The notes below the pieces were generated by a model. The model did no database searches. It saw only the letters and a program-made list of their open reading frames with translations, and was not told the origin of the DNA. From positions 124,001 to 188,000 of the forward strand of contig NZ_BDGT01000002.1 of the NCBI RefSeq assembly GCF_001748285.1: a stretch of DNA of 64,000 nt. The letters are read 5' to 3'. The stretch's first letter is position 1; every line of letters begins with the position of its first letter. The stretch is from Thermogemmatispora onikobensis (GTDB taxonomy: Bacteria > Chloroflexota > Ktedonobacteria > Ktedonobacterales > Ktedonobacteraceae). Positions 1 through 64,000 of the stretch are shown piece after piece. Made by a program: the position numbers and the translations under genes.

Positions 1-179
1 GTCTGCTCCAGGGTCGCTTCCATGCCGGCGATGTGGTCGAGGCGGTGGTGGTCAACAATGCTCTCGAACTGCAGGTGCGCAGTCGGCTGGAGCAATTGCC
101 CGCTCCAGCTTCGCCGCAGGCGGCGCTCTCTGCCGGGAGCAGTGAGGGCAGCCCCGCCGGTGAAACCTTGCCAGGTTGA
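1..179 (+). CDS. C-terminal end of a Clp-type AAA+ ATPase (probably ClpC), partial
   Basis: The window opens inside a reading frame that ends at the TGA at 177-179. About 58 residues are visible. They start with a segment of the type GRFHAGDVVEAVVV, followed by an Ala/Ser/Gly-rich tail. A short 'G.F..GD.V.V' strand pattern is typical of the last domain of ClpC/ClpB ATPases. In many bacteria clpC lies directly upstream of radA, as here. A strong terminator follows at once, so this gene ends its own transcript. The identification rests on a short tail and on neighbours, so it is tentative. Confidence 0.5.
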   Translation, partial: LLQGRFHAGDVVEAVVVNNALELQVRSRLEQLPAPASPQAALSAGSSEGSPAGETLPG

Positions 180-187
180 TAGTGTGC

Positions 188-240
188 AGAGGAGAGCCAC
201 TCTGGCGCGTCTCGCGCGCCGCAGGCTCTCCTCTTTTTTT
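188..240 (+). terminator. Rho-independent terminator after the Clp-like gene
   Basis: A perfect 11-bp stem (188-198 with 224-234) is followed by a run of seven T at 234-240. The loop contains a further GC hairpin (GGCGCG with CGCGCC). It starts 9 bases after the stop codon of the partial gene. Confidence 0.9.
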
Positions 241-402
241 GTCCTCGTTCGCTTGTTTCCTTACTTGGTGCCCGCTGGCAATGCCGGCAGCTGAGAGGTG
301 CTCTCCTTACGCCTGTCTGATGAGGTGCCGGTCAGGCAGGCTGTCCAGGTCTACAATGCAAAATGACGTGCTTTGAAGCAAGCGTTCTGGTTGTGTAAGC
401 CT

Positions 403-1836
403 ATGCCCAAATCTCGCACACGCTTTGTATGCCAGCAGTGTGGTGGGGAGCAGACGAAGTGGCTGGGACGCTGCCCCGATTGCGGCGCCTGGAACACCCT
501 AGAAGAGGTCTCCCTTCCCGAAATGCCAGCGGCGGCTTCCGCCCCTCAGCGCCGCTATGCCTTGTTGACAGGGGCGGCTGCGACCGCGGGGGCCTCTGCC
601 GCTCCCCTGGTGCCGCAGCCCCTGACCCAGGTGAAGGCGCTCTCTCACGAGCGCCTTTCGGTTGGCTACGCCGAAATGGACCGCGTGCTCGGTGGCGGCC
701 TCGTGCCTGGCTCGCTCACGCTGGTCGGTGGCGAACCGGGTATTGGCAAGTCAACCTTGCTGCTGCAGGTCTCAGGCCATATTGCCGAGCGGGTAGGGCC
801 GGTCCTCTATGTTTCGGGTGAGGAATCGAGCGAGCAGATCAAGATGCGCGCCGAGCGCCTGGAGATCACTGGTGAGCGTCTCTATCTGCTAGCAACGGTC
901 GAGCTGGAAGTGATCTGCGAGGCCATTGCTCGCCTCAAACCGGCCCTGGTGGTGGTCGATTCCATTCAGACGGTCTTCGCCACTCATCTGACCTCAGCGC
1001 CAGGGAGTATCAGCCAGGTGCGCGAGTGTACGCTGCATCTGATGCAGGTGGCGAAGAGTAGTCACATCCCCATGTTCATCATCGGCCATGTCACGAAGGA
1101 GGGGACGGTGGCAGGTCCCAAAGCTCTGGAGCACATTGCCGATTGTGTGCTCTATCTGGAAGGGGAGCGTTACCATACCTATCGGCTGCTGCGTGGGGTC
1201 AAGAATCGCTTCGGCGCGACCCATGAGGTGGGGGTCTTTGAGATGCACGGGGAGGGCCTGCAGGAGGTCCCCAATCCGTCGGCTCTCTTTTTGTCCGAAC
1301 GGCCCGGGGCCGCCAGTGGTTCGGCGGTGGTGGTGAGTATGGAAGGAACGCGCCCGCTGCTGGTGGAGGTCCAGGCTCTGGTGACTCCCAGCAATTTCGG
1401 AATCGCTCGCTGTACGGCCAATGGCATTGAGCATAATCGCCTGCTGATGCTGCTGGCAGTCTTGACTAAGCGGGTCGGCCTGGCCCTGGGCAATCACGAT
1501 GTCTATACTAACGTGGTGGGTGGCTTCACGTTGGAAGAGCCAGCTGTTGATTTGGGAGTGGCTGCCGCGATCGCTTCGAGCTATCGCGACCGGCGTATCC
1601 CGCCCGACCTGGCCTTGATTGGCGAGGTGGGCCTCTCGGGAGAGTTACGCCCTGTCAGTCGCCTGGGACTGCGCGTCCGCGAGGCGGCGAAGCTGGGCTT
1701 CAAACGCTGCCTGGTCCCGGCCAGCGGACGCACGGAGCGGGTGCGCCGCGAGTTGGAGGGGGCGGGGCTGGCTGAGGAGTGCCGGGTCATTCCCGCCAGT
1801 ACTCTTGCAGTTGCCCTGGAAATCGCGCTACACTAA
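403..1836 (+). CDS. radA: DNA repair protein RadA
   Basis: RadA is a RecA-like ATPase that helps branch migration and processing of recombination intermediates. The 477-residue product has the full family layout. A four-cysteine zinc finger (C10, C13, C24, C27) comes first, then a Walker A motif GEPGIGKST near residue 110. The RadA signature KNRFG is at 267-271, and a Lon-like C-terminal domain has the typical VDLGVAAAI and GEVGLSGELRPV segments. The ATG at 403 was chosen because the zinc finger follows directly. An in-frame TTG at 373 would add ten unconserved residues. Neither start has a clear Shine-Dalgarno. In Firmicutes the same neighbourhood (clpC-radA-disA-yacL-ispDF) is classic; here disA is absent. 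Confidence 0.97.
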   Translation: MPKSRTRFVCQQCGGEQTKWLGRCPDCGAWNTLEEVSLPEMPAAASAPQRRYALLTGAAATAGASAAPLVPQPLTQVKALSHERLSVGYAEMDRVLGGGLVPGSLTLVGGEPGIGKSTLLLQVSGHIAERVGPVLYVSGEESSEQIKMRAERLEITGERLYLLATVELEVICEAIARLKPALVVVDSIQTVFATHLTSAPGSISQVRECTLHLMQVAKSSHIPMFIIGHVTKEGTVAGPKALEHIADCVLYLEGERYHTYRLLRGVKNRFGATHEVGVFEMHGEGLQEVPNPSALFLSERPGAASGSAVVVSMEGTRPLLVEVQALVTPSNFGIARCTANGIEHNRLLMLLAVLTKRVGLALGNHDVYTNVVGGFTLEEPAVDLGVAAAIASSYRDRRIPPDLALIGEVGLSGELRPVSRLGLRVREAAKLGFKRCLVPASGRTERVRRELEGAGLAEECRVIPASTLAVALEIALH

Positions 1837-1948
1837 CCAGCAAAGGTGGCTCTTGTCCCGTGACTGGAGCATCTGCTGAGTTTAAAGAAAGGAGGTGAGC
1901 GTTTCGTGCCTTATCGTGGTTCTGGCCCCCAGAGGTCGATCGTTGCTC

Positions 1949-1977
1949 TTGATTCTGACCCGGGAAAACGGTATACT
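1949..1977 (+). promoter_or_regulatory. Sigma70-type promoter upstream of the PIN/TRAM gene
   Basis: TTGATT at 1949-1954, a 17-base spacer, then TATACT at 1972-1977. It lies in the 337-base gap between radA and the next gene (1837-2173) and would give a leader of roughly 190 nt. I see nothing else in that gap; a 114-codon plus frame there overlaps the next gene and has no coding character. Confidence 0.7.
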
Positions 1978-2173
1978 CTATAGCTGGCATGACGATTTTT
2001 GTGATTCGACGGGCGCGTTTCTGGCGGTTCAGCACAGCAGGCCAGGCCCTGTTATCCGGAATCATCGTTCTTGTCCGTCTCATTATCATCTATTCTGCTC
2101 CTGCCCGCATGCTTTACCTCACGCTGGCCCGTCGTCGGTGGTCAAACCTCTCACCCTTCTGGAGGCTGATGGG

Positions 2174-3343
2174 ATGTCTGTTAATACAATCGCTCGCTGC
2201 ATTGGGGCACTTTTGGCTGCCAGCGTCAGTTTCTTCGTCTTCTTTGTTGAGCATCCACTTGCAACACCCTTGCTTGAAAAGCTTGAGTGGTCTGCCGCAA
2301 TTGCGTTTGCCTGCGGACTTATTGCCTTTGTGATTACTCCCTACGTGACCATTGTCCCCTATCGTTGGGTAAGTCACCAGCTGCGGACGGTGGCGGTCAG
2401 CGATCTGATCGCGGGTACCATTGGGTTGATTGTGGGCCTGCTGATCTCCGTGCTCTTTGGTATTCCGCTGGGAGCTTTGCCGGAGAACTGGGGGCATATT
2501 CTGCCTGTGGTGGCGGCCATCATCTGTGGTTATTTAGGGGCAATGGTGGCCGTCCTGCGCAAGAGCGAATTAGCGCATATGTTTCAGTCGCTCTTTCTGA
2601 CACGCCGTCGGGAGCGGGAGGAGGAGCGTGAGCGCGAGCGCGAGCGTGAACGCGCGAAGGAGGCGGAGGCCCTGGCCAGCGCGGCGGGGCCGCAGATCTT
2701 GCTCGATACGAGCGCCATTATCGATGGTCGTATTGCTGATATCAGCCAGACGGGCTTTATCTTTGGGAAGCTGGTGGTGCCACGCTTTGTGCTCAACGAG
2801 CTGCAGCGGATTGCTGATTCAGCTGATACGCTCCGACGGAATCGCGGGCGGCATGGTCTGGAGATGTTGAATCGCTTGCAGAAGGATGCAACGGTGCCGG
2901 TGGAGATTATGGATACGGATATGGAGAGCAGCTCGGAGGAGGTCGATAGCAAGCTGGTAAAGCTGGCGCGCGCGCTCCATTGTCCGATTATCACCAACGA
3001 TTTCAATCTCAACCGCGTTGCCGAGCTGCAGGGGGTGAAGGTTCTCAATATTAATGAGCTGGCGAATGCGGTGAAGCCGGTCCTTCTGCCTGGTGAGGAG
3101 ATCGCGATTAAGATTATGCAGGATGGCAAGGAGCTGGGTCAGGGCGTAGGCTATCTGGATGATGGGACGATGATTGTCGTGGAGGGGGGCCGCCAGTATA
3201 TGAATATGACGATCGATGTGACGGTGACACGGGTGATTCAGACGGTCGCCGGGCGTTTGATCTTCGCTTATCCAAAGCAGAGCAGCGGCAGTGCTACCTC
3301 CAGCAATCAGGGGCAGTCGACCGGCAAACAGCGTCAGGGCTAG
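2174..3343 (+). CDS. YacL-like membrane PIN/TRAM domain protein
   Basis: This 389-residue protein has four predicted membrane helices (about 6-25, 41-60, 75-97, 109-128). A highly charged Arg/Glu run follows (134-151). A PIN-type ribonuclease domain comes next, with early acidic residues in LLDTSAIIDG (D168, D174) and a later ITNDFNLNR segment. A C-terminal TRAM-like strand region with GKELGQGVGYLDDGTM ends it. This is the layout of Bacillus YacL, whose cellular role is unsettled. The ATG at 2174 has GGAGG upstream; the frame is open for 93 more codons upstream but that part looks non-coding. It lies between radA and ispD, as in many genomes. The RNase activity is inferred from the fold. Confidence 0.9.
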   Translation: MSVNTIARCIGALLAASVSFFVFFVEHPLATPLLEKLEWSAAIAFACGLIAFVITPYVTIVPYRWVSHQLRTVAVSDLIAGTIGLIVGLLISVLFGIPLGALPENWGHILPVVAAIICGYLGAMVAVLRKSELAHMFQSLFLTRRREREEERERERERERAKEAEALASAAGPQILLDTSAIIDGRIADISQTGFIFGKLVVPRFVLNELQRIADSADTLRRNRGRHGLEMLNRLQKDATVPVEIMDTDMESSSEEVDSKLVKLARALHCPIITNDFNLNRVAELQGVKVLNINELANAVKPVLLPGEEIAIKIMQDGKELGQGVGYLDDGTMIVVEGGRQYMNMTIDVTVTRVIQTVAGRLIFAYPKQSSGSATSSNQGQSTGKQRQG

Positions 3344-3512
3344 CCTTGAGTAGGGAACTGGGGAGCGAAAAGACGGCAGCTCCCGGCCAGCTTCAAGTTC
3401 AAGGCCAGCGGGTCGCTGGAGCAGAGGCAGTTTGGCTTGGGTGAGAGCGACAAGAAAAAAGGGGGACCTGGCTCTCTCTGGCTGCCAGAGAACGTCATAG
3501 TAGATGTCGGGT

Positions 3513-3534
3513 AGGCACCAGTCAGACGGTGCCT
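3513..3534 (+). promoter_or_regulatory. Small hairpin in the leader of ispD
   Basis: A perfect 7-bp inverted repeat (AGGCACC at 3513-3519, GGTGCCT at 3528-3534) lies 36 bases before the ispD start. There is no T run, so it is not a clear terminator. Its function is unknown. Confidence 0.3.
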
Positions 3535-3569
3535 CTCATTATAGGCGGAGGCGTTGGTGGATTATTGCT

Positions 3570-4280
3570 ATGCAAGAACGAGCCGCTGTGGTAATTGTGG
3601 CTGCCGGCAGTAGCCGGCGTATGGCCGGTCGCGATAAGCTCTGGACCCCGCTGGCCGGGCGCTTGACGCTGGCCCGCACTGTCGATGCTTTTGAGTGTTG
3701 CCCGCTGATTAAGGCGATTGTCCTGGTGGTCCACCCTGCTCGTGAGGCCGAGGCCTGTGAGCTGTTGGCTGAGGAGGGTTGGCGTAAGGTGGTCGCGGTG
3801 GTGGCCGGTGGGCCGCGCCGTCAGGATTCGGTGCGCCTGGGCCTGGAGGCTTTGGCTCGCCGTTCGCCAGAAACCCAGTGGGTGCTCGTGCATGATGGGG
3901 CGCGTCCTTTTGTCTCTTCTTCCCTGATTGAGGCGGGTTTACAAACTGCCCGCCTGCATCAGGCGGCGGTGGCCGCGGTTCCGGTCAAGGATACGCTGAA
4001 GGTGGTTGAGGGAGGCTATGTCTGTGAGACGCCAGAGCGCGCTCACTTGTGGGTGGTGCAGACACCGCAGGTCTTCGCCTTTTCTCTGCTCTGGGAAGCT
4101 CATCATGCTCACTCCATTCAGGCAATGAAGGAGGAGGTGAGCGATGATGCGGCACTGGTGGAGCGCCTGGGCTACCGTGTCGTGATTTTCCCCGGCTCGT
4201 ACACCAATATGAAGATTACAACGCAGGAGGATTTCCTGCTGGCGGAATATCTGGTGCATCAGGAGACGTGGCCGCGATGA
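3570..4280 (+). CDS. ispD: 2-C-methyl-D-erythritol 4-phosphate cytidylyltransferase
   Basis: IspD joins CTP and MEP to form CDP-methylerythritol in the MEP isoprenoid pathway. The 236-residue product has the nucleotide-binding start VIVAAGSSRRM, and a lysine follows at GRDKLW. It also has HDGARPFV, VPVKDTLK, QTPQVF, SDDAALVE and the closing NMKITTQEDFLLAE segments. The ATG at 3570 gives a start just before the first strand; the 22 residues of upstream open frame are not conserved. The stop overlaps the ispF start as ATGA, so the two genes are translationally coupled. Confidence 0.95.
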   Translation: MQERAAVVIVAAGSSRRMAGRDKLWTPLAGRLTLARTVDAFECCPLIKAIVLVVHPAREAEACELLAEEGWRKVVAVVAGGPRRQDSVRLGLEALARRSPETQWVLVHDGARPFVSSSLIEAGLQTARLHQAAVAAVPVKDTLKVVEGGYVCETPERAHLWVVQTPQVFAFSLLWEAHHAHSIQAMKEEVSDDAALVERLGYRVVIFPGSYTNMKITTQEDFLLAEYLVHQETWPR

Positions 4281-4765
4281 CGTTGCGAATTGGCTGTGGG
4301 TTCGATGCTCATGCCTTTGCTCCCGAGCGACCGCTGGTGCTGGCGGGGGTCGCTGTCCCTTCAGAGATGGGCCTGGCTGGTCATTCGGATGCCGATGTGG
4401 TGATCCATGCAGTGGTGGATGCCTTGCTGGGAGCGGCAGCCCTCGGCGATATCGGAATGCATTTCCCTTCTCATGATCCTCGCTGGAAGGATCAGCCGAG
4501 CGCTCTTTTTTTGACGTTCGCGCGCGATCTGCTCCGCCAGCATGGCTGGCGTGTGGTCAACGTCGATGCAACGGTCATTGCGCAGCGTCCTCGTCTGGCT
4601 CCGTATGTGATGGCGATGCGCTCGCGGCTGGCCGAGCTGCTTGAGCTGCCGCTGGCACAGGTCAGTGTCAAGGCGACGACGACCGACGGCCTGGGCTTTA
4701 CAGGCCGTGGCGAAGGCATCGCTTGCTCGGCAGTGGCCCTGCTGGAAGAGGCGGCAGCTGGCTGA
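4277..4765 (+). CDS. ispF: 2-C-methyl-D-erythritol 2,4-cyclodiphosphate synthase
   Basis: IspF cyclises CDP-ME 2-phosphate to MEcPP with release of CMP. The 162-residue length is normal. The zinc ligands D10 and H12 (GFDAHAF) and H44 can be seen, as can GHSDADV and LLGAAALGDIG. The C-terminal KATTTDGLGFTGRGEGI motif is complete. The start overlaps the ispD stop by four bases; AGGAG lies upstream inside ispD. A GTG three codons earlier is a less likely start. Confidence 0.96.
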   Translation: MTLRIGCGFDAHAFAPERPLVLAGVAVPSEMGLAGHSDADVVIHAVVDALLGAAALGDIGMHFPSHDPRWKDQPSALFLTFARDLLRQHGWRVVNVDATVIAQRPRLAPYVMAMRSRLAELLELPLAQVSVKATTTDGLGFTGRGEGIACSAVALLEEAAAG

Positions 4766-4884
4766 CTTCCCCTTTGTGTCCCCTGGCCTTCTCTTCGTCG
4801 GTGGTCGAAAGGTAGCAGCTTCCCCTTCTCCGCTGGCCTCCGCAAGGTGATCCGGCGATCTGGTTCAGGGTAGGGAGCTTGCCT

Positions 4885-4974
4885 TTAGCTTAAGAAGTAG
4901 CGATTGAGCAGCTGGTCGACGATCTGTTCGTACTGCTCTTTGCGCCAGCTATCGTCAGCAATGTGATCGATCAT
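4885..4974 (-). CDS. 29-residue ORF coupled to the coiled-coil gene
   Basis: This short frame starts at an ATG that overlaps the stop of the coiled-coil gene upstream on the same strand (ATGA at 4971-4974). The 29 residues are charged and look helical (segments DDSWRKEQYEQIV and LLNRYF). No known family is recognised. It could be a true coupled small protein, or the last piece of an older, longer gene broken by a frame change. The overlap favours translation, but the ORF is too short to be certain. Confidence 0.35.
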   Translation of the reverse strand: MIDHIADDSWRKEQYEQIVDQLLNRYFLS

Positions 4975-5426
4975 AGACCCTGGAGGGTGGCCTGTAGCTG
5001 CTCAGCCAGAGAGGGCAGACCCGCGCGCAGCTCACCTGTAAGTCCGTCGATAGCGGGTGTGATATGGTTGGAGAGTGTAGCATCAACTTTTTGCTCCAGG
5101 GCGCTAAGCTGATGGCGCAGATGCTCTTCGATCGCAGGAGCACTCTGGGTGAGCTGCTCTAAGTGCGCTTCCTGGCGGCTCAGGTGATCTTGCATGGCCT
5201 GACGATGATCTGCGAGAATCTGCTGAACGCTCTCCTTCAGGTGATGGTTGCTGACTTCCAGCTGCTCTGTCAGGGTGTTGTCCATCGACTGCCTCAGTTC
5301 TGCAGTGGATTGCAAGAGCCGATCTTGCCACTCTTGTTCCTCTTCCTCGATCATTGTGATAGCCCGCAGTATTTGCTGAGCCAGGTCACTATCATTCTGA
5401 TGAATCTTCTCTTCTAGTGTCTGCAC
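4971..5426 (-). CDS. Coiled-coil protein, function unknown
   Basis: The 151-residue product is almost entirely helical and rich in Glu, Gln and Leu with heptad-like spacing (for example LEQLTQSAPAIEEHL). It has no signal peptide or membrane helix. The only usable start in the frame is the GTG at 5426, without a clear Shine-Dalgarno. The frame stays open upstream to a TGA at 5691-5693, and this extra part is also heptad-like (SFQDLHEALGQLPRQQ, LNEQLQQLKETLSEAV). That part has no ATG, GTG or TTG. The gene may therefore be 5'-truncated or frameshifted. It is followed by a coupled 29-codon ORF. Confidence 0.55.
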   Translation of the reverse strand: MQTLEEKIHQNDSDLAQQILRAITMIEEEEQEWQDRLLQSTAELRQSMDNTLTEQLEVSNHHLKESVQQILADHRQAMQDHLSRQEAHLEQLTQSAPAIEEHLRHQLSALEQKVDATLSNHITPAIDGLTGELRAGLPSLAEQLQATLQGL

Positions 5427-5792
5427 TGCCTCCGAGAGGGTCTCTTTCAGTTGCTGAAGCTGTTCATTGAGCGGTTGGGTATCGACGGCGATGGCCGTGA
5501 GCTGCTCCCTGAGAGTCTGGAGAGAGGTAGAGAGAGCGGTGAGGTCTTGCTGCCGAGGAAGCTGTCCAAGGGCCTCGTGAAGATCCTGAAAGCTGCGCGT
5601 GAGGCGCTCTTCCTCGGATAGGCGAAGGGAAGAACCCTCAAGCCTGAGAAAGCTGATCGATAGATTGGCTTTTCCTGACCTGTGGGGGCTTCAGCCCAGA
5701 GCCGGAGCATGGCAGCCTGTTCCGCCCCATCTCCGCTTGTAGAGCACGGCAGCAGGCTGCCAGCAGCTCCCACTCTGGGGAGAGAGAAGAGG
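5427..5792 (-). other. Open upstream extension of the coiled-coil frame, possible decayed gene start
   Basis: The minus-strand frame of the coiled-coil gene is open across 5427-5690 and codes for residues of similar character, but has no start codon. A second minus frame (from 5773) begins with ATG and overlaps it. One frameshift near 5640 would join the two. No other gene is seen here. Confidence 0.35.
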
Positions 5793-6275
5793 CTAGCCGC
5801 GTACGGGTAGGCCCAGCAGCTGACGGGTAAGCTGGATATGGCCTAAATGCAGAGCTGAATGCTCTACGGCGTGCAGGAGGGCGTCGCGCGCGATCAAAGG
5901 GCGATCTGTGGGGGCATAGCGATAGGTGGTTGGCCCACTCACAGGCTCCTGCAGGCGGGCATCTGGAAGCCTATCCAGAACCTCATGCATCGCTTGTAGC
6001 CAGCGTTCATAGTGCTCCTTTAAGGCTGCAAAGTCTCCACGGGCATGAAACTCGGCAGCACGGTCGCGCGCGATCTGGCGCTGCCCGACGAGAACGAGCA
6101 CCCAGTACTCGGCGGCTCCAACCAGATGAGTGGCTAGTGCGAAGAGGGTGTTAGTTTCGGGCAGTTCAAGCGGACGGTTCAGATCAGCCTCTGGCACGTC
6201 TTCGAGCTGCGAAAGGGCATCGCGCGAGATGCGCTCCAGAATATGAGCAAAGCACGCTCCTTCACTCACGCTCAT
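5793..6275 (-). CDS. DinB-like four-helix protein
   Basis: This 160-residue protein fits the DinB/YfiT superfamily: a four-helix bundle with a three-histidine metal site. The candidates are H50 (LATHLVGAAEYW) and H139 and H143 (AVEHSALHLGH). The start at 6275 has GGAGGA six bases upstream; 35 codons of open frame further upstream are not needed. Family members include bacillithiol or mycothiol transferases and damage-induced proteins of unknown activity. No partner gene nearby points to a substrate. Confidence 0.75.
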   Translation of the reverse strand: MSVSEGACFAHILERISRDALSQLEDVPEADLNRPLELPETNTLFALATHLVGAAEYWVLVLVGQRQIARDRAAEFHARGDFAALKEHYERWLQAMHEVLDRLPDARLQEPVSGPTTYRYAPTDRPLIARDALLHAVEHSALHLGHIQLTRQLLGLPVRG

Positions 6276-6478
6276 CAGATTTCCTCCATCGAACAGAATA
6301 GCTCTGGCAGGGAAGAAGGCGGATACCATCAAGCTGCAGATTGCTTCCTCTCTGCTGATGATCCCCTGTAATCGTATCACCTGTTGGCTGCCGGGGAGGA
6401 GGCAGAGAAAGATTGGCGAGCTGAGCGCATCCCAGCTGAAGGCGGAGCGGGGCGAGGGCCGCGAGGAGGAAGCGCCCG

Positions 6479-7441
6479 TTATGACTGGCGGCAGATCAGG
6501 CCGAGACCCTGCGCCGCCGCGAGGCGGACTGCAGCCAATAAGCTGGCGCCGTAGGCTGGGAGCACTTCATCGATCAGGCGCATATCCTGGCCCTGGCCTT
6601 GCTCCTGGCCCGCGGCCAATCCCTGGCGAAAGCGGTCGTAGTCCCTGGCGGCCTCCTCGGCCTCTGGGGCTGTGACTGTACGCAGGCAGTGAGCCAGCCT
6701 CTGGACCTCGGCGGGCGTCAGGTAGCCGATGTACTTGTAGTGGCCGAGAGTAGTGCCGGAGAAGCTCGCCTGCGGAGCGGACCTGAAGCCGTCTTCAAAT
6801 GGGAGGGCGCGCCGTCCACAAGCCAGGTACTCAAAAAGCGCCAGCGCCGCAGGCGAGAGAGCAGCTAGCCAGCCGCGCAGGCGTAGCACATTGGGATGCT
6901 GCCCAAGAAAGAAGCCCTCTGGGACCTGCTCCTCCATATCAGGACTGGCCACCTCAAAGTAGGTTTCGCTCAGCTGCAGTGGACTGCCGTTAGCTTCCTC
7001 TGGCTGGCTCAGCAGACCTACCGCGGCCTGCCTCGCTCTTGCCTGCTGCTCTGTCGTGGCCAGGGCCTCGTCACCTCGGACACAGTAGTGCTCAACGATG
7101 GCGCTCCAGACTGTCGCCAGCGCCTCTGAACAGCGATGGAGATGTGGGACATGGCGGTAGAGATAGCGATCGCTGAGGGCCGTGAACTCTTCAGCAGAGC
7201 AGAGCAGGCGATATTCATAGAGGCTGTGGGGACCGCGAGGCAGGGCAGCGACAAAGGCCACCGCCCGTGGCCAGGTGCGCGCCGACTGCATTGCAGCGGG
7301 TAAAAAAGCCTCCTCGTATGCCAGGCGCGTGGCAGCGTAGAGCGCCTCAACCTCCCCGACCTCATTGGCTGCCAGCCAGCGCGCGAAAGCTGGCATGACT
7401 AACTCCCGGTAACTCCTCCAGTCAAAGCCATAGACCAGCAT
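6479..7441 (-). CDS. Hypothetical protein, 320 residues
   Basis: The product opens with MLVYGFDWRSYRELVMPAF and is Ala/Leu-rich and mostly helical. It has no signal peptide or membrane segment. A middle segment has an aromatic pattern (SETYFEVASPDMEEQV), and a Gln/Gly stretch (AAGQEQGQGQ) lies near the C-terminus. I recognise no family. The coding frame is long and free of frameshift signs, so it is likely real. It stands alone between the DinB-like gene and the divergently transcribed exporter genes. Confidence 0.7.
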   Translation of the reverse strand: MLVYGFDWRSYRELVMPAFARWLAANEVGEVEALYAATRLAYEEAFLPAAMQSARTWPRAVAFVAALPRGPHSLYEYRLLCSAEEFTALSDRYLYRHVPHLHRCSEALATVWSAIVEHYCVRGDEALATTEQQARARQAAVGLLSQPEEANGSPLQLSETYFEVASPDMEEQVPEGFFLGQHPNVLRLRGWLAALSPAALALFEYLACGRRALPFEDGFRSAPQASFSGTTLGHYKYIGYLTPAEVQRLAHCLRTVTAPEAEEAARDYDRFRQGLAAGQEQGQGQDMRLIDEVLPAYGASLLAAVRLAAAQGLGLICRQS

Positions 7442-7816
7442 CGCTTTTGCTCTTCTTGCCGTTGTCTACTCACTTGCCCGTGGCCACCAACCAGTGCCCC
7501 GGAGCGAAGCAGCCAGAAACCTGGATCAATGCTATCTGGCAGAGCAGACGCCGGCGGCGCTAGTACCGGACCATCTGCTCTGTAACTCTGCTCTACCTTT
7601 ATCGTACTCGCATATGGGGATTTTCCCAAACTGCTAGCTCTATGGTACTCTGAGAAGAAATGGACGGCTGGCGCGCTTGACGCCATCGCCTGCTGCTTTC
7701 TTCCCAGAAATGAAGGATGCTACTGCTCCTGTATCTTAGAAAAGAGGGTTGTTTTGTGCAAAGATGGTGACAGCGTAATATCCATTCTGTTTTTCAGTTG
7801 AGGAGCTGATAGCCCT
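7442..7816. other. Intergenic region between divergent genes
   Basis: This 375-base gap must hold promoters for both the 320-residue protein and the exporter. A TAATAT at 7777-7782, with a weak TTTGTG 17 bases upstream at 7754-7759, is the best plus-strand candidate. A 95-codon minus frame here has poor coding character. Confidence 0.4.
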
Positions 7817-9346
7817 ATGGCTGATCAAGAACATACTGAGGGTAGAGAGCAGATTATTCCTGATTTCTACGATCAGGAAACACAAATCTTTGAAGAGTTG
7901 GATGCTCCCGAGCCGGTGCGTCCGTGGTGGCGACAGAGGCGTTGGCAGGTGATCATCAGCCTTATTTTACTGCTCGTGCTCATTGGGGGAAGTGTCTTGA
8001 CAGTAGTGGCGCTCAGGCGTGGGCGAGTGAGCTATCAATATCAGCGTGTCACGCGCGGCACCTTTACCCAGGTAGTCAGTGCCACTGGTACCTTGCAGGG
8101 GACCGTCTATAATGTCAATGCCCCCACGAATGGTAAAATCAGCGCTCTCTATGTCAGCGTGGGCCAGCAGGTACGCGCTGGCCAGGTACTCGCGAAGCTT
8201 GACTCGACCTCGTTGCAAGACGCCGTCAATCAGGCCCAGGCTCAGGTCGATGCTGCCCAGACGGCCCTCACCGATGCCCAGAACAACCTCAACAAGGTTG
8301 AAGCTCAGGCCAATGCCAGCGTGGCCACAGCCTACGATCAGGAGCAGAATGCCCTCTATAACTGTGATCATCCGGCTCTGAATCAGTCGGTACCTCCCAA
8401 CTGCAAGCAACTGGCTGAGGACCAATACGCCCAGGCTCAGAGCCAGGCAGCGGCGCAGATCGCCTCGGCCCAGGCGCAAGTGGACAACGCCCAGAGCCAG
8501 CTAAAGACCGCTCAGGCCCAGCTCACGGCGGCCCGACACAATCTGGACCTGACCACTATCACCGCTCCGCATGCTGGGGTGGTCGCCACTATCAATGGCA
8601 GCGTCGGCAGCTATCCCGGCGGCTCTCTCAGCGGGATCTCCGGCGGCGCAAGTGGTAGCGGGCAGGGCGGTGGGGGGAGTGTGGGGTCAGGAAGCAGCGC
8701 GGGAAGCCCTGCCACTACGGCCTTTATGCAGCTTGTCGATCTCTCCAGCCTCCAGATCACGGCCAATGTCAATGAGGCCGACATTGGTGCTGTCAACACA
8801 GGCCAGCAGGTCCACTTTACGGTCAGCGCCTATGGCAACCGCCAGTTCAGCGGCACCATTCGCGCTATCTCGCCCCTTGGCCAAAGCGTTTCCAACGTCG
8901 TTACCTACCCGGTCACAATCAATATAGACCTCAGCAGTGCGCGCGATGCTCATCTGCTTCCAGGAATGACTGCGAACCTGACCATTACTACCCTTGAACA
9001 TGAGGATGTTCTGCTCATCCCGATCGATGCCGTCAACTTCGCCCGCAGTGCCGCCAACCTGGCCCAGCGCAATGGAACGCCGGTCATTGATCCTGCTCAG
9101 ATCAAGGCAGCCTCTGCTCAGGCGCGTCAGCTTCTGCAGGAGCTGCGCAATCTTCCGCCGGGCGAGCAACCGACGCCGGGCTACGTGCTGGAGCGCGCTG
9201 GGGAGCGCTGGGTAGTCAAACCGGTTGTTCTCGGCCTGACCGATGGCAACACCTACGAAGTGCTGGCTGGTCTAGCAGTTGGTGAGAGCCTCGTCACTGG
9301 GGCCCAGGGTGGCCCATTTACCTCCCTCAACCAGGGAGGCAGCTAG
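7817..9346 (+). CDS. HlyD/MacA-type efflux adaptor protein
   Basis: The 509-residue protein has a cytoplasmic start, one membrane helix (about 42-65, ISLILLLVLIGGSVLTVVAL) and an outside part. A lipoyl-like motif GQQVRAGQVLAKLD is followed by a long Gln/Ala-rich coiled-coil hairpin. Two cysteines in a loop of the hairpin (YNCDHP, PPNCKQ) might pair. A Gly/Ser-rich stretch (about 275-300) lies beside the second lipoyl half. Barrel strands then follow (VNEADIGAV, LLPGMTANLTI). Adaptors of this type work with the ATPase and permease encoded next. AGGAG lies upstream of the ATG. Confidence 0.9.
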   Translation: MADQEHTEGREQIIPDFYDQETQIFEELDAPEPVRPWWRQRRWQVIISLILLLVLIGGSVLTVVALRRGRVSYQYQRVTRGTFTQVVSATGTLQGTVYNVNAPTNGKISALYVSVGQQVRAGQVLAKLDSTSLQDAVNQAQAQVDAAQTALTDAQNNLNKVEAQANASVATAYDQEQNALYNCDHPALNQSVPPNCKQLAEDQYAQAQSQAAAQIASAQAQVDNAQSQLKTAQAQLTAARHNLDLTTITAPHAGVVATINGSVGSYPGGSLSGISGGASGSGQGGGGSVGSGSSAGSPATTAFMQLVDLSSLQITANVNEADIGAVNTGQQVHFTVSAYGNRQFSGTIRAISPLGQSVSNVVTYPVTINIDLSSARDAHLLPGMTANLTITTLEHEDVLLIPIDAVNFARSAANLAQRNGTPVIDPAQIKAASAQARQLLQELRNLPPGEQPTPGYVLERAGERWVVKPVVLGLTDGNTYEVLAGLAVGESLVTGAQGGPFTSLNQGGS

Positions 9347-9513
9347 ACGACGGTTGTGGTCTAATAGAGGCAGGGAGGCAGGGAGGCATTCATCCCCGAG
9401 GCACCGCTCGGGAGAAAGGGCCGCAAGCTCGCAAGCTCTCCATCAGAGCAGCTATCTGTATGTCTGCCGAGAAGAGGGAGCTGATCCTCAGCGCTAGAGA
9501 GAAGAGAAGAACT

Positions 9514-10359
9514 ATGAGCGACCGAGAAGTACAACTGGCACAGGGCAACGAACGGTCCGTTCCTGCGACCCAGCGACGCCCGCCGATTGTGCTTGTGCGC
9601 AACCTGACCAAAATCTACCGACTGGGCGAAACCACCGTCCCGGCTCTGCGGGGAGTCTCGTTGGCCGTCAGGGCCGGTGAGTTCGTGGCTATCATGGGGC
9701 CTTCTGGCTCAGGAAAGACAACCTTTATGAATCTACTGGGCTGTTTGGATCGGCCCACCGGTGGCGACTATTGGCTGGTGGGGCGCAGAGTCAGCCGGAT
9801 GACCCCGGATGAGCTGGCCAACGTGCGCAATCGGCGCATCGGCTTCGTCTTTCAAGGCTTTCATCTGCTAGCCCGCTCTACTGCTCTCCAGAATGTTGCT
9901 CTGCCTTTGATGTACGCCGGACTCTCGCGTGCTGAGCAAGAGCGACGTGCGCGTCGCGCGCTTGAGCTGGTTGGCCTTGGCAGCCGGCTGCACCATCGTC
10001 CCTCACAGCTATCTGGGGGCCAGCAGCAGCGCGTTGCCATTGCCCGGGCCCTGGTCAATAATCCGGCCCTACTGCTCGCTGACGAGCCGACCGGCAATCT
10101 TGATAGTCGAACCAGCATTGAGATCATGGCTATTCTGCAGGCTTTGAATGTCCGGGGCCTGACGATTGTTCTTGTAACCCATGAGGCCGACATCGCTGCC
10201 TATACTCGACGGCGTATTCTCTTCCGTGATGGGCAAATCGTGAGCGATGAGCCAGTCGTGGCGACGCGCTCGGCCCAGGATGAGCTGCTCCAATTCTATC
10301 AGAGCGGTTCCGCCAGCAATGACGGCTATCGAGCGCTTCCTGCGGAGGGAGGGCAATGA
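9514..10359 (+). CDS. ABC transporter ATP-binding protein (MacB/LolD type)
   Basis: The product is 281 residues from the ATG at 9514, which has a purine-rich leader; an ATG at 9460 is in frame but lacks a ribosome site. Walker A (GPSGSGKTT), the signature [15 protein letters not shown], Walker B ([12 protein letters not shown]) and the switch histidine (VTHEAD) are all present. The NLD ending of Walker B is typical of the MacB/LolD/FtsE group. The stop overlaps the next start as ATGA, so ATPase and permease are coupled. Substrate unknown; candidates are peptides, antibiotics or lipoproteins. Confidence 0.93.
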
Positions 10360-11732
10360 GCGATCCAGTTGAGCCTGACCGCCAGGCAGCAGCAAGGACA
10401 GAATTATTGGCCCGGCAGGTCCGTGGGCGAAGTGGGACGCGGGCATCTCCATCGCCAGCGCTGCCCGTAGAGGGTGGTAGGCAGCGTTGGGAGGGCCGGG
10501 CAATCCATCGTGGCAGCCTGCTCGTGGCCAACTTTGTGAGCGCCTTTGAATCCCTGTGGGCAAACCGTCTACGTTCGCTACTCACCACCCTTGGGGTCGT
10601 CATCGGAGTGGCGGCTGTCATCGCGGCCATGACCCTGACCCAGGGGGCCAGTGTACTGATCCAGGCGCGTTTGAGCGTCTTGGGAACCAACACCTTACTG
10701 ATCATCCCTGGGGCAGCTACCAGCAGTGGAGCCTTCAGCTCGCTTGGCTCGCAGCAGAGCCTGACCCAGGGAGATGCCGACGCTTTAGCCCCCATCCCGC
10801 ACGTTGTCCAGGTCTCGCCAGTGCTCTCACTCGGAGCGCAGGTGATCTACGGCAGCCAGAACTGGAATACGCGCATCCAGGGGGTCTACCCGGGCTATCG
10901 ACAGATCCAGGGCTGGGAGGTTGCCAGTGGGCGCTGGCTGAATGCTCATGATGAGCTGACGGGTTTGCCAGTCGCTGTGCTCGGCCAGGTGGTAGCTAAC
11001 AGTCTTTTTGGACCGTCCGGCACCAATCCTGTTGGCCAGACGATCCGCATCGGCACCCAGATGTTTCGCGTTGTGGGTGTCCTGCAGCCGAAAGGCTCCT
11101 TTGGGGCCTTCTCTCAAGATGATGTTGTGTTTGTTCCTTTTACCGCCGCCTTAATACGTCTCAAAAACAGCAGCTATGTCGATCAGATTCAAGTTCTAGT
11201 TGATAAAGCTGAACATGTCGATGCGGTGCAGCGCGCAGTCAATGCCACCCTGGTGAAGCGCCATCGCATCGGCGCTGGAAGTCCCGCTGACTTTCAGATT
11301 CGCAATGCCAACCAGTTGCTGCAGACAGCCCAGCAGGCAACTCAGACCTTAACCCTGCTGCTCGTAGGGATTGCGGGCATCTCCTTGACAGTGGGAGGGA
11401 TCGGCATCATGAACATCATGCTGGTCTCGGTCACGGAGCGAACACGAGAGATTGGCATTCGGATGGCTGTCGGTGCGCGACGGCGGGATATTCGCAATCA
11501 GTTCCTCATTGAGGCCCTGACGCTCAGCTCTCTAGGTGGCATACTTGGGATCGCCCTCGGCTTGTTAGTTGGCTGGCTCATGACGACGAACTTTGGAGTG
11601 CCTTTTGTGCCTCAGCCGCTATCGATCCTGCTGGCTTTTGGGGTTTCGGCTCTTGTGGGGGTAACCTTTGGCTTCTATCCGGCAGTACGTGCGGCGCGGC
11701 TCGATCCGATCATTGCCCTGCGCACAGAGTGA
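10356..11732 (+). CDS. MacB-like ABC permease (FtsX domain)
   Basis: The product is 458 residues. After about 55 unconserved residues comes the SLWANRLRSLLTTLGVVIGVAAV helix, then a large outside MacB-PCD domain. The FtsX domain with three helices follows, with the MNIMLVSVTERTREIGIRMAVGA segment just after the first of them. The long N-terminal tail before the first helix (PDRQAAARTELL and onward) is unusual; an internal start is possible. It forms a complete exporter with the two genes upstream. Confidence 0.92.
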   Translation: MSDPVEPDRQAAARTELLARQVRGRSGTRASPSPALPVEGGRQRWEGRAIHRGSLLVANFVSAFESLWANRLRSLLTTLGVVIGVAAVIAAMTLTQGASVLIQARLSVLGTNTLLIIPGAATSSGAFSSLGSQQSLTQGDADALAPIPHVVQVSPVLSLGAQVIYGSQNWNTRIQGVYPGYRQIQGWEVASGRWLNAHDELTGLPVAVLGQVVANSLFGPSGTNPVGQTIRIGTQMFRVVGVLQPKGSFGAFSQDDVVFVPFTAALIRLKNSSYVDQIQVLVDKAEHVDAVQRAVNATLVKRHRIGAGSPADFQIRNANQLLQTAQQATQTLTLLLVGIAGISLTVGGIGIMNIMLVSVTERTREIGIRMAVGARRRDIRNQFLIEALTLSSLGGILGIALGLLVGWLMTTNFGVPFVPQPLSILLAFGVSALVGVTFGFYPAVRAARLDPIIALRTE

Positions 11733-11865
11733 GCAGGGCTGGGCTGCTCTTGATCTCGAGGACCAGCCACTGCTCACTCTACGTGCAAGCCTGCTGAGTC
11801 AATCCCCGGCGGAGAGCAAGCCGGGGGAGATGCGCTCTGTGCCGACTGGGTCCGGTTGCTCCTTC

Positions 11866-13374
11866 CTATCGCTCTCGTCCCTGTTCTCCGCCCTCGGAAG
11901 AGGGGCCATCGGCTGTCAGGCTGGCCAGCCAGGGCGGGAGCGTTGAAGACCCTGGATCTGTCTGCCGCTCTCCAGGCGAAGGCGCGGGAGTAGATGGTCC
12001 TGGAGACCCGGGCTGGGGCGAGAGCTGGGGGGGCATCTCATGGAGGCCGCTACCGGTACCGGGGCCGGTCGGAAGAGACATTCCCTCGGCGGGAACCAGG
12101 CTGGTAGTTGGGAAAAGGAAATTCCCATTGAAAGGGCTGGTTCCGTGCGGTGGGAAGGCGAGATTCGAGGCCACCGGGAGCTCGCCCGTTGTGGGCATCA
12201 GGCTGGTGGTCGGGAAGAGAAAATTGCGCTTGAGGCGACTGGAGGCGGGGCCGCCGGAGGTCGCACGGCTGGTGGCCGGACGCCGTGCCGTATCTTCCAG
12301 GGGGCTGGAAGGAGAAGCGCTCTGCCTGTGCTGGGCCGAGGAGGAGCTGCCGGGGGTCACCGTCAGCCCGGTCGGCGTGAGTGGCAAATCATGGGCGACC
12401 GTGGTAGACAGGGGCGATGGTCGGGTCGAGGCCGGCGAGGGAGCTGCGGTCGATGGAGACATCGACATGGGCATAGAGGTGGCCGGCTGCATTTGCGTTG
12501 GAGCAGCGGCAAAGGACTCGCTGGGCGGGGCTGGCATTGCCTTGCTCAGGAGAAGTGGCGCCTGTTGAGCGGAAACGGCTGCCGGCTGCCAGTTGCTGCC
12601 CAAGGTGAGGCTGCTGGGGCTGCCCTCCAGAGGTAAGGGCAGGGGATTGCCCGCCAAATCGCGGTCACCTGCCAGGCTCTCCGGGCTGCGGGTGCGGCGC
12701 CAGGGGCGCGCGCCGGAGGCCAGACGCGGGCGCGGCAACGGCTCAGGAGCAATGTAGTGGCGCAGGAGGAGTACGCCCACCAGAATCAAGGCCAGTAGCA
12801 GCAAGACGATGCCTGTCACCACTGGAAGAAAGCTCAGATTGTTGCGCTGGGCGATGCGTGTCGTGGCCGCTGTATTGTCATTGCTCTGCTGGCCATTATC
12901 GGTATTGCCATTTGTCGTGGCGGGGGCCGCCGTGGGGGTCAAGGCTGCCTGGCTGGTAGCAGTTGCTTTGGCGGTCGCCGTGGGTGTTACAGTGACAGTG
13001 GCCGCCGCCGTAGCAGTGGCAGTGACGCCAGGCGCTGCAGTCGGCGACGCGGTGCGCGTCGGTGCCGGGGGAGGCGTGCTGGTTTTGGTTGGTTGGGCCG
13101 TTGGGGCAGAGGTGGGAGAAGGAGGCGGTGTCGTCGGCTGCGCCGTGGGTGTGGGTGTAGGCGGAGCCGTGGGCGCCTCCGTTGGCGAAGCAACCACCGT
13201 CGGCGAGTCGTCAAGCGGCTGCAGAAGCGGAATCTGCGGCCCTGATGCCGCATACATCGGCACCAGATTGGCTAGCACACCAATCACGGAAACTGCTAGG
13301 AGACAAGTACAGATAGTGAGCGTGAGCGTCCGTAATAAAAATTTCCCCAGGTCGGGGTCGGTCTGTCTAAACAT
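11866..13374 (-). CDS. Thr/Pro-rich membrane-anchored surface protein
   Basis: This 502-residue protein has an N-terminal membrane helix or signal (about 12-40). A long low-complexity linker rich in Thr, Pro and Ala (PTPTPTA type repeats) follows. A second membrane helix lies at about 185-207 (FLPVVTGIVLLLLALILVGV), and the C-terminal half is Pro/Ser-rich. Near the C-terminus an NFLFPTTSL motif occurs twice in near copies. No catalytic domain is seen. The orientation of the tail is not certain. It has its own promoter at 13538-13566. The role could be cell-surface or wall related. Confidence 0.7.
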   Translation of the reverse strand: MFRQTDPDLGKFLLRTLTLTICTCLLAVSVIGVLANLVPMYAASGPQIPLLQPLDDSPTVVASPTEAPTAPPTPTPTAQPTTPPPSPTSAPTAQPTKTSTPPPAPTRTASPTAAPGVTATATAAATVTVTPTATAKATATSQAALTPTAAPATTNGNTDNGQQSNDNTAATTRIAQRNNLSFLPVVTGIVLLLLALILVGVLLLRHYIAPEPLPRPRLASGARPWRRTRSPESLAGDRDLAGNPLPLPLEGSPSSLTLGSNWQPAAVSAQQAPLLLSKAMPAPPSESFAAAPTQMQPATSMPMSMSPSTAAPSPASTRPSPLSTTVAHDLPLTPTGLTVTPGSSSSAQHRQSASPSSPLEDTARRPATSRATSGGPASSRLKRNFLFPTTSLMPTTGELPVASNLAFPPHGTSPFNGNFLFPTTSLVPAEGMSLPTGPGTGSGLHEMPPQLSPQPGSPGPSTPAPSPGERQTDPGSSTLPPWLASLTADGPSSEGGEQGRER

Positions 13375-13537
13375 CGATCCCTACCTCTCGGCACCGGCGA
13401 TCATTGCCGGTCAGCGGTTGGTGCGCACGATGTGCCGCGTGCTCGACGTAGAACGCGACCGGCAGGTCCAGGGCGACGACTTTGTGTACTTTTGGCTGTG
13501 CGCTTTCTCTTTTCCGCCTGCCATCGCCCTAGAGGGG

Positions 13538-13566
13538 AGTATAAAATATGCGTCTCAGCCGGTCAA
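13538..13566 (-). promoter_or_regulatory. Sigma70-type promoter for the Thr/Pro-rich protein gene
   Basis: Read on the minus strand: TTGACC (13566-13561), 17 bases, TATACT (13543-13538). It lies about 165 bases upstream of the start at 13374 and reads toward it. Confidence 0.75.
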
Positions 13567-13940
13567 GCAATCTGAAGAGGATATCCAAATGTACTAGTCG
13601 AAATGTGAATGTTTGGGACCCTTTGACCTTGAGCGAGCCTGCGCCAATCTGATGGAAAACGCTCTCCTGGCCATCTCTCCAGCAGTACACTGGTCATTCT
13701 TATTCATCTGGGGATTCGCTATCTATGCTCTCTCTTCCTGAGAGAGAAATATTTGTATCTATATATTATAATCAGAGAAAGAGAGCCTTGCCGTGTAGTG
13801 GCAGGCTATGCGAGTCTGGCTTTCGGAGATCGGTGATGCTGCTCACTCATTCCTCTAGTGCTCACGGGGGCGAGTCTTCTGCTGAGGAGTGAGAAAGACG
13901 GCGCTATGGAGGGGCGTCTGTCCTTATCAAGGAGCATATC

Positions 13941-14039
13941 ATGCCTCTGGCCGACTGGTTACAGGCCCATGCGACAGCAGTAGGCCAGCGCTATGCCTCG
14001 GAGCTGGCGCGTCACTATCGGCTAAGCCAAGAGGGCTGA
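13941..14039 (+). CDS. Small ORF of 32 residues with a strong ribosome site
   Basis: AAGGAG lies seven bases before the ATG. The peptide starts MPLADWLQAHATAVGQRY and ends HYRLSQEG; it is amphipathic and looks helical. A TATAAT at 13767-13772, about 170 bases upstream, has no clear -35 box. No family is recognised. It lies alone between two minus-strand surface protein genes. It could be a small protein, or a leftover N-terminus of a longer gene. The rest of 13375-14165 contains only the minus-strand promoter and AT-rich spacer. Confidence 0.45.
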   Translation: MPLADWLQAHATAVGQRYASELARHYRLSQEG

Positions 14040-14165
14040 GCAAGGGAGTGGGGAGAGAAGGAGGGATAAGCGCCTGAGCTGGATCTCCACGTCCCTTGCC
14101 TTTCTTGTCCTCCAATCCTCTTTGGGCGGGCCTGTTTATTCATCTCCCTTGCCTTCTTTGGCCGG

Positions 14166-15596
14166 CTACTCTTGATGCGTATTCTGACTGCGGCCTGGCA
14201 AGACTGATAAGCCGCTTTGCACCTGGCGCATCAAGGTCTCCAGGGAGACCTCGGTGGGGGCGCTAGCTGTCTGCTCCTCTTGGGCCTGGGCCTCGATGGT
14301 GGGCGAGGGTCCTCCCTCGCCATGCTTCGGTGGCTGTTCGGGTGGAGAGCCATTCGTCATCGTCGGCCTCACGCTAGACAGAGGGAGCGTTTCGCTCTCG
14401 TGGACGGAGCTGAAGCGCGTATTGGCTGGCTTCTGGCGTCGCTGACGGTATTGAACAAAGCCGCCGAGAAAGCCGAAGAGAAGCAGGCCGCCGCCCGTGG
14501 TTCCGAGTAGCCAGGGGAGCAGCTGGCTAAGGGGCGATGACGGGCTGGTCGGGGCTGTTGTCTGCGACGTGTTCCCCGTCTGAGTGCTGGCGGTAGCGAT
14601 TGCCGGCATACGGTTGGTATTGCTATCAGCAGTGGCGCTTGGTGGGACCAACGTTGGCGTTGGGGTGTGCGTTGGCGTTGGAGAGGGGAGTCTTGTCGGA
14701 GTGGTGGACGGTATCGGCGTCGACCCCGGTATGGGTGCAGCGTTGATCGTAAAAGCGACGCTGGCGCTGAGGGTAGCCGGCGAACCGCTCCCGGCGCTCG
14801 CTTTGATTTGGGCTGGACCGACAAGGCCGTTGGGAATAGTAATGCTGCGTGTGAAGCTCCCCTGTCCATCGCTCGTGACGCTCCCCAGGCTGGACGTGGT
14901 ACCGCTCGCTTGCAGGACCAGCGTCACCTGGGTACCACCGGGGAGGAAATTGCTCCCTGTGACGGTAGCGGTCTGGCCTGCTGTCACCTGCGTTGGGCTG
15001 ATGCTCAGCCTGGGTGGCGCGCTCGACAGCAAAGTATAGCTACCGGCCAGGGTTGGCGTGGCCTGGATGAGGGCGCAGATTTTGTAAGTGCCTGGGGCCA
15101 GGCTGGCTGGCAAGACCAGCCAGCCGCTAAAGCTACCGCCCTCTACTGTGCCTGGCTGACTATTGCTGGCTGGGGTGTAGCCGAGCAGGCAATCCTGCTG
15201 GCTATAGCCCAGCGAGACCTGAGTGCCGTCGCTCAGCTGGGTCCAGCCAGAGCCGCTGACCGTAATCACTGTGCCCGCTGGACCCGAACTAGGGCTGCTG
15301 CTAAGCGTGCCGCCGTCCCTGCTCGCCGCGCGTGCTGGGCCGCTGCTCCCCATAGCCAACAACCAGGCTACCAGTAGCCCGATAAGAAAGAGGCCCATAC
15401 CTCTGGCTGGGCTGCGATGATGAAGCCATGCTCCAGATGGCTTCTGGCGCAGTGCCCGTGCCCGCTGTTCGGGGGCCTGTGCAGTAACATCGAAGGCTAC
15501 AACTGTCTCGCTTGCGTACGCCATGCTGCCGCTAAAATAGCTCCCGCTGGCGGGAGCCTGGCCGCTGTGATGTGCGGTGCTTGCGTATAAATCCAT
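14166..15596 (-). CDS. Membrane-anchored surface protein with Ig-like domains
   Basis: The 476-residue product has about 65 cytoplasmic residues, then a membrane helix (MGLFLIGLLVAWLLAMG). Two IPT/TIG-like beta-sandwich repeats follow (SPSSGPAGTVITVSGSGW and SPTQVTAGQTATVTGSNF). A Pro/Thr linker (TPTHTPTPT) comes next, then a second helix (LLPWLLGTTGGGLLLFGFL) and a cytoplasmic tail. The IPT start pattern 'P..G..G..VTV.G.G' is clear twice. Such proteins usually display domains on the cell surface. It shares its architecture with the 11866-13374 gene (two helices around a Thr/Pro linker). Confidence 0.75.
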   Translation of the reverse strand: MDLYASTAHHSGQAPASGSYFSGSMAYASETVVAFDVTAQAPEQRARALRQKPSGAWLHHRSPARGMGLFLIGLLVAWLLAMGSSGPARAASRDGGTLSSSPSSGPAGTVITVSGSGWTQLSDGTQVSLGYSQQDCLLGYTPASNSQPGTVEGGSFSGWLVLPASLAPGTYKICALIQATPTLAGSYTLLSSAPPRLSISPTQVTAGQTATVTGSNFLPGGTQVTLVLQASGTTSSLGSVTSDGQGSFTRSITIPNGLVGPAQIKASAGSGSPATLSASVAFTINAAPIPGSTPIPSTTPTRLPSPTPTHTPTPTLVPPSATADSNTNRMPAIATASTQTGNTSQTTAPTSPSSPLSQLLPWLLGTTGGGLLLFGFLGGFVQYRQRRQKPANTRFSSVHESETLPLSSVRPTMTNGSPPEQPPKHGEGGPSPTIEAQAQEEQTASAPTEVSLETLMRQVQSGLSVLPGRSQNTHQE

Positions 15597-15663
15597 CCTT
15601 ATTCAGTGTAAGGATGCATTTCCCGAGGTGTCAAGAAAGCACGCAAGAGCCTTGCCAGAAAGG

Positions 15664-16104
15664 CTATGCCTCGACCAGTTCAATGGTCACCTCGTAGCTG
15701 AGACCCCCTGGCGCGCCGCTGGAGAGAGGTACCTGCTGAGTATGCAGATCGCAGGCGTGTTCGGCATAATAGTCGAAGTGCACGGGGATGGGTGTCCCGC
15801 CAGTTGGCTCGCTAAAGAGAAGTGTGCGTCCGGTCGAGGAGAGGTAGCTTGTGCGCAGAGCATCGCGGTAGTACTGACCGCTCAGACCAGTAGGCCGGCC
15901 ATCGTAGCCGACGAGGTCATTGAGACAGAGAATCGTCATACTCCAGGTCCTTCGGCCCGGACCAAGATCGACGTAGGCCTCGCCTCCGTCTGCGCGCACG
16001 CTAGCCCGTCGGATACGTGGCTGCGCCATGCGGTAGCTGCCTGGCTTGACGAAGTAGCCGACTCCATCCAGGATGATCTCGCAATCCACGCCGATAGTAG
16101 GCAT
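15664..16104 (-). CDS. Putative phage tail or baseplate-like protein
   Basis: The 146-residue protein is rich in beta-strand patterns (GVDCEIILDGVGYFVKPGSY, SYEVTIELVEA) and has no membrane part. It is the last gene of the minus-strand phage-structural operon, starting four bases after the stop of the gene before it. Size, strand content and position suit a small tail or completion protein. I recognise no exact family, so the role is inferred from context. Confidence 0.5.
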   Translation of the reverse strand: MPTIGVDCEIILDGVGYFVKPGSYRMAQPRIRRASVRADGGEAYVDLGPGRRTWSMTILCLNDLVGYDGRPTGLSGQYYRDALRTSYLSSTGRTLLFSEPTGGTPIPVHFDYYAEHACDLHTQQVPLSSGAPGGLSYEVTIELVEA

Positions 16105-16108
16105 ACCG

Positions 16109-16504
16109 CTAGACCTCCTCGTGACGGTGGTGTGCCGCTATGCCAAAGTTGTCCGCTGGACTGGGGGCTGGAGCAGGCTGTACCTTCTCGATAATGCGGC
16201 TGGTCTGGGAGCAAGAGCCGCTGTGGTCGTGGATACTGACCAGCTCGCCGTCGATAGTGATATGGAGGCCGCGCTGCTGCAGAGCCAGGCGAATAGTGCC
16301 GATGATCTGGCTCAGGCGCAGGTTCTCCTTCTCCAGGGTTGCCAGACGATCCTTGAGCGTATCAATCTCGTGTTGCATGACACTGATGACGCGCGCCTTG
16401 ACCTCGTCGGCGGTGCGTGCAAAGCCGTGGTGGTAGGCGACAAAGGCGCCGGCGATCAGGGCCAGAGTAATGAGCAGGTTGGTCAGACTCAGCAGGTCTT
16501 GCAT
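16109..16504 (-). CDS. Membrane-anchored coiled-coil protein in the phage-like operon
   Basis: The 131-residue product starts MQDLLSLTNLLITLALIAGA, a single N-terminal membrane helix. A heptad-type coiled coil follows (about 40-75, with DTLKDRLATLEKENLRL) and then a short beta-like tail. AAGGAG lies nine bases before the ATG. A larger open frame to 16987 in the same phase has no coding character upstream. In phages a one-helix protein at the end of a structural operon may be holin- or spanin-like, but nothing here proves lysis. It may link the particle to the membrane. Confidence 0.55.
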   Translation of the reverse strand: MQDLLSLTNLLITLALIAGAFVAYHHGFARTADEVKARVISVMQHEIDTLKDRLATLEKENLRLSQIIGTIRLALQQRGLHITIDGELVSIHDHSGSCSQTSRIIEKVQPAPAPSPADNFGIAAHHRHEEV

Positions 16505-16550
16505 GGGATGCTTCTCCTTATTGTCGATTGTACGATGGACGTAGCGACCG

Positions 16551-17717
16551 CTAGAGGCGGGCCCAGCGAGCAGGGATGTCGCCCCATTGCACACGGGCAG
16601 CGCTGGCGAAGTCGCGTTGGTTGCGAATCTCCTGCAGGCGAGCCTCAAACTGGATTCGGCGGGTAGCGATGGCCTCTTGCCAGGCGCGAGGAATCGTGCT
16701 GTCATCGAGGTGGTCATGCAACTCGCCGTTCTGAAAACTGAAGTTATCGTTTGTGGGCACCTGATAGGCCTCCATAGCGTAGAGGCTGGCCCCCAGGACA
16801 ATGAGGTCGCGATGCAGCTCGGGCACAGTGGTGCCGCTGGCATCGAGCTGATGCCTGGTGGCATAAAAGACGCGCATGACAAGGGTATTGTCACGAGGCA
16901 GCTCGGCGTTGGAGAGTTTGAGCGTGAAGCTCGGAGTCTGAGCAGCAAGCTGGCCCTGGCCGCTGCCGACATTTCCCTGGAGGCCAAGGTTGCCGCCGGC
17001 AGCCAGGGCGGCGCTGCTCTCGAAAAGATTGGAATATTCGGCGAAATCGCGCTCTCGGGGAGGCCAGAGCATCACGCCGCTGGTGTTCACCGTAGGCGCC
17101 GGAGGGCGGCCTGTCAGAAGGCTATCGGGTGCAGTGTCAAGGTAGCTCGTACTGCTATTGTCTGCTAGAGTTGCCAGGAGCAGCAGAGTACTGCCTCCGG
17201 CTTGCGTTCGATAGAGGTTGCGCCCAATGACGCTGTTGAGGGCACTGCCGGCCAGAGCGGGCTGTGTCGGACCGAGGGGGATATTGCTCAGGTTGACGCT
17301 ACCATTGTTCGCTACCCAGACGCTCGTGACGGGGGAGGGAGTGGTCTCGCCGCCCTCGCTCAGAAAAGTGACGGCGTACTGATAGAGGCCGGCGCTGAGT
17401 CCCCCGCCGCTGCCGGGGCTGGCGCTCAGGCCGCCTGGTGGTGGCTGAAAGTAGCTGCCGTAAGCCTGTAGCGGGTAGATGATGCGTTCGATCCACCAGA
17501 CTGGATAAGCCGGATTCCACGGTTGTGGATAAGGGTAGGTCCGCTGGTAGGGGCGGGTGCTCATATCGCAGTAGCCGATGTTGGGATAGTACTGACTGTA
17601 GCGGATGACGGCTTTGTCGATCGCGCGCTCAAGGTCTGCGCTCGACCAGCGCTGATTGGGACCCGCGGGATCGAAAAGATCGAGGCGCAGAGCATTTTCG
17701 ATGTCCAGGAGGTTCAT
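16551..17717 (-). CDS. Phage head-tail connector-like protein with an inserted beta-domain
   Basis: Residues 1-45 (MNLLDIENALRLDLFDP, then QRWSSADLERAIDKAVIRY) match the start of gp6-type head-tail connector or adaptor proteins. Residues of about 105-195 look like an inserted fibronectin/Ig-like sheet (GLYQYAVTFLSEGGETTPSP). The C-terminal part is helical again (WQEAIATRRIQFEARLQEI). The start at 17717 is chosen by homology and an AAGGAGG some 12 bases upstream; 40 more codons are open upstream. At 388 residues it is longer than usual connectors because of the insertion. Confidence 0.6.
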   Translation of the reverse strand: MNLLDIENALRLDLFDPAGPNQRWSSADLERAIDKAVIRYSQYYPNIGYCDMSTRPYQRTYPYPQPWNPAYPVWWIERIIYPLQAYGSYFQPPPGGLSASPGSGGGLSAGLYQYAVTFLSEGGETTPSPVTSVWVANNGSVNLSNIPLGPTQPALAGSALNSVIGRNLYRTQAGGSTLLLLATLADNSSTSYLDTAPDSLLTGRPPAPTVNTSGVMLWPPRERDFAEYSNLFESSAALAAGGNLGLQGNVGSGQGQLAAQTPSFTLKLSNAELPRDNTLVMRVFYATRHQLDASGTTVPELHRDLIVLGASLYAMEAYQVPTNDNFSFQNGELHDHLDDSTIPRAWQEAIATRRIQFEARLQEIRNQRDFASAARVQWGDIPARWARL

Positions 17718-17842
17718 CCCGTCTGCGGTCCTCCTTGCTGCTGTGCTACTGTTTGCTGAACGGAGAGCTGCCCGCGCCACGCGCGAGGAGGACCTCATTT
17801 CGGTCTTCCTCGGCGTAGCGCGATGAGCAAAGCTCAAACAGG

Positions 17843-18439
17843 CTAGCTGATATAGCCGCAGGTGACGAGCGTGACGGTACAGGTGGCCCCTACGGCCCGG
17901 ATGTCGATCTGCCCATTGCTGTCGAGGGGCAGGATGGCCTGGCCCTGCCAGCGTGCTGTTGTGGAGAGCAGGTCGCCACAGGTGACCGTCTGGGCCAGAT
18001 TGCCGCCGTGGGGGGCGATGTCCAGGCGAGCTGGCTGGCTGCTGGCGCTAAAAGAGATCTTGGCCAGAGCAGCCAGCGCGCCGAAAGGGATGCCGCTGCT
18101 ACCACCGACCAGCGTGAAGGTAGCGGTAGCTCCATTGCTGATGGCGACGTTAGTGAGCTGTTGCACACCGTTCACCAGCGTCAGGCGGCCTGGTGGTGGC
18201 ATGGGCAGACCGCTGAGGCCGTTGGCGTAGGTGGCAATCACTACGGCGTCCTGGGGATTATGCTCGTCGAAGAAGAGCACGGCGCACAAGGCTCCAACCA
18301 GGCTGCTGCTCCCGTCGAGGCTATTGGCCACTGGTACACCCTGGAGCATATGGGAAGTGGCTTCAAAGAGCAAGACCGCAGCCTGGTACGTGCCTGGGTT
18401 GAAGGCCTGGATGATGCCACGTCTGATGCTGACTCCCAT
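17843..18439 (-). CDS. Phage baseplate/spike-like beta protein
   Basis: The 198-residue product opens with GIIQAFNPGTYQAAVLL, followed later by VPVANSLDGSSSLVGALCAVLFFDEHNPQDAVV. This resembles the OB-fold start of phage spike or baseplate proteins (a 'G.I...P......V.L....V.V........G..V.V.F......' pattern). The C-terminal half is strand-rich with repeated Gly and Thr. It fits the structural operon. The match is by pattern only; no certain family is claimed. Confidence 0.5.
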   Translation of the reverse strand: MGVSIRRGIIQAFNPGTYQAAVLLFEATSHMLQGVPVANSLDGSSSLVGALCAVLFFDEHNPQDAVVIATYANGLSGLPMPPPGRLTLVNGVQQLTNVAISNGATATFTLVGGSSGIPFGALAALAKISFSASSQPARLDIAPHGGNLAQTVTCGDLLSTTARWQGQAILPLDSNGQIDIRAVGATCTVTLVTCGYIS

Positions 18440-18493
18440 AGCGAGCCTTCTCTCTTTCTGCTGCCAGATGCCTGATTCAGGTGATCATGGAGG

Positions 18494-18784
18494 CTAGGCG
18501 TCATTGGCCCCCTGGCCGGGCTGTGGTGCCGCATCGGGGCTGCCGCAGGCATGGAAGCTTGCCGCCGTGTAGCTCGTGCCAAGCAGAGCGTTGAGGGCCG
18601 CGGCAATGTTGGCAAAGGTCTGGCTGCCCGAGGGATCAACACGGCAGAAGATGCCGTCTTGGGGGAGCACCGCGTCGCTGGTTGTCTGGAAAATGCACAT
18701 GGTGCGCGGGTTGAAGTAGCTACCCGCTGGCACTGTGCTGCCGCCATTGTAGCGTCCGTAGGCGAATTCGAGGATGTCCATCAT
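18494..18784 (-). CDS. Small hypothetical protein of the phage-like operon
   Basis: The 96-residue product starts MMDILEFAYGRYNGGS and ends in a Gly/Ala/Pro tail. It has two cysteines and no membrane helix. It lies 76 bases after the fibre-like gene and 54 bases before the spike-like gene, all on the minus strand. No family is recognised. It is probably structural or an assembly factor, judged only from position. Confidence 0.5.
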   Translation of the reverse strand: MMDILEFAYGRYNGGSTVPAGSYFNPRTMCIFQTTSDAVLPQDGIFCRVDPSGSQTFANIAAALNALLGTSYTAASFHACGSPDAAPQPGQGANDA

Positions 18785-18860
18785 GGCCTGGCTCTGTGGT
18801 TCCTTTCTCCTGCGCGGGATTGTTTGACTGTCGGTTGCGGGCGCTTACGCTCAGCGCCAG

Positions 18861-19916
18861 CTAGATTTCAAGCCATTTCAGAGCGGCGGCCCAGCTGTTG
18901 CTGCTCGTTGCCACGTAGATGACCAGGCCGCTCCCTGGTGGCAGGATGATCAGGGCGCCGTTGTTAAGGAAATCGATGGTGGTATTGGAGACGAGCAGCA
19001 GGGTATCAAGCTGGCTGCCTACAGGTGTGAGGTTGCTGTTGCTCATGCTGGCACTGGCCACACTGGCGGGGCCGCCGGGCTTGAGGTTGAGCGGTGTGAG
19101 GGCGGTTCCCAGGGCTGGGTCACTGCTGGTCAGGTTGAGCTGGTGCCAGCTCGAAGCGGCCTCGGCTACACGTGCTGAGAAGACATGCAATGTCTTGCCG
19201 GAACTGCTGGGATTAAAGAGGCTCAGCCCGGTGGTTGCAGTGGCTGTGCTGGTCTGCTTGCCGGTAGTGACGCTGTAGCCCTGGCCATTACTCAGCCACT
19301 CATTGAACTGCTGACGTACGAAAACTGGGTTGCCAACGCCGGGTGCAGCGCCGTTCCACTGGGCAATGTTGACCTGGGTCCGTCCGGCGCTATCGAGCAG
19401 GAGAGGTGTGTCACCAGCGCTGCTGCTCTTGCCGTAGTTGGAGACGCGGAGTTCGTTGCTGCCGTCCAATCCTGGTGTAGTGCCACCGATCTGGGCGATG
19501 TTGATGGCCTGGTTGGGCACCAGTTGCAGGCGCCCATTGCTATCGATAGCCAGTAGATTGCTACCGCTGCCATCAGCCAGCCTGACCTGTCCAATGAGAT
19601 TGCTGCCGGCGGGGAGAGCTGGCAGGCTGTTGACAGTAACGATCTGGCGTCCAGCGCTGTCGAGCAGGACAGGTGTATCGCCGGGAGCGCTGCTTTTGCC
19701 GTAGAGGCTCACCCCCAGACGATTGGCACCAACGCCATCGACCTGGGGTGCAACACCGTTCAGCTGGTTTAAGTTGACGTTCTGCTCAGCGGCGGCATTG
19801 AGCGTAGCGGTCGTTTTCAGATTGCCCTGGGCGTCGACTTGTAGAGCCTGGCCCACGCCGCTGGGATTCACGCCCCCGATCAGCAGCGAGCCATCGCTGT
19901 TGAGGTAGCCTGACAT
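18861..19916 (-). CDS. Head-fibre or decoration-like protein with repeats
   Basis: The 351-residue protein has two clear copies of a repeat containing YGKSS..GDTP.LLDSAGR (about residues 73-90 and 165-182). A related shorter copy contains the N.NQLNG/IAQIGG motif. The C-terminal ~140 residues form a separate strand-rich domain (LHVFSARVAEAASSWHQL). Repeats of this kind occur in phage head-fibre and tail-fibre proteins. It lies directly after the capsid gene (21 bases gap), as head-fibre genes often do. Confidence 0.6.
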   Translation of the reverse strand: MSGYLNSDGSLLIGGVNPSGVGQALQVDAQGNLKTTATLNAAAEQNVNLNQLNGVAPQVDGVGANRLGVSLYGKSSAPGDTPVLLDSAGRQIVTVNSLPALPAGSNLIGQVRLADGSGSNLLAIDSNGRLQLVPNQAINIAQIGGTTPGLDGSNELRVSNYGKSSSAGDTPLLLDSAGRTQVNIAQWNGAAPGVGNPVFVRQQFNEWLSNGQGYSVTTGKQTSTATATTGLSLFNPSSSGKTLHVFSARVAEAASSWHQLNLTSSDPALGTALTPLNLKPGGPASVASASMSNSNLTPVGSQLDTLLLVSNTTIDFLNNGALIILPPGSGLVIYVATSSNSWAAALKWLEI

Positions 19917-19937
19917 AGGGTCCTGCCTCCTACCTGC

Positions 19938-22088
19938 TTAGACGCCACGGTAGAGACCGCGATAGTCGACGACGGCGCCACCGTATTCATGACGGATCTT
20001 GTAGGAAATGACGTCTTGAGTAAAATTTAGCCCGTAGAGGGGCTGGTCCTGAATAAAGAGCACAGGATTCACCTGGCCGCCGACGAAGCCGATTTCAATG
20101 GTATCGACTTCGCGTGGATCAGCCACCAGGAACCACTGGGTTGGACTGGTGAGCTGGGGCGAGACGATGGGGGTGACGTAGCCCATCATAGGGTTAATAT
20201 CGTTGTTCGGAGAACCGGGCATACCCGCCGAGCGCGTGGCGATCATCGCGGTCCATTCCAGCTCGGGAGGGACAACCAGGTAGCGCGGGCGCAGTCCGAT
20301 CCGCTTGCCTGCAAAGTTGGTCTGTTCGCGCATAGCCGTGACCCCGGCCTGCATAGCGGCTGTTGAGAGGGCGGCGTTGCCGAGGTTGTTATGCGGATTG
20401 CCGGTCGTAAAGAGTGGGGAGCCGTCGTAGATGGTGGGGTTGCCTGAGAGGAAGCCGTAGGCGAATTCGGCCAGGGTGTAGGCGGCGGCCACGGCCAGCT
20501 TGGTGGGGATCTGGCGAATGGCCATCAGGTCATCGTTGATGATGGTTTCGCGTGAGATGGTGACCAGATTGCCGCGCTTCATAGGAACGTAGGTGGCGGC
20601 GGTATCGGTCAGACTAAGAGTAGTGTAGGCGCTGTCTTCGGCCACAGTCGAGAGGCTGCCGAAGGCGCCCAGGCGCACGCGCGTCTGTTGCTTGAAGTCT
20701 TTGATAGGCACAACGGTGCAAAATTTCTGCCATTCTGCTGGCCAGGCCTGGTAGTCTTTGAGAAGGCGCTTGTTCATAGAGGTGCCCAGCAGGTAGCTGA
20801 AGGAAGCAGTGGTTGTGTCGCCCTCGCTGATGCGCATCAGGGGGGCATGCTCCCCGATACGGATCTGGCCAAGCAAGCTACGCTCAGAGAAGCTACTGAC
20901 GCTTGGGTCGCCAGTGACGCAGGCGTACGCTTCGCGGATACTGGTGAAGCCGCGGATGTTGCCCAAGCGGCTGGTATCAATCTCCAGTTCGAACATGCGA
21001 TCAAAGGCTGCCTGGATTTTCTCGGCCTCGGTAATTTGCTCTCCGATCTCGGGGCGAGCGTAACCGTGGTCGCGCACGAGACCGGTGGCGGCCAGCTCAG
21101 CAAGCATGTGGCGTTGCTCCGCGATAGCCTCCTCTAATTCGGCCATCTCGAAGATGCGTCCCTCATAGCGGTGGCGGAGATGTTGCTTGACGACCTCGGG
21201 CAGGTGAACCTCCTGCAGGCGTCGCTCCAGGGCGAGGCGGGCACGCTCAAGGCGTAGCTCTTGCAGGATGGTCTCAAGCGCTGGTGTGGGCGAGGGAGCC
21301 TGCTCCTGCTCACGGATAGAAGCGAGCTGGTTGGACTGGCTTGAGAGAGTGCTGTTCTGGTGGGTGGTCGTGTTGATCGAGGGGACGGTCTCGCTCATTG
21401 AGTGACCTCGCTGGAGGGGAGCCGACGCTGCCCTTGAAAGGGCGTCGGCCTCTTGGGACGGATAACGGTCCTGAAGAATCCGGCGGATAGTGCCGCCAGC
21501 ACTGGGGCGAGTGACGATGTCACAGGAGTTCAGGGCGCTGACGCTGATCACTTCGCGCAGCGGGCGGGAGCTATCCCGACTCTCGCGTAGCTGCCAGGTG
21601 CCGTAGATGTCGATTGAGAGACCGATCAGGCCTGGCTGGCCCAGGGTGCAGGCTTCGCGGATCAGGCGCCAGAGCCAGTCGGCGGATTCGAGAATGTGGA
21701 GGGTGGCGTCGACACGCCCATGCTCGCCAGCGGCAGGCGGTACATAGTGCGGAGCGCGGTAGAAGCCCACGATGTCGCGCACGGAGCGAACAGCGCTCTC
21801 GCCGTCGCTGCGGGCATGATCAACGTAGGCGTGAGCGTTGTCGAGCAGAGTGGCGAGGCGTTGAAGGATAGCCTCGCTGTAGTAGTAACCGTTGAGGCTG
21901 GCTCCACCGCGAATGACGGTTACCAGGACATCGCGGCGCTCATCTGGGGGGAAGGTCTGCTCTTCACGGATGAATCCTTCTATGTGAATGTGCTCCTGGG
22001 GCTGAACAGGGCTGCTGCTGGCGACTTGCTCTGTTCCGGCAGGGCTCTGGTCGACGTGATCAGAGGGGAAGGTATGCTCAGCGGTCAC
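19938..22088 (-). CDS. Fused phage prohead protease and major capsid protein (Mu gpT-like)
   Basis: The 716-residue product joins two phage functions. Residues about 50-205 resemble a prohead serine protease: the candidate histidine is H91 (VDHARSD), the candidate serine S158 (GLIGLSID), and the domain closes with SCDIVTRPSAGG. Residues about 230-340 are charged and helical, like a scaffold (LRLERARLALERRLQEV). Residues about 350-716 resemble Mu gpT-type major head proteins (FCTVVPIKDFKQQTRVRLG, ETIINDDL, DGSPLFTTGNPHNN). GTG start with AGGAGG upstream; it overlaps the gene before it. In most phages protease, scaffold and capsid come from separate or nested genes. Confidence 0.75.
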   Translation of the reverse strand: MTAEHTFPSDHVDQSPAGTEQVASSSPVQPQEHIHIEGFIREEQTFPPDERRDVLVTVIRGGASLNGYYYSEAILQRLATLLDNAHAYVDHARSDGESAVRSVRDIVGFYRAPHYVPPAAGEHGRVDATLHILESADWLWRLIREACTLGQPGLIGLSIDIYGTWQLRESRDSSRPLREVISVSALNSCDIVTRPSAGGTIRRILQDRYPSQEADALSRAASAPLQRGHSMSETVPSINTTTHQNSTLSSQSNQLASIREQEQAPSPTPALETILQELRLERARLALERRLQEVHLPEVVKQHLRHRYEGRIFEMAELEEAIAEQRHMLAELAATGLVRDHGYARPEIGEQITEAEKIQAAFDRMFELEIDTSRLGNIRGFTSIREAYACVTGDPSVSSFSERSLLGQIRIGEHAPLMRISEGDTTTASFSYLLGTSMNKRLLKDYQAWPAEWQKFCTVVPIKDFKQQTRVRLGAFGSLSTVAEDSAYTTLSLTDTAATYVPMKRGNLVTISRETIINDDLMAIRQIPTKLAVAAAYTLAEFAYGFLSGNPTIYDGSPLFTTGNPHNNLGNAALSTAAMQAGVTAMREQTNFAGKRIGLRPRYLVVPPELEWTAMIATRSAGMPGSPNNDINPMMGYVTPIVSPQLTSPTQWFLVADPREVDTIEIGFVGGQVNPVLFIQDQPLYGLNFTQDVISYKIRHEYGGAVVDYRGLYRGV

Positions 22089-22560
22089 GGGAAACCTCCT
22101 GGCCTGCCCAGGAAGTCGACCTATTACTCAGCGCCAGCAGCAGCGGTGCCAGATGACGCAGGCGGTGGGTCATGCCGCCCTGGGTCGTGCGCGTCTCTTC
22201 GTAGTAGAGCGTCGGGGGCAGTGCCTGGACATCAGCACTGCGCTGGAGGCGGGTTGCGCCCTCTGGGGCCAGCGTGGCCGGTGTTTCGCCCAGGGTGGGG
22301 GCTACCTCTGTCTGGCCCACAGCATGCTCGCTAGGGGGGAAGCGCAAGAGGTTGGGTGGGAGCAGTGGCGCCAGCAGGGTAGGCAAGGGTGGATCGGGCC
22401 GATCAGTGGGGGGCAGATCCAGAGGGGCAGAAGCCGACAGCCCGAAAGAGAGCGTAGCTGGATCAGGCTGCTCTGGATCGGGAAGCGTCAGCGCGGGCAG
22501 GCCAGGTGGATCTGGCGCGAGCGGAGGGAAACGAAAAGTGGGGAGCTGATCATCGGTCAT
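22078..22560 (-). CDS. Pro-rich protein at the head of the capsid operon
   Basis: The 160-residue product from the ATG at 22560 has an excellent AAAGGAGG site six bases upstream. The first ~110 residues are extremely rich in Pro and Leu (FRFPPLAPDPPGLPALTLP). The last ~50 are charged and partly hydrophobic (LYYEETRTTQGGMTHRL). The open frame reaches back to 22779, but without a ribosome site. Its end overlaps the capsid-protease gene by 11 bases. No family is recognised; a scaffold or adaptor role is only a guess from position. Confidence 0.55.
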   Translation of the reverse strand: MTDDQLPTFRFPPLAPDPPGLPALTLPDPEQPDPATLSFGLSASAPLDLPPTDRPDPPLPTLLAPLLPPNLLRFPPSEHAVGQTEVAPTLGETPATLAPEGATRLQRSADVQALPPTLYYEETRTTQGGMTHRLRHLAPLLLALSNRSTSWAGQEVSRDR

Positions 22561-22874
22561 GGAGGACCTCCTTTCTCGCTGTGGCTGGGTAGGTGGGCGA
22601 GGCCACAGAAGAGGGGATGAGTGAATGCGCAGGTTGGACGGTGCTCCACAAGGGTGGAGAGCCGCCAGCGCGCGGTGAGGAGAAGAAGTCAGCGATGCAG
22701 CCGCGAAGGTGGGGGTGAGCGCCGCTTTGCAGGCACAATCGAGAAAGGACAGATCATGGGTGGGCGCGAGAGGGCACACTCACCGCTGCCTTGCCGGGAC
22801 GTGAAGGGGCACGCCGGAGGCCGTTTCGTGGTTGCATCGTGCGGTGGCAAGCGGGAAAAGCTTACCAAGTGACA

Positions 22875-22903
22875 AGTATAACTGAGGCTTAGGGAGAAGT
22901 CAA
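22875..22903 (-). promoter_or_regulatory. Near-consensus promoter of the capsid operon
   Basis: On the minus strand: TTGACT (22903-22898), 17-base spacer, TATACT (22880-22875). It gives a leader of about 310 bases before the first gene (start 22560). The leader itself holds no other convincing gene. Confidence 0.85.
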
Positions 22904-22945
22904 GCCTATTCGTGGCCAACTGTTTCAGGGCCTGACCCTCTCTTC

Positions 22946-22974
22946 TTGACAGGTTGCTTGCCATACTCTATACT
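22946..22974 (+). promoter_or_regulatory. Near-consensus promoter of the portal gene
   Basis: TTGACA (22946-22951), 17-base spacer, TATACT (22969-22974). It is back-to-back with the capsid operon promoter: the two -35 boxes are 42 bases apart. The leader to the portal start is about 180 bases. Confidence 0.88.
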
Positions 22975-23161
22975 TGGCTTAGCTGGCAGTTTGCCACCTG
23001 CCACATCCTCGCCTACTGCGCACGGCTCGGGCGACCGTTGTACTCGTGTCCCCTGGCCGTGCCGCATCTCGCCACTCGCCTCTGTAGGAGAAAGGCGCTC
23101 TGCCCTATAGCTCCGGCAGGGCCCGCTTGCCCCTCATCGTTGCCTCACGAGGAGGTTCCGT

Positions 23162-24697
23162 ATGCCGTCGCGCTTCTCTCTCCCAGGCTGGCTTCCCAAG
23201 AAACGTACTGCCGCAAGCCGCCACTCCCCTGTCGGTGAGGCCGTCGTGGGAGCGGCCCCGACTCTTGACCGCATCAGCGAGCAGCTCAATCCCACTACCT
23301 TTGCCTCCAGTCCCACGCAAGAAGACTGGTACTGGGGGCGACTCGCCACTGGAGGGGAAGAAGATTACTTCTGGCGCCGTCTTTCGGACAATTGGTACCA
23401 AAAAGACCCCATTCCCTCGACCTACCTCGAACTTCACAACCAGTGCTATGAAGCCTACAATGCCAATCCTCTGGCCTTTGCCATCATCGAAATCACCACC
23501 AGCTTTGTCATGGGAAAAGGCGTCACGATAGCCGCGCGTGACCCACAGGTGCAGCGCGTCCTGCTTGACTTCTGGCATGATCCCGAGAACCACATGGAGA
23601 CGCGAGTCTACTCCCTCTGTACCGAGCTGGCGCTCTACGGCGAACAGTTCATCCGCTTCTTCGTCAACCCCTATGACGGGCGCGTCACCATTCGCCAGAT
23701 CGACCCCTCGCTCATCGATCAAATCGAGACCGATCCCAACGACATTGAGAAGCCCTTGCGTTTCCACCGCCGTCCCGTCGGTCCCTCGGCCAGTCTCCCG
23801 AGCGATGCTGACCAAAGCGGTGCTCGCTCATCCAGCGCTCAGCCACCGGTCGCTACCTCTGCTGCTTCTCTTGAGGGTCAGTGGCTCAAGGCCGGTGAGG
23901 AGGTGGTCCAGTTTACCATCAATAAGGTCTCCAGCGCGAAACGCGGCAAAAGCGACCTGGCCACCCTCTTGCCCTGGCTGCGCCGCTACAAGGACTGGCT
24001 GACCGATCGCGTGCGCATCAACAAGTACAAGGGAGCTTTCTTGTGGGATATCCGTCTGCAGGGGGCTGATCGCAAGACCATCGAGCGCAAAAAGATGGAA
24101 TATAGCTATCCGCCGGAACCGGGCAGCGTGATCATCCACAACGAGGCCGAGACCTGGTCGGCCATCAAGCCGGAGATCAATGCCAACGAGGCTGCCGAGG
24201 ACGGACGGGCCCTTAAACTGATGATCGCTGTTGGCGCGCAACTGCCCGAGCATTACCTTTCTGACGGCAGCTACAGCAATCGGGCCACCGCCGCTGAAAT
24301 GGGCCTGCCGACGCTGCTCAAATTCCAGCGTCGGCAGTACGTCATGCGCGCCATGCTGCGCTCCATTCTCGACCGCGTCCTGCAGGAGGCCTGTCGTGCT
24401 GGCAGATTGTCCCCAGAGGTTGACAGGCACTACGACATCATCTTCCCCGAAATCGAGGTCACTGATCACGCTACCCTGGCCAGCGCTGTGCAGATGCTGG
24501 TCTCGGCCCTCAGTACGGCTAAAGCCCAGGGCTGGGTCAGTGACGAGACGGCCATGCGTCTCTTCTTCCAGTTCGCCGGTGAGGAGATCGATGTGCACGA
24601 AGAGCAAGGACGCATCGGCCATCAGAGCGATCAAAGTGGGCATGAGGATGGCTCTGGAGGTGCCAGCCCTGCGGAAGGGAAGCCACGGCCTCTATGA
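23162..24697 (+). CDS. Phage portal protein
   Basis: The 511-residue product resembles phage portal proteins, the ring at the capsid vertex. Characteristic parts are YEAYNANPLAFAIIEITTSF near the start and EFIRFF-like strands (YGEQFIRFFVNPYDGRV). RQIDPSLIDQIETDP, the clip/stem region (KYKGAFLWDIRLQGADRK) and RATAAEMGLPTLLKFQRRQ can also be seen. A variable Ser/Ala-rich loop lies at about 205-235. GAGGAGG lies six bases before the ATG. The portal is encoded on the opposite strand to the capsid gene, an unusual arrangement for phage morphogenesis genes. Confidence 0.8.
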   Translation: MPSRFSLPGWLPKKRTAASRHSPVGEAVVGAAPTLDRISEQLNPTTFASSPTQEDWYWGRLATGGEEDYFWRRLSDNWYQKDPIPSTYLELHNQCYEAYNANPLAFAIIEITTSFVMGKGVTIAARDPQVQRVLLDFWHDPENHMETRVYSLCTELALYGEQFIRFFVNPYDGRVTIRQIDPSLIDQIETDPNDIEKPLRFHRRPVGPSASLPSDADQSGARSSSAQPPVATSAASLEGQWLKAGEEVVQFTINKVSSAKRGKSDLATLLPWLRRYKDWLTDRVRINKYKGAFLWDIRLQGADRKTIERKKMEYSYPPEPGSVIIHNEAETWSAIKPEINANEAAEDGRALKLMIAVGAQLPEHYLSDGSYSNRATAAEMGLPTLLKFQRRQYVMRAMLRSILDRVLQEACRAGRLSPEVDRHYDIIFPEIEVTDHATLASAVQMLVSALSTAKAQGWVSDETAMRLFFQFAGEEIDVHEEQGRIGHQSDQSGHEDGSGGASPAEGKPRPL

Positions 24698-24816
24698 GTC
24701 TTGTAAACCCTGGCTCTCGCTTCCCGATGAGGTTCCCTTCTTCTCCTGTTGTCCAGTACCAGCGGTCAACTGGCTGCGCTCTCTAGAGAGCATCTCTGCG
24801 CTGCAGGAAGGAGATC

Positions 24817-25092
24817 ATGAGCATGTCGCGGTCACTTCCTTTGCTCCAGTCTCAATCGGGCCACCGCCGCCTCAAGCAGGCACCGTCTACCCTTGTCGGC
24901 CCCCTGGCTCGCAGCCAGTCCTTGCCTGCCAACCGCCAGGGGCTGCTCTCTGACGCCCGCCATCACGGCTATGCGCTGGCCCACTGTCACCAGACTCCTG
25001 GCCTTGGTGGGCCTGTACCGGCTTTCCCCTCCTGGTGGACTGGCGTTCCGCAGGAGGAGGGCGACGACCAGGAGCGCCAGCTCCCCCTTTGA
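24817..25092 (+). CDS. Small hypothetical protein after the portal gene
   Basis: AAGGAG lies five bases before the ATG, a strong start signal. The 91 residues are basic at the start (SGHRRLKQAPS) and rich in His, Gly and Pro later. No family is recognised and the composition is not clearly that of a folded protein, so the support is mainly the ribosome site and the place between two island genes. Confidence 0.4.
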   Translation: MSMSRSLPLLQSQSGHRRLKQAPSTLVGPLARSQSLPANRQGLLSDARHHGYALAHCHQTPGLGGPVPAFPSWWTGVPQEEGDDQERQLPL

Positions 25093-25187
25093 GGACTGAC
25101 TCTACCCCCCCAGTAGGACCCGGGTTAATCTCGGGTCCATCTGGGCAATCTGATGCTGTATTGGCAGAGCAGAAAGGAAATAAACCC

Positions 25188-25571
25188 GTGCCTCTCGACG
25201 CCCGCAAAACTCAGCACGTACTCCAGCTCATCAACCGCAGCTACGCAGGGCGCCAGCGTAGCCTTGTCGCCGTCGTGCTCAGTGGAGGCAGCTACAGCTA
25301 TCGTCTCATCCAGGGCATTCTGCGCCCCCTGCACTGCCCTGATCCCCAGGTCTATGATACCAGTGGTCAGCCGCCGCGACCCGAGGCCGATCTCTTGCTC
25401 ATTGCTCCTCTGGGCACCGACTTCAGCGGTGTTGTCTACCTGGCTGATTGTACTGTGGCCAGCGCCAGTGCCGTGGCCACGGCGGTCAAATACGAGCTGA
25501 TCGAAGCCGTACCTGTGGGCCTGCTGCCCGGAGGAACCCATCTGCGCGTTCTCCTGCGCCGCCTGCGCTGA
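25188..25571 (+). CDS. Hypothetical protein at the end of the portal operon
   Basis: The 127-residue product starts at GTG with AAAGGA nine bases upstream. It has alternating alpha and beta patterns (VPLDARKTQHVLQLINRSY, SLVAVVLSGGSYSYRL, ADLLLIAPLGTDFSGVVYLA). The open frame reaches back to 25035, but those 51 codons are Pro/Gly-rich and overlap the gene before it. No family is recognised. It is probably cotranscribed with the portal gene. Confidence 0.55.
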   Translation: MPLDARKTQHVLQLINRSYAGRQRSLVAVVLSGGSYSYRLIQGILRPLHCPDPQVYDTSGQPPRPEADLLLIAPLGTDFSGVVYLADCTVASASAVATAVKYELIEAVPVGLLPGGTHLRVLLRRLR

Positions 25572-25630
25572 GCCGCAGGCTCTAATCTGTGGTGCAGCAA
25601 GATGAGATTGCGCCGCTGTGAAGCGACGCA

Positions 25631-25659
25631 TTGCTTTCAAGCTCTGCCTGTGGTATGCT
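25631..25659 (+). promoter_or_regulatory. Sigma70-type promoter upstream of the TM-Rossmann protein
   Basis: TTGCTT (25631-25636), 17 bases, TATGCT (25654-25659), about 125 bases before the start at 25784. It separates this gene from the island's portal operon. Confidence 0.6.
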
Positions 25660-25783
25660 CTCGTTGAGATCTAAGCGCAGTTTTGGCCCATTGGGCGCCT
25701 TCTCAGAGATTAAGACATCTCACTCAGGCCATGCTATTCATTTCATTTTCAGTTGAAATGCTGATTGCAGGAGGGTAAGTGTC

Positions 25784-26293
25784 ATGGAAGTAGTGCTAGC
25801 TGCCCTTGACTGGATCGGACGCATTCTCGTCGTACCTGCGCTGATTGCCTTCGTCTTAGGCGTCTATGAATGGTCACGTGGAGTCTTGGAGGTTCTCTAT
25901 CGTCTAGGGCTGGGTTTGACACGCCGAAAAATTGCCCTTCTGGCGAAGGGCGACAATGTCGTCAGCGGTCGCAGCCTCTTGCTTGATCCGCGCCTCTTCC
26001 GTGAAGAAAACCTGATCATTGTCACTTCGCCCAATGATCTGGGCCGGGCTGAGCGCGCCGATGTTTTGCTGGTTTACTGGGAAGATTGGAAAGACCATAT
26101 TGATGACATTCTACGCCTCAAAAGGGACCACGTCGCCCTGGTAATTTACGCACTGCCTCAGACCATTTCCCCCGAGAAGCTAAAAGAGCTTGACAGTCAT
26201 CGCTATACCATTGTGACTAACTTCCGTGGCCGCCTGCTCAACGACGTCATTGTCAGCCTCATTGCCATGAGCCGCCAGCCTCGTAGCGCATAA
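25784..26293 (+). CDS. One-TM protein with a small Rossmann-like domain
   Basis: The 169-residue product has one N-terminal membrane helix (about 12-38, ILVVPALIAFVLGVYEW). A cytoplasmic alpha/beta domain follows with strand-like segments KIALLAKGD, ENLIIVTS, ADVLLVYWEDW, HVALVIYALP and YTIVTNFRGRLLNDVIVS. The size and alternation resemble small TIR- or receiver-type sensor domains, but no catalytic glutamate or phospho-aspartate motif can be named with confidence. GGAGGG lies upstream of the ATG. Its stop is nine bases from the end of the convergent ABC gene. Confidence 0.6.
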   Translation: MEVVLAALDWIGRILVVPALIAFVLGVYEWSRGVLEVLYRLGLGLTRRKIALLAKGDNVVSGRSLLLDPRLFREENLIIVTSPNDLGRAERADVLLVYWEDWKDHIDDILRLKRDHVALVIYALPQTISPEKLKELDSHRYTIVTNFRGRLLNDVIVSLIAMSRQPRSA

Positions 26294-26302
26294 GGAAGCA
26301 GC

Positions 26303-27025
26303 CTAAAGAGTAGCATCCACATCCTGAGCGAACCATAGCGCTATGGCCTTCGTCCAGTCCACAGCTGCTGGAGGACCCTGGTAGACGAGCTGCCCCTCTT
26401 TCAGGACAATGATCTGAGAGGCCAGCTCGCGGAGCATCTCCAGGTGGTGGCTGGTCAGCAAAACGCAGGTCCCTCCGGCAGCCCGCTGCTGCAGATCGCT
26501 GCAAAGCAGTTGTAGTGCGACGGGATCGAGTGCATTGAAAGGCTCGTCCAATAGCAGAATGGGGACATCGACCATCAACGCTCTGATCAGGCCCAGGCGC
26601 TGAAGCATGCCCCGCGAGTAGGTGCGTACAGGCCGGTCCAGCGCCTCCTGTAAATGATAGCGCTCTGCCAAAGCCAGCGCTTGCTTGAAGGCTTCGGACT
26701 GGCCATAGACATCGGCATGGAAGGCCAGATGTTCTGTGCCAGTCAGATGGGGATTGGTAAATGGCTCATCGGGCAGATAAGAGACCCGGCGGCGGATCTC
26801 CCAGGTCCGCTGCCCTGGAGACAGGCCCAGCACGTTTACCTTCCCGCTATCGGGCGTGAGCAATCCCGTAATCAGCCGCAGACAAGTGGTCTTTCCGGCG
26901 CCGTTGTGACCGGCGAGCGCGGTAATTGTGCCAGCAGGGACCGCACACGTCAGATGGTCCAGAGCCAGAAGCTTACCATAGCCTTTACTCACTTCGTGGA
27001 ACTCAATGAGTGCTGCATGTTCCAT
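26303..27025 (-). CDS. ABC-2 type transporter ATP-binding protein
   Basis: The 240-residue protein has Walker A (GHNGAGKTT), a signature-like YSRGMLQRLGLIRAL, Walker B (ILLLDEPFNALD) and a switch histidine (LTSHH). The LDEPFNALD form and the short length match ATPases of ABC-2 exporters. It begins three bases after the stop of the permease gene upstream, so they form one operon. Substrate unknown. Confidence 0.92.
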   Translation of the reverse strand: MEHAALIEFHEVSKGYGKLLALDHLTCAVPAGTITALAGHNGAGKTTCLRLITGLLTPDSGKVNVLGLSPGQRTWEIRRRVSYLPDEPFTNPHLTGTEHLAFHADVYGQSEAFKQALALAERYHLQEALDRPVRTYSRGMLQRLGLIRALMVDVPILLLDEPFNALDPVALQLLCSDLQQRAAGGTCVLLTSHHLEMLRELASQIIVLKEGQLVYQGPPAAVDWTKAIALWFAQDVDATL

Positions 27026-27028
27026 CTG

Positions 27029-28339
27029 TCAAAACCAGGCCAGCAGCAGAGCTGCCAGCAACTCGCATAGCCCCAGCGCGATGAAGCCAGGCAGAGGAGG
27101 CACCTCACGCCAGGCACACCAGGCCAGAGCCAGCAGCCCCAAGTATCCAGGGAGAAAAGCAACCAGAGCGAAAAGGGAATGCCCTGTAAGGCCAATTATG
27201 AGCAATGATAGCGACATAAAAGGGAGATAGATCAGTGTGAAAGCAGCGGAGAAGCCGAGGAGCTGCTGGCTGACATGCAAAGGCAGGCCAGTAGCCCGCA
27301 GCAGACGGCCTTGCTCTACAAGATAAGAATAAGCCGGCCAGCCGAGCTGAGCGGTGGCCAGGCTGCAACCAAGCAACCAGAGACCTGCCGCTCCAGTTGG
27401 GAAGAAGTACCCCAGAGCAAGCAGCCCAGCCAGACGGCTCACCAGGAGCGTAGGAAGGCGTAACTGAGGAGACAGGCACAGCGCCAGACACAACCATTTA
27501 GCGACAGCCCATCGTCTGTCGCTGGCAGTGAGAGGATAGAAAGAAGCACGTCGCTCGGGCGTAGCCGCCAGCTCCCAATAGCGCAGCAGGCGCGGTAGCG
27601 TCCAGGCTGCGACAAGTACAGTGCTGGCGGTCAGCGGTAGCAGGAAGAGCCAATGACCTTGCAAACTGGCCAATGCCCAGATCCAGGGCCAGCACCACAA
27701 GGAAACCAGATCAAAGGCGAAAGAGCGCAGTGCGCGCAGGTGCTCCTCGCTTATGCCCGCATGGAGAGTGCTGGGAGAAAATGCCAAAAACAGCAGAGCA
27801 AGCGCTCCGATGCTGGCGAAACGGATCAGGATCAACACAGCTCCTGGCCGGACGAGCGAGAGCAGATGCAGCCCTGTCCCAAATAGCATCACGAAGCCAC
27901 AGTAGAGCAGCAGCCCACCACAGCCAGCCGGCGTCAAAGTGAATGGGAGCAGACCGCTGAAGCCGAGAGCCAGCAGAGGAGCCAGCAGCAGAGCCGTCAG
28001 AGCCAGGATATTGCTCAGGAGCCAGTCGCTGAGCACGGTAAGAGCCACCTGCCAGGGAACCAGAGGCAGGCCTAGCAGATACTCCCACTCGCGGGCCAGA
28101 CGACTGGTGAGCAAGCCGACACGCCCAGCATTCAGATCGCTTGTGAGCAGGGTCACCACCAACAGCCAGAGGGCCACCTCCTCGGCGGTCAGATGGTGAA
28201 TGCGTCCGAATACCAGGGCCACGGCCACACCCGAAAGGATCAGCAGCAGCGAGACGAGGCCGCTCATAGCCCAGGCAAAGAGCGGCGTCCCCCACGGACG
28301 CCGCCCGCTCAGATACTTGTAGCGGATCAGCAGCGCCAT
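27029..28339 (-). CDS. ABC-2 type permease, about 10-12 membrane helices
   Basis: The 436-residue product is almost entirely hydrophobic with many membrane helices (for example GLVSLLLILSGVAVALVFG and LSLLIIGLTGHSLFALVAF). It pairs with the ATPase downstream. It is longer than standard ABC-2 permeases (about 250-300 residues), suggesting a fused pair of half-permeases or a distinct exporter family. The start at 28339 has only a weak purine-rich leader. Confidence 0.8.
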   Translation of the reverse strand: MALLIRYKYLSGRRPWGTPLFAWAMSGLVSLLLILSGVAVALVFGRIHHLTAEEVALWLLVVTLLTSDLNAGRVGLLTSRLAREWEYLLGLPLVPWQVALTVLSDWLLSNILALTALLLAPLLALGFSGLLPFTLTPAGCGGLLLYCGFVMLFGTGLHLLSLVRPGAVLILIRFASIGALALLFLAFSPSTLHAGISEEHLRALRSFAFDLVSLWCWPWIWALASLQGHWLFLLPLTASTVLVAAWTLPRLLRYWELAATPERRASFYPLTASDRRWAVAKWLCLALCLSPQLRLPTLLVSRLAGLLALGYFFPTGAAGLWLLGCSLATAQLGWPAYSYLVEQGRLLRATGLPLHVSQQLLGFSAAFTLIYLPFMSLSLLIIGLTGHSLFALVAFLPGYLGLLALAWCAWREVPPLPGFIALGLCELLAALLLAWF

Positions 28340-28839
28340 AAGCCCTTCTTATCTTGTGGAAGTGAGCGAGGGGCAACTCGCCATGTGCCCGGTGCTATCC
28401 TTTCTGCCGTATGCCCCCTGTCCGATTGACGGATGCGATAAATTCCTCGCACTATAGTATAGCATCGATTTCCTCTCAGAGCGAGTGGCTGCAACTCTCT
28501 CTTCTTATCACAAGGCAGTTATTCTGAAACAAGAGAAATTATCAGGATCATCAAATGCTCAATCATCCGCTCATCCAGACCTATAGTGAGCGAACAGGCA
28601 GTTCTATGACAACTCCACCAGGCTGGCAAAGGGGCGAAGTCTCCCCGAGCTTCCTGCTATGCCGGGGGGCTTACGAGCAAAGGCAAGAGCCATCTATTGC
28701 AGGCGAGTGGGTGGGGGAAAAGAGCATCCCTCTTTTGGAAGAAAGTTCCGCTCGCTCGTTCTATTACAAGGGAACCACGTTTTATGTGAACGAGCAGCAG
28801 GCCGGTTCGAGTAGAGCCGCAAGGAAGGAGGTTAGAGCC
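28340..28839. other. Divergent intergenic region
   Basis: About 500 bases between the permease gene and the next plus-strand gene. It contains the minus-strand promoter and an open plus frame (from 28555) in phase with the next gene. That frame lacks a ribosome site and has no membrane or domain pattern. Confidence 0.5.
28456..28464 (-). promoter_or_regulatory. Extended -10 promoter of the ABC-2 operon
   Basis: On the minus strand TGCTATACT (28464-28456), an extended -10, about 120 bases before the permease start. No good -35 box lies at the right distance, as allowed for extended -10 promoters. Confidence 0.5.
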
Positions 28840-29361
28840 ATGCTCAGCAGCTCATCGAGTAAGTGCCGTTCCGTGCTGTGGTTAGGGCCGACCATGCTTG
28901 AGCAGCGGATCGAGCTGCTTACCCGCCTTCTGCTCCTACTGATAGCCCTTCTCTGTGGCTGGGGTCTCTTCTTCCTGCCCGGAACCATTCCCATCCACTA
29001 CAGCCTCAGTGGTTCTATCCATCCCGATCTCACTGGCAGCAAATGGATTCTGGCCCTCTTCTTCCTGCTGGCCCTGGCCCTCTACGGGCTGCTCACTCTG
29101 CTCAGCCGCTGGCTTTATGCCCTGTACCATCCCTTCATGACTGCCCCCCAGCGTGCAGTCCACCGTTATCGGCTTGGGCGCTTACTGCTGGCCGGGTTGA
29201 AGCTCTGTCTCAGTGCGCTCCTGGCCTACCTCTCGTGGATGTTTATCCAGGGAGCCATTAGTGGTCTCAACAGCTGGATCTTCCTGGGTTTTCTGCTCTT
29301 AGCGGTACTGCCTTCGTTGCTGGTCCTTCTCTATCTTATCCAGGTTCGGCGCCTGCCCTAA
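28840..29361 (+). CDS. DUF1648-like membrane protein
   Basis: The 173-residue protein has four predicted membrane helices. Between the first two lies PGTIPIHYSLSGSIHPDLTG followed by SKW, which matches the DUF1648 pattern 'P.HF...G..D..GSK' found at the start of SdpI-like immunity proteins. The start at 28840 has a perfect AAGGAGG eight bases upstream, so the open frame from 28555 is not used. The function is unknown; in other bacteria related domains occur in toxin-immunity sensors. Confidence 0.65.
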   Translation: MLSSSSSKCRSVLWLGPTMLEQRIELLTRLLLLLIALLCGWGLFFLPGTIPIHYSLSGSIHPDLTGSKWILALFFLLALALYGLLTLLSRWLYALYHPFMTAPQRAVHRYRLGRLLLAGLKLCLSALLAYLSWMFIQGAISGLNSWIFLGFLLLAVLPSLLVLLYLIQVRRLP

Positions 29362-29420
29362 GTCTATCCTGACCGATCACGAGGTCGCCCACGTTCTTCT
29401 TCCTGTCAGGAGCAGTCTGC

Positions 29421-30392
29421 TCAAGGCAGCAGGCCGCCTGGTGGCAGCGGCTTGAGCCAGCGGTCTAAAAACAGATAGGCTGCTTCTCGGGCCTCGGGAG
29501 GGAAGGTGTGGCCGCCCTGGAAGACCAGATAGCGGAAGCGCTCTGGCACTCCTAGCTGAATATAGATACTCTGTGCGTAGTTCACCATAAAATAGAAACC
29601 ATCGATTGGCAACAGCGGGTCCTGTTCGCCGCCGACCATCATAAAGGGAGTCGGAGCCAGGGCTGCGACGAGATCATCCATATCGGCCACATCGAGCAAA
29701 CCTGGAATGCAGTTCACCAGCGGCTGGCTCAGACCATCGCGCAGCAGCGATTTCAGCAGGGTCAGCCCGCAGGATGCCACCCCGGCCATCACCCTGGCGT
29801 CGTACCAGGTCAACCAGAGCGCCTCGAGTCCGCCCAGCGAATGGCCAATCACCCCCAGGCTCTGCTTGTCCACTTCCGGGAGTGAGCCCAGAAGATCCAG
29901 GCTACAAGTCAGGTCATGCAGGTACTTGGCCTGCAGCGACGAGCCTTTCAGCAAGCGCTTCGTAAACTCAAAGCGCTCATAACTTTCTCCCATCAGGGCC
30001 GCCCGTCGTCGACGGATCTCTTCCGGAGGACGGCGCTCCTCGTAGCAGAGAAGATCGGGGCACAGCACCACATAGCCGCGCAAGCAGATTTCCCGTCCAT
30101 AATGGTACATTGGATCACCAGTGATCCCGCCTACCTCTCCTTTTCCCAGCTCACAGCCCTCGCTATCGCGATGAATGGCCAGGATCGCCGGCCAGCCCTT
30201 CTTTGGCTTCTCCTCTTGCGGATGCAGCAGCCAGGCTGGCATGACCTCGCCCGGCTCGACCATGTAGGTGACGCGCGTGCGTGTATACCCTTCCTCTGCG
30301 ATCGGCTCCTCAAAGACCGCCTCCAGAGGCACCTTCGAAGGGAATCTTCCCAGACGTACCAGGATCTTCTCTCGCAACAGACGATTCTCCAT
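29421..30392 (-). CDS. Alpha/beta hydrolase (dienelactone hydrolase or acetyl-xylan-esterase-like)
   Basis: The 323-residue protein has the nucleophile elbow GHSLGG (about 184-189). The probable acid lies in GGEQDPLLP and the histidine in FQGGHTFPPE, with an oxyanion region AIHRDSEGCELGKGE near the start. The long N-terminal part before the fold resembles the Abhydrolase_7 group. Such enzymes cleave esters or remove acetyl groups from sugars; the substrate here is unknown. The leader GAGGAG lies before the start. Confidence 0.85.
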   Translation of the reverse strand: MENRLLREKILVRLGRFPSKVPLEAVFEEPIAEEGYTRTRVTYMVEPGEVMPAWLLHPQEEKPKKGWPAILAIHRDSEGCELGKGEVGGITGDPMYHYGREICLRGYVVLCPDLLCYEERRPPEEIRRRRAALMGESYERFEFTKRLLKGSSLQAKYLHDLTCSLDLLGSLPEVDKQSLGVIGHSLGGLEALWLTWYDARVMAGVASCGLTLLKSLLRDGLSQPLVNCIPGLLDVADMDDLVAALAPTPFMMVGGEQDPLLPIDGFYFMVNYAQSIYIQLGVPERFRYLVFQGGHTFPPEAREAAYLFLDRWLKPLPPGGLLP

Positions 30393-30851
30393 CTCTTCTC
30401 CTCTCTTTCTACCTGCGATACCTCATAGCCCGCAACCGGGTCGCTGCAGTGTTGAGCCAGAGCCGGCGGCGGCAGACAGGCGAAGCAGCGGCGCGAGACC
30501 TCTGTAAGCTGCAGACACGTGCCCTCTCTGAGCGCCGAAGCGCCCTCTCTGCCTGGAAGCTGGGCCGCTGTCCCCGACGAATCATAGACAGCTCACCTGC
30601 TACAGCACCTTCCCACGCAGCGCCTCACTCATCCTTTCCGAGCCTCTCATTTCTTGTATAGCAGAAAAGATATGAATTGTATGATATGCATATTGTAATG
30701 CACTGCTTTAAGAATTGCAAGCCTAGGGCAGCGATCTTGCCAACCTTACCTTGTCAGAGGGCAACGGCTGCGGTAGTGTATTATCAATGGGGCTGGCCAG
30801 GGAAAGTAGCCAGCGCCAGCTCCAGCTGACCACACCAAGGAGAGACTGACC
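30393..30851. other. AT-rich intergenic region
   Basis: About 460 bases, with an AT-rich core near 30655-30720 that contains a 10-base palindrome ATATGCATAT (30684-30693). A TTGTCA at 30751-30756 with TAGTGT 17 bases later is a weak plus-strand promoter for the ABC genes. No convincing ORF. Confidence 0.4.
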
Positions 30852-31838
30852 ATGATGTCTGCTCATGCGCAGACGACGGGACAGATGGCCGATCTTGCAG
30901 CCTTGCCCGAGGGAGCAGAGGCGGCCATCGTCGTAGATAGATTCTGCAAAAGCTATAGCGGACGACGTGTCGTTGACGAACTCAGTTTCAGCGTGCGGCG
31001 TGGGGAAGTTTTTGCCCTGCTGGGACCAAATGGGGCTGGCAAAACCACCACCGTTGAAACGCTAGAGGGCTACCGTCGCCCTGATGGGGGGAATGTACGT
31101 GTTCTTGGGCTTGACCCTATCCGGGATGCTGCGCGCCTCAAGCCGCTCATTGGCGTCATGCTCCAGCAAGATGGTCTCTATCCTATGCTACGCCCACGGG
31201 AAGTAGTGCGCCTCTTTGCTGGCTACTACCAGCGGCCCCAGCCCGTTGACCAGCTCCTGGAGCGTGTTGGTATCGACCCTGGCACGAAAACCATCTGTCG
31301 CCGGCTCTCTGGTGGCCAGAAGCGGCGCCTGGCTCTCGCTCTGGCCCTCGTTGGCAACCCCCAGCTGCTCTTTCTCGACGAGCCTACCGCCGGAATGGAC
31401 CCCCAGGCCCGTCTGGCTACCTGGGAGATGATTCGCGACCTCAAGGCTCAAGGAATCACTATCTTGTTGACAACTCATCTGATGGACGAAGCCGAGCGTT
31501 TGGCCGACCGCGTAGCCATCATTGATCATGGCCGGCTCATCGCCCTGGACACTCCTGAGCGGCTGACCGGTGTTGACAGCGCTACTGTTGTGCGCTTCGT
31601 TGCTCCTGCCGGCCTCGATTGCCATGCTCTCGCCGCCTTACCAGGGGTCCAACGCGCCGAGGAAGTACGGCCCGGCAGCTACCTGCTCGAAACGGCGCCG
31701 CAAAGCATGCCGGCGGTCCTGGCAGACCTCACGGCCTGGTTGCGCGATCGAGGCATCACCTTGACCGAATTGCGTGTTGGTCATGGCTCACTCGAAGAGC
31801 TATTCCTGCGCCTGACCGGGTCCGAGATGCGTGAATGA
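30852..31838 (+). CDS. ABC-2 type transporter ATPase (drug or polyketide export type)
   Basis: The 328-residue product has Walker A (GPNGAGKTT), signature LSGGQKRRLALALAL, Walker B (LLFLDEPTAGMD) and the switch histidine (TTHLMDEAERLADR). A DrrA-like C-terminal extension ends in LEELFLRLTGSEMRE. This pattern is typical of ATPases exporting drugs or polyketides. The ATG pair at 30852/30855 has AAGGAGAG upstream. Next to it is the permease. Confidence 0.93.
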   Translation: MMSAHAQTTGQMADLAALPEGAEAAIVVDRFCKSYSGRRVVDELSFSVRRGEVFALLGPNGAGKTTTVETLEGYRRPDGGNVRVLGLDPIRDAARLKPLIGVMLQQDGLYPMLRPREVVRLFAGYYQRPQPVDQLLERVGIDPGTKTICRRLSGGQKRRLALALALVGNPQLLFLDEPTAGMDPQARLATWEMIRDLKAQGITILLTTHLMDEAERLADRVAIIDHGRLIALDTPERLTGVDSATVVRFVAPAGLDCHALAALPGVQRAEEVRPGSYLLETAPQSMPAVLADLTAWLRDRGITLTELRVGHGSLEELFLRLTGSEMRE

Positions 31839-31881
31839 GTGGAAAGGCTGGTCTTCAAGCGCTCTTTGTGGAGGTAAACAG

Positions 31882-32676
31882 ATGACAACTCTTGCCGATA
31901 CGAGCCGGAGCGGGCGGGTGCAGCCACAGCCGTCGCAGGCGGCTCCCTTCCTCCGTCAGGTGGGGACCCAGCTCAAAGCCGAGCTTCTCCTGACCTCGCG
32001 CCGTGGCGAAAACATTCTTGTCACGCTCATTCTCCCTGTGATTCTCCTGGTCTTTTTCGCCTCGCTCAAGATCATCCCTGTAAGCTCAGGCTCGGTCATT
32101 AACTTTCTTTTGCCCGGCATCCTGGCTTTAGCCATCATGGCCTCGGGCATGGTCCATCTGGGCATCTCGACCGCCTATGAGCGGTACTACGGCGTGCTCA
32201 AACGTCTTGGAGCGACGCCTCTCCCGCGGAGCGGTCTCATCGTTGCCAAAATTGTCGCTGTGCTGCTTCTAGAAGTGCTGCAAGTGGTCCTGCTCGTGGG
32301 CATCGCCCTCCTCTTCTATGGCTGGCGACCCGTTGGCTCGCCGGGCCTGGCCGTTCTCGTCCTGGCCCTGGGAACCATCACCTTTGCAGCCTTGGGGCTG
32401 GCTATGGCTGGTAGCTTGCGCGCTGAGACAACCCTGGCAGTGGCCAATGGTCTCTATCTGCTCTTTCTGCTCATTGGAGGCGGCATTTTGCCCCTTGACC
32501 ACCTGCCAGCTCCCCTGGCAGCTCTGGCTCAGTATCTGCCTGCCGCGGCCTTCACCCAGTCGCTGCAGGCTGCTCTGACTGCTGGTGCTCCTTTCCCTGG
32601 CACAGCCCTGCTGACACTGCTCATCTGGATGATTCTCATCCTGGGGGTGGCCGTCAGGACGTTCCGTTGGGAGTAA
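31882..32676 (+). CDS. ABC-2 type permease
   Basis: The 264-residue permease has six membrane helices and the ABC-2 domain features (AERYYGVLKRLGATPLPR-like segment before a helix, GGGILPLDHLPAPL near the end). It starts at 31882 with GGAGG seven bases upstream; a frame open from 31831 would overlap the ATPase gene. Together with the gene upstream it forms a DrrAB-type exporter. Confidence 0.9.
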   Translation: MTTLADTSRSGRVQPQPSQAAPFLRQVGTQLKAELLLTSRRGENILVTLILPVILLVFFASLKIIPVSSGSVINFLLPGILALAIMASGMVHLGISTAYERYYGVLKRLGATPLPRSGLIVAKIVAVLLLEVLQVVLLVGIALLFYGWRPVGSPGLAVLVLALGTITFAALGLAMAGSLRAETTLAVANGLYLLFLLIGGGILPLDHLPAPLAALAQYLPAAAFTQSLQAALTAGAPFPGTALLTLLIWMILILGVAVRTFRWE

Positions 32677-32923
32677 CGCTTTCCTGTGGGAATAAATTAA
32701 ATCATCTCATTGTTTTTGTCAGGTGGAAGCCCTGAGAAGAGAGCTTGAGCAGGAGCTTCTCAACAGAGAGGTCAGACGGCAGACGAGCGTCTCCTCAAGA
32801 GGCGCTCGCGGCGAGCCGGAGAGCAGAGAAGGAGGGCCAGCCGCGAAGGGCGGCGATGGCTCACAAGATCCGAAGCGCAGGGAAGACAAGCCTGATTGAG
32901 CGTGTGAAAGGAGGTGAGCGGCG

Positions 32924-33370
32924 ATGGTCGACATCATCCGCTACGATCCTTTCCGCGAGGTGATCAGCCTGCGGGATGCCATCAATCGGCTCTTTGAGGA
33001 GAGCGTTGTGGCGCCTGTCTGGCGTTGGGATGAGGCCGTAGCGACCATCCCCATCAATGTGCGCGAGAACGAGCACGGCTATCAGGTTCAGGCGCAGATC
33101 CCTGGGGTGAAGCCTGAGCAGCTGGAGGTGAACGTCTCCGGCAACACACTGACGCTCAAGGCTGAGGTGCCGCGCGAGGAGAAGGAAGAGCAGCGTGGTC
33201 AGTGGCACGTGCGGGAGATTCGCAGCGGTAGCTTCGCGCGGACGATTACCTTCCCGAAGGACATTGATAGCGGGAAGACCGAGGCCAGATACGAGAACGG
33301 CCTATTGACCGTGAATGTTCCCTTCGGCGAGGCGAGCAAGCCGAAGAAGATCCGCGTCAAGGCCGCCTGA
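32924..33370 (+). CDS. Small heat-shock protein (Hsp20/alpha-crystallin)
   Basis: The 148-residue chaperone has an N-terminal arm (DIIRYDPFREV), an alpha-crystallin domain (NEHGYQVQAQIPGVKPEQLEV) and the closing YENGLLTVNVPF segment. It holds unfolding proteins without ATP. The ribosome site AAAGGAGGTGA is the strongest in the window. No CIRCE repeat (HrcA site) is seen upstream, so heat control may be by another route. A strong terminator follows. Confidence 0.95.
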   Translation: MVDIIRYDPFREVISLRDAINRLFEESVVAPVWRWDEAVATIPINVRENEHGYQVQAQIPGVKPEQLEVNVSGNTLTLKAEVPREEKEEQRGQWHVREIRSGSFARTITFPKDIDSGKTEARYENGLLTVNVPFGEASKPKKIRVKAA

Positions 33371-33440
33371 ACCTGAGCGCTGGCGTGTAGCGCGTATGCA
33401 GGCTGAAATCGCGGAGCTGTGACCAGAGCTAATGCCAGAT

Positions 33441-33475
33441 CCCTCACCGTTCTCCAGCGACGGTGAGGGCTTTTT
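33441..33475 (+). terminator. Rho-independent terminator after hsp20
   Basis: A perfect 9-bp stem CCCTCACCG/CGGTGAGGG (33441-33449 with 33461-33469), then C and TTTTT. It lies about 70 bases after the stop codon. Confidence 0.92.
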
Positions 33476-33546
33476 ATGTGCTCTGGAACAGGCACCAGGC
33501 AAGACGGGCTTGCTGACTCTGACTGCCTGCTCCTCAAGCCTCTTTC

Positions 33547-33595
33547 AAAAAAAAGCGCCTGCACAACCATGCCGTCTGCTTTGAGGCTGTGCAGG
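33547..33595 (-). terminator. Terminator of the tRNA-Arg transcript
   Basis: On the minus strand a stem (33595-33585 with 33568-33558, one mismatch) is followed by eight T (33554-33547). It lies 42 bases past the tRNA 3' end. Confidence 0.85.
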
Positions 33596-33636
33596 CTGCT
33601 GATGGGAGATATTCAGCAGAGGGATGCCACGATCGG

Positions 33637-33708
33637 TGTCCCCGACAGGAATCGAACCTGCGCGCCCGGTTCCGGAGACCGGTGCTCTATCCACTGAGCT
33701 ACGGGGAC
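33637..33708 (-). tRNA. tRNA-Arg (anticodon CCG)
   Basis: Read on the minus strand the cloverleaf is complete. The acceptor stem GTCCCCG pairs with CGGGGAC, and the D arm contains GCTCAGTGGATAGAGC. The anticodon stem CCGGT/ACCGG encloses CTCCGGA, giving anticodon CCG. The T arm is CAGGTTCGATTCCTG. The discriminator base is A, and the CCA end is not encoded (the genome reads CCG next). A terminator follows. Confidence 0.97.
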
Positions 33709-33996
33709 TTATTCCACCCAGGATTATACCATATCTGTCAACGTGCGTCACCACTTCCGCATGGATTCCTCTCCCCCGTAGCGTAGGCACTGACGCCGCT
33801 CCTTCCATCCTGTTGCTCGCCCCTCACGGCCAGCGCCCAATCACATGCTCGCCTTGGCCAACGTCGAAGAGTGTCGTTTTTGCTGGCCAGGAAGGCCAGC
33901 ACCCTTCTGCAACCAACTGCTCTCTCATTTTACTGCCTGCTTCTTAGCGTAAAATTTAGCTCGCCTGCTTCGCAATTAGATTGTCGCATTTAGCTA

Positions 33997-34025
33997 TTGA
34001 CAGATTCATAAACATCGTGTTATCA
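33997..34025 (+). promoter_or_regulatory. Promoter of comEA-comEC
   Basis: TTGACA (33997-34002), 17 bases, TTATCA (34020-34025), about 50 bases before the comEA start. The gap from the tRNA to comEA (33709-34074) holds little else. Confidence 0.75.
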
Positions 34026-34074
34026 TCCCCCCGTATTTTCAGGGAACAGGGAATACGTAGAAAGGGATGGGACT

Positions 34075-34929
34075 ATGAAAAATAGTCACAAACATCTATC
34101 CTCCTCTCCTGCTCTACCGGATAGTCTTGGCGGCGATTCGCCGCGACACAGCGAGAACATGACCCTCGCTGCCGAGAGCTACGGACGCCGCGAAGAAGAT
34201 CTGGCACTGGTTGAGACGCTGAAACTGGCCGTCCCGGTTACTCATCCTACGGTCGGGCAGCGCCTGCTCCGAGGGGTAGCACTGATGCTCGCTGTTGTGC
34301 TGGCGGTGGCGCTCTATCTCCTCTGGCAGGGAGCAGTACCTGTTGAGGCACCTCTGGAGTCAGTTCCGTCCCCTGGCGGCACGGCGGCAGCGCTGACTCC
34401 TGCTTCGGCAGAGAGCCAGGGACCCACGGTGACTACTACAGCAGCGGTTGCGCCAGCTCTGACGCCGCTGACGTCTACTACCAGTATTGAGGTCTATATT
34501 GTCGGGGCTGTTCGCCATCCCGGGGTCTATAGGCTACCTGCAGGGTCGCGCGTCTATCAGTTACTGCAGGCTGCTGGCGGTCCGCTGCCCGAGGCCAATC
34601 TAGTAGCGCTCAACCTGGCCGCCATCCTCCACGACGGCGAGGAAATCTATGTAACGCGCGTTGGCGAGATCTCGCCGCCAGTTGCTGTCGATGGCTCCTC
34701 GCCTGCTATGCCCGGCGCCAGCAGCTCTGCTGCCTCTCCCTCTACTCCAGTGAATATCAATACGGCAAGCGTCGATGAGCTGCGCCAGCGGTTACATGTG
34801 AGCGCAACAACTGCCCAGCATATTGTGAATTATCGTCTTCAGCATGGCCCTTATACGGCGGTCGACCAGCTCCTCCAGGTCGTGAGCCGCTCGGTCTACG
34901 ACCGCATTAAGGATCTGGTAACAGTCTAA
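34075..34929 (+). CDS. comEA: Competence protein ComEA (DNA receptor)
   Basis: ComEA binds incoming double-stranded DNA outside the membrane. The 284-residue product has a cytoplasmic start of about 60 residues, one membrane helix (LLRGVALMLAVVLAVALYLLW), a Thr/Pro-rich linker and an SLBB-like domain (VYIVGAVRHPGVYRLPAGSRV). A helix-hairpin-helix DNA-binding end follows (VNINTASVDELRQRLHVS). It starts about 50 bases after a good promoter and lies 33 bases before comEC. The unusually long cytoplasmic N-terminus has no known role. Confidence 0.92.
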   Translation: MKNSHKHLSSSPALPDSLGGDSPRHSENMTLAAESYGRREEDLALVETLKLAVPVTHPTVGQRLLRGVALMLAVVLAVALYLLWQGAVPVEAPLESVPSPGGTAAALTPASAESQGPTVTTTAAVAPALTPLTSTTSIEVYIVGAVRHPGVYRLPAGSRVYQLLQAAGGPLPEANLVALNLAAILHDGEEIYVTRVGEISPPVAVDGSSPAMPGASSSAASPSTPVNINTASVDELRQRLHVSATTAQHIVNYRLQHGPYTAVDQLLQVVSRSVYDRIKDLVTV

Positions 34930-34962
34930 GGGGCGGGGCAGAAGAGCGGGAGGAAGAAGAGG

Positions 34963-37548
34963 ATGGCCGTGTCATTGCTGCTCCTCGGACAGGCTCTAGT
35001 GCGGCTACGGAAGTTTCCGCTTCTGACCGTCTGCTCAGCCTGGCTGGCAGGGATTGTGCTCGCCGATTGGCTGCAGTTTTCCCCGCGCTGGCTACTGCTG
35101 CCACTCCTGGCGCTGGCGCTGGCGACTGTTGTTGGCTGGCGCCGTTGTGAGAGGGCAGGTGTGCTGTTGCTCTTCCTGTCGGCCTTGCTCGCTGGGGCCT
35201 GGCGTATGGCGCTGGCTGATCCGCGCCATGATCCCCTGGCCGTCGCCAGTTTGCTGCGCTCCGCTGCTGGGACCGGCCAGCTCGTAGTCCACGGTGAGGT
35301 GAGTGCTCCTCCTGCTCTGGAGGGCCATGCGCGTCGCCTGACGGTGAGCGTGATGGAGGTGAGCAGTGATGGCGGGTTGCATTGGTGGCCACGGCATGGT
35401 GAGATCGCTGTCTTTACCTCTGGCACACTGCTCGACGATCCCTATGGCCCGGCATACGGCGATGAGGTCCTGCTGAGAGGGCGCCTTCTGCCACCGTCTA
35501 GGGCTGGTGCTCCAGATCTGCAGGCATTGATGGCTTTCCCGCGCCTCGCGGTCCGGCGGCATGGAGGAAATCCTCTGCTGGCTTTGCTCTATACCCTCCG
35601 TTTCCGGCTGGCTGCTTTGATCGCAAGAGCGTTGCCCCAGCCCGAGGCCGCTCTGCTGGTGGCGATCTTGCTCGGCTTACGGACGCCTCCGCTGCAGCCC
35701 CTGACTCCTCTCTTCAATGTGACAGGCACTGCTCATCTGATTGTCCCCAGTGGCTTTAAGGTGACGCTGCTTGCCGGTCTGCTCGCGTTGCCGCTGCAGC
35801 CCCTGACTCGCCCCAAACCTGATGATTGGCTCCTGCTGCCAGCGCAACGTCGACGCTCTCAGCGCTGGCTTTGGCTGCTCTGTGTGCTTCAGCTGCTGAC
35901 CATTGCTGCTTATACAGTGCTTAGTGGTGCAGGACCAGCGGCTTTGCGGGCTGGTTTCATGGGGGCCCTCCTGGTTCTTGCCCCTCGCCTGGGGCGCCAC
36001 TACCATGTGTATAGCGCTCTGGCAGCGGCAGCTCTGGCGATGAGCCTCGCTGATCCTTTTGTCCTCTGGGATAGTGGTTTCCAGCTTTCGTTTCTGGGCA
36101 CATTAGGGATTGTGCTCTTGACCCCCCTCTTTGCCCGACCGCTGAGGAGGCTGGAGCGTTGGCCTGCTGGTTCGCTGCTGGTCGAGGCCCTGGCCGTCAC
36201 CCTGGCGGCTCAAGTGGCCACTTTGCCCGTCTTCGCTCTGACCTTTGCTCAACTTTCCTTTGTGGCTCCGTTGGCTAATTTGCTGACGGTCCCTTTGTTG
36301 GAGCTGTTGCTCTTGTTGGGGGTAGCTATCTGCCTGTTGGGGACGGTGTGCTTCCCGCTGGCCCTGGTTGTGGGCTGGCTCGCCTGGTTCCCTTTGCAGT
36401 ATGTCATTGACGCTGTCGCTTTCTGCGCGCGGCTCCCGCTGGCCTGGCTCAGTACCAGTGACTGGCCCCTCTCGGTTCCGCTGGCCTGGGGCTATTATCT
36501 CCTCTTGACTGGCGCCCTGGGTCTGGGCTGGCGCTCTTGTCCTGCCCTCTTTGTCTCGTCCTCTGGCAATAGCCCCCCGCAGGGAAGCGCAAACCGACCA
36601 GAGCCGGGGAAAGGACACGGTCGCAAGCGGGGGGTGCTGCTCGGGGGACAGCTGGCCCTGGTGCTCTTGCTCCTACTGGCCACGGGCCTGCGCACGCTAC
36701 TGAGTCAGGACAGCGCCAGGCTGGTGCTGACAACCTTTGCGCTGGCCTCCCCTTCGGGGGTCACTGGTCCCGCTGTGCTCGTCCAGATGGCTCACGGAGG
36801 CGTGCTCTTGATCGACGGTGGCCCCGATGCGACGGCCCTCGCTCACGTACTTGATCGCCGCCTGCCTTTTTGGCAGCGCCGCATTGACTGGCTGGTGCTG
36901 TCTGCTCCCTTGCTCTCACATTTGACGGGGCTCCAGGATGCGACCTCGCGCTTTGAGATCGGCCAGGCTCTGGATGGCGGGGTACTCCACCCAGGAACAG
37001 GCTATGCGCTCTGGCGCCGTACCCTCCGGGAGAGTGGCGTCCCTTACCAGACGCTCCGTCAGGGCCAACTGCTCTCTGCAGGGCAAAGCCTACGCCTGGA
37101 AATACTCTGGCCTCCGTCTCCCCTCCATCGTGGAGGCGATGAGGCCCGCAATAACGCTCTGGTCCTCCGCCTTGTTGCCCCAGGCTTACGCCTCTTGCTG
37201 CTAGGAGAGGCGGCTCAGAGCAGCTACGCGCTCAGCGGCTTGCTCACCGCCGTCGGCTCCTCCTCGGCTGGTCAGGACGATGTGGTACTGGCCTCCCTGA
37301 CTGCCGGCCAGCGACCACCACCTGCTTTCTCTCGTCTGCTGGAACTTCTCCATCCCTCTCTGCTTGTTGTGAACATGACGACCACTCGCTCGCCGTCAGT
37401 GGCGCCCAGACCCAACAGCAACGGGCCAGGAGAGTGGCCCGTGACCGTTCCTCCTGACGTGAAGCACACGTTTTTCCTGAGAGCGCCAGCGGCCTTCACA
37501 TTAGAGAGCCGCCAGACAGGCTGGTCTTTTGGCCCGACAGCCCCGTGA
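34963..37548 (+). CDS. comEC: Competence protein ComEC (DNA uptake channel)
   Basis: ComEC carries single-stranded DNA across the membrane. The 861-residue product has the N-terminal DUF4131/OB part (QLVVHGEVSAPPAL), a Competence domain with about ten helices and the marker FNVTGTAHLIVPSGFKVT, and a C-terminal metallo-beta-lactamase-like domain. In that last domain the usual HxDH metal motif is replaced by LSAPLLSHLTGLQ and the later aspartate by LLLLGEAA. The fold may be kept without metal catalysis. It follows comEA in one operon. Confidence 0.93.
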   Translation: MAVSLLLLGQALVRLRKFPLLTVCSAWLAGIVLADWLQFSPRWLLLPLLALALATVVGWRRCERAGVLLLFLSALLAGAWRMALADPRHDPLAVASLLRSAAGTGQLVVHGEVSAPPALEGHARRLTVSVMEVSSDGGLHWWPRHGEIAVFTSGTLLDDPYGPAYGDEVLLRGRLLPPSRAGAPDLQALMAFPRLAVRRHGGNPLLALLYTLRFRLAALIARALPQPEAALLVAILLGLRTPPLQPLTPLFNVTGTAHLIVPSGFKVTLLAGLLALPLQPLTRPKPDDWLLLPAQRRRSQRWLWLLCVLQLLTIAAYTVLSGAGPAALRAGFMGALLVLAPRLGRHYHVYSALAAAALAMSLADPFVLWDSGFQLSFLGTLGIVLLTPLFARPLRRLERWPAGSLLVEALAVTLAAQVATLPVFALTFAQLSFVAPLANLLTVPLLELLLLLGVAICLLGTVCFPLALVVGWLAWFPLQYVIDAVAFCARLPLAWLSTSDWPLSVPLAWGYYLLLTGALGLGWRSCPALFVSSSGNSPPQGSANRPEPGKGHGRKRGVLLGGQLALVLLLLLATGLRTLLSQDSARLVLTTFALASPSGVTGPAVLVQMAHGGVLLIDGGPDATALAHVLDRRLPFWQRRIDWLVLSAPLLSHLTGLQDATSRFEIGQALDGGVLHPGTGYALWRRTLRESGVPYQTLRQGQLLSAGQSLRLEILWPPSPLHRGGDEARNNALVLRLVAPGLRLLLLGEAAQSSYALSGLLTAVGSSSAGQDDVVLASLTAGQRPPPAFSRLLELLHPSLLVVNMTTTRSPSVAPRPNSNGPGEWPVTVPPDVKHTFFLRAPAAFTLESRQTGWSFGPTAP

Positions 37549-37649
37549 GGGCCATGATCGGGTGGGAAACTGGCGAGGGGAGGCTGGCGAGAGGCGTGTT
37601 CTCGGCCTCATAGGACGAATGGATAAGGATAAGAGAGCCGGCAACACTA

Positions 37650-37677
37650 TTGCTCTAGTGGTATTCCATGCTATCAT
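37650..37677 (+). promoter_or_regulatory. Promoter candidate for the zinc-ribbon protein gene
   Basis: TTGCTC (37650-37655), 16 bases, TATCAT (37672-37677), about 55 bases before the start at 37732. Confidence 0.5.
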
Positions 37678-37731
37678 AGGGGGCGTAATTGGCGATTAGC
37701 TAGGATAGCGAGAAAGGAGCATCTACGTCTA

Positions 37732-38304
37732 ATGAGCCGCTGTGAACACTGTGGCTATGATAGCCCCCACCATGTGGCCATCTGTCCCGTCTGCGGCTCG
37801 GTGACCACGGCCTCCGGCGACTATACTCCTGCGGGAGACTCTGGCGTGTTAGGGGGTACGGGCGAGCCATTTTCGTACTATAACGCCAGCAGCTGGTCAA
37901 GTTCTAACCCTGGCTCCTATACTGATCCCTGGCCTCAGCAGGCTTCCTCGTCCTATAATGTCTACTCTCAGCCTCAACAGATCAATGTGACGATTATGCA
38001 GCCGCAAAAGGAGGTGGCACCCCTCATTGTCGAGCTTTTGCTGTCCCTGCTCTTGAATATCTACGGCGTTGGTTGGTTGATGGTCGGAGAGACACTTCCT
38101 GGGGTGCTGCTCCTGGTAGGCAGCATTGTGCTTGTCTGGCCCCTCATGGTGGTCTCTTTGATTTTCTGGCCGATCTGCTGCGGCATCAAGCTCGCGCTCA
38201 TCGTGGGACTGGTCATCAATAGCGTGCTGCTGAATAATCATCTGGATCGCCAGGCGGCTCGCCGCTTACTACAGATGCCTCCGCCACTACCTCGCCAATG
38301 GTAA
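37732..38304 (+). CDS. Zinc-ribbon membrane protein
   Basis: The 190-residue product starts with a zinc ribbon (CEHCGYDSPHHVAICPVCG; two CxxC pairs). A Ser/Tyr/Pro/Gln-rich linker and two or three membrane helices follow (VELLLSLLLNIYGVGWLMVG, LVGSIVLVWPLMVVSLIFW). The second half resembles small TM2-like membrane domains. Proteins of this layout are common in Chloroflexota, but their function is unknown. AAAGGAG lies upstream. Confidence 0.7.
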   Translation: MSRCEHCGYDSPHHVAICPVCGSVTTASGDYTPAGDSGVLGGTGEPFSYYNASSWSSSNPGSYTDPWPQQASSSYNVYSQPQQINVTIMQPQKEVAPLIVELLLSLLLNIYGVGWLMVGETLPGVLLLVGSIVLVWPLMVVSLIFWPICCGIKLALIVGLVINSVLLNNHLDRQAARRLLQMPPPLPRQW

Positions 38305-38501
38305 AAACGGGTAGCAGGAAACACCGTTGTCTCCGGTGGCAAATGTCAAAAAAGCGAAAACGGCAACGAAGACGGAGAGAAACAACGACTCCACTGCTCT
38401 CTCTCCCTCTTAAGCGGCTGGCTTGCGGCTGCCCGGTAGCTGACTCTCGGCCCACCTGGCTGAAATCGTCTCGTAGGGTGAGGGTGGCGCAATGAGAGCT
38501 G

Positions 38502-39521
38502 TCAGACAGGAAAGGCCAGGCGTCGATACTTCTCTCGCGATTCGAGCCAGGCTTCATCAGAGAGACCCAGCCGCTCGCGCAGCGTCTCGAAGGAAACGCC
38601 CGCTCGCAGTTGGCGGACAGCAAAGGTATCGCGTAGCAGCTGCAGCGTCACTCGCTTCTTGATACCAGCTGCTTTGACCGCGCGCGCCAAAATATAGTTG
38701 AGATTGCGATCGGTGCAGTTAAAGAGCGTCTCGCCCGGCTGATGCTGATACTTGCTTAAATATTCTCGTACAATGTCCGTAAACTCGGGTGGCAGAGCCA
38801 GACTGCGCTCGCGATGCTGCTTACCCGTTGAGGGAGGAAAATGGACGCTTACCAGCGGCTGCTGTGGGTTGGAGAGATCGATGTGCTCTGGCTTGAGAAT
38901 CATGATTTCTTCTTTCTTAAGGCCCGCATGCAGCGTCAGATAGATCAGGCAGAGGCAGCGTGCATCATCGGCTGCCGCTTTGAGCAGCCGCTCAATCTCT
39001 TCCTCGAAGAGAAGCTCCGGTAGAGGCGGCAAAGGACGCTCCAGGATGAGGCTCGCCGAAGGATCTTCACGAATCACTCCTTCACGTGCCAGCCAGGAAA
39101 AGAAGTTCTTGAGAAAGGTGACTCGTCGTGCCATCGTCTTGGGGGCCGGCGTATGATCTTTATTGCCAAATTTCAGCTTCATGAGCCAGTCGACAAGGTC
39201 CTCTTTGGTAATCCTGCCAACAGGCGTCTCTGGCCCCATGAATTCGCTGAACATCTTGAGGTCAGAGAGGAAGCAGGTGATCGTATAGTTCGATTTCCCC
39301 CGCAGCTTCAGCTCCTGCTGATAGGGCAAGGCACAGGCTGCCAGGCTGGACTGCTCGGTCAGCGGCTGAGTACGCACCAGCGGCGGAAAAGGGACCTCGC
39401 GCGGGTCCGCCGGCTGAGCAACGACCTGCGTGGCCCCAGGAAAAAGACCAGTTTGGACCACTACGCGCTCGTCTTGCGCTACGCTCTCCGTTGGCTGCTT
39501 CTTCTGACTATCCTCGTGCAT
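38502..39521 (-). CDS. Tyrosine recombinase-like protein with changed catalytic residues
   Basis: The 339-residue product has a core-binding N-domain (YQQELKLRGKSNYTITCFL; residues about 60-170) and a C-terminal Tyr-recombinase domain. The conserved GLR arginine reads GLKKEE, so the first Arg is Lys. The HxxRH box reads LQLLRDTFA, so His is Gln. The LGH position reads LGLS. The tyrosine itself is kept (REKYRRL). It has its own good promoter. A role in Xer-like dimer resolution is doubtful; it may bind DNA without cutting, or use a variant mechanism. An ~60-residue N-terminal extension is unusual. Confidence 0.75.
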   Translation of the reverse strand: MHEDSQKKQPTESVAQDERVVVQTGLFPGATQVVAQPADPREVPFPPLVRTQPLTEQSSLAACALPYQQELKLRGKSNYTITCFLSDLKMFSEFMGPETPVGRITKEDLVDWLMKLKFGNKDHTPAPKTMARRVTFLKNFFSWLAREGVIREDPSASLILERPLPPLPELLFEEEIERLLKAAADDARCLCLIYLTLHAGLKKEEIMILKPEHIDLSNPQQPLVSVHFPPSTGKQHRERSLALPPEFTDIVREYLSKYQHQPGETLFNCTDRNLNYILARAVKAAGIKKRVTLQLLRDTFAVRQLRAGVSFETLRERLGLSDEAWLESREKYRRLAFPV

Positions 39522-39574
39522 GAGCTGCTCTCCAGTGGTAGTTTCATACTCTGAAGCTGTTCTTTTTGTATTTC

Positions 39575-39604
39575 ATTATAGCAGGAGAAGCCAGCGCTGT
39601 TCAA
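39575..39604 (-). promoter_or_regulatory. Promoter of the recombinase-like gene
   Basis: On the minus strand: TTGAAC (39604-39599), 18 bases, TATAAT (39580-39575), with TGC just before the -10 (extended -10). About 55 bases before the start. Confidence 0.8.
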
Positions 39605-39710
39605 CCTTGGCGCTCGCCTCCTGTGACTCCTTTCTCTCGCTCGTCGTTGCTCAAGTGAGGAGGGCTTGCCCTCTTCTCACACTGCCCAGAGAGGATGGTC
39701 TTTCTCCTGC

Positions 39711-41183
39711 ATGAGACGTCTACCTGCGCTCTTCCCTGTGCTTGTGGTTGGAAGCCTGGCCCTCGCGGTGCGCGTGATCTATAACCTGACGGTAGCGGCG
39801 GCTTACGTTCCCCTCTTTGATGCGCGCTCCTATGAGCAGATTGCGCTTCATCTCCTGCAGGAGCACTGCTTCTGCGAACATCCCTTGGTACCTACCGTCT
39901 ACCGGGCGCCACTCTGGCCTGCCCTGATCGCTTGCATTTATGCTTTGTTCGGTCAACACAATCTACTGGTCCGCTTCTTTCTCTCACTGGTCGGCACCGG
40001 CACCTGCCTGCTCCTCTTTTTCTTCGTCCGTGATCTCTATGGGAAGCGGTTGGGCATGCTGGCCGGTCTGTTCGCTGCTGTTTATCCCGAACTCTATATT
40101 TATGATGGATGGCTTTATTCAGAGTCAATAACTATTTTTCTATTACTTGCCCTATGTTATATACTGTATCGTATGACTACACGTGAAACAACGTTATTCT
40201 CATGGTGCCTCTGTGCCATTGTGCTGGCGCTGCTGGTGCTGGCGCGTCCGAATGGGCTGCTGGCGTGTGGTATCTTTCTCTGCTGGCTGTTCCTGGCCCT
40301 CAAGCAGCATTGGCTCTCCTGGTGGTCGCGCTGGCAGCTAGTAGGGCGTGCCTGTCTGGTTGGGGGGCTGACGCTCCTCATGCTTACCCCCTGGACCCTG
40401 CGCAACTATCGTGTCAGCCACAGCTTCCTCCCAGTCGCTACTGGTGATGGCACCGTTCTGCTGGGCGCTTACAACGATCTCGTCCTGACGACCCCGGGCT
40501 ATATTGGTTCCTGGATCAATCCGCGGCTTGCCGCTCCTGCGCTCGCGGCCCGCTACCCAGCAATCTGCTCTGCTCCTTGCGAGCTGAAGCGTGAGGAAGA
40601 TTTCAAGCGTGGTGCCGGGCTGTGGATGGAGCGTCATCCGGGCAGTCTTCCATTTCTGCTGGTCATGCACCTTTGGAACCTCTGGCAACCGGAGACCGTG
40701 GAGGGCGATTTGCCGACCATTCGCTTCCCCTCAGCGCCTGGAGCACTGGAGGTTGTCCTCATGATGCGTTCTTTCCCGCTCCTCGTTTTTGCCCTGGCCC
40801 TCCTCGGAGTCGGCACGATCTGGGGCCGCTGGCGTCTCTGGCTGCCAGTTCTCCTGGCTGTCGCTTTTATCATCGGCCAGAGTCTCATCTTCTATGGCAG
40901 CCCACGCATGCGGGCTCCGATTGAGCCACTGCTGATCCTGCTGGCGAGTGCCGCTATCGCCCGCTGGGCAGAGCGCTGGCGTCGGCCCCAATACCGGCCC
41001 GGTACCGACAGAAAGGGGACGTCAGCAACAAGCCAGGCGAGGGAGACGGCTCCTCAGCCAGGCAAGAGGACCCGTCTGAAACTGTGGGTTGGCCTGGTCC
41101 TCCCTCCGGTGACTGCACTGAAGACCTACTCCAGCGATGACGAGAAAAGAAGAGGCCTCACCCGAATTGCCCTGGCATCGTGA
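39711..41183 (+). CDS. GT39-like glycosyltransferase, many membrane helices
   Basis: The 490-residue product from the ATG at 39711 has about ten membrane helices. A loop after the first helix has FDARSYEQIALHLLQEH, and this loop position is where GT39/ArnT family enzymes carry their acidic residues. The following RAPLWPALIACIYALFG is also characteristic. These enzymes move sugars from polyprenyl phosphate onto outside acceptors. The last ~70 residues are cytoplasmic, charged and unconserved. A TTG start at 39666 is possible but less likely; neither has a strong ribosome site. Confidence 0.8.
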   Translation: MRRLPALFPVLVVGSLALAVRVIYNLTVAAAYVPLFDARSYEQIALHLLQEHCFCEHPLVPTVYRAPLWPALIACIYALFGQHNLLVRFFLSLVGTGTCLLLFFFVRDLYGKRLGMLAGLFAAVYPELYIYDGWLYSESITIFLLLALCYILYRMTTRETTLFSWCLCAIVLALLVLARPNGLLACGIFLCWLFLALKQHWLSWWSRWQLVGRACLVGGLTLLMLTPWTLRNYRVSHSFLPVATGDGTVLLGAYNDLVLTTPGYIGSWINPRLAAPALAARYPAICSAPCELKREEDFKRGAGLWMERHPGSLPFLLVMHLWNLWQPETVEGDLPTIRFPSAPGALEVVLMMRSFPLLVFALALLGVGTIWGRWRLWLPVLLAVAFIIGQSLIFYGSPRMRAPIEPLLILLASAAIARWAERWRRPQYRPGTDRKGTSATSQARETAPQPGKRTRLKLWVGLVLPPVTALKTYSSDDEKRRGLTRIALAS

Positions 41184-41263
41184 GGGGCAATCGAGTGAGG
41201 TCTTTACCCAATGGGGATTATCTCGCTGTAGTGCTGAAGAGGCGCGTCAGGTGGTCCAGGTGG

Positions 41264-41758
41264 TTATTCTGACTTGCTCTCTGTGTTTTCCGACTCTCCT
41301 TCTGCTTCCAGGCTACCTGTTTCCTCCGCCTCTTCCTCGCTGTCCATAGAGTGAAGGGGGTTTTCCAGATCCTCTGGCTCAAACTCTTCATCCACCTCTT
41401 CGCTCTCCTCAACGCTGACCACACGCCCCCAATCGCTATAGCGCGCCGGTCGTGACTCCTTCCAGACACGGATGGTGGGTCGCATCGTCGGGAAGGTGCG
41501 CAGTCCTTCTGGCGCAGCCGGCCCTTCGAGCTGCGGCTCATAAGCCGGAGCGCTCTCGCGCACGAGTACCTCTTCCCCCCAGGCCGTGGCTTCGAAGCCC
41601 AGGCGACGCAGGTCCATAACCATGCCAGGCCAGGTATCCTCTGGAGCAATGGCCCACCATTCGCGCCCCCATAGTCGTACCGGGCGAACACGGAGAGGCC
41701 GATTCAGATCCCCCAGAGTAGCTAGTAGCGGCGAGCGCTTGTGTTCCACTTTTTTCAT
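41264..41758 (-). CDS. Hypothetical protein with acidic tail
   Basis: The 164-residue product has a basic N-terminal half (RPLRVRPVRLWGREWWAIA). Its C-terminal third is made almost only of Glu, Asp and Ser (EEVDEEFEPEDLE and onward). No family is recognised and no membrane part is seen. It begins at ATG without an obvious partner gene. Strong charge separation suggests binding to RNA, DNA or a basic protein, but that is a guess. Confidence 0.55.
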   Translation of the reverse strand: MKKVEHKRSPLLATLGDLNRPLRVRPVRLWGREWWAIAPEDTWPGMVMDLRRLGFEATAWGEEVLVRESAPAYEPQLEGPAAPEGLRTFPTMRPTIRVWKESRPARYSDWGRVVSVEESEEVDEEFEPEDLENPLHSMDSEEEAEETGSLEAEGESENTESKSE

Positions 41759-42071
41759 AGCTTGTCAACCGTCCTTCCCAGGACTGAGACCACCTGCTCT
41801 GGCCCCTTCTCCTGGTGCTGCATTGCGATGAGCAGCAGTGGATCTCGCTGCTGCTGCCAGGCAAGACCAGGAGAGCCGGATCTTCCGCTATTTACGATAC
41901 CACATAAGCCCGGCTCTTGCCAGTAGAGCAATGCCCACCGCCTTCCCGTCGCTCCGTGCTGTGCGCCAGAGAAAGTGATGGGCATCGCCTGCGTGTTGTC
42001 GTCTGTCTAAACAGGACTGGTACCTGGTACCTGGTCCTGCCTGTCAGCTGGGGCTAGGTTGGCTGTCCTGT
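41759..42071. other. Intergenic region with no gene seen
   Basis: A short direct repeat CTGGTACCTGGTACCTGG is visible near 42019-42036. A 76-codon minus frame has no ribosome site. Confidence 0.5.
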
Positions 42072-42380
42072 CTACTTGCTTTGCTCTGGCAGCCCCAAAC
42101 GAGCGATGATTTCGCCGTCATGCCACTCGGGCGGTCCTTCTAACCAGCGCAGCATCCGGCGATAGCGCTGATCCTGCTCTTCGCTCTGGGCATTGGCCAG
42201 GTAGGCTGCCCTGTCTCTGAAAGCTACGGCGATATAACAATCGCGGTCATCGGCATCCATGCGGTAGACAAGCGTCGCAACAGTTCCAGGCACGTGTGCC
42301 TGCTCAAACTCGCGCAGCTCTGCCAGGAGCTGTGCCTCCGCTCCGGGCTTGATCCGACAGTGGGCGACTGTTCCATACAT
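42072..42380 (-). CDS. ABM-like (antibiotic biosynthesis monooxygenase fold) protein
   Basis: The 102-residue product has the alpha/beta barrel-half pattern of ABM domains: YGTVAHCRIKPGAEAQLL at the start, then CYIAVAFRDRAAYLANA, then a C-terminal helix RMLRWLEGPPEWHDGE. The ATG at 42380 has AAAGGA nine bases upstream; the frame from 42479 is longer but unneeded. Family members include small oxygenases and stress proteins; the substrate is unknown. Confidence 0.7.
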   Translation of the reverse strand: MYGTVAHCRIKPGAEAQLLAELREFEQAHVPGTVATLVYRMDADDRDCYIAVAFRDRAAYLANAQSEEQDQRYRRMLRWLEGPPEWHDGEIIARLGLPEQSK

Positions 42381-42509
42381 GGGGTCTGTTCCTTTCTGTT
42401 TAACTGCAATCAGGGACATTGCCGCATCGGATACCGGGCCGATGCTGTTGTTGTACCCCGTAACCCTGGCTTCTAGCAAGCACAGCTATTGGATATGGTG
42501 ACCGCGTCC

Positions 42510-42560
42510 AAAAAAAAAGACGCCGCCAGCTCGCTTTCTGAACGTTGGCTTGACGGCGTC
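42510..42560 (-). terminator. Rho-independent terminator after the kinase gene
   Basis: On the minus strand a 7-bp GC stem (42560-42554 with 42525-42519) has a long loop that can also pair in part, and is followed by nine T (42518-42510). It lies about 145 bases past the kinase stop. Confidence 0.82.
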
Positions 42561-42704
42561 GCCCTGTCCTGGCCAGCCGGGCAGCTGCTTGAGGCCCAGC
42601 GCTGAGCCACTTCTCTCGCCAGGATGGGAGGGGCAGAGGGTCTGGAAGCGTAGTGCCAACAAGCGGCGCGGCCCTCTACTCTGGCGTACCTGGCTTTCAG
42701 CGGC

Positions 42705-44714
42705 TCAGCTCAGTGCGTAAATTGCCAGGTTACTATAGACCACGTTGGCATCGTTCTCTCCCACAGTGCCGAGAAAACCGATATTGCCTTCCGTGTAGCT
42801 GTTATCGCTAACGGTAGTCAAATAAACATTATTGGCGTAGAAGGAGAGGTTACTTCCGTTGGCGATGATCTGGAGCGTATTCGCCACACCGGTTCCAGAC
42901 TGCAGAGCCGGGGAGGCGGTCCAGTCGGCGAAGGGCTGTTCGAGGCCCCCGTCGAATCTGGCGATGCGGTAACGGCCCTGGCTGTCAACCTCAAAGAGGT
43001 AGCCGGAGGAGAGATTGAACAGATTAGGGCGCAGGCGAATGAAGACGCCTCCCGAGGAGCCGCTCAGAATCTTCATCTGCACACTGAGGGCGATATTCCC
43101 GTAACTGTAGTTTACTTCACGACAGATGCGCTGTGTTGTTGTCAGACTGACAGCCTGAACAACGTGGTAGCCATCGCCACCAAAGAGGCAATGATTGCTG
43201 CGGTCCCAGTTGGCCTGCCTGGTGGCCGGGTTATCGGCGCTGGTCAGTGCATCGTTGTAGACCAGCCTGCCGGCGGTGGCGGTCTGCCAGACTGCCGCGG
43301 TGGCGGTGGCCTGAGCTTGCACAGTTGCAGTGGCCCCGGCGACCGCTGTCTGCGTAGCTTGCGCTTGAGCCTGGGCGGTGGCGGTAGCCTGAGCCTGAGC
43401 GGTGGCGGTCAGATTGGGGGTGGCGGTGGGCGTCTGCTGCTGTCCGCTGGACTGACCGCTAGAAGCCGTGGGCCGCCCATTTGTTCCCTGGTGAGGCGAG
43501 GAGAAAAAGGCCAGTGCCAGGGGGATGGAGATGGCAAGCAGCAGAATGAGGGCCAGGCTGACAATGAGCAGGCCCCGCCGGGTCGTTCTGGCACCTGGCT
43601 GGTATCCGTATTGACCATATTGATCATATTGCCCATAGGGTAGCGGCTGTCCATAGCCAGGATAGCCTGGGCCTGTTGGAGGCGACCCGGTCGCAGCGGC
43701 GTTAGTTTGTCCTGAAAAAGGGTAAGAGGTTGGTTGAGGCGGAGTTGCTGCCCCCACGCTACCCATGCTGCGTAGCACCAGTGGCTGTGGCGCTCCGCTC
43801 CCGGGGGTTCCTGCGCTGGCGGTGCCGGCCTGGGCCCAGTTCTGGTATTGCTGGGCTGTGGCTCCTCTGGCTAAGGCCCGGCTGCTACCAGCTACTGCCT
43901 GACAGAATGCCTCAGCCAGCTCACTGGCGCTGCTATAGCGCAGCTCGGGTCGTTTCTCCAGCCCTTTGAGAATGACCTGCTCGACTGCAGGACTGATGTG
44001 CGCAGCATAGAGATGTGGTGGCGGGGGCGGCTTGCTGATATGCATCGTGACGACCGCGATGGGATTCTCGGCAGTGAAGGGTAGGCGCCCGGTGACCATC
44101 TCAAAGAGCAGGACCCCAAGCGAGTAAAGGTCACTGCGCACGTTGGCCCGATTGTCTCCCTCGAACAGCTCCGGCGCAACGTATTCGACGGTCCCTAGCA
44201 CGTTACCGGTGCTGGTGAGCTGCGTGGCGTCGCTGGTTGTGCGCGCGATGCCAAAATCGGAGAGGTAGCAGTGTCCATCGGCATCGAGTAGCACGTTAGA
44301 GGACTTGATATCGCGATGGATGATTCCCTGACGATGGATGTAGTCGAGGGCCGCGGCAATCTCGCGCAGGCTGCGGCAGGCTTCGCTCAGCGAGAGCGGC
44401 CCCTGCCGGATGCGGGCCCGCAGCGTTCCTCCCTCCATGAAAGGCATCACAATATAGTACCAGGTCAGGCCATCTATCTGGCCCGAGCCGGTGTCATAAA
44501 TCGGCACCAGATGCTCGTGCTTGAGCGAGGCCATCAGGCGCGCCTCGCGGATAAAGCGCCGCAGCAGCTCCTCGTCTTCTCGCTTGAACACCTTGATCGC
44601 CACGGTACGCTCAACCGCTAGGTCGTAGCCCTCATAGACGTCGGCCATGCCTCCTTTGCCAATGAGCCGGCGTAATTCGTAGCGTTCGAGGGTCTTTCCC
44701 TCCAGACCTGCCAT
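42705..44714 (-). CDS. Membrane Ser/Thr protein kinase with an outside LamG-like sensor
   Basis: The 669-residue product starts with a Hanks-type kinase: glycine loop GKGGMADVYEG, VAIK lysine K41, HRDIKSSNVLL catalytic loop, DFG and APE. A Pro/Gly/Tyr-rich spacer follows (QYDQYGQYGYQP), then a membrane helix (LIVSLALILLLAISIPLALAF). A Gln/Ala/Thr linker repeats (QAQATATAQ), and a C-terminal concanavalin/LamG-like beta-sandwich ends it (GYLFEVDSQGRYRIARF, NTLQIIANGSNLSFY). The kinase probably reads a sugar or polymer outside. The ATG at 44714 has GGGAGAAG upstream. It lies 101 bases after the TPR gene and likely shares its operon. Confidence 0.92.
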   Translation of the reverse strand: MAGLEGKTLERYELRRLIGKGGMADVYEGYDLAVERTVAIKVFKREDEELLRRFIREARLMASLKHEHLVPIYDTGSGQIDGLTWYYIVMPFMEGGTLRARIRQGPLSLSEACRSLREIAAALDYIHRQGIIHRDIKSSNVLLDADGHCYLSDFGIARTTSDATQLTSTGNVLGTVEYVAPELFEGDNRANVRSDLYSLGVLLFEMVTGRLPFTAENPIAVVTMHISKPPPPPHLYAAHISPAVEQVILKGLEKRPELRYSSASELAEAFCQAVAGSSRALARGATAQQYQNWAQAGTASAGTPGSGAPQPLVLRSMGSVGAATPPQPTSYPFSGQTNAAATGSPPTGPGYPGYGQPLPYGQYDQYGQYGYQPGARTTRRGLLIVSLALILLLAISIPLALAFFSSPHQGTNGRPTASSGQSSGQQQTPTATPNLTATAQAQATATAQAQAQATQTAVAGATATVQAQATATAAVWQTATAGRLVYNDALTSADNPATRQANWDRSNHCLFGGDGYHVVQAVSLTTTQRICREVNYSYGNIALSVQMKILSGSSGGVFIRLRPNLFNLSSGYLFEVDSQGRYRIARFDGGLEQPFADWTASPALQSGTGVANTLQIIANGSNLSFYANNVYLTTVSDNSYTEGNIGFLGTVGENDANVVYSNLAIYALS

Positions 44715-44815
44715 GCATCTTCTCCCGATTGAAGTCTCACGGTCTTGGAGAATGCTATCTTGCCCGCCGCTAGGGGACATCTCCTTATAGATACAACGGT
44801 TGACCCTCCCTTTCG

Positions 44816-45832
44816 TTACTTGATCCAACCTCGCTTGATAAGAAAGAGCAGGAGCGGTGCCATGACGGCACGGTAGATCATGAATAAGCCAAAGGGAGAG
44901 ATAATCAACAAGCCGAGGCACATCAGAGCAATAGCTATATTGAATAACTGAGGGTTTCTCTCTGTAAGAGCGAGATCTGAGATATTTTTGATTAAGAAGA
45001 GGATCAACCTCCCCATGACGAGGATGAAGAGTGCCGCCCCACAGCCGAAGCCTCTTCTGAGGGAGGGTGACAGGCGTTGAAGAAAGGTGCGATAGCTGAG
45101 AATAGGCTGGTAAAGTGGATGAGCTGCCCGGATAGCCTGTAGCAAGCGCTGCTGCGTCGCTTTCTCTTCAGGGTCCAGGCGGATTGCCTCCTTGAGAAGG
45201 TGCAGCGCCTGCTGAGGCTGGGCCTGATAGTTGAGCAGGAAATCGCCGTAGTCACTGAGAATCGCGGCATTCTGTGGGTCGAGCGCCAGGGCGCGAAGGT
45301 AGGCTTGCTGTGCCAGGGCCAGATTACCATCGATGCTGGCCTGGTATGCGAGCAGGGCCTGCAGACGGGCCTCTTCGGGATCAAGCTCCACAGCTTTGTA
45401 GACGTAAGGGCGAGCCTTGTCTGCCTCGGGCCGCGGCTTGAGAGAGAGATAGCTTGCTCCCAGAAAGTAGTAGGGCCAGGGATTAAGCGGTTGAAGCTCT
45501 CTTGCCTTCTCCAACTCGGCCTGAGCGAGCTGTGATTGCGATTTCGCCAGCAGGATGATCCCATAGAGTAGATGGTGTGTGCTGGACTGAGGGTCAAGCC
45601 GTAGGGCTTCTCGTATGGCGTCCTCGGCCTGGGCGTAGTCCTTGTTCCGCATGGACGCCACAGCCAGCAGCGCCAGGGCATGGGGGTTCTCCGGCTGAGC
45701 GCTCAGGACCTTGCTCATCAGCTCCAGCGCCAGCTGTGGCCGCTTGAGGTTCAAAGCGACAATGGCTTTCCTATAGTTCCCTATGATCGCCGCATCGTCC
45801 GGAGTCTTCCTCGTCTCTTCGCTCATGGTCAT
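44816..45832 (-). CDS. TPR protein with C-terminal membrane helices
   Basis: The 338-residue product has about six tetratricopeptide repeats (NPHALALLAVASMRNKDYAQA, NAAILSDYGDFLLNYQAQP). Two C-terminal membrane helices follow (GAALFILVMGRLILFLI and IALMCLGLLIISPFGLFMIY). It begins directly at the stop of the AAA gene (TAAATG) and precedes the kinase. TPR domains carry protein partners, so it is a good candidate for a membrane platform for the ATPase. Confidence 0.85.
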   Translation of the reverse strand: MTMSEETRKTPDDAAIIGNYRKAIVALNLKRPQLALELMSKVLSAQPENPHALALLAVASMRNKDYAQAEDAIREALRLDPQSSTHHLLYGIILLAKSQSQLAQAELEKARELQPLNPWPYYFLGASYLSLKPRPEADKARPYVYKAVELDPEEARLQALLAYQASIDGNLALAQQAYLRALALDPQNAAILSDYGDFLLNYQAQPQQALHLLKEAIRLDPEEKATQQRLLQAIRAAHPLYQPILSYRTFLQRLSPSLRRGFGCGAALFILVMGRLILFLIKNISDLALTERNPQLFNIAIALMCLGLLIISPFGLFMIYRAVMAPLLLFLIKRGWIK

Positions 45833-47179
45833 TTACCACTTGGCCTTTTGCATGAAACGGAGCACGTCGTCGTAGAGGCCTCCCTCGTTGCTGTAGGTGG
45901 CGTAATTTTTGGCGGTGGCAAACCATTCGAGCGTTGAGGGACGAACCTGTTTGAGCGCGGCTAGCAGATCGCTGGTGCGCAGGGGGCGTGGCTGGCCCGT
46001 TTTGAGCGCTTCGCTCAGCACGGCATCTGTGGCTCGCTCACAGACAGCGCGAATATCGGCGCCAGAGAATTTCTCCATCTGCCTGGCGAGCTGTGGGTAA
46101 TCGATGGCCTCGGTAGGCTTCTCCTCCAGGAGGAGGCGCAGAATCGCGCAGCGCGCCTCCAGGTCCGGGGGAGGCACAAAGAGAATGCGGTCGAAGCGCC
46201 CAGGCCGGCGCAAGGAGCTGTCGACAAACCAAGGGCTATTCGTCGCTCCCAGCACGAGGATCTCACTATTATTCGTGGAGATGCTGTCTAGCTCTAGCAG
46301 CAGCTGATTGGTAAGGATGCGGAGACCGTGGAAGCGCATTTGTTGTCGGCTCCCTCCGAGGGCATCCAGCTCGTCGATGAAGACGATTGCCGGGCGATTA
46401 CGCCGTGCCAGCTCGAAGATTCCATGAAGGTTCTTCTCGCTGTTCCCGATGTACATATCGAGAATATCGTGAATGGCAATGTTGATGAAGCTACACTGGC
46501 TCTCTCCTGCGGTAGCTCTCGCGAGAAAGGTTTTTCCACATCCAGGAGGCCCGTAGAGCAGAATGCCGCCACCAATGCGCTTTCCAAAGCGTTGGAAGAG
46601 ATCAGGTTGCTGGAGTGGATAGAGGATCTGCATGCGAATCTGCTCTTTGATGTCCTCCAGGCCCCCGACGTCCTTGAAGCTTATGGTGGGCTTCTCGACG
46701 ATCTCCTGGTCGGTCTCCACTTCCTCTACGTCAGCAAAGCGCAGCAGGCGCAGCTTTCCTCGGATCACTATGCCTTGTCGGGCCAGCTCCTCTTCGTAGC
46801 TGCTCTCGCGCAAGCTCTCGTCGGCCTTCAGGGCCTGATCGTAGTAGTGGCCTGCGCGTTCATACTCCTGGCGCGCGAAGGCATTTTTGGAAAGAAGCAG
46901 GTAAAGCTCGGGAGTGGCCTGCTGCTCCAGGGCGGTCTGTAAAAGCTGCTCCGCGCGCTCGAAGTCGCCGCGCTGATAGTAGGCGCGCCCAAGGTTGACG
47001 CGGCTCGCGTGATCGTTACTGCGCTCCAGTACCGCCTGGAACTGCTCAATCGCTTCCTCAATCCGACCCAGCCGCAGCTGTAGCTCAGCCAGATGCCTCC
47101 GCAACGGAACGTTCTCAGGGCTGACTGCCAGCGCTTCTTGGAGAATCTCAAGGGTCTGCTCGTCTTCCTGGTTAGTCAT
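45833..47179 (-). CDS. TPR-AAA+ ATPase
   Basis: The 448-residue product joins about three N-terminal TPR repeats (LQEALAVSPENVPLRRHL and following; residues about 10-130) with an AAA+ domain. The AAA+ domain has Walker A (GPPGCGKT), Walker B (IVFIDELDALGG), sensor 1 (GATNSP) and arginine fingers (LRRPGRFDR), so it belongs to the Cdc48/FtsH/p97-like group, but it has no protease or membrane part. The ATG at 47179 was chosen over a GTG six codons earlier. It likely remodels protein complexes with the TPR membrane protein encoded next. Confidence 0.9.
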   Translation of the reverse strand: MTNQEDEQTLEILQEALAVSPENVPLRRHLAELQLRLGRIEEAIEQFQAVLERSNDHASRVNLGRAYYQRGDFERAEQLLQTALEQQATPELYLLLSKNAFARQEYERAGHYYDQALKADESLRESSYEEELARQGIVIRGKLRLLRFADVEEVETDQEIVEKPTISFKDVGGLEDIKEQIRMQILYPLQQPDLFQRFGKRIGGGILLYGPPGCGKTFLARATAGESQCSFINIAIHDILDMYIGNSEKNLHGIFELARRNRPAIVFIDELDALGGSRQQMRFHGLRILTNQLLLELDSISTNNSEILVLGATNSPWFVDSSLRRPGRFDRILFVPPPDLEARCAILRLLLEEKPTEAIDYPQLARQMEKFSGADIRAVCERATDAVLSEALKTGQPRPLRTSDLLAALKQVRPSTLEWFATAKNYATYSNEGGLYDDVLRFMQKAKW

Positions 47180-47586
47180 CGCTTTGCTCTGCCTCACTGA
47201 GATCTTGGTTTGAAGAGGGTCAAGGTCGGCCAGCCTCCCGGCCTCTTCTCTTGTCTATTTCTTTTCCTTCTCTCGACGGTGGCTTACGCCGGGACTGGAG
47301 AGAGAGAGAGGTGACTCTCTCCTCTGTGGCTCGCTTCTCGTTTCTGCTCTGCGGTCTGGTCGGTAGCCTGGCAGGAGTCGGAGACCTCTTCTTGCTCACT
47401 ATCACCTGGGGATTCTGCCTCTGCCGGTCTTATCAAGAATAACTTTAGCAGCTCTTGTGAGACGGTGCAAGGGTGGGGGGTCTCGAACGCCTGAGCCTTA
47501 AAGGGGCCTGATGTTTACTGCCTATTTACCGCTGGTACCGTTTGATGACTTTTTGGAGCAGACGCCCGGGGTGTGACCCTGGCAAG
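47180..47586. other. Intergenic region with no gene seen
   Basis: About 410 bases. A 63-codon plus frame with a hydrophobic stretch lacks a ribosome site. No clear promoter box for the AAA operon could be read. Confidence 0.45.
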
Positions 47587-47619
47587 GGGTGTAAGCTGCT
47601 TGACCGGCAGCTTACACCC
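47587..47619 (-). terminator. Perfect hairpin overlapping the LysM gene stop
   Basis: Two perfect 13-base arms (47587-47599 and 47607-47619) with a 7-base loop. On the minus strand the first arm includes the stop codon of the LysM-like gene. There is no T run after it, so it may be a barrier to RNA decay or a weak terminator. Confidence 0.5.
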
Positions 47620-48631
47620 GTACGTAGAGCTGCTGCTGCTCATCGTAGCGATAGACTTCGTTTCCCTTGTGGAAGGTCAGGTTGCCGTGCGCATCCAGGC
47701 TGAGCCAGAGAAGGACACGGGTACCTTGGGGGAGATGAAGCGGGAGCTTCCAATGGTCAAGGCTGCTTGGTCCAACGACGCCGAGCAGCCAGGCTCCTCC
47801 ATCGTCGTCGATGGTGTTGGGTTGAAATGCGTCGCAGGAAGGAGAATGATTGTCGTAAGTGTCATCGATCTGGATCTGACAGGCGTGCAGAGTAGCGCCA
47901 TTAAGCGCAGTCTGAGGGTTGGCATAGGGGTAGTTGCTCATCCCGGCAACGTGCGCCAACGGATAGGTAGCGAAGGCCCAGATCCAGGAACCGTTTTGCA
48001 CGGGGACGTTGGTCGTGGCATCGACATTGACCTCTACTCCTGGGGCAATGCGTACCTGCATTGTGCACCCCTGTGAGCAGTCGATTCCCTGATCGGGGGG
48101 AGTGGGCACGGGAATGAGCGGCGTCGGCAGAACCTGGGGTGGTGTAACGGGCCGCGCCTTGAGGATGATTCCGCCGAGCGCCATTAAGGGATACTGCGGC
48201 GAGAGGCGGATGACCATCCCCGGCTGGAGCCGGTGGCAGTCTTTGCCAATGGCTGAACTCAAGGCCCGCACAGTCTCCGGTTTGGCATCGCTGAAGATCT
48301 GGCTGGCGTCCGTCATGTGCATTTGAACGGTCAGGATCTCGTCGCAGTTATCCCCTTCTTGTACGGTGTAGAGCAGAGAACCTGGCTGCGGCAAGGCCCT
48401 GGCAAAGGCCGGATGGGGCGTCGGCACCGGCGTCGCCGGCACCCCTAGCGCGTAAAAAAAGCCGCTAAGAGCCGGCATAATGCGGTCCCCCAGGTGGAGG
48501 CTATAGCTGAAAACGGGCGTGACAATCGCCCCAAACAGGATCAAGAGGAGCAGCAGCTTCCAGGGTATAAGATGCAACAGCGAGCGAAATGTGTCGCTTG
48601 CTCGCGGGCGTGAAGGCATGCGACTGGCCAT
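47612..48631 (-). CDS. LysM-like membrane-anchored protein
   Basis: The 339-residue product has an N-terminal membrane helix (LLLLLILFGAIVTPVFSYSL) and a Pro/Thr linker. A LysM-like part follows (LYTVQEGDNCDEILTVQMH; closing GKDCHRLQPGMVIRLS), then a C-terminal strand-rich domain with four cysteines. LysM binds peptidoglycan or chitin-like sugars. The cysteine pairs may form disulfides outside the cell. It is separate from the AAA operon and has its own promoter. Confidence 0.7.
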   Translation of the reverse strand: MASRMPSRPRASDTFRSLLHLIPWKLLLLLILFGAIVTPVFSYSLHLGDRIMPALSGFFYALGVPATPVPTPHPAFARALPQPGSLLYTVQEGDNCDEILTVQMHMTDASQIFSDAKPETVRALSSAIGKDCHRLQPGMVIRLSPQYPLMALGGIILKARPVTPPQVLPTPLIPVPTPPDQGIDCSQGCTMQVRIAPGVEVNVDATTNVPVQNGSWIWAFATYPLAHVAGMSNYPYANPQTALNGATLHACQIQIDDTYDNHSPSCDAFQPNTIDDDGGAWLLGVVGPSSLDHWKLPLHLPQGTRVLLWLSLDAHGNLTFHKGNEVYRYDEQQQLYVRV

Positions 48632-48676
48632 AAGGTGCTCTTCCCCTCACTTCATGCCGTTTCCTGGCATGGTGCT

Positions 48677-48685
48677 ATTATAGCA
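48677..48685 (-). promoter_or_regulatory. Extended -10 promoter of the LysM gene
   Basis: On the minus strand TGCTATAAT (48685-48677), about 45 bases before the start. A TTGATA lies 21 bases further upstream, too far for a normal -35. The remaining part of the gap 48632-48998 has no convincing gene. Confidence 0.6.
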
Positions 48686-48998
48686 AGGCCGCGCTCTGCT
48701 GGCTATCAAGAGGGACTGGCAGGCTCCTCTTGCAGCGGAAGAATAGCTCTTATTGTTATTCTACACTGTCTGCTATGGTTTCTCGGGTGGGGGGATAAGG
48801 TCGAAGGTCGAGGCTCTCTAGCGCTGGTCAGCAAAAGCGAGCTGACCAGAGGCTGGGGAGGCGCCAGCCCTGCAGGCAACAGCTGGCTCACCGGCCTCTG
48901 GTCAAGCAAGCAGACAGACAGACAGGCCGAGCAGTCCCTGGCGACCGCTTCCTTCAGGAGGCAGGAGGATGCCCCTTGTTGGGTCTTCCCTGCCTAGG

Positions 48999-49928
48999 CT
49001 AGGGTAGCACCCAGGTGCCAGTGCGCCCGGCCAAAGCGCGCCCGATAGCCTGGGGACAGGTGAGCAAAGCTGCGCCGCCACCACGCTCCAGGTAGCGGAT
49101 GACAGCGCGAATCTTTGACTGCAGACGCTCGTTGGCGAAGTGTCCGGTGGCCTCGTAATGGCGTAGCTCGGCAAGAGTGAGCATGTCCAGAGGATACGCT
49201 TGTCCCACCTGCTGGGGACAGAGGGCCACCCTCTCGGCTGTCGTGGCGACCAGGAAGAGGTCGGCGTTCAGCTGCGTGGCCAGGAAGCTGGCAGCCAGAT
49301 CGGCAGGAAGGCAGGTCTCCACCGGGTAGAGACCTCCCTCTCCATCGCGCCTCATCGGGATGCTGCCACCGGCTGCGGCAATCACGATGAAGCCGGCCTG
49401 GAGCAAGGTTTTGATGGCCTCCTGTTCTACAATCTCCAGCAGCTCCAGTCTTGTGCTGGTTGCGTCCTTTGCGCTTAGTGGGCCGGCCATGTCCGTCTCC
49501 AGTTCGTCCGTTGTCTGGGCCTTGGCCACGGGTCCGCTGGCAGGCTGGGCGAGCGTCGTCTCGCGGTCGCCTGGGCTGACAACGACCCGCGTGAGCAGGC
49601 AGGCACTACGGCGGTTCAATCCCCGGTGCTGCAGCTCATCATCCAGCGCCTGCTGGATCAGATAGCCCAGTCTCCCCTGAAGTCCCGCCAGGAGACTTGC
49701 GGGGAACCGCTGGGGAGGGAGTGGGAGCCTGTGAAGAAGAGATTCGCCTGGCTGGTCAATCTGGGGGGTATTGTCATGGGCAATGACCACGTTCCAGCCG
49801 TTGACGATCAGGTCGACGATATGCTTTGCTGAGGCGCATATGGCCTCAAGCTGCCCAGGTCCATCCCTGTCTTCCTCGTCTTCGATCAGTGAGTTACCGC
49901 CTATGGCAACGACAGCCAGCTTGCTCAT
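48999..49928 (-). CDS. Carbamate-kinase-like protein with changed active-site motifs
   Basis: The 309-residue product has the amino-acid-kinase fold: IGGNSL at the start, VVIAHDNTPQID where carbamate kinases have THGNGPQVG, and a C-terminal ALLTCPQAIGRAL. The VIDKD motif reads CLPAD, and the GSMGPK motif reads ERLQSK. Several phosphate- and metal-binding residues are thus changed. It may be a non-catalytic relative or have a new substrate. It is the last gene of the purine catabolism cluster, 62 bases after the threonine-synthase-like gene. Confidence 0.8.
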   Translation of the reverse strand: MSKLAVVAIGGNSLIEDEEDRDGPGQLEAICASAKHIVDLIVNGWNVVIAHDNTPQIDQPGESLLHRLPLPPQRFPASLLAGLQGRLGYLIQQALDDELQHRGLNRRSACLLTRVVVSPGDRETTLAQPASGPVAKAQTTDELETDMAGPLSAKDATSTRLELLEIVEQEAIKTLLQAGFIVIAAAGGSIPMRRDGEGGLYPVETCLPADLAASFLATQLNADLFLVATTAERVALCPQQVGQAYPLDMLTLAELRHYEATGHFANERLQSKIRAVIRYLERGGGAALLTCPQAIGRALAGRTGTWVLP

Positions 49929-49990
49929 TGAACGGGTATCCTCCTCGGATAGTTCTCTCCACTGGCCAGCGAGCGCCTGCTGTGCTGCGC

Positions 49991-51232
49991 TCAGGCGCTG
50001 GCTTGCAGCTCCAGAGCATGCAGCCCTTCACCGCCTCTGGCGAGCGTGACAAGCTCTTCCTCGCCTTGCTCGACTGTCTCACCGCTGCGCTGGCCACTAG
50101 CCGTGGCTAGCAGGATGACCGTCTCCTGGCGCCTGATCTTGCCTTCCTCAAGCAGCTGCAGCAGAGCCGCATAGGAGGCTGCTCCCGCTGGTTCGACAAA
50201 GATACCGGTCAGGGCGGCCAGCTCCTGGCGGGCTTTGAGCAGGGCCTCGTCGCTGACGGTGATCCCAAAGCCGCCGCTCTGGCGGACGTGGCGCAAGGCC
50301 ATGACTCCATTGTGGGGATGACCGACGGCGAGGCTCTCCACCTGGGTTGTTGGAGAAACAGCCTCTGGCTGGCGCTGGCTCTCGTTGCTAAGGGAGCGCA
50401 CGAAAGCCGGCGCGCCTTCTGTCTGCACCGCGATGAGGCGCGGAATCTGACGGACAATGCCAAGCTGGCGCAGGTCTTCGAAGCCGCGGTAGATGCCACT
50501 GATCAAGCCACCATCGGCCACGGGTACGAGAATGGCGTCGGGAACGGCGTGCCCCAATTGCTCGGCAATTTCCAGACCGACGGTCTTGAGTCCTTCGACA
50601 ATATAGGGATTGTAACCGATATTGACGTTGTACCAGCCGAATTTGGCCGTGGCCTCGACGCTCAGGTCAAAGGCGTCCTCGTAGCTGCCGTCGATAGCGA
50701 AGATTCGGGCGCCGCAGAGCTGCAGGACCCCGGCGAGCTTGCGAGCGCTGCGCAGGGGGAGAAAGAGCTGACAGCTCAGTCCCAGTGCTGCCGCCTGCTG
50801 ACTTAGCGCCAGGGCACTGTTGCCTGTTGAGGCGCAGACCAGCTTGCGCTCCTCTGGCAGGGCCAGGCTGGTCGCGACAAAGGCCCCACGGTCAGCGTAT
50901 GAGCCGCTGGGATTGCGCGTTTCATCTTTGAGCCAGAGATTGCGCATATTGAGGTGCTTGCGTAGTCGCTCTGCCGGGTAGAGCGGCGTTCCCCCGACGA
51001 TCAGCGGCGGCAGGCGGTTGCCGTAGGGAATGGGTAGGAAGGGACGAAAGCGCCGGATTGAGGGATCACGGCTCTCGGCGTGGTAATTCCAACGAATCTG
51101 GTCATAGTCATAATGAACTAAAAGAGTGCCCTGGGGACCGCAGTTCGGGCAGGTGTAGGTGACGCTGCCCGGAGTATAGCTGCTGCCGCAAAGAACACAT
51201 TCCAGCTTTAGAATATGGCTCGCTAACAGCAT
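49991..51232 (-). CDS. Threonine-synthase-like protein lacking the PLP lysine
   Basis: The 413-residue protein has a zinc-ribbon start (CVLCGSSYTPGSVTYTCPNCG) and then the fold type II PLP domain of threonine synthases (STGNSALALSQQAAALG, VADGGLISGIYRGF). The Schiff-base segment normally reads NPTGSFKDRG. Here it reads NPSGSYADRG, so the lysine is alanine (codon gct). Unless another lysine serves, it cannot form the internal aldimine. It lies in the purine catabolism cluster beside the carbamate-kinase-like gene. Confidence 0.85.
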   Translation of the reverse strand: MLLASHILKLECVLCGSSYTPGSVTYTCPNCGPQGTLLVHYDYDQIRWNYHAESRDPSIRRFRPFLPIPYGNRLPPLIVGGTPLYPAERLRKHLNMRNLWLKDETRNPSGSYADRGAFVATSLALPEERKLVCASTGNSALALSQQAAALGLSCQLFLPLRSARKLAGVLQLCGARIFAIDGSYEDAFDLSVEATAKFGWYNVNIGYNPYIVEGLKTVGLEIAEQLGHAVPDAILVPVADGGLISGIYRGFEDLRQLGIVRQIPRLIAVQTEGAPAFVRSLSNESQRQPEAVSPTTQVESLAVGHPHNGVMALRHVRQSGGFGITVSDEALLKARQELAALTGIFVEPAGAASYAALLQLLEEGKIRRQETVILLATASGQRSGETVEQGEEELVTLARGGEGLHALELQASA

Positions 51233-51388
51233 AGAACCTGTCCTTTATGTATGTACAGTAATAAGTTGAGTGAGGTTGTGGTGTGGCTGGCCTGTCCCCA
51301 ACTGTGGTTCGTGGCCAGCCTTGTTGCCTGTACTGTGGGTGGAAGGGAGGAGCTTGCTCTGTTGCTCCACTGATCCCACCGCTTGCTA

Positions 51389-52417
51389 TTATGACACATA
51401 CGTGAGCCTGACCAGGGAGCGATCGACGCTGGCCAGGTGAGGGCAGCCTGAGAGGGCCATCGCTTGCTCCAGCTCGTCGCGCAGCATCGTCAGGATCTCG
51501 GCCACTCCCTCGGCTCCGTTAACGGCCAGGCCCCAGAGCGGGGGGCGCCCGACGAGGACCGCTCGCGCTCCCAGTGCCAGGGCCTTGAGGATATCGCTGC
51601 CGCGTCTGATCCCGCCATCCAGGTAGACCTCGCAGCGTCCTGCCACTGCCTCTACGATCTCGGGCAGAACGTCGATGGTAGCGGGTACGCCGTCGAGCTG
51701 GCGCCCTCCGTGATTCGAGACGATGATGGCGTCGACCCCATACTCACAAGCCCGCTGGGCGTCCTCGCCTCTCAGAATGCCTTTCAAAATCAGTGGCAGG
51801 CGAGTGAGCGAGCGTAGCCAGGGAATGATCTCCCAGGTGCAGGAAGGATCGGGCTGGTCGCCCTCGCCCTCATGCTCAAAATTGGCCTTGCGGATGCTGC
51901 GACTAAGTGGGTTGCGCGCGGTGCGCTCTTTATTTCCCCAGCGCGGCGTGTCAACTGTCAGCACCAGGCCCTGATAGCCAGCGGCTTCAGCTCGCTCGAC
52001 CAGGCGCTGGGCGGTCGGGCGCGCCGTGATATAAAGCTGGAACCAGAGTGGTCCGCCAGCGGCGGCGGCTACTTCCTCCAGACTGCGACTGGCCGAGGTG
52101 CTCACTACTAGCAAGGTACCAGCCAGGGCCGCCCCTCGGGCCATCTCGCACTCTCCTTCGGGATGCGCCAGGGTTTGCAGGGCCGTTGGTGCGATGAGAA
52201 TGGGCATGGGCAGGCTCGTACCGAGCACTGTTGTCGTCAGGTCAACCTGACTGACGTCAACCAGGACCCGTGGCCTGAGTTTGATGCGCTCAAAAGCGCT
52301 GCGATTGGCCCGTAGTGTCACTTCATCCTCTGCTCCACAGGCGTAGTAGACCCAGGAACCGCTTTCCATGCGCTCACGGGCCAGAGCCTCGTAGTCGAAG
52401 ACGTTAATCAGGTCCAT
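51389..52417 (-). CDS. FMN-dependent 2-hydroxyacid oxidase
   Basis: The 342-residue enzyme belongs to the glycolate/lactate oxidase family: FMN-binding region DVSQVDLTTTVLGTSLPMP, WFQLYITARPTAQRLVERA, the substrate/catalytic motif SNHGGRQLDG and GGIRRGSDILKALALGA. In the purine cluster it might oxidise glycolate or ureidoglycolate, products of allantoin breakdown; that is inferred. The start at 52417 has AAAGGAG upstream; the frame extends to 52555 without need. Confidence 0.88.
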   Translation of the reverse strand: MDLINVFDYEALARERMESGSWVYYACGAEDEVTLRANRSAFERIKLRPRVLVDVSQVDLTTTVLGTSLPMPILIAPTALQTLAHPEGECEMARGAALAGTLLVVSTSASRSLEEVAAAAGGPLWFQLYITARPTAQRLVERAEAAGYQGLVLTVDTPRWGNKERTARNPLSRSIRKANFEHEGEGDQPDPSCTWEIIPWLRSLTRLPLILKGILRGEDAQRACEYGVDAIIVSNHGGRQLDGVPATIDVLPEIVEAVAGRCEVYLDGGIRRGSDILKALALGARAVLVGRPPLWGLAVNGAEGVAEILTMLRDELEQAMALSGCPHLASVDRSLVRLTYVS

Positions 52418-52448
52418 TGTACTTTCTCCTTTTCGCTCTCCTGATTCC

Positions 52449-55382
52449 TCACGTAGCCGCTCTGGCTGCTTGCTGTCTGGCCATGTAGAGGGCGTGCAGG
52501 ACGCGCTCCGGAGTGAGTGGAAGTTGACGCAGGCGCACACCAAGCGCGTCGGCAACGGCGTTGGCCAGGGCTGGGGCCACGGCAGCGATAGCTATCTCGC
52601 TAATGTCGCGGATGTCGAGCGGGTCGGCGCCGTCTCCCTCCATCAGGACAATGCTTGTCTCGGGCATATCGCGGGCACTGAAGATACGATAGTCGTTCAG
52701 GTTGGTCGTTAGCGGGTTCCCCTGCTGATCATAGACCATCTCTTCGCAGAGACCATAGCTGAGTCCCTGAGCGATGCCACCCTCGATCTGCCCTTCGGCA
52801 AGAACAGGATTGACAATGTGGCCGCCGTCGATCGCTGAGACGACCTTGAGCACATGCGTGGCGCCTGTCGCGGTGTCGACCTCGACCTCGACGCCCTGGG
52901 CGGCAAAGGTCGGAGCACTGCAGGCCGCACTCCAGGAGGAGGTGGCGCTGATCGACGTCGGCTGCTCGCCGTAGAGAGCCTGTAGCGCTACCTGCGAGAG
53001 GCTGAGGCTTTGACCACCTGGGGCGCGGATCACAGAGTCGGCCAGAGAGAGGCTCTCCGCTGGCACGTTGAGCAGCCGCGCGGCAACACTGAGTAGCTGC
53101 TGCCGAACCTGCGCGGCTGCTTGCCTGACAGCGTGAACACAGGCGTAAAGGGAAGAAGAGGGGTCGCTGCTCGTATCGAAAGGAGTGCTGTCGGTATCAG
53201 GAGGATGAATGAGAATATCTTCGGGACGCACGCCGAGACCCTCGGCGGCGATCTGGGTCAGGATGGTGTGGCTGCCGTTGCCGTTCTCGGGGAGGCTGAT
53301 GAGCAGGTTGAAGGAGCCGTCCTCGTTGAGCTTGAGCGTGGCGCTGCTCAGCAAGGACGGGCGGGGAATGGGCAGGTGCATGGCCAGAGCAATGCCGACG
53401 CCGCGTTGGATGCGTCCACTCTGGCTCTGTCCCTGTCGGCGTTTCTCTCGCCAGTTGAGCTGCTCTTCGACCACCTGCAGGCAGTGAGGCAGGCCGCAGT
53501 GTCTGAGTCGCACGTCCGCCAGTTGGCTGGAGGCCAGAGCTGTCTGGGGAGTGGCAGACTGATAAGCGGCTGTGGCTAGAGGGAGGAAAGGAAGGATCTC
53601 CCCCTCCTTGAGCCAGTTTTTGCGTCGCAAGGTCAAGGGGTCCATGCTCAGGCGGCGTGCGATCTCGTCCATGTGGCTTTCGAGGGCAAAAAGGCCCGCC
53701 CAGGCTCCATTGCTGCGGAAGGCGCCAGCAGGTGGCAGGTTGGTATAGACCACCTGGGCACTGTAGCGCAGGCTCGGACAGGGATATAAGGGGAGGCTGT
53801 TCAACCCGCTTCCCACTGAGAGAGGGACGGCCTGACCTCCGTAGGCACCGGCATTGACCAGGACTAACATCTGATTGGCGAGGATCGTGCCGTCGCGCCG
53901 AAGACCGGTCTTGAGGCGGATGATGTGGCTCGGTGCCACACGGCTACTGCGAAACTCGTCTACCCGGCTGTATTCAAGGCGCACAGGACGATCGGTAGCC
54001 AGGGTGAGCAGGGCGCAGAGGTCTTCAACGAGAAGATCGTGCTTGGCTCCAAAACCCCCACCCACGCGCGGAGCGATGACCCGAATCCGGCGCGGCGCTA
54101 GCCCGGTCAGGACAGCCACAAGGCGCCGCACGTGATAGGGCACCTCGCTGCTCGTGCGCACGACGAGGCGGTCATCCTCATCCCAATAGGTAATTGCAAC
54201 GTGGTTTTCAATGGCCACCTGCTGGATCTGGGGAAGGACATATTCCCCTTCCACGATCAGCTCGGCGCCGGCAAAAGCCCGCTCAACGTTGCCCTGCTCG
54301 AACTGCACGTGAGCTGCGATGTTGCGATTGGCATCGTAGATGCCATACGATTCCGGTTCGGGGTGCAGCTGAGGCGCTCCCGGCTCGAGGGCCTTGCGGG
54401 GATCAAAGACGGCGGGCAGCGGCTCGTAGTCGACCTTGATCAGCTTGAGCGCCTGCTCAGCGATGTCCGCCGTCTCGGCGGCGACGACTGCCACGCGGTC
54501 CCCTACATAGCGAACGATGTGATCCAGGCTGTACTGGTCGTGTGGTCCAGGCTCAGGCCAGGGCTGAGCGGCGCTAGTGTAGGGGATGCGGGGAATGTCT
54601 TTGTAGGTCAGAACGGCATGGACACCCGGTAAGGCGCGCGCCTCTGTCGTATCGATCTCGCGAATGATGGCGTGAGCATGGGGGCTTGTAAGAAGCCGAG
54701 CGTGCAGCAGGCCGGGCAGGTTGCAGTCGTCAGCAAAGGCTGGCTTGCCTGTGACAAGCTTGATGGCGTCAATCTGGCGTTCTGGTCGCCCCATCATGGC
54801 ATGCACGGGTGGTGCTTCCCCGCCCCCGCCCACCTGCTCGTCTGGCTCCAGTGGAGCAGGCCCAAGATCCCAGGGGCGTGTGCGACCACCACTGTCGGGA
54901 ATGCTGATCGGTTCGATATCTTCGCCGCGCAGCAAGGCTGCAGCGCGCTGCACGGCCTGGACAATGCGATTGTAACCAGTGCAACGGCAGAGATTCCCCG
55001 CCAGGGCGTCACGGATCTCTTCCTCGCTGGGATTGGGATTGCGCTGCAGGAGCGCGTAAGCTGAAAGCAACATACCGGGGGTACAGAAGCCGCAGTGGAC
55101 TGCGCCAGCGTCGATGAAGGTCTCCTGTAAGGGATGGAGGCGGCGAAACGAGCCGAGTCCCTCGACCGTGGTCACCGTCGCGCCAGCTGCCTGCATGGCG
55201 AGCATGACGCAGCTAGGACGTGGCAGACCATCGATGAGCACCGTGCAGGCTCCGCAGTGCCCATGACCGCAGCCGTGCTTGACACTGTAGTAGCCTTCGC
55301 GCCGAAGAACGTTCAGCAGCAGCTCATTAGGGGCGACATCGAGGCTCTTGATCACTCCGTTGATGCGTAGTTCGAGTTCCAT
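52449..55382 (-). CDS. Xanthine-dehydrogenase-type subunit: 2Fe-2S and molybdenum domains fused
   Basis: The 977-residue product joins the small 2Fe-2S subunit (CGHGHCGACTV, then CGFCTPGM and GNLCRCTGYNRI) to the large molybdenum-cofactor subunit. The Mo part has VGGGFGAKHDLLVEDL and PPAGAFRSNGAWAGLFALE, and it ends with DISEIAIAAVAPALANA, which keeps the catalytic-type glutamate position. The family oxidises purines, aldehydes or nicotinate. The fusion order (2Fe-2S, Mo) differs from the usual separate subunits or the eukaryotic 2Fe-2S/FAD/Mo order. The FAD subunit is encoded just upstream. ATG at 55382 with GGGAGAG before it. Confidence 0.93.
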   Translation of the reverse strand: MELELRINGVIKSLDVAPNELLLNVLRREGYYSVKHGCGHGHCGACTVLIDGLPRPSCVMLAMQAAGATVTTVEGLGSFRRLHPLQETFIDAGAVHCGFCTPGMLLSAYALLQRNPNPSEEEIRDALAGNLCRCTGYNRIVQAVQRAAALLRGEDIEPISIPDSGGRTRPWDLGPAPLEPDEQVGGGGEAPPVHAMMGRPERQIDAIKLVTGKPAFADDCNLPGLLHARLLTSPHAHAIIREIDTTEARALPGVHAVLTYKDIPRIPYTSAAQPWPEPGPHDQYSLDHIVRYVGDRVAVVAAETADIAEQALKLIKVDYEPLPAVFDPRKALEPGAPQLHPEPESYGIYDANRNIAAHVQFEQGNVERAFAGAELIVEGEYVLPQIQQVAIENHVAITYWDEDDRLVVRTSSEVPYHVRRLVAVLTGLAPRRIRVIAPRVGGGFGAKHDLLVEDLCALLTLATDRPVRLEYSRVDEFRSSRVAPSHIIRLKTGLRRDGTILANQMLVLVNAGAYGGQAVPLSVGSGLNSLPLYPCPSLRYSAQVVYTNLPPAGAFRSNGAWAGLFALESHMDEIARRLSMDPLTLRRKNWLKEGEILPFLPLATAAYQSATPQTALASSQLADVRLRHCGLPHCLQVVEEQLNWREKRRQGQSQSGRIQRGVGIALAMHLPIPRPSLLSSATLKLNEDGSFNLLISLPENGNGSHTILTQIAAEGLGVRPEDILIHPPDTDSTPFDTSSDPSSSLYACVHAVRQAAAQVRQQLLSVAARLLNVPAESLSLADSVIRAPGGQSLSLSQVALQALYGEQPTSISATSSWSAACSAPTFAAQGVEVEVDTATGATHVLKVVSAIDGGHIVNPVLAEGQIEGGIAQGLSYGLCEEMVYDQQGNPLTTNLNDYRIFSARDMPETSIVLMEGDGADPLDIRDISEIAIAAVAPALANAVADALGVRLRQLPLTPERVLHALYMARQQAARAAT

Positions 55383-55386
55383 GAGA

Positions 55387-56346
55387 TTACGCTCTCCCTT
55401 CCGAGGACGTAATGTCACGCCAGCGTGCTATGTTTGCGGCTTCTTCGAGGGCCCGGTAGGCCAGGTTAGCGCCGCAGACACGCCGGTAGCCCTGGCTGGC
55501 GCGGAAGGCGGCGGGTGGGCGGAAGTCGGCCAGGCCGGCCTGGACAGCGGCGGCCAGCAGGCGCAGGTCCTGGACAGGTTGACCCTCCAGGCGCCGCTCG
55601 ATGGCGGGCAGGCGCTGTGGCTCCATGTTGACGCCACCGAGGGCCAGACGCACGCTGCGATAGCGTCCGTTTTCGACCTCCACCAGGGCGGCAGCGGTGA
55701 GCAGAGCCGTATCAACGGCACTCCGGCCAACTCGTTCCAGGGCTGTGCCCCAGCCGCGGCCAGGGGGAGCGATCTGCACTTCGATGATCAGTTCCTGGGG
55801 GCGCCGTTCCAGCAAGAGCCGCTGGTAGGGGACGCGCCGCTCCTGTTTGCCTTTGTAGGTGACACCTGAAAGCGCGAGACCCGGGCGCTCGGGCGTGCCG
55901 CCGCGTAGATCGACCTGCGTTTTCTGGCCGGAGCGTAGGACAACCTCGGCATCGACAACGGCCAGGGCTGTGAGCAGATCGGCCTGGGCGCTGGCTCCGA
56001 GCGCTAGTGTGCCTCCCAGTGTGGCGGCGTTGCGAATGAGCGGTGAGGGAGCGGAGGACTGGGCTGCCTGAGCGAGCAGGCCACCAAGGAAACTCTTAAG
56101 CAGTGGCGCCTCCGCCATGCTCTGCAGGGTGGTCATACTTCCAATGCGAATCCCGCGCTGATCTTCTGAAATATAGGCCAGACCCAGGTCACGCAGATCA
56201 ACCACGGCCTGGATGCTTTCATCGTTCTGGCCCAGCAGATAGGTGCCCCCAGCCAGGGGCACCGTTTTGATGTCGGGACGCGAGAGCAGAATGAGCGCAT
56301 CATCAACGTCCTCGACCCAGTGATATTCAAGTAAGTTTGACAGCAT
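55387..56346 (-). CDS. Xanthine-dehydrogenase-type FAD-binding subunit
   Basis: The 319-residue product has the FAD-binding PCMH fold: VPLAGGTYLLGQ, DLRDLGLAYISED, IGSMTTLQSM and RNAATLGGTLAL. Electrons go from the Mo/Fe-S subunit through this flavin to an acceptor. It starts at 56346 with GAGGA before it and ends four bases before the next gene, so the two are clearly one operon. Confidence 0.92.
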   Translation of the reverse strand: MLSNLLEYHWVEDVDDALILLSRPDIKTVPLAGGTYLLGQNDESIQAVVDLRDLGLAYISEDQRGIRIGSMTTLQSMAEAPLLKSFLGGLLAQAAQSSAPSPLIRNAATLGGTLALGASAQADLLTALAVVDAEVVLRSGQKTQVDLRGGTPERPGLALSGVTYKGKQERRVPYQRLLLERRPQELIIEVQIAPPGRGWGTALERVGRSAVDTALLTAAALVEVENGRYRSVRLALGGVNMEPQRLPAIERRLEGQPVQDLRLLAAAVQAGLADFRPPAAFRASQGYRRVCGANLAYRALEEAANIARWRDITSSEGRA

Positions 56347-56443
56347 GCTAAATCCTCGGACTTTCCTTGCCTCAAGGCCCGGCTGGACAAGCCGAGAGTT
56401 GCTGGCTCGGCTTGCCTGTGTGCTGATCTGGTTGATGGGTTGG

Positions 56444-58180
56444 CTAACTTTGCAGTGGCACCGGTGCAAAGCGCTCAACGTCGATCAGTCCTTGATCGGT
56501 GAGCTTCAAGGCTGGAATCACTGAAAGCGAAAGGAAGCTGAGGGTCATGCAGGGATGCTCTAAGGTGCAGCCGAGGGCGGTGGCGGCCTCGTCCAGGGTC
56601 CGCAGGCGGGCAACTAGCTCGGCGATAGGCGCGGCGGAGACCAGGCCGGCCAGGGGCAGAGGCACGCTGGCCCGTAGCTCGCCGTCAACGACGAGGGCGA
56701 AGCCTCCTCCCATCTCTGCCAGGGCCTGGGCTGCCTTGACAATGTCCCGATCGCTGACGCCGGCGATGACCAGATTGTGGGCGTCGTGGGCCACGCTAGA
56801 GGCGAGGGCACCACGCTTCAGCCCCAGACCTTGCACCAATCCCAAACCGAGACGCCCACTGGCATGATGGCGCTCGACAACTACCAGCTTCAGGAGATCG
56901 CGCTCGGGATCGGCTACGATCTCGCCGTCGCGCACTGGGGCCTCTAGCTGGAGGTGGCGGGTGACGATCTGGCCTGGCTCGATGCCGATGACTGCCACCG
57001 GTCCGGGCCGACCTGTGATGCGTAGATCTTCCTCGCGCAAGGCGGCTATTCGAATGGTGTTGCTGAGGTCCTGCGGCTGACCGGCTGCTGGCTCAACCAG
57101 TAAGCGCCCCCCCTGGGCAACCAGCTGGCCGCTTTTGTAGACCGACTCCACCTGGAACGTTGTCAGGTCGTCAAGCACCACCAGATCGGCCAGAGCACCT
57201 GGAACAATGGCCCCGCGATCGTTGAGGCGGAAATAGTGGGCCGTGTTGTAGCTCGCCAGGCGAATGGCCTCCACCGGGTCCAGTCCCAGCTCGATTGCCC
57301 GCCGCACCATTGAATCGATGTGTCCGCGCTCCAGCAGATCCAGCGGGTCGCGATCGTCGGTCACAAAGAAGGCGCGTGGTGGGTGCAGTTCCTGGATGAG
57401 CGGTAGCAGGGCCTCCAGATTGCGGGCCGCCGAGCCTTCGCGGATCATGAGCCACATGCCCAGACGCAAGCGCTCGCGCGCTTCAGCAGCTGTGGTGCAC
57501 TCGTGATCGGACGAGATGCCCGCGGCGGCATAGGCACAGAGATCCCTCCCTTGCAGCCCTGGGGCGTGACCATCGACAACCAGACCGTGATTCAGGGTAG
57601 CAGCGATTTTGGCCAGGACCTGCTCGTCGCCGTTGAGCACGCCTGGCATGTTCATCATCTCGGCCAGCCCAAGCACTCGCTCCTCACTGAGCAGGGGCAG
57701 CAGGTCGCTGGCGAGCAAGGGACGATAGGGCGTCTCGTACTCGGAAGCAGGAACACAGGAAGAGAGCAGCACAAAGGCGTCGAGTGGCAGGTCGCGCGCT
57801 GTTTCTAGCACGAAGCGAATGCCGGCGATGCCGGAGACATTGGCAAACTCATGCGGATCAAGCATCACGGCAGTAATGCCACGGGGGACAACCAGACGGG
57901 CAAATTCTGAAAGGACCAGCATCGTGCTCTCAATATGCATGTGCCCATCCATGAGTCCCGGGGCAAGCCAGCGTCCCTCAAGATCGCGCTCTTGCAGGCC
58001 GCGATAGCCTCCTGTCGCCTCGCTGATGCCGGCAACCCGCCCGCCAGCAATCGCGATATCGGCGGGGTAGCATTCGCCACTGCAGACATTGATGAGTCTG
58101 GCGTTGCGCAAGACCAGATCGGCAGGCTCCTCTCCTCGGGCCACGCGAATGCGCCGCCGGAGTTCTTCCACCGTGTACAT
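56444..58180 (-). CDS. ade: Adenine deaminase (Ade type)
   Basis: The 578-residue enzyme has the amidohydrolase metal start APGLMDGHMHIEST and the DPHEFANVSG segment. DHECTT, DDRDPLDL and the C-terminal VAHDAHNLVIAGVSDRD motif follow, all typical of adenine deaminase. It turns adenine into hypoxanthine, a substrate of xanthine dehydrogenase, so it is the logical first step of this cluster. CAGGAGG lies before the start. It is the first gene of the run; no clear promoter box was read. Confidence 0.94.
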   Translation of the reverse strand: MYTVEELRRRIRVARGEEPADLVLRNARLINVCSGECYPADIAIAGGRVAGISEATGGYRGLQERDLEGRWLAPGLMDGHMHIESTMLVLSEFARLVVPRGITAVMLDPHEFANVSGIAGIRFVLETARDLPLDAFVLLSSCVPASEYETPYRPLLASDLLPLLSEERVLGLAEMMNMPGVLNGDEQVLAKIAATLNHGLVVDGHAPGLQGRDLCAYAAAGISSDHECTTAAEARERLRLGMWLMIREGSAARNLEALLPLIQELHPPRAFFVTDDRDPLDLLERGHIDSMVRRAIELGLDPVEAIRLASYNTAHYFRLNDRGAIVPGALADLVVLDDLTTFQVESVYKSGQLVAQGGRLLVEPAAGQPQDLSNTIRIAALREEDLRITGRPGPVAVIGIEPGQIVTRHLQLEAPVRDGEIVADPERDLLKLVVVERHHASGRLGLGLVQGLGLKRGALASSVAHDAHNLVIAGVSDRDIVKAAQALAEMGGGFALVVDGELRASVPLPLAGLVSAAPIAELVARLRTLDEAATALGCTLEHPCMTLSFLSLSVIPALKLTDQGLIDVERFAPVPLQS

Positions 58181-58662
58181 CCAAAGAACCTCCTGGCCGG
58201 AAAATAGGCTGCTTGAGGCTGTTTACGCGCCTCAGCTGTTGGGGATCAGTTGACACCTCTGGAGAGCGGGCGTGCTCCGTGTCATCCTGCTTGCTTATCC
58301 GCTTGATTGGTCGCTGATCCATCCGCCACCGGCTGGGCATCCCTGCTGTCACGCCTGCTATTGCCGCACATAGTAGCAGAAATATGGCCTCTCGTCGAGG
58401 GGGAGAGGGCCCCTTTGGGAGGGGGAGAGGGCCCCTTTGGATGAGTCTTTGTGCGGCGAGCGCTCTCATAGAGGGCCGCCGTTGGGAGCTTGAAAGCTGC
58501 CTGTAACGCGGCAGGCGGCTCTGCTGAAATTTCTCCTGGGGAGATCAAAGAGCGAACGGCGGGCATAGCTGATCTGATCATCTGTGCCCCTACCTTGCTC
58601 AGTCTCCTGACCCTTCACTGATTGATGCATATCACTTATAAAAAGCTAAGGAACAGAGCAAG
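58181..58662. other. Divergent intergenic region with a tandem repeat
   Basis: About 480 bases between ade and the ABC genes. It contains the 22-base tandem repeat at 58397-58440. A 99-codon minus frame crosses the repeat and has no ribosome site. Confidence 0.5.
58397..58440. repeat. Two perfect tandem copies of a 22-base unit
   Basis: Units 58397-58418 and 58419-58440 are identical and contain the palindrome-like core GGGCCCC followed by TTTGG. They could form alternative hairpins. No other copy was noticed in the window. Confidence 0.85.
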
Positions 58663-59655
58663 ATGTCGTATGAGGGACAGACTGCCGCTGTAGCCCGAAG
58701 CGGGGCGGCGGTACCTGCTACCGGCCTGACGGCGTTGCGTACGCGCGGCCTCACCAAGCGCTATGGCCAGCGCCTGGCGGTGGCTGATCTCAATCTTGAA
58801 GTCAGACGCGGTGAAATTTTTGGCTTTCTGGGACCGAATGGGGCTGGCAAGACGACGACGATCCGCATGCTCCTGGGCTTGATTACGCCAACGGCTGGCA
58901 GTATCGAAATTCTGGGGCAGAACCTGCAGCGGCAGCCGAGGCTGGTCTTGCCACGGGTTGGAGCCTTGATAGAGACGCCGGCGCTCTATCTCTACCTGTC
59001 AGCCCGAGATAATCTGCGGGCCGTAGCCAGTTCACTGGGCGGTGTCTCCGAGCGCCGCATAGACGAGATTCTGGAACTGGTTGGCCTGAGCAATCGCCAG
59101 AAGGATCGTGTCAGAACCTACTCGCTGGGTATGAAGCAGCGCCTGGGCCTGGCTCTAGCCCTTTTACATGATCCTGAATTGCTGATCCTCGATGAACCGG
59201 CCAATGGTCTCGATCCCGCCGGTATTGTCGAGATGCGCGATCTCCTATATAAACTTGCTGCTCAGGGTAAAACCATCTTCATCTCCAGTCACCTGCTCAG
59301 TGAGGTCCAACAGATCTGTACGCGCGTGGCGATCATCAGGCTGGGACGGCTGGTGACCGAGGCCAGCGTGGAAGATCTGACTCGCGGGCGTGGCGAGTTC
59401 GTCGTACGCCTGGATTATCCCCACGAAGCCCTGCGGCTGGTGCGTGCCCAGCCCTGGGGAGCAACGGCATACCTCAATCAGAATGGTGAGCTGGTGACAC
59501 CCGCTCCCAGCGGACGCGGGCGCGAGCTGAATCGCTTCCTCGTCGAGGCTGGCTTCATCCCCGACTCGCTGGCTCCTGCAACCCTGGACCTGGAGCAGGT
59601 TTTCCTGCAATTAACGGCTGATGCTGCTGCTATGGGAGGAAAGGTACTGAGTTAA
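58663..59655 (+). CDS. ABC-2 type transporter ATPase
   Basis: The 330-residue product has Walker A (GPNGAGKTT), the signature YSLGMKQRLGLALALL, Walker B (LILDEPANGLD) and switch histidine (SSHLL). The YSLGMKQRLG form and the C-terminal extension match the bacitracin/lantibiotic-export (BcrA-like) group. AAGGAAC lies before the start. The next gene starts three bases after its stop. Confidence 0.92.
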   Translation: MSYEGQTAAVARSGAAVPATGLTALRTRGLTKRYGQRLAVADLNLEVRRGEIFGFLGPNGAGKTTTIRMLLGLITPTAGSIEILGQNLQRQPRLVLPRVGALIETPALYLYLSARDNLRAVASSLGGVSERRIDEILELVGLSNRQKDRVRTYSLGMKQRLGLALALLHDPELLILDEPANGLDPAGIVEMRDLLYKLAAQGKTIFISSHLLSEVQQICTRVAIIRLGRLVTEASVEDLTRGRGEFVVRLDYPHEALRLVRAQPWGATAYLNQNGELVTPAPSGRGRELNRFLVEAGFIPDSLAPATLDLEQVFLQLTADAAAMGGKVLS

Positions 59656-59657
59656 AG

Positions 59658-60593
59658 ATGATGAAAGAAGCACTAGTCTCTTCTGCTGAGCGGGATAGCC
59701 AGGGGCTGAGCCTTGTCAATAGGCGTCCGCTTCTACCGAGCTTCTGGGGGCTGGTGCGCGCCGAGCTGCTCAAGCTCTCGCGCCAATGGACGACCTGGAT
59801 TTTACTGGTGCTGGTGCTCTGTTTTGTGGCCGGCATCTATGTCATTGAGCTGACGATCCCCTCTCTCAAAGATGAGGTTCAGCGTGACCCGCTACACTAT
59901 CTCGCGATGCAACTGCGCGGCCTGGATATCTTGCGCGTCTTCGCTGGCATCTTCCTCATCGTGGTGGCGGCTCGCTGTGTTGGCCTGGAATATCAACTTG
60001 GCACCATTCGCATCCTCCTGGCGCGTGGAGTGGGACGCCTTCAGCTCCTGGGTGCCAAGCTTCTGGCCCTCGTGCTCGTCGGCATAGCGATGCTCGCGCT
60101 TGGCCTCGCTGAAGTGGCCATCTGCTCTTGCCTTCTCATGCTTCTCCAGGCGGGCAACCTCAACGCTCTCTCAGCGGCCGATGCCACTTTCTGGCACGAT
60201 GCCGGCCTCTACACGCTGGCTGTCGCCAGTAGTATGGGGATCTCGCTTCTGATGGCCGTGGCGCTGGCGGTGGTCGGGCGCTCGCAGACCTTTGGCCTCA
60301 GCGCGGCTCTGGGCTACTTCCCGGCAGATAACTTTCTGGTCTTCCTGCTCTACCTGGGTTTCAGGCTCACCAACAACCAATTCTGGCAGGATGTTTCAGC
60401 CTACCTGCTTGGTCCCAATCTCAATGTCATGGGCTCGGTCGTCACCGCTGGCCGCCTTCCCTCAACGGGCACGCAGCCCCTGAACATGCATCTGGTCGAT
60501 GCGCGCCATATCTGGCTCCTTCTCCTTGTCTATGCCCTGGTGTTTCTGCTGATCGCGGTGGTGCTGACGAGGAGCCGCGATGTGAAGGAGTAG
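59658..60593 (+). CDS. ABC-2 type permease
   Basis: The 311-residue permease has six membrane helices, beginning with FWGLVRAELLKLSRQWTTWIL and a long outside loop. The ending VLTRSRDVKE is typical of BcrB-like permeases. It pairs with the ATPase just upstream. Its role may be peptide antibiotic or lipid export; substrate not determined. Confidence 0.87.
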   Translation: MMKEALVSSAERDSQGLSLVNRRPLLPSFWGLVRAELLKLSRQWTTWILLVLVLCFVAGIYVIELTIPSLKDEVQRDPLHYLAMQLRGLDILRVFAGIFLIVVAARCVGLEYQLGTIRILLARGVGRLQLLGAKLLALVLVGIAMLALGLAEVAICSCLLMLLQAGNLNALSAADATFWHDAGLYTLAVASSMGISLLMAVALAVVGRSQTFGLSAALGYFPADNFLVFLLYLGFRLTNNQFWQDVSAYLLGPNLNVMGSVVTAGRLPSTGTQPLNMHLVDARHIWLLLLVYALVFLLIAVVLTRSRDVKE

Positions 60594-60624
60594 CCGATCT
60601 GGCGGTCACTACTCGATCCATCCA

Positions 60625-62184
60625 TCAGCCTTTGCCGAGTAACCAGCCTAGACGGGCAACAGCCGGCATGCTGCCATAGGGGCTGGCCTTGAGGCGCTGG
60701 TAGAGGAGGCTGAGGTGAGCCAAAGCGCGCCGGGCGTTGAGTGCCCTGGCTTCACTGGCTGCCTGTACAGCAAGCGAGGTTGCCACCTCGTAGTCCTTGA
60801 GCACCAGGTGAGCCAGGGCCCGATAAATCACGATAAACAGTCGGCGCGTCGCAAACAGCGACTCTGTATGCAGGCTGGCCTGGTCCAGCTCGCCAAGGGC
60901 CTGGCCAGCCTGGCCCAGAGCCAGGAGCGTTCTGGCGCGGTTGAGATGATAGTAGCCGACATCGGCAGCCAGAAAGTAAGGATCGTCGTCCTCGCTGACT
61001 GCACTCAGCAGCTGACCGGCCTGGTCAAGCAAGACCAGGGCTTGCTTGCGCTCAGGCTCATCTCGGGCCAGGTGGGCCAGAATATGCGCGGCCTCCTCCA
61101 GCACAAAGCGCTGAACGGAAGGACAGGTCTCGACTACACGTTCGAGGGCCTCGCCAGCGTGTCGACGGGCGGCTTCCGTCTCCCCTAGCTCGAAATGAGC
61201 GATCGCCTGCCCGATCAGAGAATTGGCCAGCAGGTCCCGATAGACCCTCTCCCCTGGCGGCCCACCCTGGTCGCTGGCCTGCTCCCAGCTACGGGCGATG
61301 GACTGGCAGAGTTGGACGAATGGCAGGGCACTGGCGACGCCGTAGAGGTCAGCTAATCCATCGGCCACTAATTGGGCATAGTTAAACTCCAGACGCAAGA
61401 TGTCTCCTAGTAGTCTATTGTGTATAATAGGGGCAAGTCGCTTCAAATAACTGATGCGGTGCAAAGCTCGTGTCAGCAGCACTGGTTGACGAGTAATCCG
61501 AAATTCAGCGTAGAGTTCGGCTTGCTGGCGTTGGTAGGTGATCAGCAGGGGCTCCTCACTATTCTCGCTGATGAGGAGAGAAGGAAAAGGGAGGGAGCCA
61601 GGAGCCGAAGGGCGTCGTTCAGCGAGTCCTAGCAAATGGGGAGGGATGCCCAGGATAATGGAGAGCATGCGCCGACGCCGCGGGGAGTCCAGATAGTCGC
61701 TGCGATTCTCCATGCGACGGATTGCCAGCTCTGACAGGCCCAGAGCTTCCGCCAGATCGGCCTGGGTCCAGGCGCGCTCGCCATTCTCCTGCCGTCGCAA
61801 CTGCTGCAGGCGATAATGCTTGATAACCGCCCCTGGTAGCGGATAGCCATCGTCGCCGGCGGGAAAGGCCGGGTAGCCCTCCTGTACCCACCAGGGCGGC
61901 GAGCCGGTGAGCCGCGGATGGTGGGGGTCAAGCCCCAGCAGCTCGGGAGGAATGGCCAGCAGCTCAACCAGTTGGCGCCGCCGCTTGAGCGAGTCAAGCC
62001 CCTGTTGCTGCTTCTCTAGGTAGTAGATCATGCGCGCGTGAACGCCGAGCCGACGGGCCAGTTCTGCTTGAGACCAGCCTTTGTGTCGGCGGAAATGCGC
62101 GACAACTTGTCCAGGATGTGGATAGTAGCCGTGTTCGTCTTCGGGATCGAAGGCTCCATAGCTCCGCCACCACTCAGCTGCCAT
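60625..62184 (-). CDS. Transcription regulator with two XRE helix-turn-helix domains and a TPR-like tail
   Basis: The 519-residue product carries two HTH domains: residues about 25-87 (WSQAELARRLGVHARMIYYLE) and about 117-189 (WTQADLAEALGLSELAIRRME). Both end in a similar RRR..L...L.IPP.LLGL segment, so they are an internal duplication. The rest is helical with TPR-like repeats (AHFELGETEAARRHAGEAL, RARTLLALGQAGQALGEL), as in sensors of peptides or proteins. A palindromic site lies 60-84 bases upstream. The start at 62184 is chosen because the domain begins there; 25 more codons are open. Confidence 0.8.
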   Translation of the reverse strand: MAAEWWRSYGAFDPEDEHGYYPHPGQVVAHFRRHKGWSQAELARRLGVHARMIYYLEKQQQGLDSLKRRRQLVELLAIPPELLGLDPHHPRLTGSPPWWVQEGYPAFPAGDDGYPLPGAVIKHYRLQQLRRQENGERAWTQADLAEALGLSELAIRRMENRSDYLDSPRRRRMLSIILGIPPHLLGLAERRPSAPGSLPFPSLLISENSEEPLLITYQRQQAELYAEFRITRQPVLLTRALHRISYLKRLAPIIHNRLLGDILRLEFNYAQLVADGLADLYGVASALPFVQLCQSIARSWEQASDQGGPPGERVYRDLLANSLIGQAIAHFELGETEAARRHAGEALERVVETCPSVQRFVLEEAAHILAHLARDEPERKQALVLLDQAGQLLSAVSEDDDPYFLAADVGYYHLNRARTLLALGQAGQALGELDQASLHTESLFATRRLFIVIYRALAHLVLKDYEVATSLAVQAASEARALNARRALAHLSLLYQRLKASPYGSMPAVARLGWLLGKG

Positions 62185-62243
62185 GCTGTTATTCCCCGTC
62201 CTTTCTTCTACTACTCTTGAAAACCCCTGTGCTCCCGGAATCG

Positions 62244-62268
62244 CCACTTCTTGATACACAAGAAGTGG
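62244..62268. promoter_or_regulatory. Perfect palindrome upstream of the regulator gene (possible operator)
   Basis: CCACTTCTTG and its exact reverse complement CAAGAAGTGG, separated by five bases (62244-62253 and 62259-62268). It lies between the candidate promoter at 62295-62323 and the regulator start at 62184, so it would be in the leader, where it can act as an operator or RNA hairpin. Confidence 0.6.
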
Positions 62269-62294
62269 ACGAATAATTTGAATATTTCAATGCC

Positions 62295-62323
62295 AGTATA
62301 TCATTGTAGCTTTTCATTCATAA
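62295..62323 (-). promoter_or_regulatory. Promoter candidate for the double-HTH regulator
   Basis: On the minus strand: TTATGA (62323-62318), 17 bases, TATACT (62300-62295). The -10 is good, the -35 weak. The palindrome at 62244-62268 lies just downstream of the expected start. Confidence 0.5.
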
Positions 62324-62436
62324 TTTTGCAAGCGGCCCGCATTCGGCTCGTATACTTCCTTGGAACTTTCCACCCAGCCTGCACCTGGGCCGGGCGAGTG
62401 GCTCAGAGCGCGCCTGAGCGAGCCGGGGCTGGCGTC

Positions 62437-63978
62437 TCAGGCGTCGCGGTCGCGGAGGTCTCCTCTCTCCTGAGCGTGAGCCTTAGCCTGCGGCTGCTGA
62501 TCGCCTTCTCCTTGCAGCAGCCACTGAGACAGGCGAGGGGCAAGACGACTGGCCCGGGCCGTTGCTGGCAGAGCTGCCAGAGTAGCCGCGCTTATGGAGA
62601 GCACAACGAGGCTGCCGACCAGGAGGGCCCAGCTAGCGTCGGGAAGCTGCGGGGTCCAGGAATGCGTCAGAATTTCCAGCGTTGCCAGGCTAGTGCCTGC
62701 CACGCCCACCACTGTCCCCGAGCGGAGCAGCCAGGGAGCCATCGCACTCGCTCCCAGGGCCGGGCATGGCTGCTGGTAGGAGATCAGAGTTGTCACGTAA
62801 AAGCAGAAGAAAGCTACAAATAGGCGCAGCAACGTCATCGTAGCCAGCAGCGAGGCCATTACCGCTGGGGAACCCATTGTCTCTACGGACATCTGAGGGA
62901 GTACGACGAGCAGAACTGTGGCCACTATGCCAGTGAGGAGTGTTTGTATCACGAAAGCGCGCCAGGGAATGCGTTCCCGATTGAGCAAGGCCAGTCCGGT
63001 TGGTAAAAGGCCATCGAGGCTGGCTACAAAGAGCAAGCGTGCGCAAGCGGAAGTATGCACAAAGGCTGCACAGAGATAGAAAGCCAGCAAGCCGACCAGG
63101 GCCATATTGCCGGCGGTGTGGCCCAGGGCCATCTCAAGCACAAGGCCCGGTCCGCCGCCGGGTGCGACCAGAGCGGCGAGCGCGACGAGCAGATAGCTGC
63201 TGCAGACCAGTAGGGTGCTCCCAAGCAATGGGCGGCCTGGAGCGAGACCGGGGCGCAGCTCTCCGGCCATACTCAGAGGGGCACTATAACCAAGATAGAG
63301 GAGGGCGGCCAGGCTGCCCCCAGGGCGTGGGGACTCAGTCAGAGACCTGCCTGGGCGCCAGAAGGATGGGGGGCGCCACGCTCCCTGTTGCAGCAGTACC
63401 AGGCTACAGATCCCGCTAAGGATCACAATGGCCAGGGTCAGTGCGCTGAACGTGTTCACGATGCGCTGCACCGTGCGCTGTCGTTGCCAGCCTAGCAGGA
63501 GCAACAGAGCCAGCAGGATCAAGATCGCCAGCTCCCGCTGCCACGGTTCGGCCAGCCAGCCTGCTTTCAGACCCTGCAGCGTAGCAACAAAACTGACCAG
63601 AGCGCTGACGGCTGCCAGCAGACCTGGCAACCAGTCGCTGATTCCCACAACTGTGCCCCAGTAGGGCCCGAGTAAGCGTGCAGTCCAACTATAGAGCGCT
63701 CCTTCGGAAGGAGCCAGGGCCATCAGCTGCGAGGTTGCCAGCGTCATGGGGAGCAAGAGCATCAGCGCACCCAAGGCGGCAGCCAGTAAAGCTGGCGGCC
63801 CTTCCCTGATCAGTTGCAGCACTGGGCTGGGGGCAAACACTGCTGTGAAATGGAGCAGACAAAGATCGAGCGAGCCGATGGGCCTGGGCAAGGCCCGTCT
63901 CGTGTAGTAGTGGGAGAGCGCTGGCGGGCAGGTTGCCCGGGGAGCGCGGCCCAGCGGTCCTCCGGCCCCGGTTTGCAT
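62437..63978 (-). CDS. APC-family amino acid permease
   Basis: The 513-residue product has about 12 membrane helices in the order of APC superfamily carriers. The first conserved part is SLDLCLLHFTAVFAPSPVLQL, then LAPSEGALYSWTARLLGPYWG, the typical GG/EGA..W pattern of amino acid permeases. The C-terminal tail is charged and cytoplasmic. The substrate cannot be named. It is next to the divergent end of the window and seems to be a stand-alone gene. Confidence 0.85.
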   Translation of the reverse strand: MQTGAGGPLGRAPRATCPPALSHYYTRRALPRPIGSLDLCLLHFTAVFAPSPVLQLIREGPPALLAAALGALMLLLPMTLATSQLMALAPSEGALYSWTARLLGPYWGTVVGISDWLPGLLAAVSALVSFVATLQGLKAGWLAEPWQRELAILILLALLLLLGWQRQRTVQRIVNTFSALTLAIVILSGICSLVLLQQGAWRPPSFWRPGRSLTESPRPGGSLAALLYLGYSAPLSMAGELRPGLAPGRPLLGSTLLVCSSYLLVALAALVAPGGGPGLVLEMALGHTAGNMALVGLLAFYLCAAFVHTSACARLLFVASLDGLLPTGLALLNRERIPWRAFVIQTLLTGIVATVLLVVLPQMSVETMGSPAVMASLLATMTLLRLFVAFFCFYVTTLISYQQPCPALGASAMAPWLLRSGTVVGVAGTSLATLEILTHSWTPQLPDASWALLVGSLVVLSISAATLAALPATARASRLAPRLSQWLLQGEGDQQPQAKAHAQERGDLRDRDA

Positions 63979-64000
63979 ACTGGCATCCCTGCCATTTGGT

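Follow-up and report, generated by a model that had tools for sequence, protein, structure and literature searches.

A candidate gene transfer agent-like particle encoded at scattered chromosomal loci of Thermogemmatispora

The capsid island analysed here appears to encode the head and connector of a domesticated caudovirus, the genes of which now occupy at least three fixed chromosomal sites in Thermogemmatispora. We put the probability of this reading, a domesticated DNA-packaging phage particle that most likely works like a gene transfer agent (GTA), at roughly two in three. The window (the whole stretch of DNA that was analysed, 64,000 nucleotides) is part of contig C2 of the Thermogemmatispora genome G000, and the other two sites, on contigs C14 and C11, hold the terminase large subunit (TerL) and a baseplate hub. 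Together they provide a minimal particle set in single copy, namely portal, protease-capsid, adaptor-like, tube-fold, spike-like and hub proteins, and a terminase with intact motifs. Under the proposed mechanism, a divergent promoter pair would drive the capsid and portal operons, in a few cells and under host control; the terminase would pack host DNA into heads by a headful mechanism; and particles with a short hub-spike tail would exit the cell and carry host DNA to kin. With 0.4-2.5 Mb between its loci, the set could not be packaged in one piece by its own particles.

The capsid island and its control region

The island was confirmed at positions 15,664-25,571 of the window as a single copy in which the frames of g1-g9 and g11 are all open; g1-g8 are on the minus strand, and the portal gene (g9) and g11 are on the plus strand. 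The coding limits listed below for g2, g3, g8 and g11 (the last with a GTG start) are corrected ones.

15664-16104, minus: g1, tail-tube-fold protein (baseplate/tail-tip type; predicted fold), 146 aa, dN/dS 0.057
16109-16504, minus: g2, membrane-anchored coiled-coil protein (hydrophobic N-terminus and coiled coil in the sequence), 131 aa, dN/dS 0.166
16551-17717, minus: g3, probable head-tail adaptor/connector with an Ig/FN3-like insert, 388 aa, dN/dS 0.074
17843-18439, minus: g4, spike/fibre-like protein (predicted structure), 198 aa, dN/dS 0.061
18494-18784, minus: g5, small conserved cassette protein, 96 aa, dN/dS 0.049
18861-19916, minus: g6, fibre/stalk-like protein, 351 aa, dN/dS 0.061
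19938-22088, minus: g7, prohead protease fused to an HK97-fold major capsid protein (MCP), 716 aa, dN/dS 0.112
22078-22563, minus: g8, proline-rich protein upstream of the MCP, 161 aa, dN/dS 0.227
22875-22903, minus: promoter-like site of the capsid operon, TTGACT-17-TATACT; a conserved leader then runs to 22564
22946-22974, plus: promoter-like site of the portal operon, TTGACA-17-TATACT, 11/12 consensus matches
23162-24697, plus: g9, portal protein (phrog_10963, 5.1e-42), 511 aa, intact in the window genome
24817-25092, plus: g10, frame doubtful as a gene, dN/dS 0.53
25188-25571, plus: g11, small conserved protein after the portal, 127 aa, dN/dS 0.110

The original prediction, made from the window's letters, had described an island of eight minus-strand and three plus-strand genes. 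Its position and intact frames hold, as do all its genes except the plus-strand g10. The portal and the protease-capsid fusion that it had named are both clear; in g7, Phage_capsid_4 covers residues 421-714 (E=3.7e-50), phrog_29592 matches at 6.8e-102, a head maturation protease profile (phrog_15531) covers residues 56-210 (E=2e-6), and H91 and S158 are invariant among 15 homologs. The predicted connector, g3, fared less well: its PHROG matches (phrog_8040 head closure, 2.7e-5; phrog_511, 4.3e-8) and its PDB match (9vel, Gp6.1) all sit on the Ig/FN3-like insert at about residues 97-212, so that the label is weak, and a head-tail adaptor/connector is probable.

Structural models point to tail-tip functions for two of the proteins. 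The AlphaFold2 model of g1 (pLDDT 89) has as its top Foldseek matches in the PDB the diffocin baseplate 8v3w (E=5.8e-6) and the R-pyocin, Mu and phi812 baseplates, suggesting a tail-tube/baseplate fold. The all-beta model of g4 (pLDDT 81) gave weak matches to the Bd2133 fibre (5e-5) and the P2 gpV spike (E=0.019). For g6, tblastn matched residues 1-40 and 208-351 in other genera and in the phage contig L053 described below, i.e., the N-terminal anchor and C-terminal domain are conserved and the middle is variable. Homologs of g2 are likewise found in other genera and in L053, its matches to spanins being weak and at chance level; g5 has homologs in most clusters and in L053; proline-rich homologs of g8 occupy the equivalent position in other genera and in L053; and g11 homologs also follow the portal in other genera and phages.

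Both promoter-like sites lie in the island's sole divergent intergenic region, which is conserved in six Thermogemmatispora genomes, in line with the promoters of the original prediction; the portal-operon hexamers are identical across the six. An RNA element in the conserved leaders was considered and dropped, the folding z-score being only about -1.9 to -2.0. A shared regulon of the island, TerL and hub was also dropped: the regions upstream of TerL and the hub share with the island only a TATACT-like -10 box.

Neither in the island nor next to it was a terminase, tape measure, integrase or lysis gene found. The original prediction is thus right about the integrase, tape measure and lysis genes there; its statement that terminase and tail genes are lacking applies to the island and its surroundings, and fails for the genome as a whole, given TerL on C14 and the hub on C11. 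The nearest tyrosine recombinase, at about 38.5-39.5 kb of the window, is conserved across every genome that was checked, and an Rfam scan of the window returned a tRNA-Arg only.

Remote genes, distribution and selection

The remote genes were sought by targeted searches, with the TerL of the 48.3-kb IMG/VR phage contig L053 as the terminase query. With this query, a single TerL gene came up in 23 of the 29 Ktedonobacteraceae genomes (with extra fragments in a few genomes), including a solitary gene at G000 C14:86359-87978. The protein scores above the cut-off of Pfam Terminase_6C, its profile matches the solved TerL nucleases 5tge/5m1f, and the Walker A (RQxGKN), Walker B (ExDEAQ) and nuclease (D...HDD) motifs are conserved in 19 of 19 aligned members. 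It should be noted that the Terminase_6N model PF03237 misses this TerL; therefore, a blank PF03237 result was not counted as lack of a terminase. The Mu gp44-like baseplate hub, also solitary and in single copy, is located at G000 C11:49902-51956 and matches a PHROG baseplate hub/tail protein; its phage homolog has a weakly matching gp44-like second domain. Ordinary chromosomal genes flank all three loci, and there is no integrase at any of their edges. In the one-contig genome of T. carboxidivorans PM5, the island is 0.45 Mb from TerL and 2.22 Mb from the hub, with 1.77 Mb between TerL and the hub; in T81, the three loci are 0.40-2.45 Mb apart. No small terminase (TerS), holin or endolysin was found in Thermogemmatispora.

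The portal, capsid, terminase and hub genes co-occur in 22-24 of the 29 Ktedonobacteraceae genomes (portal orthologs in 24), and the 23 genomes that have the MCP are the very ones that have TerL (Fisher p=2e-6). At the class level, the MCP was found in these 23, in the only genome representing a neighbouring family and in none of the 17 genomes of two further families. The check proposed with the original prediction, a conserved locus under purifying selection, gave a positive answer: the island is syntenic with the same surroundings in 6/6 Thermogemmatispora genomes, and the median dN/dS within the genus is 0.05-0.12 for g1, g3-g7, portal, g11, TerL and hub, at dS of about 0.4-0.8. The medians for g2 and g8 are 0.17-0.23, and those of neighbouring host genes are 0.05-0.20. 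TerL adjoins the same HEAT-repeat and DUF1015-like genes in Thermogemmatispora, G002, G003, G004 and Tengunoibacter, and the hub adjoins folD/cyclodeaminase in Thermogemmatispora, Tengunoibacter and G010. Since these neighbours are the same across genera, TerL and the hub appear to have been in place since before those genera split, i.e., the scattering would be old and vertically inherited.

The trees are in part consistent with this history. Each genus was recovered as a clade in every marker tree, and marker distances across all genomes correlate with those of rpoB (Mantel p <= 0.0015); when each genus is represented by one genome, the MCP and TerL remain significantly congruent with rpoB, and the portal and hub do not. 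Temperate phages that carry an integrase are interspersed with the bacterial copies in the MCP tree. This is the main ground for caution: domestication may have happened more than once, or capsid genes may have passed between phages and hosts.

Dictyobacter aurantiacus carries the complete set within 13.7 kb, flanked by ordinary chromosomal genes: portal, g11, MCP, g6, g5, g4, a small helical protein, the hub and a C39 peptidase, together with a holin-like gene, g3, g2, g1 and TerL. This cluster contains no integrase, replication gene, tape measure or sheath. The small helical protein, which lies between g4 and the hub in compact clusters and matches no protein family, is a candidate TerS. Some compact clusters include a C39 peptidase and an LLH holin, both of which are absent from Thermogemmatispora. 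The absence of a tape measure, together with the tube fold of g1 and the spike-like g4, points to a very short hub-spike tail. Compact clusters (Dictyobacter) and scattered loci (Thermogemmatispora, Ktedonobacter) would represent stages of domestication side by side.

The same cassette is carried in one unit by the IMG/VR phage 3300027706_000012 (L053/L075/L076), which is 63% identical in the portal, 57% in the MCP and 55% in TerL (L053) and also has homologs of g4, g5, g6, g11, g2, g3, g1 and the hub; 3300031520_000006 (L196/L225) is a relative. Unlike the bacterial loci, these phages have a single contiguous genome of 46-48 kb with a tyrosine integrase and a methylase, and they also carry a HerA/FtsK-type ATPase and a C39-type peptidase, with an LLH holin in L196. 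The best match among isolated phages, Microcystis phage Mae-JY22 (PP438414), is distant (MCP 32.5% identity over 92%, portal 30%) and has annotated tape measure-like and amidase genes; the Thermogemmatispora TerL and hub have no match in it at E<=1e-3.

Interrupted genes and alternative explanations

At least three relatives have an interrupted portal gene. In PM5, a 41,604-bp element with the 10-bp repeat TTCTGACGGC separates its halves; in strain brp13, 224,460 bp with the repeat GGTAGGTGC do so; and in the MAG G011 the C-terminal half lies directly against a related element. A large serine recombinase is encoded at the portal junction in all three. Joining the PM5 halves yields an in-frame 512-aa portal that is 92.6% identical to the window portal, and the joined brp13 halves are also in frame, so that excision would yield an open portal gene in the cases with both ends known. 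The split portals of Ktedonobacter racemifer and K. robiniae have lost sequence and appear to be dead. Because the only portal of PM5 and the hub of T81 are interrupted, two of the six Thermogemmatispora species, as sequenced, would be without particles unless excision occurs. The portal element could be a switch, or a mere landing site in a rarely needed gene. By analogy, one can imagine a recombinase-gated GTA, in which the portal is kept split at conserved sites in part of the family and would be rejoined only in particle-committed cells, much as sigK is in the mother cell of Bacillus; we regard this as speculative and unlikely. The sigK skin element of Bacillus and the comK prophage of Listeria are recombinase elements that split genes of specialised cell states. 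The portal resembles these in that the element breaking it carries a recombinase and has a short direct repeat, and in that excision would restore the frame; it differs in that the split gene is a phage portal and that excision is predicted from sequence. A recombinase-split portal offers a direct test of developmental control.

These interruptions bear on the idea that the loci are an old prophage, broken up, scattered and functionless, whose genes look good only through recent decay. Scattered broken copies, which the original prediction had taken as the mark of a mere remnant, do occur in other genera (copies in G007, G009, G015 and G016 are broken or missing), and neither lysis genes nor TerS were found in Thermogemmatispora, where the portal of PM5 and the hub of T81 are interrupted. 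However, unselected genes would be lost over the dS observed here, whereas dN/dS remains at 0.05-0.12; three unlinked loci are kept together in the same genomes; the catalytic motifs are invariant; and the sites are common to several genera. We consider functionless decay unlikely. The invariant motifs also matter for the possibility, unlikely to nearly the same degree, that the particle is domesticated for another job, with capsids or hub-spike complexes killing competitors or delivering protein rather than DNA. Such a role would fit the retention of hub, tube-fold and spike proteins, the small proteins without an assigned role and a weakly matching BNR-like domain in a hub homolog, but a system that does not package DNA would have little reason to retain, in the same genomes, a portal and a terminase in which both active sites are kept, and the tube, sheath and tape measure required in a tailocin were not found.

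The other sign of a remnant named in the original prediction, a complete prophage of close relatives that has both terminase and integrase, did not turn up in the genus; temperate IMG/VR phages with the cassette and a tyrosine integrase do exist and, as noted, fall between host copies in the MCP tree. Independent insertions of repeatedly acquired temperate phages that co-diverged with Ktedonobacteria could therefore mimic domestication, and this may apply to G011 and similar genomes. As a general explanation it is very unlikely, because TerL has the same neighbours in four genera and the hub in three, solitary genes are not prophages, and there is no integrase at the island or in the D. aurantiacus cluster. 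A helper-dependent phage satellite, which the original prediction had allowed and which the island alone would suggest, as it has no terminase or lysis genes, was rejected as extremely improbable: the genome encodes its own portal, capsid and, elsewhere, TerL, there is no integrase, and no PF03237-type terminase that could come from a helper was found in any Thermogemmatispora genome. Given the related temperate phages that branch with the bacterial copies, decay or repeated domestication is possible. The domesticated particle of the original prediction is supported by the conserved locus in 6/6 genomes, the low dN/dS, the fixed sites across genera and the lack of an integrase.

Comparison with gene transfer agents and other known systems

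With regard to class, the island without integrase and the unlinked TerL and hub do not form a complete temperate prophage; the system's own MCP, portal and TerL, with neither an integrase nor a PF03237 helper terminase, set it apart from phage satellites; and the presence of head genes separates it from tailocins and contractile injection systems, neither the island nor the compact D. aurantiacus cluster having a sheath or tape measure. GTAs have been defined by six features (Kogay et al. 2022, PMC9662315), of which four are found here as far as genes alone can tell: (i) caudoviricete-derived proteins, i.e., the MCP, portal, TerL and hub families, which represent the sequence half of this feature; (ii) full endogenisation at multiple loci, three in each of G000, PM5 and T81; (iii) a genome that would be unpackageable in one particle, given the spacing of 0.45-2.22 Mb in PM5 and 0.40-2.45 Mb in T81; and (iv) apparently mostly vertical inheritance, in Thermogemmatispora and, judging from the shared loci, in four genera. 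The remaining two features, encapsidation of largely random host DNA and its delivery into other cells, are predicted for this system.

The genes of RcGTA occupy five loci, and in Brachyspira terL lies outside a 16-kb structural cluster (PMC9662315); dispersed GTA loci with an outside terL are also described in PMC11841831. GTAs with a known genetic basis are those of Alphaproteobacteria and Brachyspira, and those of Desulfovibrio and Methanococcus voltae are known experimentally (PMC9662315, PMC11841831). We found no report of a GTA in Ktedonobacteria or other Chloroflexota in the open-access literature. If the GTA-like reading is true, a GTA of separate origin has been vertically kept and scattered in culturable Ktedonobacteria, i.e., in strains in which DNA transfer can be assayed, and the scattered packaging system would explain why prophage finders miss it.

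The system resembles RcGTA (Rhodogtaviriformidae) in its caudovirus-derived head and packaging genes, vertical inheritance, unlinked loci and absence of replication genes. The tail of RcGTA is siphovirus-like, whereas neither a tape measure nor a major tail protein was found here; TerL is hundreds of kb from the capsid genes, and the host belongs to another phylum. With BhGTA/VSH-1 (Brachygtaviriformidae), it shares a single terL gene outside the structural cluster; however, transfer by BhGTA, which has an endolysin, is an experimental fact, and its host and genes differ. Packaging and transfer being predicted, we call the Thermogemmatispora system GTA-like rather than a proven GTA, and beside these two families it is apparently a GTA-like viriform of separate origin.

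Neighbours of the capsid island and its inter-operon region

Three genes of the window lie outside the island and are not reckoned among its parts:

38502-39521, tyrosine recombinase, Xer-like
14166-15596 and 11866-13374, a pair of surface-type proteins rich in proline and threonine that adjoin the island, one with a TIG domain

Every genome checked has a counterpart of the recombinase, which is no prophage integrase belonging to the island. The TIG-domain protein is kept beside g1, the tail-tube-fold gene, across Thermogemmatispora; both surface-type proteins are absent from the phages (IMG/VR contigs carrying the same cassette and a tyrosine integrase), and were therefore excluded from the particle parts. 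Within the island, the capsid and portal operons are separated by a long non-coding stretch (window 22564-23161) that is strongly conserved across six species, with conserved blocks extending past the promoters. This stretch is possibly a leader or operator element.

Insertions in capsid, portal and hub genes

Group I introns (Rfam RF00028; 53 and 58.7 bits) occupy the same position in the capsid genes of two genera:

Genome G002, locus L120:10476-10674, near the 3' end, codon ~696
Genome G018, locus L042:15614-15870, near the 3' end, codon ~696

The portal gene is the attachment site of large-serine-recombinase elements in T. carboxidivorans PM5 (loci L033/L077/L028), strain brp13 (L047/L048) and the MAG G011 (L025). 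The recombinases of brp13 and G011, which belong to different genera, are related, and their target spots in the portal gene are nearly identical. In T. tikiterensis T81, the baseplate-hub gene is split by an insert of ~7.4 kb (L168:7476-14899) that contains assembly gaps.

Probable chromosomal origin of some IMG/VR contigs

A bacterial MAG contig coincides with at least one of the contigs that IMG/VR lists as a “virus”: L176 and the Ktedonobacteria contig G011:C171 are identical in size (21,533 bases) and locus coordinates. Thus, some of the listed viruses with an island-type capsid are probably pieces of bacterial chromosome. Separately, rpoB gave two full-length matches in many large-genome Ktedonobacteraceae (G006, G014-G018, G025 and others).

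Frame break in the terminase large subunit

TerL of Ktedonosporobacter rubrisoli (G018; L107/L080) and of G011 (L106) carries an identical 5-nt insertion at codon ~149 (CCC ACG TAA CG TTT/TAC), which creates an in-frame stop; in both genomes, the parts on either side of the stop remain open and conserved. The insertion is confined to these two of ~50 TerL sites, with no occurrences in IMG/VR. It may be a scar; alternatively, by analogy, the ACG...ACG arrangement recalls the take-off and landing codons of translational bypassing.
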